DNA of 33,344 bases from a bacterium (GTDB lineage Bacteria > Elusimicrobiota > Elusimicrobia > UBA1565), in NCBI GenBank assembly GCA_004322435.1, contig SCTT01000387.1, positions 1-33,344 on the forward strand, read 5' to 3'. This document shows, piece by piece, positions 1-33,344 of this stretch. Below the pieces are notes generated by a model. It was not told the origin of the DNA. It made no database searches and saw only the letters and a program-made list of their open reading frames with translations. Positions within the stretch are counted from its first letter, which is position 1; each line of letters opens with the position of its first letter. The translations under genes and the position numbers were made by a program.

Positions 1-1
1 G

Positions 2-232
2 GCCTTCCTTGGCGTACTGCCTGAGGAAGGCCCCGCCGCCGTCGACGAGTCCCTGCAGGGCTACCACGTGGACAATCGCGTCGTCATGTTCGCCAAGCCG
101 TACCTCTCGGCGGAGGAACGGAAGGCTTTTCTAGGGGAATTGGAGGGGGAGCTTAGGCGGCTGGGGGATGGGGACGAGAAGAAGGGGGCTGAGGTCGTGG
201 AGAAACGCGTGAAAGCCTTCTGGGGCCTTTAG
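2..232 (+). CDS. 3'-terminal fragment of a hypothetical protein (5' truncated by window start)
   Basis: Open frame from base 2 to TAG 230-232 (AFLGVLPEEGPAAVDESLQGYHVDN...KRVKAFWGL*); no internal stop; not in the ORF track because it has no start. Confidence 0.6.
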   Translation, partial: AFLGVLPEEGPAAVDESLQGYHVDNRVVMFAKPYLSAEERKAFLGELEGELRRLGDGDEKKGAEVVEKRVKAFWGL

Positions 233-278
233 CGTCCTGCCCTGGACAGAAAGTCACCCCCCAAACAATACTCCCGAC

Positions 279-2198
279 ATGTCCACAGACTCGTGCGGTT
301 GGAACTCTGATTTTCAGGCCCTCGGAATGGAGAGTCCGCGCGTCATCCGCATTGCACTCGAAGACTTCGTTAGAAATGTCTCAGCGGAGCAACTTAAGGC
401 CTGGGATGAAGAGATCGATATTCTCCAGCGCGAGACGGGGCATTCTATCGTCAGGGATTCCGCAACTAGACTCTATACCGCGATTCTCGAATATCAACTT
501 CCCTTGGAGTCGCGTCGCCCTGACGTCATATTCCTCCAAAATGGATCTGTCGTCGTAGTCGAATTCAAATCCAAAGGGCGCGCTTCACGCGCCGACCTCG
601 ACCAAGTCGCCGCCTATGCTCGTGATCTCCGCTGCTATCACCGTGAATGTGCCAATCGCGTCGTTCATGCCATCCTCATCCCGACTCGACTGGATCGACC
701 GGGCCGCGAAATCGACGGTGTTCATGTCGCGCCGCCCCACAAACTCCCCGAACTAATCCTTCGCCTGGCAGCCCAAAGCGCTCCAACCATTACACCGGAG
801 CTTTTCTTGCGCGAGGATGCCTATTCCCCCTTACCAACACTGGTCAAGGCAGCCAGAGAGCTATTCCAATCAAAGACCGTGCGAAAGGTGTGGCGCGCCG
901 CGGCTTCCACCGATCCCGCCGTTGACGAAATCACAAGAATTGCCCACGAAGCGCATGCGACAAAGACGCGACGCCTCGTACTCCTAACGGGCGTCCCGGG
1001 GGCGGGAAAGACCCTCGTTGGCTTGCGGTTGGTCCACGCCAAGTTTCTCGACGATCTTGCCGTAGCTAGGGCCGATGGGAAACCCGCGTCACCGGCAGTT
1101 TTTCTCTCCGGCAATGCCCCGCTCGTGCAGGTCCTTCAGTATGAGCTTCGTAGTGCCGGAGGCGAAGGCCGCACCTTCGTCCGGGACGTTAAGAAGTACG
1201 TGTCGACCTATGCCGGCAGACCCAATCTGCGCCCCCCCGAACACCTCCTGGTCTTTGATGAAGCCCAAAGAGCGTGGGACGCGGAAAGGGTTGATGCCGG
1301 CCATCAAGGGGACAGCATCGCCACACGAGGTAAGTCAGAGCCTGAACACTTTGTGGAGTTTGCGGAGCGCATCCCGGATTGGTGCGTCATCGTCGGCCTC
1401 ATCGGAAGTGGCCAGGAAATCCACGTGGGCGAGGAGGGAGGGCTTGGCCAGTGGCGCAAGGCGGTCGAGCAATGCAAGGAGTCTGAGAAATGGGTCATCC
1501 ATGCCCCCCAACAACTAGATGCCATTTTCTCAGGAAGCTCTGCCAAAATCCAGCACCACGACTCTTTAAATCTGACAAAAGAAATCCGATACCACCTGAC
1601 AACCCATATCCATCAATACGTGGAGGGCCTCCTCGAGGGCGCGCCAAGTTCAGAGCTTAAAGAACTTGCGACACAACTTTCGGTTGCTGGTCATCGATTC
1701 CTGGTCACACGAAGCTTGGAGCTTGCCAAACAATACGTCCGAGATCGATACTTGGAGAATGCGGATGCTCGTTATGGTTTAGTTGCGTCGGCCAAAGACA
1801 AGCTTCTCGAAAACTGTGGGGTGCCAAACTCCTTCCAAGACACCAAGCTGCTTAAGGTCGGTCCCTGGTTTTCGGATGGGGAGGACAGCGCGCTTTCCTG
1901 CCGACGGCTCGACAAGGTCGTTACGGAATTCCAAGTACAAGGTCTCGAGTTGGATTGCGCCGTCTTGGCCTGGGGATCCGACTTTATATGGAACGGATCA
2001 AGGTGGTCGAATGATCTGGCGCGTGGATATAAAGACAAGAATGCCGTCAAAGACCCGTTCAAACTCCGTCTGAATTCTTACCGTGTTCTATTGACGCGGG
2101 GACGAGACGGAACAGTAATTTTTGTGCCTGAAGACGCCAGGCTGGACGCGACACATCAACGCTTGTTGGAATGCGGCATGATAGGATTGGAGACCTAA
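279..2198 (+). CDS. DUF2075-type P-loop NTPase/helicase-like protein with N-terminal PD-(D/E)XK-like nuclease region
   Basis: 639 aa; N-terminal RPDVIFLQNGSVVVVEFKSKG (D...ExK pattern), Walker A GVPGAGKT, Walker B-like LLVFDEAQRAWD, C-terminal YRVLLTRGRDGTVIFVP as in DUF2075 proteins. Locally less GC-rich than neighbours by eye. Confidence 0.8.
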   Translation: MSTDSCGWNSDFQALGMESPRVIRIALEDFVRNVSAEQLKAWDEEIDILQRETGHSIVRDSATRLYTAILEYQLPLESRRPDVIFLQNGSVVVVEFKSKGRASRADLDQVAAYARDLRCYHRECANRVVHAILIPTRLDRPGREIDGVHVAPPHKLPELILRLAAQSAPTITPELFLREDAYSPLPTLVKAARELFQSKTVRKVWRAAASTDPAVDEITRIAHEAHATKTRRLVLLTGVPGAGKTLVGLRLVHAKFLDDLAVARADGKPASPAVFLSGNAPLVQVLQYELRSAGGEGRTFVRDVKKYVSTYAGRPNLRPPEHLLVFDEAQRAWDAERVDAGHQGDSIATRGKSEPEHFVEFAERIPDWCVIVGLIGSGQEIHVGEEGGLGQWRKAVEQCKESEKWVIHAPQQLDAIFSGSSAKIQHHDSLNLTKEIRYHLTTHIHQYVEGLLEGAPSSELKELATQLSVAGHRFLVTRSLELAKQYVRDRYLENADARYGLVASAKDKLLENCGVPNSFQDTKLLKVGPWFSDGEDSALSCRRLDKVVTEFQVQGLELDCAVLAWGSDFIWNGSRWSNDLARGYKDKNAVKDPFKLRLNSYRVLLTRGRDGTVIFVPEDARLDATHQRLLECGMIGLET

Positions 2199-2407
2199 TG
2201 TAGTTGTTTAAATTCTCCTTCTTTTTACAAGGCAATCTGTAAAATTGACCCTGGTCGTGCGGGTGTCTCCCGCAATCTGCGGCATCCCCTTCCTTTCGGG
2301 GCCCATGTTGGGGGGACCTCCATTACGAATTTTGCCGTGCCGTACCCCCCAAGGCCGTCCCCTCTCGTCGTAATACCCCCGTTGCACCAAATTCCTATCC
2401 TCTCCCC

Positions 2408-2983
2408 ATGCAGCTCCTCCTCCTCACCCTCGCCCTCTCCGCCGCCGCCCACCCCGGGGGCGTCGACGCCGAAGGCTGCCACCGCGACAAGGCCGCCGGC
2501 ACGCGCCACTGCCACCCCGAGCGCGCTGGGACCCGGGCTCCGGTCAAACCCTCCCCGGTCAAAGAGCGTTTCTCCGGCCAAGTCGTCTCCGTCAAAGACG
2601 GCGACACCGTCGAGGTCCTCCGCGCCGGCAAGGCCGTCCGCATCCGCTTAGCCGAGATCGACGCCCCCGAGTCCCGCCAAGACTACGGCACGCAAGCCAA
2701 GAAGTTCCTCTCGAGCCTCGTCTTCGGAAAGACCGTCTCGGTGACCGTCACCGACACGGACCGCTATGGGCGCCTCGTCGCCCACCTCGAACTCGCCGAC
2801 GGACGCGACGCCAACAAGGAGCTGCTCAAGGCCGGCTGGGCGTGGTGGTACCGCCAATACTCCAAAGACGACGAGCTGGGCAGACTCCAGGACGAGGCGC
2901 GCGCCGCGCGGCGCGGCCTGTGGGCCGGCAGCGCCCCCGTCGAGCCGTGGCTGTTCCGGCGCAAGGCCGGCGGCCGAGTCTGA
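2408..2983 (+). CDS. Secreted thermonuclease-family (SNase-like) protein with N-terminal YHYH-like His/Cys motif
   Basis: Signal peptide, HPGGVDAEGCHRDKAAGTRHCH motif, then VVSVKDGDTVEV...IRLAEIDAPE...DRYGRLVAHLELADGRDANKELLKAGWAWWY typical of SNase fold. Confidence 0.85.
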   Translation: MQLLLLTLALSAAAHPGGVDAEGCHRDKAAGTRHCHPERAGTRAPVKPSPVKERFSGQVVSVKDGDTVEVLRAGKAVRIRLAEIDAPESRQDYGTQAKKFLSSLVFGKTVSVTVTDTDRYGRLVAHLELADGRDANKELLKAGWAWWYRQYSKDDELGRLQDEARAARRGLWAGSAPVEPWLFRRKAGGRV

Positions 2984-3004
2984 ACAAAAGCCCAGGAGAC
3001 CCCC

Positions 3005-3205
3005 ATGCCCTTCATAAACCTCAAGATGACCCCCGGACCGACGCCCGAACAGAAGGCGCGCTTCATCGAGGCCGTCACGAAGCTGGCCGCCGAGGTGCTC
3101 GGCAAGAACCCCGCGACGACGCACGTCGTCATCGAAGAGGTGCCCGCCGACAGCTGGGGCATCGCCGGCGAGACGGTGGCCGCGCGCAAGAAGCGCGGCG
3201 CCTAG
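3005..3205 (+). CDS. 4-oxalocrotonate tautomerase family protein
   Basis: 66 aa, MPFINLKMTPGPTPEQKARFIEAVTKLAAEVLGKNPATTHVVIEEVP; Pro at position 2 after initiator Met. Confidence 0.85.
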   Translation: MPFINLKMTPGPTPEQKARFIEAVTKLAAEVLGKNPATTHVVIEEVPADSWGIAGETVAARKKRGA

Positions 3206-3230
3206 AATCCGCCGCCGGCCTTCCGTCGAG

Positions 3231-3283
3231 GAAGGGAACTAATTCGGGGGGTAAAACGTACGTGTGGGTATGGGCTCCCCAAC
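3231..3283 (+). repeat. Dispersed ~50 bp repeat, copy A (upstream of TA module 1)
   Basis: gaagggaactaattcggggggtaaaacgtacgtgtgggtatgggctccccaac; aligns with copies B, C and D in this window. Confidence 0.85.
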
Positions 3284-3299
3284 AACTCAGCCGCCGCCA

Positions 3300-3328
3300 T
3301 TGACGACGAGTAGCTTTCACGCTACTCT
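3300..3328 (+). promoter_or_regulatory. Candidate promoter/operator of TA module 1
   Basis: TTGACG (3300-3305), 17 bp spacer, TACTCT (3323-3328), overlapped by inverted repeat GAGTAGC-tttcac-GCTACTC (3308-3327). Confidence 0.5.
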
Positions 3329-3341
3329 AGGGATGTGACCG

Positions 3342-3677
3342 GTGGAAGGCGGCGGGGTCGAGCTTCTCCTCTATCGGACCGCTTCCGGGGACTGTCCCGT
3401 CAGGGCTTGGCTGGAGTCCCTGGACGCGCAGGTCGAGGCGCTCGTCGCCAAGCGCTTTGACCGAGTCCGGCGGGGGCTATTCGGGGACACGAAACTCTTA
3501 GGGGGCGGTGTTTGGGAGCTCAAAATAGACGTCGGGCCGGGCTATCGAATCTACTACGGACTGGACGGCCCGCGGGTCGTCGTTCTTCTATGCGCCGGTC
3601 AAAAGGACGCGCAGGAAAGGGACATCGCAAGGGCGCGGGCGTACTGGGAGAGTCACCTGCGGCAGAAGGGTCTATGA
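3342..3677 (+). CDS. RelE/ParE-superfamily (HigB-like, addiction module killer protein) toxin
   Basis: 111 aa, GTG start; GGGVWELKIDVGPGYRIYYGLDGPRVVVLLCAGQKDAQERDIARARAYW pattern of this toxin family; overlaps antitoxin start by ATGA. Confidence 0.88.
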   Translation: MEGGGVELLLYRTASGDCPVRAWLESLDAQVEALVAKRFDRVRRGLFGDTKLLGGGVWELKIDVGPGYRIYYGLDGPRVVVLLCAGQKDAQERDIARARAYWESHLRQKGL

Positions 3678-3967
3678 GCGGCACGGTCAGATATGAGGAT
3701 TATCTTCACGAGCGGCTCCGGAACCCGGAATTCGCCGTCCTGTATCTCAATGCGAGCTTGGATTCCGACGACGACGGCGACTTCCTGTTCGCCTTGGGCG
3801 AGGTGTCCCGGGCCAACGGCGGCGTGCGTCCGCTAGCCGGGAAGGCGGGGCTCAATCGCGAGCACCTGTTCCGCATGCTCTCGAAGACGGGAAACCCCGG
3901 GCTCCACAGCCTAAGGCAGATCCTCGATGCTCTGGGATTCCGTCTAGAGCTAAAGCGGGCGGCCTAA
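3674..3967 (+). CDS. HigA-like XRE-family antitoxin (addiction module antidote)
   Basis: Part of ORF 3512-3967; ATG 3674 overlaps toxin TGA; AGKAGLNREHLFRMLSKTGNPGLHSLRQILDALGFRLEL HTH typical of the family. Confidence 0.87.
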   Translation: MSGTVRYEDYLHERLRNPEFAVLYLNASLDSDDDGDFLFALGEVSRANGGVRPLAGKAGLNREHLFRMLSKTGNPGLHSLRQILDALGFRLELKRAA

Positions 3968-3975
3968 AGCCCGCC

Positions 3976-4749
3976 CTACATCCGCGCGCGCAGGTAGGCT
4001 TCCTCGGCCGGGTCCATGAAGGCGCTCAAATCCCCGCGGCGCCCGGCCTGCCATTCGATGTACACGAGCTCCACGCAGACGGCCCAGTACTCCCGGCCGG
4101 ACTTGGCGGCGTGGAGGTCCTCGCCGTGGCGGCGCGGCAGGCGCAGCGCGCCCAACAGCTGCCGCGCCCGCGGGGAGAGCGGCCGGCTGTCGTCGTCCTC
4201 GGGGCCGCGCGAGCGCCAGACCTCCACCCAGAACGCCGCCAGCGCGTCGCGGTAGGCGGGGGTGTCGTGGCGCAGGGCCATGAAGGCGTTGACCGTGCCG
4301 CGGTCGATGAACTCGAGCGTGTGAGCCAGCTCATGGGCGAGGATGGCGGCCATGTCCTTGCCGGCGGGGGCGTAGAGCGTGATGGCGCCGTCGCCGGCGC
4401 TCGTGCCGTCGGCGGGCGAGCTTGCGGGCAGGTCCTCCCAGACGAGCTTGGGCGGGCGGGCCGGGGCGACGAGCTTGGGCATGCGGCCGAGGAGGCCCGC
4501 CAGCGTCGAGAGCACCTCGCGGCGGCGCTCTTCGGGGCAGGGTTTGCCGGAGCAGGTGACGGATACGGTCTCGGGGGTGAGGCCGTAGGCGGCCAGCGCG
4601 GCGGTTTGGCGGGCGTCGCGCGCGGCGGCGAAGTCCGCCACGGCCGCGCGGGCGCGAGCGGCCGGGACGGCCATTTGGGCCCGCGCCGGAGAGGCGAGCA
4701 GGAACGGGAGCAGCCAGGCGGCCCTCATAGAGTCAGGGTAGCCGCCCAA
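3976..4749 (-). CDS. Secreted putative zinc metallopeptidase (zincin, HExxH)
   Basis: Signal peptide (MRAAWLLPFLLASPARAQ), HELAH motif (MAAILAHELAHTLEFI) and downstream Glu candidates (GREYWAVCVELVY). Confidence 0.65.
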   Translation of the reverse strand: MGGYPDSMRAAWLLPFLLASPARAQMAVPAARARAAVADFAAARDARQTAALAAYGLTPETVSVTCSGKPCPEERRREVLSTLAGLLGRMPKLVAPARPPKLVWEDLPASSPADGTSAGDGAITLYAPAGKDMAAILAHELAHTLEFIDRGTVNAFMALRHDTPAYRDALAAFWVEVWRSRGPEDDDSRPLSPRARQLLGALRLPRRHGEDLHAAKSGREYWAVCVELVYIEWQAGRRGDLSAFMDPAEEAYLRARM

Positions 4750-4817
4750 GCCCCCGCGGGGCAGGGCCGTGCGGCCTAGGGGAAAACCGGCGTTGGGCCT
4801 ACCATCCGGACCCGAGG

Positions 4818-4870
4818 ACGAGGGAACTAAAACGGGGGGTCAAGCGTACGTGTATGTATGAGCACCCCAA
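4818..4870 (+). repeat. Dispersed ~50 bp repeat, copy B (upstream of TA module 2)
   Basis: acgagggaactaaaacggggggtcaagcgtacgtgtatgtatgagcaccccaa; aligns with copies A, C and D. Confidence 0.85.
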
Positions 4871-4875
4871 GGGGC

Positions 4876-4903
4876 TTGACGTATGTAACCTATAGGTTAT
4901 ACT
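4876..4903 (+). promoter_or_regulatory. Promoter/operator of TA module 2
   Basis: TTGACG (4876-4881), 16 bp spacer, TATACT (4898-4903); perfect 14 bp palindrome TAACCTATAGGTTA (4886-4899) between and overlapping the boxes. Confidence 0.65.
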
Positions 4904-4907
4904 TGTT

Positions 4908-5234
4908 ATGAAGGCTCCCTTCGAGCTGCGGCGATACCGGGACTCCGATGGACGGTGCCCGTTTTCTGAATGGATTTCGGGTTTGGACGACCCGACGGCG
5001 GCGCGGGTGATGGCGTACGTCGACAGGATGAAGGGTGGGAATTTTGGGAAGTCCAAGCCGGTCGGAAGCGGCGTCTCGGAGCTCAAGATCGACTTCGGGC
5101 CGGGCTTCCGGGTGTATTACGTCCGGGACGGCGACGTCATCGTCGTGCTCCTCTGCGGCGGGAATAAGGGTTCGCAGGGAGCGGATATCCGGAAAGCGAT
5201 GGGATACGCGGCCGATTACAGGGATAGACTATGA
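4908..5234 (+). CDS. RelE/ParE-superfamily (HigB-like) toxin
   Basis: 108 aa, GSGVSELKIDFGPGFRVYYVRDGDVIVVLLCGGNKGSQGADIRKAMGYA; overlaps antitoxin start. Confidence 0.9.
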   Translation: MKAPFELRRYRDSDGRCPFSEWISGLDDPTAARVMAYVDRMKGGNFGKSKPVGSGVSELKIDFGPGFRVYYVRDGDVIVVLLCGGNKGSQGADIRKAMGYAADYRDRL

Positions 5235-5545
5235 AACGCAAAGCGTCCTACGTTTCGCATGACGAGGAACAGATTCGCGAGTTCCGCGCGCGCCCGAAGC
5301 TCGCGTTGGAGTACCTCAACGCCGCCATCCAGGTGGCATTCGAGGAGAACGACTCCGAGCTCGTTCTCACGGCCCTGGCCACGGTGACGAAGGCCTACGG
5401 CATCAACCGTGTGGCCAAGGACGCCGACCTCAAGCGCGAAAGCCTGCACCGTATGCTCTCCCGGCGGGGAAACCCGGAGTGGAAGAGCATGTTCCGCGTG
5501 ATGAGGGCGCTTCATGTCCGCCCCAACATCGTCCCGGCCATTTAG
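5231..5545 (+). CDS. HigA-like XRE-family antitoxin
   Basis: 104 aa, LALEYLNAAIQVAFEENDSELVLTALATVTKAYGINRVAKDADLKRESLHRMLSRRGNPEWKSMFRVMRAL; ATGA overlap with toxin stop. Confidence 0.9.
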   Translation: MKRKASYVSHDEEQIREFRARPKLALEYLNAAIQVAFEENDSELVLTALATVTKAYGINRVAKDADLKRESLHRMLSRRGNPEWKSMFRVMRALHVRPNIVPAI

Positions 5546-5599
5546 GGGATGTAGGAGCCGGCAGGGCCGCGACGCGGGCCGCGGCGCTATAATCCCGCT

Positions 5600-6253
5600 A
5601 TGACGCCCCCGAGGGCTTTCTTGTTCGACATGGACGGCGTCCTCTGCCACAACATGCCCGCCCACGAGGAAGCCTGGCGGCGCTTCTTCCGCGCCCGCGG
5701 CATCGAGATAGACTTAAAAGACTTCCGCGAGAACACCATGGGCCGCCCCACCCGCGAGGTCCTGCGCTATTACTTGAAGCGCGACGTGCCTCCCGCCGAG
5801 GCGGCGGCGCTGGCCCACGTCAAGGAAACCCTCTACCGCAGGCTCTACGGCCCCAAGCGCCGCGCGCTGCCCGGACTGCGCGCCCTGCTGCGGGAAGGCC
5901 GGCGCCGCGGCTGCCGCCTGGGCGTGGGCACGGGCTCCAAGGACGACAACGTGACGTTCATCTTAGACGGGATGAGCCTGCGCGCGAGCTTCGACGCGGT
6001 GGTCGACGGGGGGATGGTCAAGAAGGGCAAGCCCGACCCCGAGACCTGGCTCATCTTGGCCGACAAGCTCAAGACCCGCCCCAAAGACTGCGTCGTCTTC
6101 GAGGACTCGCTTCTGGGCGAGGAGGCCGCGCGCCGCGCCGGGATGGCGGTGGTGGGGGTCACGACCTCGCACCGGGCCCAGGAGTTCCGTCACGCGCGTC
6201 TGCGCGTGCGGGACTTTCGAAGACTGAGCGTCCGCCGGGCCCTAGCGGAATAA
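5600..6253 (+). CDS. HAD-superfamily hydrolase, beta-phosphoglucomutase/phosphatase-like
   Basis: FLFDMDGVLCHNMPAHEEAWRRFF (DxDG), VGTGSKDDNV, KKGKPDPETW, CVVFEDSLLGEEAARRAGMAVVGV. Confidence 0.9.
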   Translation: MTPPRAFLFDMDGVLCHNMPAHEEAWRRFFRARGIEIDLKDFRENTMGRPTREVLRYYLKRDVPPAEAAALAHVKETLYRRLYGPKRRALPGLRALLREGRRRGCRLGVGTGSKDDNVTFILDGMSLRASFDAVVDGGMVKKGKPDPETWLILADKLKTRPKDCVVFEDSLLGEEAARRAGMAVVGVTTSHRAQEFRHARLRVRDFRRLSVRRALAE

Positions 6254-6260
6254 AGCCGGG

Positions 6261-6569
6261 TCAGCCGTGCGGCAATTCGGCCCGCAGCGCCTTGCAGACC
6301 TTCGCCACCAGGGCCAGGTTCGGGGCGACCTTCCCGGTCAGCAGGTTGTAGGTCGAGCGCCTGGGGATGTGGTGCCGCTTCTCGAGTTGGGTCTTGTTGA
6401 GGTGGCGCAGGCTGGCGGCCAGGACCTCCGCGGCGGAGTCGGCGTCGCCTTCTTCGAGGCATTCCATGAAGGTCTTGAAGACCAGTTCGCTGTTGGCCAG
6501 GGTCTTCGACGTGTCGTGGTCGAGGAGGCGGCCCTTGCCGGTCTTCTTGCGGTCAGTTCTCGAGGTCAT
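6261..6569 (-). CDS. XRE-family antitoxin of TA module 3
   Basis: 102 aa, LNKTQLEKRHHIPRRSTYNLLTGKVAPNLALVAKVCKALRAEL HTH; overlaps toxin 3' end. Confidence 0.8.
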   Translation of the reverse strand: MTSRTDRKKTGKGRLLDHDTSKTLANSELVFKTFMECLEEGDADSAAEVLAASLRHLNKTQLEKRHHIPRRSTYNLLTGKVAPNLALVAKVCKALRAELPHG

Positions 6570-6870
6570 GTTCGTACTCCGCCTTCAGGCGTCGCGCTTT
6601 GCGGATGTCGCCTTTCTGCGTGCCCTTGAAGCCTCCCCACAAGACGAGGACGTCGATCCCCTGGATGCGTTTGCGCGAGTAGTAAATGCGCATGCCGTTG
6701 GCCCATTTGAACTCCAGGAGCCCCTCGCCAAGGTCCCGCGAGGCGCCGAAATGGCCTTGTTTGGCCCGGTCCAGGCGGGCATCGACCCGCGTCCGTTCGG
6801 TCTCGGAGAGCTCGGAGTACCAGTCATGGAATTCGGGGGTCTTTTTGAGGACCAGGGAGGGCTCGCTCAT
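6553..6870 (-). CDS. RelE/ParE-superfamily (HigB-like) toxin of TA module 3
   Basis: 105 aa, LGEGLLEFKWANGMRIYYSRKRIQGIDVLVLWGGFKGTQKGDIRKARRLK. Confidence 0.87.
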   Translation of the reverse strand: MSEPSLVLKKTPEFHDWYSELSETERTRVDARLDRAKQGHFGASRDLGEGLLEFKWANGMRIYYSRKRIQGIDVLVLWGGFKGTQKGDIRKARRLKAEYEHDLEN

Positions 6871-6904
6871 GGCACGCTCGAGCCGGAGCTTCCTGGTTCA
6901 ATGA

Positions 6905-6932
6905 GTGTGCCATAAATGGCACACTTTGTCAA
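6905..6932 (-). promoter_or_regulatory. Candidate promoter/operator of TA module 3
   Basis: Minus-strand TTGACA (6932-6927) and perfect inverted repeat GTGTGCCAT-aa-ATGGCACAC (6905-6924). Confidence 0.6.
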
Positions 6933-6934
6933 GG

Positions 6935-6985
6935 GGTTCGGCTCCATACCTACACGTACGCACGACCCCCTGAAAAAGTTCCCTT
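6935..6985 (-). repeat. Dispersed ~50 bp repeat, copy C (upstream of TA module 3, reverse orientation)
   Basis: Reverse complement gaagggaactttttcagggggtcgtgcgtacgtgtaggtatggagccgaac aligns with copies A, B and D. Confidence 0.85.
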
Positions 6986-7009
6986 CTACGTCGGAGGCGG
7001 CAACAATGA

Positions 7010-7042
7010 GAAGAGGCGGTCACATGCCGTGACCGCCTCTTC
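7010..7042 (-). terminator. Strong stem-loop, probable terminator of the 7062-9824 gene
   Basis: Perfect 14 bp arms GAAGAGGCGGTCAC / GTGACCGCCTCTTC with 5 nt loop, 20 bp past the stop codon; only a weak T-rich tail on the minus strand. Confidence 0.7.
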
Positions 7043-7061
7043 CTCGCCTTGCGGGGCTGCG

Positions 7062-9824
7062 TTACTTCTTGGTGGTCTTGGCCGCGCGGGGCGCGGTCTT
7101 CTTGGCGGCCTTGGCCTTCGCCTTCTCGGCCTTCGCGGCTTCCCGGGCGGCCTTGGCGGCGGCGCGCTCGGCCTTCTTGGCCGCGGCGGCGACCTTGGCC
7201 TCTTCGCGGGCGATGGTCTCGGGGGTCTTGATGCCGCGGCGCTTGCGCATGCCGTTCATCATGTTGGTCATCAGGCTTTCGAAGGGCAGGCGGTCGAACT
7301 CGCCGATGGTGACGCCCTGCATGCCGCGCGGGTAGATGAACCCGAGCGAGCGCCGCACGACGGGCTCGAAGACGCCCAAGACCGAGTAGGGCGCGGCCAA
7401 GGTTTGCCACATGGTCCGGGAGAAGAAGTCGTAGAGCAGGACCTGGACGTCCTTGAGCATGTGCTGCAGGGCGGGCGTCTGGCCGGTCTTAAAGTCCCCG
7501 ATCATGACGTCGAGGCCCTTGTCGGTGCGGCGCGCCAAGACGAGGTCGTAGAGGCCGCGGAAGATGTCGCGGTGGGTGGGCTCGCCGGCCTTGTTGTAGC
7601 GCTCGACGACCATGAGGTTCGGCAGCTCGGTGCCGAGCGAGATGGGGTAGAGCCGCACGGCCTCCTGGAGCTCCAAGTACATGGTCTGCATGCGGGCGTC
7701 CATCGAGTCGCGGTACCCGAGCGCCGACTCGCGGGCCTTGGACATCAGGTGCACCGTCTGCTCGATGCTCTCCTTGTCCCAGATCTGGTGGGCCTTGGCC
7801 TGGAGCTCGGCGTAGGGCGGCAGGACGCCGGTCTTGTTGTAGACCTGCATCGCCCAGTCGAAGGCGGTGTGGGCGACGTGGCCCAGGAGCATGTAGATGT
7901 TCGTGCCGTTGCCGCCCGACTCGTAGAAGCGCTTCTGCTTGAAGGCCTTGATGGAGGAGGCCGACGCCACGAAGTCGCCCACGCGGTTCTCGCGGTAGGC
8001 GCCGAGCATGGCCGCGAGCGCGGTCTCGGCCTTGTCGGCCGCGGCGGTGGCCGTCATCTCTTGGGCGGCGTGGATGGAGCCCGGCATCGCGGCTTGGATG
8101 GAGGGCGACTCGGTGACGGTGACGATCTGCTCGGGGTTGGCGTAGATGCCCTGCTCGACCTCGAGCTGCTCGCGCAGCCAGCCCATCGCGTCCTCTAAAG
8201 TGCCGGGCCGCACGCGCACCGTGCCGTCCGCGTTGACGGTCACGGCGAAGGCGGTGGAGGGCAGGCCGAAGCGGACGATGTTGCGCTCGAGGGCGGTCTT
8301 CAAAGCCTCGGCCGTGACGCCCTTCTTGGGGCGCATCGTGAGGCCGTAGGCCTTGTCCTCGACCACGGCGCCTTCGGGAGCGGCGGCCGCGGCCCCGGTG
8401 CGGAGGATGGCCAGCTGGTGCGGCGCGAAGGTGCGCGAGGCCAGGAGCTTCGGGAAGGCGCCCGAGTAGCCGTAGAGGGTGTTGCCGTCGTTCGAGAGGG
8501 TCAGGAGCTTCCAGCGCACCACGTCGTCGCGCTGCTGGAGCGTGACGCCCTTCTCGATCATCTTCTCGACGTCTTCCTGGGGCTTGTCGGTGAGGAGCAC
8601 GAACGTGACGCCCGACTTCTCGAGCTTGCCCATGTCTTCGAGGATGTCGAAGGAGAGCTTGTCGCCCATGCCGCGCAGGTCGATGAGGACGACGCGGGGG
8701 AGCATGCGGGCCAGGGCCTTTAAGGACTCGGGGACGGTGACGGGGTTGCGGGGGCGGACCGTCGCGGTGGGCTCGACGCCGTTCTCGGGGAGGTGCTGGG
8801 CCTGGCGGTAGGGCAGGTAGTGGAGGACGCGGACCTCGCTGTCCAAGCCGATGACCTTCGGCGCGTTGGCGTTGCGGGAGGCCTTGAAGCGGATCTCGGC
8901 CAAGAGGCGCTGGCGGAGCTTCGCGACCAAGGCGGCCTCGGTCATGCCGCTCTCGAGGCGCGCGATGCTCGCGCCGTAGTAGGCCTTCAGGTCGCGCAGG
9001 TCCAAGTCCTTGATCTTCTTCGTGTCGGCCTCGGTGATGCGGGTCACGAAGAGCATCTTGCCGCCCGACACGACGCGGACCGGGAGCTCCTTCTGGTACT
9101 TGCCCCAGAACCAGGCGCTGCCCTTGTTGTTGATGATGCGGATGGAGGCCGAGACCTGGGAGTTGTAGAGCTTGTTCTTGGCGGCCTTGCCCACCCAGAG
9201 GTCCAAGGTCTCTTCGGCGCCGTTGGCGGCGAAGTCGGCGGCGTCCCGGGCCGTGGCCTCGGGGGCCTCGGTGGAGTCGTCGTCGGAGTTCTTGGGGGCG
9301 GCGACGCCGTTGACGGTCCCGGCGTTCAGGCGGCTCGTGTCGAAGAGGGAGCCGAGCTTCGCATCCATCTGCCCCGGCCGGGACGGGGTCGCGAAGAGGC
9401 GGCCGACGGCCTGCTCGACGACGGCGGAGCGGGCGGCGGCGCCCTCATAGGAGGCGGGCATGCCCTTGGCCGCGGCTTCCTGGGCCGCGGGGAGGGCGCG
9501 GACGTCCGCCGCGGTGAAGACCGCGGACGGCGCGGCCGCGGCGCGGGCGGCCTGGACGGGGAGGGCCGTTGCGGCGGAGCCCCGAGAGGTCACGGCGGCC
9601 GTGGGGAGCGCGGACGGGGCGGACAGGGTCAAGGACGGCGCGGCGACGGCGCCCGACAAGGACAGCGTCGGGGCGAGGGCGGCCGGGGCCAGCGGCGCGG
9701 CGACGGTCCGAGCGCCCACCGGCGCGTGGGTCGTCGGCATGCGCAGCTGGGCGAAGGCGGGCACGCCGTTGGAGGCCGCCAGCGCGGCGGAGAGCAGGAT
9801 GCGAAGCGCTTTGTTGCAGCTCAT
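7062..9824 (-). CDS. Exported 920-aa protein: HAD-like domain + RecB-type PD-(D/E)XK nuclease-like domain + Lys/Ala-rich tail
   Basis: Signal peptide (ALAASNGVPAFAQLR); RVVLIDLRGMGDKLSFDILEDMGKLEKSGVTFVLLTDKP; LGHVAHTAF, FRGLYDLVLAR, DVMIGDFKTG, DVQVLLYDF; C-terminal AAKKAERAAAKAAREAAKAEKAKAKAAKK. Confidence 0.7.
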   Translation of the reverse strand: MSCNKALRILLSAALAASNGVPAFAQLRMPTTHAPVGARTVAAPLAPAALAPTLSLSGAVAAPSLTLSAPSALPTAAVTSRGSAATALPVQAARAAAAPSAVFTAADVRALPAAQEAAAKGMPASYEGAAARSAVVEQAVGRLFATPSRPGQMDAKLGSLFDTSRLNAGTVNGVAAPKNSDDDSTEAPEATARDAADFAANGAEETLDLWVGKAAKNKLYNSQVSASIRIINNKGSAWFWGKYQKELPVRVVSGGKMLFVTRITEADTKKIKDLDLRDLKAYYGASIARLESGMTEAALVAKLRQRLLAEIRFKASRNANAPKVIGLDSEVRVLHYLPYRQAQHLPENGVEPTATVRPRNPVTVPESLKALARMLPRVVLIDLRGMGDKLSFDILEDMGKLEKSGVTFVLLTDKPQEDVEKMIEKGVTLQQRDDVVRWKLLTLSNDGNTLYGYSGAFPKLLASRTFAPHQLAILRTGAAAAAPEGAVVEDKAYGLTMRPKKGVTAEALKTALERNIVRFGLPSTAFAVTVNADGTVRVRPGTLEDAMGWLREQLEVEQGIYANPEQIVTVTESPSIQAAMPGSIHAAQEMTATAAADKAETALAAMLGAYRENRVGDFVASASSIKAFKQKRFYESGGNGTNIYMLLGHVAHTAFDWAMQVYNKTGVLPPYAELQAKAHQIWDKESIEQTVHLMSKARESALGYRDSMDARMQTMYLELQEAVRLYPISLGTELPNLMVVERYNKAGEPTHRDIFRGLYDLVLARRTDKGLDVMIGDFKTGQTPALQHMLKDVQVLLYDFFSRTMWQTLAAPYSVLGVFEPVVRRSLGFIYPRGMQGVTIGEFDRLPFESLMTNMMNGMRKRRGIKTPETIAREEAKVAAAAKKAERAAAKAAREAAKAEKAKAKAAKKTAPRAAKTTKK

Positions 9825-12800
9825 GACTTGCCCCCCGTCTTGGTCGTGGTTTTGGCTTTAGCGACCGTCTTAGGCTCGGCTTTCTTCTTCTTGAGGTCTT
9901 CGGGCTTGGCCTCTTCGACCTCGGCCTGGTAGTGCTCCTGGAACTCCTTGTCGGCGCGCATGCGCTCGATGGTGTTGGCGATCTCGCGCACGATGGGGCC
10001 CTGGCGGAGCTTGCCGTTCGGGAGCACTTGGAAGAAGTCGTTGGGGTTGAAGTACAGGTCGAGGCCGCCGTCCTTGTACTCGAAGCGCACGTGGAGCTTG
10101 GCGATCTTCGGGCCCTCGGCCCAGCCGTCGTGCCAGACTCCGTCGGGCCCGGGCTGGGAGAAGCCGACGAGCATCGCCATCGCCAAGGTCCGGGCGTAGA
10201 CGCTGTCGCCGTCGCCCTCGAAGGGCTGCTTGCCGGTGCGGTGCGCGTACACGGTCAGGACGCGGCCTTCGGGCGTGTCGTGCTTCATGAGCCGCGGCAG
10301 GCGGGTCATGACCCGGTAGAGGGTGTTGCCCGCGACGAAGGGCACGGTGATGAGGCTGTGCCCGTCGGTCGTGAGGCCGGCCAGGTTGTGCATGATGTCG
10401 GCGGCCGCTTCCGAGTAGTGCTCGAACATGCGGTTGTAGGTCTCGCGGAAGATGGTGAGGGCCCGCTCGAGGTAGCCGCCCGAGCGCTCCTTCCAGCCCG
10501 CCTCCTGCATCAAGGCGGCCTGCTTGCGGCTGATGAAGACCCCGTGCTGGACGGGCTTCTGCCACATCTGGCGCAGGAGCTTCTCGCCCTGGGTCAAGGT
10601 GGTCAGGCGGTCCTGGCCGCGCCAGACGTTCTCGATCAAGGCGGGCATCAGGCGGTAGAACAGGCTGCCGGTGAACATGCCCATCGGGCCGGTGTAGCCC
10701 TTGTCCGCGCCCCACGTGCCGCCGCCGGCCTTGGCGTCGGCGCCGGGGCCCGGGCGCTCGCCCGAGCGGCGCAGGAGCATGGGAGCCCAGTACTCGTCCC
10801 ACTGGCGGATCTCGCCGAGTTTGACGCCGACGGGCTTGCGGGTCAGGTCGCCCAGCACCACGCCGATCTGCTTTGAGATGTCGGCGTCGCCGGCGGCGGG
10901 GCGGAAGGTGACGCCCTTGGGCCAGGCGGTGGAGAGCTTGAAGGAGCGGTTCGAGTCGCCCAGGACCAAGAAGGTCATGGGGTTGGCGAGGAGCTCCTCT
11001 CCCTTAAAGCGGGTGTCCAGGGCCTCGAACACGCGCTCCAAGGACATGCGCAGGGGCATCGAGCGCACCCACAGCAGGCGCGGGTTCTCGGGGTGGGGCT
11101 GCATGGTGTAGCTCAGCCCCGCCTTCGTCATCGCGCCGTTAAAGCGGCGAGCGACGGTCTTCTTCATCTCCGCGAGCTCGGCGGCCGTCACCGACTCGGG
11201 CAGGGCCAAGGTATAGGTGAAGGCGGAGGCTTCGCTGGGGGCCGCCTGCTCGACGGGGGCGCCGAGCTTCAAGGCCGCCGTGATGTCGGCCGAGGCCTTC
11301 TTGAAGGTCGCCAGCGCCTCGGGGGTGAAGGCGTCCGAGTCGGCCAGGTACGCCTTGGGGTCCTTGGCGTGGGAGTGCAGCGCGATGCGGGCGCCGTTGT
11401 AGCTGACGACGATGGGCGGGTTCTTCTGGCTGACCTTCAGGCGCGAGAGGAGGATCTCGTCGGCCGAGCCGGGGCCCATGTGGGGCCGCGCGGTCATGAA
11501 GACCACGTGCGCGCCGCGGTCGATGACCTTCTGGATGTAGGCGACGGTGGTCTCGGAGGCGGGGCCTTCGAAGACGTCCTCGATGAAGACCACGCGGGGG
11601 GCGGCGGTGACGCCCTCGATGTTCGAGCCGTCCTCGAGCACGGCCTGGGGGAGGTCGGCCGGGAAGCGCAGCGGGCCGACCAGCACGCCGGACTCGGCGG
11701 CCGGGGCGGGCAAAGAGCGGGAGGCGTCGGCGGCGCCCATGAACGTCTTGCCGGCCGGCCGGCCGGCGGGGTGGTACTGGGCGAAGAGGGCGCGCACGCC
11801 GCCGCCCTTCACCGACCACTCGTCGCCGCCCCAGGTCGGGGTCACGGCGCGCTTGCCGGCCTTCTTCAGGGACTTCTGGTAGGCGGCGTCGTTCTGCTCG
11901 CGCTCGACGGCGTTGACCAAGGCCAAGGTCTCGGGGCCCTGGCTGACGGTCCCGTCGGACTCGATGGCCAGGAGCTCTTCGGGGGTGAAGTCGTAGGTGC
12001 GGCTGCGCTTCAAGTATTCCACGTTGACCGAGATGCGGGCGATGACGGGGCCGCCCACCGACTGCTGGTGCCACTTGAGGTCCGTGCCCTTGCGGCCGTA
12101 GGCGCGCAAGGTGGCCAGGGCCACCGCGCGGGCGTTGGCGGCGTCGCCTTCGGTGGCTTCCTCGCGGCCGAAGCGGTAGACGGTGGCCGAGAGCTCGCGG
12201 CCGCGGGCGGAGTTCAGCTTCATCACGCGGTCGACCGACACGCCGAGGACGAACCGGCGGCCGGTGAAGGGCGAGCGCAGGGGGACGTTCGTGAAGACCG
12301 AGCCCTCGGTCATGAGGTTGGCGCGGATCTCGTCTTTGGCCAGCGCGTAGTCGCCGACCTCGCGGTTCCAGAAGTTCGAGACGAAGGTGCGGGCGTGGCG
12401 CAGGTACTCGCCCGAGGCCTCTTTGCCCTTGCGGGCGCGGAAGGAGTCGAAGCCCTTCTCGCCGGTCTTGCCGGCCCAGCGGCGGTCGAGCTCTTCCAGG
12501 AGCAGCTTCTGCGAGTAGTACTTGTTGCCGGCCTGGGCGGCGTCGATGTAGAAGTCCGTCATCAGCGTGTGGAGGACCTTCCAGGTGTAGAGGCCGAACT
12601 GGCCCATGCCGGAGGACTTGGCCTTAGACGAGTCGGCGAACTGGGGCTTCCAGAAGTCGATGTGGCTGCGCAGGTCCGTCATGGAGACTTCGGCGGCGGG
12701 CAGGTTCCACTCGCCGGCGACGGCGGCGATGGCGTCCGTGAGGGAGGCGGCGCCCTCGGGGTTCGCGAGCGCGGCGCCCCGGAAGGGGCCCGGGACGGCG

Positions 12801-14095
12801 GCGGGCGCGGCGGAGATGGTGGACAGGAGCCCCGAGCCGACGAGCAGCTGGGTCTGACGGCCCTCGAGGCCGGGGAAGCGGGTCTCGAGCGCCGCGCCGA
12901 TGCGGCCCAAAGCCATGGTGTGGGTCATCGAGCGGATGACGCCGGCGCGGGGGTCGACGGGGTCGGCCTGCATGCGGTAGGGCAGGCCCGAGGACTTCAT
13001 CGACGCGTTGAACTTCGTGATGAAGGCCTTACGGGTGCCCTCGAGGCTCTCGGCGGGGACGGAGGCGGGGAGCTTGAGCGTGTGGGAGAAGGCGGAGGAC
13101 GCGTCGGCTTGGGCCTCACCGGAGACGCGCAGCGAGGACAGGGCCTTCGCGGCGGCGGCCGAGAAGCGCTCGAGCTCGCGGGCCTCGAAGGCGCCGGCTT
13201 CGCTAGCCGTCGTCCAAGCGCCGCCGGCTTCGACGAAGGAGATGCGCGCGCCGCCGTCCGAGGCGACGGTGATGGGGTTGCCCTCGCGGGGCGTGAGGCG
13301 CGAGAGCAGGACTTCCTCGGCCGAGCCCGTGCCGCGGCTCGGGCGGTCGGTCAAGAAGACGATGTGCACGCCCCGGTCGATGAGGGCCTGCAGGCGCTGG
13401 ACGTCGGACTCGTGGGCGTTGCCGTAGAACGCGTCGTGGACGACCAAGGTGCGCGGGAGGTGGGTGACGATGTCGCTGCCGTCTTTTAAAGCGCGGAAGC
13501 TCAGCTCCGAGCGCAGGCCCGCGTCGGGGCCGGCGGGCTCGCCGCCGCCGGGCGTGACCGCGTCGCCGCCGCCGTTGCCGGCGCCGTTTCCGCCGTCGAA
13601 GGCTTTCCGGCTGCGGCCCGCGACGTCGTTGCCCTTGGCGGGCTTCGAGACGGCGTTGGCGAACTCGCCGGCCGACTGGAGGAGCGTCTCGCCCTTGGCG
13701 GGTGCGGCGGAAGCCGCCTCGGCCTTCGCGGGCAGGATGGAGGGGATGACGGCGGCCGGGCGCGCGACGACGGCGGCTTCGACCCTCACCCTTCCCTCTC
13801 CCGCTCGCGGGAGAGGGCTAGGGAGAGGGGCGGCCGGCGCGGAGAGGGTGGGCGTCACGGAGGGCCCGGAAACACGAATCCCGCCGGGGAGGGCGGGATT
13901 CATCGAGGGGGCGAAGGTGGGCGCCGCAAGCGGCGCGACGGCACGGACGGGAACCGCGGCGGGCGCGGCCCCCGCCCTAAGCTGGGCGAAGGCGGGCGCG
14001 CTGCCCGTGAAGAGATGACAACAGGCGACGAAAAGGGCGAGAGACGCTTTTGGCGTCATGAATTCCTCGGTCCGTTTGACCACGGTCAACTTCAT
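9821..14095 (-). CDS. Exported 1424-aa protein with tandemly duplicated HAD-like + degenerate PD-(D/E)XK-like modules
   Basis: Two similar segments: VVHDAFYGNAHESDVQRLQALIDRGVHIVFLTDRPSRGTGSAEEVLLSRL and VFIEDVFEGPASETTVAYIQKVIDRGAHVVFMTARPHMGPGSADEILLSRL. Stop overlaps the 920-aa gene start (ATGA, 9821-9824). The likely start may be the internal Met of MTPKASLALFVACCHLFTGSAPAFAQ. Confidence 0.7.
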   Translation of the reverse strand: MKLTVVKRTEEFMTPKASLALFVACCHLFTGSAPAFAQLRAGAAPAAVPVRAVAPLAAPTFAPSMNPALPGGIRVSGPSVTPTLSAPAAPLPSPLPRAGEGRVRVEAAVVARPAAVIPSILPAKAEAASAAPAKGETLLQSAGEFANAVSKPAKGNDVAGRSRKAFDGGNGAGNGGGDAVTPGGGEPAGPDAGLRSELSFRALKDGSDIVTHLPRTLVVHDAFYGNAHESDVQRLQALIDRGVHIVFLTDRPSRGTGSAEEVLLSRLTPREGNPITVASDGGARISFVEAGGAWTTASEAGAFEARELERFSAAAAKALSSLRVSGEAQADASSAFSHTLKLPASVPAESLEGTRKAFITKFNASMKSSGLPYRMQADPVDPRAGVIRSMTHTMALGRIGAALETRFPGLEGRQTQLLVGSGLLSTISAAPAAVPGPFRGAALANPEGAASLTDAIAAVAGEWNLPAAEVSMTDLRSHIDFWKPQFADSSKAKSSGMGQFGLYTWKVLHTLMTDFYIDAAQAGNKYYSQKLLLEELDRRWAGKTGEKGFDSFRARKGKEASGEYLRHARTFVSNFWNREVGDYALAKDEIRANLMTEGSVFTNVPLRSPFTGRRFVLGVSVDRVMKLNSARGRELSATVYRFGREEATEGDAANARAVALATLRAYGRKGTDLKWHQQSVGGPVIARISVNVEYLKRSRTYDFTPEELLAIESDGTVSQGPETLALVNAVEREQNDAAYQKSLKKAGKRAVTPTWGGDEWSVKGGGVRALFAQYHPAGRPAGKTFMGAADASRSLPAPAAESGVLVGPLRFPADLPQAVLEDGSNIEGVTAAPRVVFIEDVFEGPASETTVAYIQKVIDRGAHVVFMTARPHMGPGSADEILLSRLKVSQKNPPIVVSYNGARIALHSHAKDPKAYLADSDAFTPEALATFKKASADITAALKLGAPVEQAAPSEASAFTYTLALPESVTAAELAEMKKTVARRFNGAMTKAGLSYTMQPHPENPRLLWVRSMPLRMSLERVFEALDTRFKGEELLANPMTFLVLGDSNRSFKLSTAWPKGVTFRPAAGDADISKQIGVVLGDLTRKPVGVKLGEIRQWDEYWAPMLLRRSGERPGPGADAKAGGGTWGADKGYTGPMGMFTGSLFYRLMPALIENVWRGQDRLTTLTQGEKLLRQMWQKPVQHGVFISRKQAALMQEAGWKERSGGYLERALTIFRETYNRMFEHYSEAAADIMHNLAGLTTDGHSLITVPFVAGNTLYRVMTRLPRLMKHDTPEGRVLTVYAHRTGKQPFEGDGDSVYARTLAMAMLVGFSQPGPDGVWHDGWAEGPKIAKLHVRFEYKDGGLDLYFNPNDFFQVLPNGKLRQGPIVREIANTIERMRADKEFQEHYQAEVEEAKPEDLKKKKAEPKTVAKAKTTTKTGGKS
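13783..13830 (-). repeat. Palindromic coding-region repeat, copy P1
   Basis: ccctcacccttccctctcccgctcgcgggagagggctagggagagggg; hairpin arms CCCTCTCCCGC/GCGGGAGAGGG (13794-13817); translated in host ORF as PLPSPLPRAGEGRVRV. Confidence 0.88.
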
Positions 14096-14296
14096 TCCGT
14101 AGCCCGATTGTAGCCAGGCCCCTCGAAAAGCCCCTGGGTCAACGGGGGTCCAAAGGCGCGGGTATAAGCCCTAGGCCGGCCTGGGCCCCCGGGCCTAAGT
14201 GCGGGGATGTGAAGGCAAGTTCGTCTTTGGGGGGGCGGCGGGGCTCCTATATAGAGGAAGGGGGGAAGAAACAGCCGTCATCTGACGTATTGAGCA

Positions 14297-14325
14297 TTGA
14301 AAAAGAAACAATTTGATACCATACT
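14297..14325 (+). promoter_or_regulatory. Predicted sigma70-type promoter upstream of clpC
   Basis: TTGAAA (14297-14302), 17 bp spacer, CATACT (14320-14325). Confidence 0.5.
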
Positions 14326-14396
14326 AAGGCGTGGCGGCCGTGTCGTCGACGGCCGACGAGGATTCGTCTTCCCCCACGCAAAAGGGGAATAACTTT

Positions 14397-16883
<2,487 letters not shown>

Positions 16884-17990
16884 CCCGCAGCCGGGCCCCT
16901 CGCTCTTAGCTCGAGCGGGGGACCGGCTGTTGGCGGTCCTTTCGTGGACGCCGTCCCGGGCGCTCGGCCTGCCGCTGGCCGCGCTGGCGGCGGCCGTCCC
17001 GGCCTTCTACGCCATGCGCTCGCCGGGCGGGGTGCTGCTGCAGGAGCCGAAGACGGCCGTCCACCCGGCCGCTCCGGCCGCCGCGATGGGCCTCCCGGTC
17101 GCGGCGCTCGCGCCGGCGGGGACCGCGCCGACGGCGGGTCCCGACAGCTCGGACCCCTTCAAGGCCTCTTTCGACGCGATGACGGCGGAGCTCCAGCGCA
17201 CCGCCTCCTCCTCGCGCTGGCGCACGGCCCTGTACGTCAAGGACCTCCAGCGCGGCTACGAGTGGACCTACCACGCCGAGGACCTCTTCCCGGCGGCCAG
17301 CCTCATCAAGCTGCCCATCATGGTGGGCGTCTTCGAGAAGATCCAGCGCGGCCAGCTCTCGCTCTACTCCAAGCTCAAGCTCCGGCGCACGACGCGCATG
17401 GGCGGCTCGGGCAGCCTCAAGTGGCAGCGCGACGGCACGCAGTACACCGTGCGCTACCTCCTCGAGAAGCTCATCAAGGAGTCGGACAACACCGCGATGC
17501 TCTTGCTCCTCGACGAGGTCGGCATCGGGTTCTTGCAGCAGTACTTCCCGCAGATGGGCCTCGTCTATACCGAGATCAACTCGGACGGGCTGCGCCTGGA
17601 CTCGGGCGGGGTGCGCGCCGAGAACTACACCACCGCCCGCGAGATGGGCGCGGTCCTCGAGCGCATCTACCGCGGCGAGCTCGTCAACGGCTTCGCCTCG
17701 GAGCTGATGCTCGATATCCTCAAGAGAAAGCGCGCCCGCTCGCGCCTGGCCAAGTACCTGCCCCCGGGCTGGCAGATCGCGCATAAGACGGGCCTCCTGC
17801 GCCGCTCCTGCCATGACGCCAGCATCGTCTTCTCCCCCAACGGCGACTACGTGCTCGTGGTCCTGACCGGGCGCGTGGACAGCTACCCCGCCGCCAAGGA
17901 CTTCATCGCGCGCCTCGGGAAGACCACCTACCGCACCTACCGCGGCGACGACGGCCTCTTCGCCCGGGCCGGCGCGGGCGTCGCGCGCTG

Positions 17991-18503
17991 ATGCGCGCGG
18001 CCCTGCTGGCCGTCCTCCTGGCCGCCCCGGCCGCCCTGCGGGCCGCCGCCGACGCCCCCGCCGTCCAGCGCTACTTGGAAAGCCTCAAGCTCGGCGACAA
18101 AATCGAGCACGTGCGCATCGTCTATCCCCCCGTCCCGGACAAGGATTGGTCCAAGTCTCGGGAACCTTTTGGGGGGGTCGAGCGTATACGTATACAGAGG
18201 GGCCAGGCGAAGTACCTGCCCGAAGCGGTGGAGGCCATGACCTTGGGCTTCCGGCGCGGGCGCCTGGTGACTCTGGAGGTCCTGTACGGACGCGAGTTCT
18301 CGAAGAAGAAGCCGCTCGAGCGCCTGGTCTCGGATCTGTCCCTCGAGTACGGCGAGCCGCGGCGCCAAGGGGAGTCCTACTTCTGGTGGGACGACGCCAC
18401 GGTCCTCACGGCTTCCCAGACCCTCCAGCCCCACCCCTCCGGCAAGGGCGACGAGCTCCTCAGCACCCTGTCCGTCATGGACCGGGCCTACTTCCGACCC
18501 TAA
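17991..18503 (+). CDS. Exported hypothetical protein carrying an in-frame dispersed repeat
   Basis: Signal peptide; start overlaps preceding stop (TGATG); contains SREPFGGVERIRIQRGQ encoded by repeat copy D. Confidence 0.7.
   Translation: MRAALLAVLLAAPAALRAAADAPAVQRYLESLKLGDKIEHVRIVYPPVPDKDWSKSREPFGGVERIRIQRGQAKYLPEAVEAMTLGFRRGRLVTLEVLYGREFSKKKPLERLVSDLSLEYGEPRRQGESYFWWDDATVLTASQTLQPHPSGKGDELLSTLSVMDRAYFRP
18155..18205 (+). repeat. Dispersed ~50 bp repeat, copy D (intragenic)
   Basis: gtctcgggaaccttttgggggggtcgagcgtatacgtatacagaggggcc aligns with copies A-C; more diverged. Confidence 0.7.
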
Positions 18504-18509
18504 AAGGAA

Positions 18510-18596
18510 CCCTCACCCCGGCCCTCTCCCGCAAGCGGGAGAGGGAGTTCGACCTCATTGCCCTCTCCCGCTTGCGGGAGAGGGGAGGGTGAGGGG
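18510..18596. repeat. Double inverted palindromic repeat (copies P2a/P2b), intergenic upstream of recA
   Basis: ccctcaccccggccctctcccgcaagcgggagaggg...gccctctcccgcttgcgggagaggggagggtgagggg: two 24 nt hairpins (18522-18545, 18561-18584) in ~36 bp inverted arms. Confidence 0.9.
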
Positions 18597-18605
18597 ATTT
18601 AGGTC

Positions 18606-18633
18606 TTGCAAAGTTACTGTACATTTGTATAAT
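18606..18633 (+). promoter_or_regulatory. Predicted promoter of recA
   Basis: TTGCAA (18606-18611), 16 bp spacer, perfect TATAAT (18628-18633). Confidence 0.6.
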
Positions 18634-18671
18634 AGAAGGCCGTGAAGGTCGCAACGAGAGAGGGACACTTC

Positions 18672-19754
18672 ATGACAGCACACGGTGACGTGAACGGGAA
18701 GGGCAAGGCGCTGGAGCTCGCGCTCCAGCAGATCGAGAAGGCGTACGGGCGCGAGGCCATCATGCGCCTGGGCGACAAGACGGCGGCCAAGGTCGCGACC
18801 ATCTCCACGGGAGCCCTCTCTCTGGACCTGGCGCTCGGCATCGGCGGCATCCCGCGCGGGCGCATCATCGAGATCTACGGCCCCGAGTCCTCGGGCAAGA
18901 CCACGTTGGCGCTCCAGGTCGTGGCCCAGGCCCAGAAGGCCGGCGGCCAGGCCGCCTACATCGACGCCGAGCACGCGATGGACCCCGCCTACGCCAAGGC
19001 CCTGGGCGTCGACACCGACAACCTGCTCATCACCCAGCCGGACTCGGGCGAGCAGGCGCTCGAGATCACCGAGAAGCTGGTGCGCTCGGGGGCGCTCGAC
19101 ATCATCGTCGTCGACTCGGTGGCGGCGCTCGTGCCGCAGGCCGAGATCGAAGGCGAGATGGGCGACTCCCACATGGGCCTGCAGGCGCGGCTCATGAGCC
19201 AGGCGCTGCGCAAGCTCACCTCGACCATCTCGCGCACGTCGACGACGCTCATCTTCATAAACCAAATACGCCACAAGATCGGGGTGATGTTCGGCAACCC
19301 CGAGACCACGACCGGGGGACTCGCGCTCAAGTTCTACGCCTCGGTGCGCCTGGACATCCGGCGCGTCGAGAACCTCAAGCAGGGCGAGGTCATCTACGGC
19401 GCCCGCTGCCGCGTCAAGGTCGTCAAGAACAAGCTGGCCCCGCCCTACCGCCAGGCGATGTTCGACATGATCCACGGCTACGGCATCTCGAAGGAGGGCT
19501 GCCTCGTCGACATGGGCGCCGAGTCCGGCATCATCGAGAAGTCGGGTTCGTGGTTCATCTACAACGGCGAGCGCATCGGCCAGGGCCGCGAGAACGCGAA
19601 GGCGACCCTGCGCGACAACCTGGTCCTCGCCGAGGCCGTCGAGAAGGCCCTGCGCGAGAAGTTCCTCGTGGTTCCCGGCGCGGCCGGGCCGGCCGTCGAG
19701 GACGCCGCCGAAGAGGACGTCGAGCCGGTCAAGGCCGGCAAGAAGTCCAAGTAG
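18672..19754 (+). CDS. recA: Recombinase RecA
   Basis: [93 protein letters not shown] track start 18642; ATG 18672 is the likely start. Confidence 0.97.
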
Positions 19755-19757
19755 GCC

Positions 19758-20699
19758 ATGCCTGAGGAGAGCGAGGGGCGTCCCGACGAACCGGGGCGCC
19801 CCTCGCGTCCTTCCGATTCGGACTGGCTTCTCTCCGAGTTCAACCGCCACCTGGCCTTGGAGCGCGGGCTCGCCAAGAACACCGTCGCCGCGTACCTCTC
19901 GGACCTGCGCCATTTCCTGGCCTGGCTGGGCGCCCGCGACGCCCTTAAGGCCGACCCCGCGCTCTTAGACGACTACCTCTGGCACGCGAAGTCGGAGGGG
20001 GGGCTCTCCCCAGCGTCCTTGTTCCGCCGCATGGAGTCCTTGCGCTCGTTCTACCGCTTCCAGGCCGCCGAGGAGCGCATCGCCCTAGACCCCACCCGCG
20101 ACTTCCGCGCCCCGCGCCTGCCCCAGCGCCTGCCGGACGTGTTGAGCGAAGACGAGATGGAGCGCCTGCTCACCGCCCCCGACGGCGGCACCGTCCACGG
20201 CCTGCGCGCGAAGGTGATGCTCGAGCTCCTCTACGCGACCGGCATCCGCGCCTCGGAGCTGTTGGCCTTGAAGCCCGAGTACGTGAACCTGGCCGAGGGT
20301 TGGGTGCGGGTCATGGGCAAGGGCTCCAAGGAACGCCTCGTGCCCATGCACGAGCGCGCGGTGCGGGCCCTGTCGCGCTGGCTCAAAGTGCGCGAGGAGC
20401 GCTTTGGGCCCAAGTCCCACGGCCCGCAGGTCTTCTTGGGCCGCGGCGGCAAGGCCCTGTCGCGGCCCCAGCTCTGGCGCGACCTGGCGGCCCTGGCCAA
20501 GCGGGCGAATCTGGGCCGGCCCGTCCACCCGCACCTCTTCCGCCATACCTTCGCCACCCACCTCGTGCGCGGCGGGGCCGACGCCCGGAGCGTGCAGGAG
20601 ATGCTCGGCCACGCGAGCCTGCAGACGACCCAGATTTACACCCACTTGGACCGCGGGGCCTTGAAGCGCGCGCACCAGAAGCACCACCCGCGCGGTTAG
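19758..20699 (+). CDS. Tyrosine recombinase XerC/XerD family
   Basis: N-terminal SAM-like domain; catalytic residues TGIRASELL, HLFRHTFATHL, LGHASLQTTQIYTH. Confidence 0.92.
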   Translation: MPEESEGRPDEPGRPSRPSDSDWLLSEFNRHLALERGLAKNTVAAYLSDLRHFLAWLGARDALKADPALLDDYLWHAKSEGGLSPASLFRRMESLRSFYRFQAAEERIALDPTRDFRAPRLPQRLPDVLSEDEMERLLTAPDGGTVHGLRAKVMLELLYATGIRASELLALKPEYVNLAEGWVRVMGKGSKERLVPMHERAVRALSRWLKVREERFGPKSHGPQVFLGRGGKALSRPQLWRDLAALAKRANLGRPVHPHLFRHTFATHLVRGGADARSVQEMLGHASLQTTQIYTHLDRGALKRAHQKHHPRG

Positions 20700-20714
20700 T
20701 TTATACTGTCCTTC

Positions 20715-21341
20715 ATGGACGCCCTGCTGCTCGCCGCATTGCTGGCGCTCTCGCCCGCCGCCTCCGCCGCCAAGCCCAAGGCCGCGGCCGCCGCGAAGGA
20801 AGCCCCGCCCGCCAACGACGACGAGAAGCTGGTGGACTACTTCACGAAGTCGGACACCTCCGACTTGGACCCCAAGGCCATCCCGCGCTTCATGGAGCTC
20901 GACCTCTCGAAGATGTCGCCCGGCCGCCGGGCGGCCGCCCAGGGAAAGCGGCTAGAGCTCAAGGCGCTGCGGAAGTCCATGGAGTCCAAGACCAAGCCTC
21001 CCATCCGCCGCGCGGGCCAGGACCCCCTTCAGGAGTGCGGGGTCGAGGAGGGGACGGCCCAGCAGGCCAAGGTGATGGCGACCATCGGCTTCATGCCGGT
21101 GACCCAAGACGAGGTGCAGTTCCTCGTCCAACGCACCAAGTGCACCGAGTGCGAGCTTTCCGAGGAGTTCACCTACACGCGCTTGATCGTCCCCGGCGAC
21201 AAGGCCAAGAAGATCCCCGCCGAGAAGCACATGTTCGTGCACGCGAAGGACCCGCTGATGGCGCTCGTGTCCCAATACCGCGCCGGCGGCAAGGGCGGGA
21301 CGGACTTCTTCTCCGTGGGCTTCTTCGGCGCCTGCCGTTAG
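20715..21341 (+). CDS. Exported hypothetical protein
   Basis: Signal peptide MDALLLAALLALSPAASA; no recognised domain; 3' end overlaps convergent gene by 4 nt. Confidence 0.65.
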   Translation: MDALLLAALLALSPAASAAKPKAAAAAKEAPPANDDEKLVDYFTKSDTSDLDPKAIPRFMELDLSKMSPGRRAAAQGKRLELKALRKSMESKTKPPIRRAGQDPLQECGVEEGTAQQAKVMATIGFMPVTQDEVQFLVQRTKCTECELSEEFTYTRLIVPGDKAKKIPAEKHMFVHAKDPLMALVSQYRAGGKGGTDFFSVGFFGACR

Positions 21342-22471
21342 CCTTCGGGCGGCGCCAGAGCCTTCCGGACGTCGGCGCGCTCCCGGAGCGGCAGACGGGG
21401 GATATCGAGGGCCGCCCGGGCCTTGAGTTCCGCGGCGAGCGCGGCCGCACCGCCCTGCTCGGCTAGCCGAATGAGGTTGGTCCAGACCGAGCCGGACGCG
21501 TCCATCCCTATGACGAGCTCGCAGACGGCCCGCGCCTCGGGCTCGCGTCCCGCGGTGAAGAGCCGCTCGAGCAGCCGGCCGGCGGCGGCGCGCAGGCGCG
21601 CGCGCTCCGCGAAGGTGTCGAAACGACCGACCGAGGGCGCCCCGGGGAGCAGGTGACGGGCGATCTGCCGCTCCAGGGCCGGGACGTCCGAAGGGTCGCC
21701 CCATCGGTATCCCACATGCCGCAGCTCGGTCAGGCGGATGTGCTCGGCATGCTTCCCTAAGAGCCGCCGGGCCGGCCCGCCTTCGGCGCCCTCGTAGACC
21801 TCGTGGATGCGCCGCCGGTCGCGCAGCGCGCAGCACAGGGAGACGAAGTCGTCGGCATCGTCGTCGTTGGCGCCCACGCCGAGCAGAAGCCGCTCTTCGG
21901 CCCGCTCGCGCAGCGACCGCAGGTAGTCGAGCGCGGGGGGATGGACCCAGCCGAGGCGGGCGACGGCCTCGGCGAAGAAATACAGGCCGACGCAGTTCGG
22001 GCAGGCGACGTTCTTGCGGGAGTCGACGGCGCGGCGCAGGGTGTCGAGCGCCTCGTCGCGCCGCCCCCGCTCGGCCAGGAGTTCGGCCAGCCGGGTCAGC
22101 TCGAAGGGGTCGTCGTGGGACGCGGCCTCGAAGGCGTCGGCGAGGATGTCCTTGCCCTCGGCGGCGGACTTGAGGATCCTCAGGGCCGCGCGCGGGTCCT
22201 CGAAGGCGTCGAGGCGCGCCAGTTCGGCGCCGCCGCGGCCGAAGACCAGGGCGCCCGGGAGTTCCTGGACGGCGTAGCGGTCGATAAGGTCCGGCTCGCG
22301 CTCGGCGTCGACCGAGACGAAGGCGGCCTCGCTTTCGAGCCAGGCGCGTACGTCCGCGTCGGCGAGGATCTCGGTCTCGAACTGACGGGACAGGATGCAG
22401 CGCGGGCGATGGAGGAAGACCACCACGACGCGCCCGCGGGCGCGGGCCAGGGCTTGCGCGACCGGATCCAT
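21338..22471 (-). CDS. Thioredoxin-fold + TPR-like repeat protein
   Basis: GRVVVVFLHRPRCILSRQFETEILADADVRAWLESEAAFVSVDAEREPDLIDRYAVQELPGALVFGRGG (Trx-like with cis-Pro), followed by alpha-helical repeats. Confidence 0.65.
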   Translation of the reverse strand: MDPVAQALARARGRVVVVFLHRPRCILSRQFETEILADADVRAWLESEAAFVSVDAEREPDLIDRYAVQELPGALVFGRGGAELARLDAFEDPRAALRILKSAAEGKDILADAFEAASHDDPFELTRLAELLAERGRRDEALDTLRRAVDSRKNVACPNCVGLYFFAEAVARLGWVHPPALDYLRSLRERAEERLLLGVGANDDDADDFVSLCCALRDRRRIHEVYEGAEGGPARRLLGKHAEHIRLTELRHVGYRWGDPSDVPALERQIARHLLPGAPSVGRFDTFAERARLRAAAGRLLERLFTAGREPEARAVCELVIGMDASGSVWTNLIRLAEQGGAAALAAELKARAALDIPRLPLRERADVRKALAPPEG

Positions 22472-22533
22472 GCCCCAAACGATAGCCGGGCCCCGTTAAG
22501 GCTCAAGGGCCCGGCGGTAAGGCGAAGGTAAGG

Positions 22534-23877
22534 CTAGGCCTTCTCGACGACCAGGGCCCCGCCCATCCCGCCGCCCGCGCAGGCGGCGATCATGCCGAGC
22601 TTCCCGCGCGGATTCTCCTGCAGCGCGCCCAGGAGGTTCAGGAGTAGGCGCGTGCCGGTGGCGCCGAGCGGGTGTCCGAGCGCCAGCGTCCCGCCGTTGG
22701 GGTTCATCGCGCCGGCCTTGAACTTGGCCTCCCAGTCGTGCCCGAAGCGCTCCTTGCCGAGCTTGAAGATGGAGAGCACCGTCGCCGCGAAGGGCTCGTG
22801 GAGCTCGATCTGGTCTAAGTCCTCGAACTTCGCCCCGGCGTGCTTTAAGGCCACCGGAGCCGCCAGCGCGGGCGAGACGCCCATGTGCGCCGGGTCGTTG
22901 CCGTAGAAGCCCCAGCCTTTGAGCTCGGCCAAGATGGGGAGCTTCAAGGCCTTCGCGCGGGCTTCGGTCGCGACGATGACCGCCGCGGCGCCGTCCGAGC
23001 GCCCGCAGGAGTTGAACAGCGTGACCGTCGCCTTGGCGTCGTCGGCCGGGACCTTGCCGCCCATGTGCTGGGCGTTGTCGCGGTAGAAGTCCTTGATGGT
23101 GTAGCCGGGGCGGTCGAAGGCCAGCGGCGCCTTGGCGAACTTCGCCGGCTTCTCGACCAAGTCCTCGCGCAGGAAGGGGTACTCGTCGGCCTCGAGGCCC
23201 GCGTCGCCCTCTTTGACCGCGAAGACGTGGCCCTTGTAGAACCCCCGCTTCCAGCCGGCCAGCGTGCGCTTGAAGCTCTCGTGCGCGTAGGCGTCCTGCG
23301 CCTCGCGGCCCACGCCGTACATCTGGGCGGCGATCTCGGCGGTGACGGCCATGTTGATGCCGCGCACGGGGTCGGTGAGGCCCTGCTCGATGGAGTCGAC
23401 GACGGCGACGTCGGGGGAGGCGAGCACCTCGGCCCACTTCTCCTTGACCGTCGCCAAGGAGCGCAGCTCCTTGGCGGCGCGCGAGCCGGCGATGGAGTAG
23501 GGCAGGCGGCTCATCACCTCGACGCCGCCGGCCACGTAGAGCTCGCCGTCGCCGGCGAGGATGAAGCGGGCGGCCATCGCGACGGCCTCGATGGAGGAGA
23601 TGCAGTTGTTCTGCACGGTGACGGCCTGGGCCCGCTCGGGGAGGCCGGCGCGCAGGAGCGTCACGCGGGCGAGGTTCGGGGCCTGGAAGTCCTGGCCGAC
23701 CCAGCCGGCGATGAGGCCGTCGACCTCGCCCTTGGGCACGCCGACGCGGGACACGGTCTCGGTGACCGCGCGGGTCATCAGGTCGTCGGCGCGGATGCCG
23801 GCCAGCGAGCGGGCGATGTGGCCGATGGGCGTGCGCCAGCCGCCGCAGAGGACGATCTTGTGGGAGTGGGCGTTCAT
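22534..23877 (-). CDS. Acetyl-CoA C-acyltransferase (thiolase)
   Basis: VQNNCISSIEAVAMA active-site Cys, GGTLALGHPLGATGTRLL, IAACAGGGMGGALVVE. Confidence 0.92.
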   Translation of the reverse strand: MNAHSHKIVLCGGWRTPIGHIARSLAGIRADDLMTRAVTETVSRVGVPKGEVDGLIAGWVGQDFQAPNLARVTLLRAGLPERAQAVTVQNNCISSIEAVAMAARFILAGDGELYVAGGVEVMSRLPYSIAGSRAAKELRSLATVKEKWAEVLASPDVAVVDSIEQGLTDPVRGINMAVTAEIAAQMYGVGREAQDAYAHESFKRTLAGWKRGFYKGHVFAVKEGDAGLEADEYPFLREDLVEKPAKFAKAPLAFDRPGYTIKDFYRDNAQHMGGKVPADDAKATVTLFNSCGRSDGAAAVIVATEARAKALKLPILAELKGWGFYGNDPAHMGVSPALAAPVALKHAGAKFEDLDQIELHEPFAATVLSIFKLGKERFGHDWEAKFKAGAMNPNGGTLALGHPLGATGTRLLLNLLGALQENPRGKLGMIAACAGGGMGGALVVEKA

Positions 23878-23946
23878 GGGAGTCTCCTGGAAGGGTGCTC
23901 CCCGATTATAGGCAACGGAAACGCCGGATGCTACCCGGCGCCGCCG

Positions 23947-26625
23947 CTACTTCGCGCCGAGCTGGACCGTGACGGTGACGACGCCGCCGGAGCGGTAGAC
24001 CTGGAGCTGCAGAGGCGAGGTCGGGATCTTCTCCTTGAGCGCCTGGTGCAGGGCGCCGAGCGCCTCCGCGGGGTCGCCGGCGACGGAGGCGCCGTCGATG
24101 CCGATGATGACGTCGCCGTGGCGCAGGCCCGCGGCCATCGCCGGGCTCGCGTCGCGCACGGCGTCCACGGTCAGGCCCATGTCGGCGTTGCCGCCGGTCC
24201 TCTCGAAGACGGCGCCCAGCCACGCCGCGGAGATGTTCCCCACCTTCGCGTACTGGTCGAGCGCGATCTGCACGTCGGCGGCGGTGATGGAGTAGGAGAT
24301 GCCGTCGAAGCCGCCGGATTCCGTCATGATCATCGAGTTGACGCCGACGACCTCGCCTTGCATGTTGAAGAGCGGCCCGCCCGAGTTGCCCGGGTTGACC
24401 GAGGCGTCGTGCTGGATGTAGTTCACGTAGCCGTTCGAGCGGAACTGCGTGCCGCTGACGATGCCGCGGGTCACCGTGAAGGGCAGCGCGCGGGGGTAGC
24501 CCATCGCGACGATCTCCTGGCCCTCGGCCAGGGCTTTGGAATCCCCCAAGGCCACCGTCGGCCAGCCGAACGGGTTCGGCGGCAGCTGCACGAGCGCCAG
24601 GTCCTTGGCGGCGTTGAAGCCCACGACCTTCGCGGGGACCTCGCGGCCGTTGGCGAAGCGGATCTTGACGAACGGCGTGAAGTTCGTGGCCAGCGGGTCT
24701 TCCTTATGGCCGCCCTGCGAGACGACGTGGGCGTTGGTGACGAGGAGCCCCTCTTTGGTGACGATGAAGCCCGAGCCCATCCCGTTGGGGGTGCGCACCA
24801 TCACGACCGCGGGCTTGTTGTTCTTGACCATCTGCTCGGCGGTGATGGCGGGCTTGGCGACGGCCGCGCCGGGCGTCGTGAGGGCGCCGGCCGGCAGGCC
24901 CATGGCCTTGGCGACCTGGTCCATCAGCGCCTTGGCGGCGGCCTCGGGGTTCGCGGCCGGGGCCGGCGCCGTGACGGCGGGCGCGGCGGCCGGGGCGACC
25001 TCGGCGGGGTTATAGCGCGGGGTCAGCGTCGCGAAGGCGCCGACGAGCAGGGCGGGCATCAGCAGCACGCCCAGCCAGCGCCGAGCCTTGGCCCAGCCCG
25101 AGAGCGGCGCGCGGACGACGCCGCGCGCGGCGTCCGCGGCGGCCTGCTTGTCCTTCTTCCAGCTCCGGTACTGGTACCAGGCGAAGGCCGCGCCGAAGAT
25201 GCCGAGCGTGATGGCCGTCAACGACGCCATCTGCGAGAGCACCAGCGCGGGGACCAGCACGCCCACGGCGATGGAGAGGGCGTTGTAGCCGAAGTGGGCC
25301 ATGACCGGGGCGGTCAGGCCGCGGCTGCGGTAGGCGACCCAGGCGAGCCCCAGGCCCAGCGCGAAGTGGACGGCCATCGTCGCCGGGTTGACGCCCCAGG
25401 CGGCGAAGTGGGCGGCGGCGAAGGAGAAGGCCGACGTGACCGAGGCGATGGTGAAGGCCTTGCCGGAGACCTTCGCGGCCTGGCGCAGGCCCCACTGGAC
25501 GGCGGAGCGCAGCCCGAAGAGGTCGGGGACCTTGTCGAGGAAGGCCGAGACGCCGTTGGCGGCGGGGCGGATGGCGGCCAAGAGGGCGAAGGTGATGCCG
25601 AAGCTCAGGAGCCGGTAGGAGACTTCCTCCATCAAGGCGGCCTGCGGCAGGACGAGGCCGAAGAGGGCCAAAGGCGCCGAGGTCGCCAGTTCGCCGATGG
25701 CGGAGGGGCCGAGGTTCGTCAGCATCTCGACGCGCCCGAAGGCGCCGAGCATCCCGTGGGGGATGAACGAGGCCCAGGGGAAGGCGGCCAAGGGCGCGGT
25801 CACGACCGAGAGGAGGGAGGAGACGCCGAAGAGGGTCAGCGACCACTTGGCGCCGTAGGCGGCGTCGCGGGCGACGCGCCGGGCCAGGCGCCCGAGGCGG
25901 GTCTCGCCGCCGGTCGCGCGCAGGGCCTTGGGGCCGCCGAACTCGTCGGGGGTGTAGGGGGTGTCGACCGCGGCGGCCGGCGGGGAGCGGCCCCAGCGCT
26001 CGGCGGTGGCGGCCGGCAGGAGGGCTCCCAGCGGGGCCCGGGCGATGGCGCGCTTGAGGATCCGCGAGCCGGCCGTGAAGGGGGTGGTCAGCGCGGCGGG
26101 CATCTTGACCGCGTTGGCGGCCTCGGAGCGCGCGGAGTTCTCGAAGAGGCGGCCGACGGAGGCGGACGCCGCCCCGGCGTCCATGCGGGAGAGGGGCGCG
26201 GCCGAGGTCTCGGCGACGAACCCGCGGGCCTGGCCGAGGGCCGTCACCGGCGCCTGGGCGGCGGGCGCCGCGGCCCTCACCCTGCCCTCTCCCGCTTGCG
26301 GGAGAGGGTTAGGGAGAGGGACGGCCACGGCGGCCTGCGCCGCGACCGGCATCTGGACGGTGAGGGTGACGGCGGCGGAGGGGGCGGCCGAGGGCAAGGT
26401 CGGCGCGGCCAGGCGGGGCGCGGTCAGGGCGGGGGAGCCGGGCAGCGAGAGGGAAAGGCCGGGGGCTCCCGTCAGGGCGGGGGCAGAAGGCGCGACGACG
26501 GCGGGAGCCAGGCGGACCCCGGCGGTCGGGGCGGAGGGCAGCGCCATGCGCTGGGCGAGGGCGGGGTCGGGCAGCAGTCCCGCGACGAGGGCGGCGCACA
26601 ACGCGATGGCCAGGTTCCGTTTCAT
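23947..26625 (-). CDS. Exported CPBP/CAAX-type intramembrane protease fused to HtrA-like (S1C) serine protease with PDZ domain
   Basis: Signal peptide; EEVSYR, FAAAHFAAW, HFGYNAL (CPBP motifs); GSGFIVTKEGLLVTNAHVV, DLALVQL, GNSGGPLFN (trypsin-like triad); PDZ VRDASPAMAAGLRHGDVIIGIDG. Confidence 0.88.
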   Translation of the reverse strand: MKRNLAIALCAALVAGLLPDPALAQRMALPSAPTAGVRLAPAVVAPSAPALTGAPGLSLSLPGSPALTAPRLAAPTLPSAAPSAAVTLTVQMPVAAQAAVAVPLPNPLPQAGEGRVRAAAPAAQAPVTALGQARGFVAETSAAPLSRMDAGAASASVGRLFENSARSEAANAVKMPAALTTPFTAGSRILKRAIARAPLGALLPAATAERWGRSPPAAAVDTPYTPDEFGGPKALRATGGETRLGRLARRVARDAAYGAKWSLTLFGVSSLLSVVTAPLAAFPWASFIPHGMLGAFGRVEMLTNLGPSAIGELATSAPLALFGLVLPQAALMEEVSYRLLSFGITFALLAAIRPAANGVSAFLDKVPDLFGLRSAVQWGLRQAAKVSGKAFTIASVTSAFSFAAAHFAAWGVNPATMAVHFALGLGLAWVAYRSRGLTAPVMAHFGYNALSIAVGVLVPALVLSQMASLTAITLGIFGAAFAWYQYRSWKKDKQAAADAARGVVRAPLSGWAKARRWLGVLLMPALLVGAFATLTPRYNPAEVAPAAAPAVTAPAPAANPEAAAKALMDQVAKAMGLPAGALTTPGAAVAKPAITAEQMVKNNKPAVVMVRTPNGMGSGFIVTKEGLLVTNAHVVSQGGHKEDPLATNFTPFVKIRFANGREVPAKVVGFNAAKDLALVQLPPNPFGWPTVALGDSKALAEGQEIVAMGYPRALPFTVTRGIVSGTQFRSNGYVNYIQHDASVNPGNSGGPLFNMQGEVVGVNSMIMTESGGFDGISYSITAADVQIALDQYAKVGNISAAWLGAVFERTGGNADMGLTVDAVRDASPAMAAGLRHGDVIIGIDGASVAGDPAEALGALHQALKEKIPTSPLQLQVYRSGGVVTVTVQLGAK
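26274..26320 (-). repeat. Palindromic coding-region repeat, copy P3
   Basis: ccctcaccctgccctctcccgcttgcgggagagggttagggagaggg; hairpin 26285-26308; translated in host ORF as PLPNPLPQAGEGRVRA. Confidence 0.9.
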
Positions 26626-26747
26626 AGGGATAGGTTAGCCGGGACGGGGGTCCCGTATGAGGGCCCTCTAGGGCCGGTTTCGGGCGTCATTAGGCCCCCG
26701 GACGGGGCCCCAAAGGGCCTATTCCTTAAGTGTTATCATGGGTCACC

Positions 26748-28127
26748 GTGGCCAACCTCGTCTTCATAGGAAGCCATCTGGGCTATCCCATGGACCGCAC
26801 CCCCCTGGGGGGCGGGGCCATGGTGGGGCTGGAGCTGGCCAAGCGGTGGGGGGTCTTGGCCGGACGCCGGGGCGTGCGCCTGGTCCTGTTGGGCTCGGGC
26901 CCGGAATCCCCTCTCCCGAACCCTCTCCCGCTCGCGGGAGAGGGCAGGGTGAGGGTTCCCGAGTACGTCCAGCTCCCCGAGGCCGGGGGAGACCCCCGCC
27001 TCACGAAGCTCTCGGAGCTCGACTACGCGCGCTTCTGCCGGGAGTTCGAGGCGGCCACCACGGCCTGGGTGCTCGAGCGCCGCGCCGAGCTGCCGCCGGC
27101 CGAGACGACGGTCGTCGTCAACGACATCTCGGAGAGCCCCGATGTGGAGCGGCTCTCCAGGGCGGGCTACCGGGTCGTGTCCGTCTGGCACGTGGACGTC
27201 GTCGAGTTCTTCAACCGCATCTATCTAGGCGGCGTGTTCCGCCCGGAGCTCTGGACCCGCGCCTACGCGCGCCTGGCGCGCTGGGGCCTCGAAGGCGGGA
27301 CGCCGGACGTCTTGCGCCTCGTCTTTGACAAGCAGCGCCGCGCGGTGCGCTGGTCGGATCTGATGGTGCTGCCCTCCCGCCAGATGGCCGACACCGTCGC
27401 GCGCTGCTACGACGGGGACTCGGGCGCGCCGCTGGCGCCGCGGACCTTGGTGCTCCCCTGGGGCGGCCTGGGCGAGGCCTGCGACGAGCCCGCCGCCGCC
27501 GCGGAAGCCGCGCGCCTGCGCGCGCACTACCAGCTCAAGCCCGAGACGGCGGTCGTGATGACCTTAAGCCGCATCTCCCCCGAGAAGGGCCTGCACCTGC
27601 TGCTCGAGGGCCTGCGCCTCCTGGAGGACGCGCCGTTCGGGCGGGGCCTCGACGTCGCGGCCTTCGTCTGCGGCGAGCCGGCCTTCATGCGCGGCGAGGC
27701 CTACGCGCGCCGGGTGCGCCGGGCCGCCGACCGCCTGCGGCGTTTCCGGGCGTTCTTCCCGGGCTACCTCGACAAGACGACCAAGCCCGCGTACTTCAAG
27801 CTGGCCGACCTCTTCGTGTCGCCGTCGGTGCACGAGAGCTACGGCCTGACGGTCGTCGAAGGGCTGCAGGCGGGGCTGCCGGTGCTGGCCTCGGACCATT
27901 ACGGCGTGGCCGAGACCCTGCGCCCCGACTACGGCCGCACGGTGCGCTACGACGACGCGGCGCTGCGGCCGCGGCGTCTGGCCGAGGCGCTGGGCGAGCT
28001 CCTCTCGGACCGTCCCGCCCTGCGGCGCATGGGCGCCCGGGCCAAGGAGGCCGCCCAGGGGATGGACTTCGGCGCGACGGCGGAGCGCCTGCTCGAGGCG
28101 GCGCTCCCCGCGAGGACGGCCCGATGA
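26748..28127 (+). CDS. Glycosyltransferase family 4-like protein
   Basis: MTLSRISPEKGLHLLLEGLRLL, LADLFVSPSVHESYGLTVVEGLQAGLPVLASDHYGVAETL (EX7E). ORF track start 26730; GTG 26748 (VANLVFIGSHLGYPMD) plausible. Confidence 0.87.
   Translation: MANLVFIGSHLGYPMDRTPLGGGAMVGLELAKRWGVLAGRRGVRLVLLGSGPESPLPNPLPLAGEGRVRVPEYVQLPEAGGDPRLTKLSELDYARFCREFEAATTAWVLERRAELPPAETTVVVNDISESPDVERLSRAGYRVVSVWHVDVVEFFNRIYLGGVFRPELWTRAYARLARWGLEGGTPDVLRLVFDKQRRAVRWSDLMVLPSRQMADTVARCYDGDSGAPLAPRTLVLPWGGLGEACDEPAAAAEAARLRAHYQLKPETAVVMTLSRISPEKGLHLLLEGLRLLEDAPFGRGLDVAAFVCGEPAFMRGEAYARRVRRAADRLRRFRAFFPGYLDKTTKPAYFKLADLFVSPSVHESYGLTVVEGLQAGLPVLASDHYGVAETLRPDYGRTVRYDDAALRPRRLAEALGELLSDRPALRRMGARAKEAAQGMDFGATAERLLEAALPARTAR
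26908..26955 (+). repeat. Palindromic coding-region repeat, copy P4
   Basis: cccctctcccgaaccctctcccgctcgcgggagagggcagggtgaggg; hairpin 26921-26944; translated in host ORF as SPLPNPLPLAGEGRVRV. Confidence 0.9.
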
Positions 28128-28540
28128 GGCCGGGGCTGCGGCGCGGCGCGCGCATCGAGCTGACCTTCCTCGTCGAGAGCTGGATGAAGCCCCACCTCGA
28201 GGGCCTCGTCAAGCACCCGCTCTACGCGACCTGGGCGATGGTCTACCACATGGAGACCGTCTCGCGCGCTCTGTTGGCTCCCTATCTCGAGCAGCACGAG
28301 GAGGCCGTCGGCGGGGCGGTGCTGGTCAAGCACCTCGCGCCGGCCGGCGTGCGCGCGCGCGTGCGCGTGAGCGCGACCTTGGCCCGCACGCGCGGCAGCA
28401 AGGTCTGGACGCGCCTCGAAGCCTTCTGCAAGGGCCGCAAGATCGGCGAGGGCTCGCATCTTCAGGTCGTGATGCCGCGCGAGCGCTTCGCCCGGCTCAT
28501 CCGCGAGGCGCGCGCCGGGGGGCGCCACGGCCATGGCTGA
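28124..28540 (+). CDS. Hotdog-fold thioesterase-like protein
   Basis: 138 aa; TWAMVYHMETVSRALLAPYLEQHEEAVGGAVLVKHLAPAGVRARVRVSATLARTRGSKVWTRLEAF; overlaps upstream stop by ATGA. Confidence 0.65.
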   Translation: MRPGLRRGARIELTFLVESWMKPHLEGLVKHPLYATWAMVYHMETVSRALLAPYLEQHEEAVGGAVLVKHLAPAGVRARVRVSATLARTRGSKVWTRLEAFCKGRKIGEGSHLQVVMPRERFARLIREARAGGRHGHG

Positions 28541-29108
28541 GGACGTCCTGGAAGGCCGGCGGCTCGTGCTGCGCGCGCTGACGGACGCGGACGCGCCGGC
28601 GCTGCTCGAGGCCGTCACGGCCTCGCGCGACGCGCTGCACCGGCGCCTGGGCTGGGCCGCCGCGGACGCCACGCTCGCCGGCGAGGCCGCCTTCGTCGCC
28701 GCCGCGCGCGCGGCCGGGGCGGCCGGGGCGTCGGCGACCTGGGGGCTCTTCGAGGCCAAGGGCGGCGCGCTGGCCGGCGTCGCCGCGCTCAAGGAGCTGG
28801 GGCCCGCCGAGCGGGGCCACGCGCGCCTGGCGCTGTGGGTCCGGACCGGCCGCACCGACCGCGGCTTCGCCACCGAGGCCGGCAAGCTCGTCGTCGACCA
28901 CGCCTTCCGGCGCCTGGAACTCCGGCGGCTCTCGGCCCGGCTCGACCCGGCCAACCGCGCGTTCCGGCGGGTCTTAAAGAAGCTGGGCTTCCGCTACGAG
29001 GGCTGTCTGCGCGCCGACAAGCGCTTGAACGGCCGCTGGATCGACCAGGAGTGCTGGGGGATGCTGCGCGAGGACCGGGCGCCCGCCAAAGGGGGCAAGA
29101 AGGCGTGA
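28533..29108 (+). CDS. GNAT-family N-acetyltransferase (RimJ/RimL-like)
   Basis: GRRLVLRALTDADAPALLEAV, RTDRGFATEAGKLVVDHAFRRLELRRLSARLDPANRAFRRVLKKLGFRYEG. Confidence 0.88.
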   Translation: MAEDVLEGRRLVLRALTDADAPALLEAVTASRDALHRRLGWAAADATLAGEAAFVAAARAAGAAGASATWGLFEAKGGALAGVAALKELGPAERGHARLALWVRTGRTDRGFATEAGKLVVDHAFRRLELRRLSARLDPANRAFRRVLKKLGFRYEGCLRADKRLNGRWIDQECWGMLREDRAPAKGGKKA

Positions 29109-29497
29109 GCGCCAAGCCCGCGGCCAAGAAGCCCCGCATCCTCGTCGCCGACGACGACAAGGAGGTGCGCTCGTTTTTGACGGACGCGCTGACCGAGCTC
29201 GGCTACGAGGTGACGGCCGTGGCCGACGGCGAGGCCCTCTACCGCAGCGCGACGGCCTCGCCCCCGGACCTCATTATCTCGGACTTGGACATGCCGGGCT
29301 TGACCGGGGGCACGGCGGAGGCCCTGCTGCGCGCCAGCGACAAGACCCGCGACGTCCCCATCATCTTCATCACCGGGCAAGGAGAGGACCGCCAGGCGCG
29401 CCTCGTCGAGTTCCGGCCGGGGCTGCACCTCATCCGCAAGCCCATCAAGCTCCTCGAGCTGGCCGCGACGGTGGCCGAGCACCTGCCCCTGCCATGA
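29105..29497 (+). CDS. Single-domain response regulator (REC)
   Basis: PRILVADDDKEVRSFLTDALTELGYEVTAVADG, DLIISDLDMPGLTG, VPIIFITGQ, LIRKPIKLLEL; GTG start overlapping GNAT stop (inside ORF 28835-29497). Confidence 0.88.
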   Translation: MSAKPAAKKPRILVADDDKEVRSFLTDALTELGYEVTAVADGEALYRSATASPPDLIISDLDMPGLTGGTAEALLRASDKTRDVPIIFITGQGEDRQARLVEFRPGLHLIRKPIKLLELAATVAEHLPLP

Positions 29498-30549
29498 CCG
29501 GCCTCACGCACGTCGGCATCGTCGGGGCCTCGGGCGTGGGCCCGCCGCTCGCGCAGGCCTGCCTGCAGGCCGGGATGTCGGTCGTCCTCATCGACGACAC
29601 CGACGAGGTGCTCTCGCAGGCCGAGACCCAGGTGCTGCGGGGCCTGCAGCGCGCCGAGCAGCCCGGGGCGTTCTCCTTGATGCGCAAGGCGACGCGCCTC
29701 GAACGCCTCGAGGGCTGCGACCTGGTCGTCGAGTGCGGGTCCGAGACCCCGCAGGCCAAGCAGGACCTGCTGCGCCGCATCGACTCCTACGCCGAGCGCT
29801 CGGCCGTCATCGCCGTCGAGACCGACGCCCTGCCCGTATCCTTCACCGCCCGCTACGTCGAGAACCCCGAGCGCGTGGTGGGCGTCCACGTGCCCCCGCC
29901 CGCGACCATCGGCCGCCTGGTGGAGGTCATCGGCTATGAGCACGCCTCCGAAGGCTCCATCGCGCGCGCGTTGGCCTGGGTCGAGCGCCTGGGCAAGACG
30001 GCGGTGCGCACGCGCGACAAGGCGGGCTTCATTGTCAACCGCCTCCAGCGCGCCTGGATGGTCGCCGCGCTGCGCGTCCTCGAGGAGGGCGGCGGCACGC
30101 CGGCGACCTTGGACGCCGCGCTGCGCGCCGAGGGGGGCTTCCCCGCCGGACCCTTCGAGCTGATGGACTCGCGCGGGCTGGCCGAGGACTACTCCATCGG
30201 CGAGACCATCTACGAGCTCCTGGGGCGCCCCGAGCGCCTCAAGCCCGCCGTCGTCCACCAGCAGCTCGTCGGCCGGGGCTGCCGCGGCCGGCGCAACAGC
30301 CGCGGCTTCTACGCCTACGGCGAGAACGCCCCCGGGACGGTGAACCTCCTCGTCGGCGAGCTCCTGCCGGGGCTCGGCCAAAGGCCCGTCCCCGCGGCCG
30401 CCGTCGCGCGCGCCGCCCGCGCCGCGGCCCGCGCCGAGGCGCAAGCCATCGTCGACGACGGCGTCGCCGGGCCGCAGGACGTGGACGTCGCCGCGCGCCT
30501 GGGCCTGTTCTGGCCGAAGGGGCCGTTTGAATGGAAGGAGGCCGCATGA
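29494..30549 (+). CDS. 3-hydroxyacyl-CoA dehydrogenase family protein (divergent)
   Basis: [31 protein letters not shown] Rossmann, [48 protein letters not shown]. Confidence 0.85.
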
Positions 30550-31754
30550 CGCGCCGCGTGGTCGTGGTCGAAGCCGTGCGCACGCCGGTGGGGAAGCTCG
30601 GGGGGGCGCTCTCGGCGGTCCGTCCCGACGACCTGGCCGCGCTGGCCATCAAGGCGCTCTTGGCGCGCGTCCCGCAGGTCAAGGCCGAGGACGTCGCCGA
30701 CGTGTACCTGGGCTGTGCCAACCAGGCCGGCGAGGACAACCGGAACGTCGCGCGGATGGCGGCGCTCCTGGCGGGCCTGCCGCAGTCGGTGCCCGGCTGC
30801 ACGGTGAACCGCCTGTGCGCCTCGGGCCTCGAGGCCGTCAACGCCGCCGCCCGGTGCATCTTGGCCGGCGAGGGCGACGTGTACGTCGCCGGCGGCGTCG
30901 AGAGCATGAGCCGCGCCCCCTGGGCTTTTCCGAAGCCGGCGACGGGCTTCCCGTTCGGCAACGTCACCGCCTACGACACCGCGCTCGGCTGGCGCTTCCC
31001 CAACCCCAAGCTCGAGGCCCTCTTCCCGCTCGAGCCGATGGGCGAGACCGCCGAGAACATCGCCGAGCGCTTCCCCATCCCGCGCGAGGCCCAGGACGCC
31101 TTCGCGCTCGAGAGCCACCGGCGCGCCGTGGCCGCCGGCGAGGGCCCCTTGAAAGAAGAGATCGTCCCGGTCCCGGTCCCCACGAAGAAGGACCCCGGCG
31201 CCGTCGTGGACCGCGACGAGCAGCCGCGTAAGGACACGACCTTGGAGAAGCTGGGGACGCTCAAGGCGGCCTTCCGCAAAGGCGGCACCGTCACGGCCGG
31301 CAACTCCTCGTCCTTAAACGACGGCGCGGCGGCGGTGCTCCTGATGGAGGCGGGCAAGGCCAAGGCCCTGGGCCTCAAGCCCTACGCCGTCTGGCGCGGC
31401 GCGGCTTCGGCGGCCCTCGACCCCCGCGTGATGGGGCTGGGGCCCGTGTACGCGACGCGGCGGCTCCTGGGACGGCTGGGCCTTCAGACGTCGGATTTGG
31501 ACTTAGTCGAGATCAACGAGGCCTTCGCCGTGCAGGCGCTGGCCTGCGCGCGCGAGCTGGGCGTCCCGCCGGAGCGCCTCAACGTCAACGGCGGGGCCAT
31601 CGCCATCGGCCATCCGCTGGGCATGAGCGGGGCGCGGCTGGTGACGACCTTGGTGCGGGAGATGCGCCGGCGGGGCGCCAAGCGGGGCCTGGCTTCGCTT
31701 TGCATCGGCGTCGGCCAGGGCCTGAGCGCCGTCTTCGAACTGCCCGATGCTTAA
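30546..31754 (+). CDS. Acetyl-CoA acyltransferase (thiolase)
   Basis: [73 protein letters not shown] 30546 overlaps upstream stop. Confidence 0.95.
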
Positions 31755-31805
31755 CATTTCAGCTATTGCCTCGAGGCGGGAGCGCGGTTAAACTAGATTT
31801 TCAAC

Positions 31806-32744
31806 ATGGCTACGCTGCAGCAGATCCTGGCCTACCTTCAGCAGTATCGGAACAAGTATCCGATGCCCACGCTCAAGGCCGGCCTCTTGAAGCAGGGGGT
31901 CCCCGAGGCGCTCATCGACCAGGCCATCGCCTCGATGGGGGCTCCCGGGGCGCCGCCCGCCCCCGGGGCGCCGCCCGCGCCCCAGCAGCCGGGCGTGCCG
32001 CAGCAGCGAACGCCCATTCCCGGCCAGCCGGCTCAGCCGGCGCAGCCCGGCCAGCCGCCGGCCCAGCGCCCCCCGCAGCCCACGCAGTCCTTCCCGTTCC
32101 GGACCCCGACCCAGATCGGCGTCCCCATCCAGCGCCCGCCGGTGCCGGGCCAGCCGGGAGTGCCCGTCCCGGGACAGCCCGGCATCCCGCAGCCCCGGAC
32201 CCCCGTCCCGGGCCAGCCTCCCGTGCCTGTCCCCGGCCAGCCGGTCCAGCGCCCGCCCGTGCCCGCTCCCGGACAACCTCCCGCGCCGGTCCAGCCTCCG
32301 CCCGCCGCGAAGCCGCCGCCCCCCGCCACCGCGCCCCCGGCCGCCAAGCCCGGGCGCACGTACGTCCTCGTCGTCGACGACGACCAGCTGATCCGCGACA
32401 TGCTCGTCACCAAGCTCGAGGGCGCGGGCTACCGCGTCACCTGCGCCGAGGACGCCGCGCAGTCCGTGATCCAGGCCGAGGGCATGAAGCTCTCTTTGAT
32501 CGTCTCCGACATCGAGATGCCCGGCTTCGGCACGGGCGTCGACGCCTTAAAGAAGCTGCGCGCCTCGAACTTCGTGCGCAAGGACATGCCGGTCATCTTC
32601 GTCACCGGCATGCCGCCGCACGAGGCCCAGAAGATCGTCCCTAAAAACGACCCCTACCTGCGGCTCATGCACAAGCCCGTGGACTGGCGCCTGATGCGCC
32701 AGTACATCAAGGAGCTGACCGGCATGGACCAAGACTTGGGCTGA
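31806..32744 (+). CDS. Response regulator with N-terminal helical segment and long Pro-rich linker
   Basis: MATLQQILAYLQQYRNKYP...; PGAPPAPGAPPAP / VPGQPG repeats; REC: YVLVVDDDQLIRDMLVTKLEGAGYRVTCAEDA, LIVSDIEMPG, VIFVTGMP, LMHKPVDWRLM. Confidence 0.88.
   Translation: MATLQQILAYLQQYRNKYPMPTLKAGLLKQGVPEALIDQAIASMGAPGAPPAPGAPPAPQQPGVPQQRTPIPGQPAQPAQPGQPPAQRPPQPTQSFPFRTPTQIGVPIQRPPVPGQPGVPVPGQPGIPQPRTPVPGQPPVPVPGQPVQRPPVPAPGQPPAPVQPPPAAKPPPPATAPPAAKPGRTYVLVVDDDQLIRDMLVTKLEGAGYRVTCAEDAAQSVIQAEGMKLSLIVSDIEMPGFGTGVDALKKLRASNFVRKDMPVIFVTGMPPHEAQKIVPKNDPYLRLMHKPVDWRLMRQYIKELTGMDQDLG
31935..32345 (+). repeat. Proline-rich low-complexity / imperfect tandem repeat coding region
   Basis: Imperfect repeats encoding PGAPPAP and PVPGQP units. 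Confidence 0.75.
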
Positions 32745-33331
32745 TGTCCCAACTCGTCTTCTGGATTGCGTCCTCCGACCCCGTCCGCGCGCGCCGCTGG
32801 GAGACTTTGATGACGCGCGAGGGCTGGACGGTGGCGCTCCTCGCGGACCCCGCCGCGCTCGCCGCCGACGTCGCCCGCCAGCGCTTCGGGCTGGTGCTGG
32901 CCGACTGGGGCGTTCTGCGTCCGCGCCCGGAGGAGGCCCTGGCCCGGGTCAAGGCGGCCTCGAGCGGCGTCTCCATCATCCTCATCGCCGGCCCCGAGAC
33001 CGGCCCCGAGAAGGTCATCGCGGCGCTCGAGGCGGGCTGCGACGACTCCTTCCCCGACGACATCGACGAGCGGCTGCTCTTGGCCAAGGTCAAGGCCCAC
33101 CTGCGCCGCATCCTGCCGAACCTGGCCTCGGCGCTCGACGTCCTGAAATCGCCCGGCGGCGAGCTCAAGGTGGACCGCTCGAAGCTCGAGGCCTACGTGA
33201 AGGGGACGCGCACGCGCTGGGCGACGGTGCCGGGCCTGACGCGCACCGAGTTCGAGTTCCTGGCGCTGTTCTTGCAGCAGCCCGGCAAGGTGCTCGAGCG
33301 CGGCTACATCCTCGAGACGGTCTGGAAGGGG
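32744..33331 (+). CDS. OmpR-type response regulator (REC-like + winged helix), 3' truncated at contig end
   Basis: MSQLVFWIASSDPVRARRWETLMTREGWTVALL...LVLADWGVL...KLEAYVKGTRTRWATVPGLTRTEFEFLALFLQQPGKVLERGYILETVWKG; open to the window end, ATG overlaps upstream TGA. Confidence 0.75.
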
Positions 33332-33344
33332 AGATCGGAAGAGC
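33332..33344 (+). other. Residual Illumina adapter sequence (artefact)
   Basis: AGATCGGAAGAGC, exact 13-nt common stem of TruSeq-type adapters, at the very end of the window. Confidence 0.9.

Follow-up and report, generated by a model that had tools for sequence, protein, structure and literature searches.

A predicted ECF sigma factor promoter repeated ahead of toxin-antitoxin modules and DNA-uptake genes in an order of Elusimicrobiota

RpoE-type systems combine an ECF sigma factor, a membrane anti-sigma factor and a third gene encoding an exported protein; they use a -35 box of the form GGAAC(TT) and are autoregulated. Alternative sigma factors also activate competence genes, including comEC, as ComX/SigX does in streptococci and SigH in staphylococci, listeria and lactobacilli (PMC7665891, PMC3486894, PMC4754846, PMC3364868). 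In Gammaproteobacteria, toxin-antitoxin (TA) modules of two unrelated families are placed under competence promoters in a two-promoter layout (PMC6957337). The toxTA module of Haemophilus influenzae (HI0660/HI0659), present once per genome, has a Gp49/COG4679-type toxin gene ahead of the antitoxin gene and is driven by a CRP-S competence promoter (CRP and Sxy); the antitoxin represses a further promoter, located at the toxin start or within it (PMC6957337). In hicAB of Escherichia coli, the competence regulator controls P1, and the antitoxin represses P2, which lies close to the toxin start (PMC6957337). Within the Elusimicrobiota, Endomicrobium has conserved, expressed copies of comEC, comF, comM, ssb, dprA and recA; the main text of that study contains neither "sigma" nor "regulat-", and therefore proposes no regulator (PMC8809381). 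Our literature search found no competence regulator described for Elusimicrobiota, nor any report of comEC under the control of an ECF sigma factor.

Three TA modules behind one repeated element

The window analysed here is a stretch of 33,344 nucleotides from an Elusimicrobiota assembly (contig SCTT01000387.1, GCA_004322435.1). It carries three copies of a repeat (cores at 3234-3272 and 4822-4860 on the forward strand and 6945-6983 on the reverse strand), each pointing at a toxin gene 37-64 bp downstream, in agreement with the initial annotation (Table 1). A 39-bp pattern of the repeat was observed three times in the window, against none expected from 100 shuffles. The toxins, read as RelE/HigB-like in the initial annotation, all match TIGR02683 (HI1419-type RelE/ParE). 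The antitoxin family is TIGR02684 (HI1420-type), with the match of module C below the cut-off. With a TIGR02683 toxin gene adjacent to a TIGR02684 antitoxin gene in each case, the three are classed by their sequences as type II TA modules of the HI1419/HI1420 type. They are as diverged as had been proposed: toxin A shares 46% identity with toxin B and gave no BLAST alignment with toxin C.

Table 1 Positions of the TA genes, repeat copies, upstream reading frames and putative second promoters in the window
Feature	Position	Strand	Remarks
Copy A, ECF-type promoter	3231..3283	+	-35 GGAAC 3235-3239; G-run spacer; -10 CGTA 3257-3260; predicted +1/ATG 3270-3272
uORF A	3270..3338	+	22 aa; starts at predicted +1; stop 3 nt before toxin A start
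Module A sigma-70-like promoter	3300..3328	+	TTGACG-N17-TACTCT; by eye, below scan threshold; imperfect palindrome 3308-3327
Toxin A	3342..3677	+	Gp49/HigB-like (TIGR02683)
Antitoxin A	3674..3967	+	HI1420-type (TIGR02684)
Copy B, ECF-type promoter	4818..4870	+	GGAAC 4823-4827; CGTA 4845-4848; predicted +1/ATG 4858-4860
uORF B	4858..4911	+	17 aa; stop overlaps toxin B start (ATGA)
Module B sigma-70-like promoter	4876..4903	+	TTGACG-N16-TATACT; promoter scan; palindrome TAACCTATAGGTTA 4886-4899
Toxin B	4908..5234	+	Gp49/HigB-like (TIGR02683)
Antitoxin B	5231..5545	+	HI1420-type (TIGR02684)
Copy C, ECF-type promoter	6935..6985	-	GGAAC 6982-6978; CGTA 6960-6957; predicted +1/ATG 6947-6945
uORF C	6867..6947	-	26 aa; stop overlaps toxin C start (ATGA)
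Module C sigma-70-like promoter	6904..6932	-	TTGACA-N17-CACACT; by eye, below scan threshold; palindrome AGTGTGCCATAAATGGCACACT 6904-6925
Toxin C	6553..6870	-	TIGR02683 type; no Pfam match
Antitoxin C	6261..6569	-	weak HI1420-type match, sub-threshold

With up to three mismatches, the 39-bp pattern was found at 17 places in the genome (reversed control, 0), and the shorter pattern GGAAC-N7-GGGGG-N5-CGTA gave 26 exact matches and two with one mismatch (reversed control, 1), or about 27 copies overall. A fourth match in the window (18161-18186, +) lies within a coding sequence, and the corresponding codons of a homologous gene from another genus (REP[FK]GGV.RI) carry the motif too; the match is therefore probably a protein-coding coincidence and was dropped as a promoter copy. 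This genome-wide scan, named in the initial annotation as the check on a chance association, removed specificity for TA modules, since other genes stand behind most copies. The association of copies with genes is nevertheless not put down to coincidence, because the shared sites appear to form a regulon.

Across the order, the G-run motif was present in 35 of 59 genomes and absent from 24, with none in the reversed control (0/59). Nearly all matches of a strict pattern in a scan of 85,488 species genomes fell in Elusimicrobia MAGs, and the phylum outside the order gave only scattered two-mismatch matches at a control-like frequency. TA types other than HigB/HI1420, BrnT among them, also follow the site in the order; of 30 Gp49 loci of the family, 16 lacked it.

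Promoter anatomy and the sigma factor that would read it

The motif consists of a -35 box GGAAC(T)TTTT, a GGGGGT spacer and a -10 box CGTA, the two boxes lying 17 nt apart (GGAAC-N17-CGTA). An ECF promoter was defined by a GGAAC-like -35 and a CGT-like -10 box spaced 16-18 nt apart, at a fixed distance from the transcript start. The box spacing agrees with this definition, as does a locked ATG offset, the distance being gauged to the ATG, at which the start is predicted: of 145 sites in genomes of the order, 71 have an ATG 34/35 nt from the first G, and every other offset is represented at most six times. Transcription would begin at or beside this ATG. Long ORFs begin at 47 of the 71 ATGs, so that these mRNAs are predicted to be leaderless. 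A G-run in the spacer is unusual for ECF promoters. At the sigma and comEC promoters described below the spacer is free to vary and often lacks the G-run, which is thus not essential.

On this anatomy, the repeat is very probably the promoter of one ECF sigma factor, in a regulon with DNA-uptake, transposase and TA genes. Its reader is most likely a single alternative sigma factor, the candidate being a protein with regions 2 and 4 only (PF04542 and PF08281), followed by a gene for a zf-HC2 anti-sigma factor (PF13490); the product of the third gene is an exported protein without Pfam match, resembling RseB/LolA on visual inspection. The sigma orthologues form one clade, separate from eight other sigma sequences of the genome studied here (support 0.97), and GAAC..CGTA was found upstream of the sigma operon in all 30 orthologues fetched. 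In this genome the box is degenerate (CGAAC) and lies 436 nt upstream, ahead of a small gene. The sigma factor would thus be autoregulated, in one operon with the zinc-finger anti-sigma factor and the exported protein. Almost every one of the order's 59 genomes encodes the sigma family, whose presence or absence did not correlate with that of the G-run motif.

Every sigma orthologue being itself a target would also fit a transcription factor that binds the repeat, with the ECF gene as one of its targets, as would a motif that exceeds a typical ECF promoter in length and includes a conserved G-run in its spacer and extra conserved bases. We consider this improbable. The geometry is that of a promoter, with a fixed ATG and, 17 nt from each other, boxes near positions -35 and -10 relative to it; the spacer varies freely at the sigma and comEC promoters, and ECF operons are characteristically autoregulated.

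A cassette boundary or mobility signal, as suggested in the initial annotation, is less credible still. A REP-like element moved by Y1 transposases and spread ahead of TA modules would account for many near-identical copies per genome and for REP-associated tyrosine transposases making up 13 of 136 downstream genes. However, the copies keep a constant distance to start codons, and throughout the order they have stayed in place ahead of orthologous sigma and comEC genes. They also co-vary with the genome: the -10 extension is common to unrelated genes within one genome and different between genomes, even at the orthologous module A of a congener, and is not cassette-specific. No strict pattern was found in the viral contigs scanned, and a conserved stem-loop is absent. 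Folding of the copies was not exceptional (z -1.4, -1.6 and +1.1) and an Rfam search of the repeat gave no match, for which reasons the suggestion of an RNA element was likewise rejected; the predicted transcription start also leaves the greater part of the repeat on its upstream side.

The idea of a shared regulatory site survives in part, as the site is probably regulatory and links a whole regulon, not three modules alone. At the modules, the ECF promoter would yield a toxin-antitoxin mRNA opening with a short leaderless uORF. Among Gp49-type modules with a +1 ATG, 8 of 9 have a uORF whose stop falls between -4 and +9 nt of the toxin start, and we infer that the two reading frames are translationally coupled, with ribosomes that finish the uORF passing to the toxin start codon. 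In all three modules the uORF overlaps a palindrome (putative operator) and a sigma-70-like promoter; the palindrome of module A is likely the antitoxin operator. This second promoter at the toxin start, under the antitoxin operator, would give mainly antitoxin.

Target genes and the proposed competence programme

Pfam searches of the 136 downstream genes recovered Y1 transposases (13), ORF6N (10), Gp49 (9), DUF1016 (6), HTH_3 (6), ECF sigma factors (5), ComEC (4), BrnT (4), SpoVG (4), RecA (3), ComF zinc ribbons (3) and SSB (2). The protein behind one site has a DUF222/HNH-type look, and a by-eye guess of RadC was dropped. Of 30 comEC orthologues, 26 carried the site, 25 of them with an in-frame ATG or GTG at offset 32-38; comF, comM, ssb and recA stand behind it in some genomes. 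None of nine dprA loci examined had the site; dprA was therefore dismissed as a target, and the regulon is not a complete competence set.

From these targets we infer that the programme is competence. The sigma factor would switch on genes for DNA uptake and recombination (chiefly comEC, with comF, comM, ssb and recA in some genomes), along with TA modules, REP-associated transposases and genes for nucleases and DNA-binding proteins. The same ECF promoter could instead serve an RpoE-type envelope or general stress regulon, in which competence genes are merely some of the targets and uptake is not the purpose. A zinc-finger anti-sigma factor with an exported RseB/LolA-like protein is what RpoE systems have, many targets are transposase, ORF6N, DUF1016 and TA genes, and dprA lies outside the regulon. 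We regard the stress regulon as unlikely, though worth keeping in view: comEC is among the most constant targets, comF, comM, ssb and recA recur, and no RpoE-typical chaperone, outer-membrane assembly or lipopolysaccharide genes were among the matches listed for the 136 downstream genes.

The competence reading can be taken further, tentatively and with a little less than an even chance of being right. One anti-sigma-controlled ECF sigma factor may be the master switch of natural competence in the whole order, commanding a leaderless comEC, recombination genes, many TA modules, REP transposases and DNA-binding and nuclease genes, with the leaderless uORF gating toxin translation so that toxin would be made only in cells taking up DNA.

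Comparison with described systems

The sigma operon resembles RpoE/RseA/RseB in its ECF sigma factor, anti-sigma factor, exported third gene, GGAAC(TT) -35 box and apparent autoregulation, and differs in its -10 box (CGTA) and in targets that belong to DNA uptake, TA modules and transposition rather than to envelope repair. With ComX/SigX and SigH it would share an alternative sigma factor that switches on competence genes including comEC. In contrast to these Firmicutes systems, it pairs an ECF sigma factor with a zinc-finger anti-sigma factor, in Elusimicrobiota, and has another promoter and largely leaderless predicted targets; we know of no anti-sigma gene following the genes for ComX/SigX and SigH. 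The Endomicrobium competence set comes from the same phylum and includes comEC, comF, comM, ssb and recA, but from another class. Elusimicrobiota are a largely uncultured phylum, and the sigma gene, a scannable promoter and the target list make competence in it testable.

The modules are most like toxTA of H. influenzae, with a toxin-first Gp49-type pair and, as predicted here, a competence-type promoter and a second promoter at the toxin start; they differ in the ECF-type promoter, in their number (at least three modules, besides BrnT and others) and in the predicted leaderless uORF. The predicted two-promoter layout also recalls E. coli hicAB, whose toxin and antitoxin families are unrelated and whose regulator is another. 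That TA modules under a competence promoter are predicted here independently suggests that there is some general reason why toxins are coupled to DNA uptake.

Predicted promoter within the repeat

All three copies of the repeat were confirmed where the initial annotation had placed them (3 matches against 0 expected from shuffles), each pointing at the toxin gene of an HI1419/HI1420-type toxin-antitoxin (TA) module. The divergence of the toxins was also borne out, with A and B 46% identical and A and C giving no BLAST alignment. In the host's own genome, 17 places matched a 39-bp pattern when as many as 3 mismatches were allowed, and the core GGAAC-N7-GGGGG-N5-CGTA had 26 exact matches compared with 1 in the reversed control (the same search with the reversed pattern). 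The repeat was not confined to TA modules: copies also preceded other genes, such as comEC, comF and ssb.

Many downstream genes in the own genome begin at the final ATG of the repeat, and those lacking it show a ribosome-binding site plus an ATG slightly further downstream (such as at sites L011, L038 and L092). This layout leads us to interpret the repeat as a promoter from which transcription is predicted to start at about that final ATG. We took 118 sites from relatives, and the positional analysis covered 145 sites, where an ATG lay at offset 34 or 35 from the first G in 71 and at every other offset in at most 6; because the search itself set the boxes, only non-box positions, including this ATG, are independent evidence. 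At own-genome sites, a less conserved CCGACG-like block was observed 7-12 nt upstream of GGAAC. The spacer of most targets contains GGGGG(G)T (offset +11 to +17), often absent from the comEC promoters and those of the sigma factor itself; this G-run is possibly an extra binding site or a structural feature.

Features and their coordinates (window positions unless a contig is given)
Feature	Position	Strand	Remark
Schlafen group 3 helicase-domain protein	279-2198	+	just upstream of TA cluster
Repeat copy A	3231-3283	+	heads module A
Repeat copy B	4818-4870	+	heads module B
Repeat copy C	6935-6985	-	heads module C
GC-rich palindrome	13782, 18510, 18549, 26273, 26909		five copies
Perfect core motif	18161-18186	+	inside coding sequence
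Divergent promoter pair (L007/L046)	G000:C388:10108-10192		back-to-back

The perfect core motif inside coding sequence, seen in the window and at L217, falls in conserved sequence of two genera with the same codons (REP[FK]GGV.RI); it is probably a coincidence of protein sequence, or possibly an internal promoter. The window also carries a GC-rich palindrome of 24-36 nt, CCCTCTCCCGC-NN-GCGGGAGAGGG, a REP-like element perhaps tied to REP-type transposases.

Distribution and the ECF sigma factor

The pattern GGAACNNNNNNNGGGGGTNNNNCGTA was exact in 35 of the 59 genomes of the host's order (reversed control, 0), and elsewhere in the phylum only scattered low-quality matches of the motif were found. 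Across 85,488 species genomes, almost all strict matches were in Elusimicrobia MAGs, the others being in four MAGs with no title beyond 'bacterium' and in single Hyphomonadaceae and Porphyromonadaceae records; viral contigs had no strict match.

Five of the downstream genes, from five genera, encode ECF sigma factors. With a profile of these and the own-genome homologue, a relative turned up in virtually all 59 genomes, and the orthologues form one clade (support 0.97) apart from eight other own-genome sigma sequences. GAAC(T)TTTT...CGTA was closely upstream in all 30 orthologues fetched; the own-genome box is degenerate (CGAAC) and precedes the small gene before the sigma gene. The G-run is missing from several of these sigma promoters, which makes GGAAC(T)TTTT plus CGTA the core and the G-run an addition to it. 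The next gene encodes a zinc-finger (zf-HC2) anti-sigma factor, called by Pfam on one example and by eye in the remainder, and the third an exported protein that is RseB/LolA-like by eye and has no Pfam match.

Genes downstream of the predicted promoter

Own-genome genes behind the repeat include comEC, comF, comM, ssb and DUF222/HNH-like genes, initially recognized by eye, as well as ORF6N, Y1 transposases, BrnT, more TA-like genes and a DUF559 protein. The Pfam tally of 136 downstream genes later contained the ComEC (4), ComF zinc ribbon (3), SSB (2) and HNH (3) families, together with transposase (13), ORF6N (10), Gp49 (9), DUF1016 (6), HTH_3 (6), ECF sigma (5), BrnT (4), SpoVG (4) and RecA (3); these counts are minima because the first gene was picked by a script rule and some frames are surely wrong.

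GGAAC-N16-18-CGTA preceded comEC in 26 of 30 orthologues across the order, 25 of them with an ATG or GTG in frame at 32-38 nt, counted from the first G. Over both strands, forward and reversed patterns numbered 35 versus 7 at all comEC loci and 3 versus 1 at dprA loci, with no site for dprA itself in 9 loci. Given sites at comEC and none for dprA, the predicted sigma regulon includes the DNA channel as well as certain recombination genes, but falls short of the complete competence set of the textbooks.

Directly behind the promoter in two genomes of one genus lie tRNA-Asp(GTC) six times (L225, L227, L245 and L246 in G262; L258 and L259 in G174) and tRNA-Glu once (L226, G262), odd members of a competence/TA regulon. 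One promoter of the divergent pair precedes an ORF without known function and the other a BrnT toxin. An unassigned family of small proteins (~120 aa, most of them starting MRLY) follows the promoter in four genomes (L092, L144, L166, L222).

TA modules and known systems

In the own genome, the repeat lies just upstream of 4/5 Gp49 genes and 3/3 HI1420-type antitoxin genes; in the taxonomic family, by our own count, an ECF-type box occurs within 450 nt upstream in 14 of the 30 Gp49 loci examined (11 when only the strictest form is accepted). The ATG at the predicted transcript start opens uORFs of 22, 17 and 26 codons in modules A, B and C, which run across a palindrome/sigma-70-like promoter; their stops lie at +3, -4 and -4 nt relative to the toxin start. 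Among Gp49 modules of relatives that have this ATG, the spacings are +1, +9, +6, -4 and +7, with one at +39. Spacing of this kind suggests translational coupling. In module B, 4 nt separate the end of the sigma-70-like -10 box from the toxin ATG; a transcript from this box would begin about within the start codon and could hardly yield toxin. This putative second-promoter layout, for which the case is weaker in modules A and C, with their -10 box further from the toxin start, resembles what is reported for P2 of the E. coli hicAB operon and for the promoter inside H. influenzae toxTA (PMC6957337).

Competence sigma factors ComX and SigH are known in Firmicutes (PMC7665891, PMC3486894, PMC4754846, PMC3364868), and TA operons under competence regulation in Gammaproteobacteria (PMC6957337). 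In Endomicrobium, of the same phylum, competence genes are known and expressed, and the main text names no regulator (PMC8809381). The open-access literature yielded nothing relevant on an ECF sigma controlling comEC. We file the present case as putative sigma-driven competence, here via an ECF sigma with an anti-sigma in Elusimicrobiota, the proposed regulon including TA modules, transposases and predicted leaderless transcripts.
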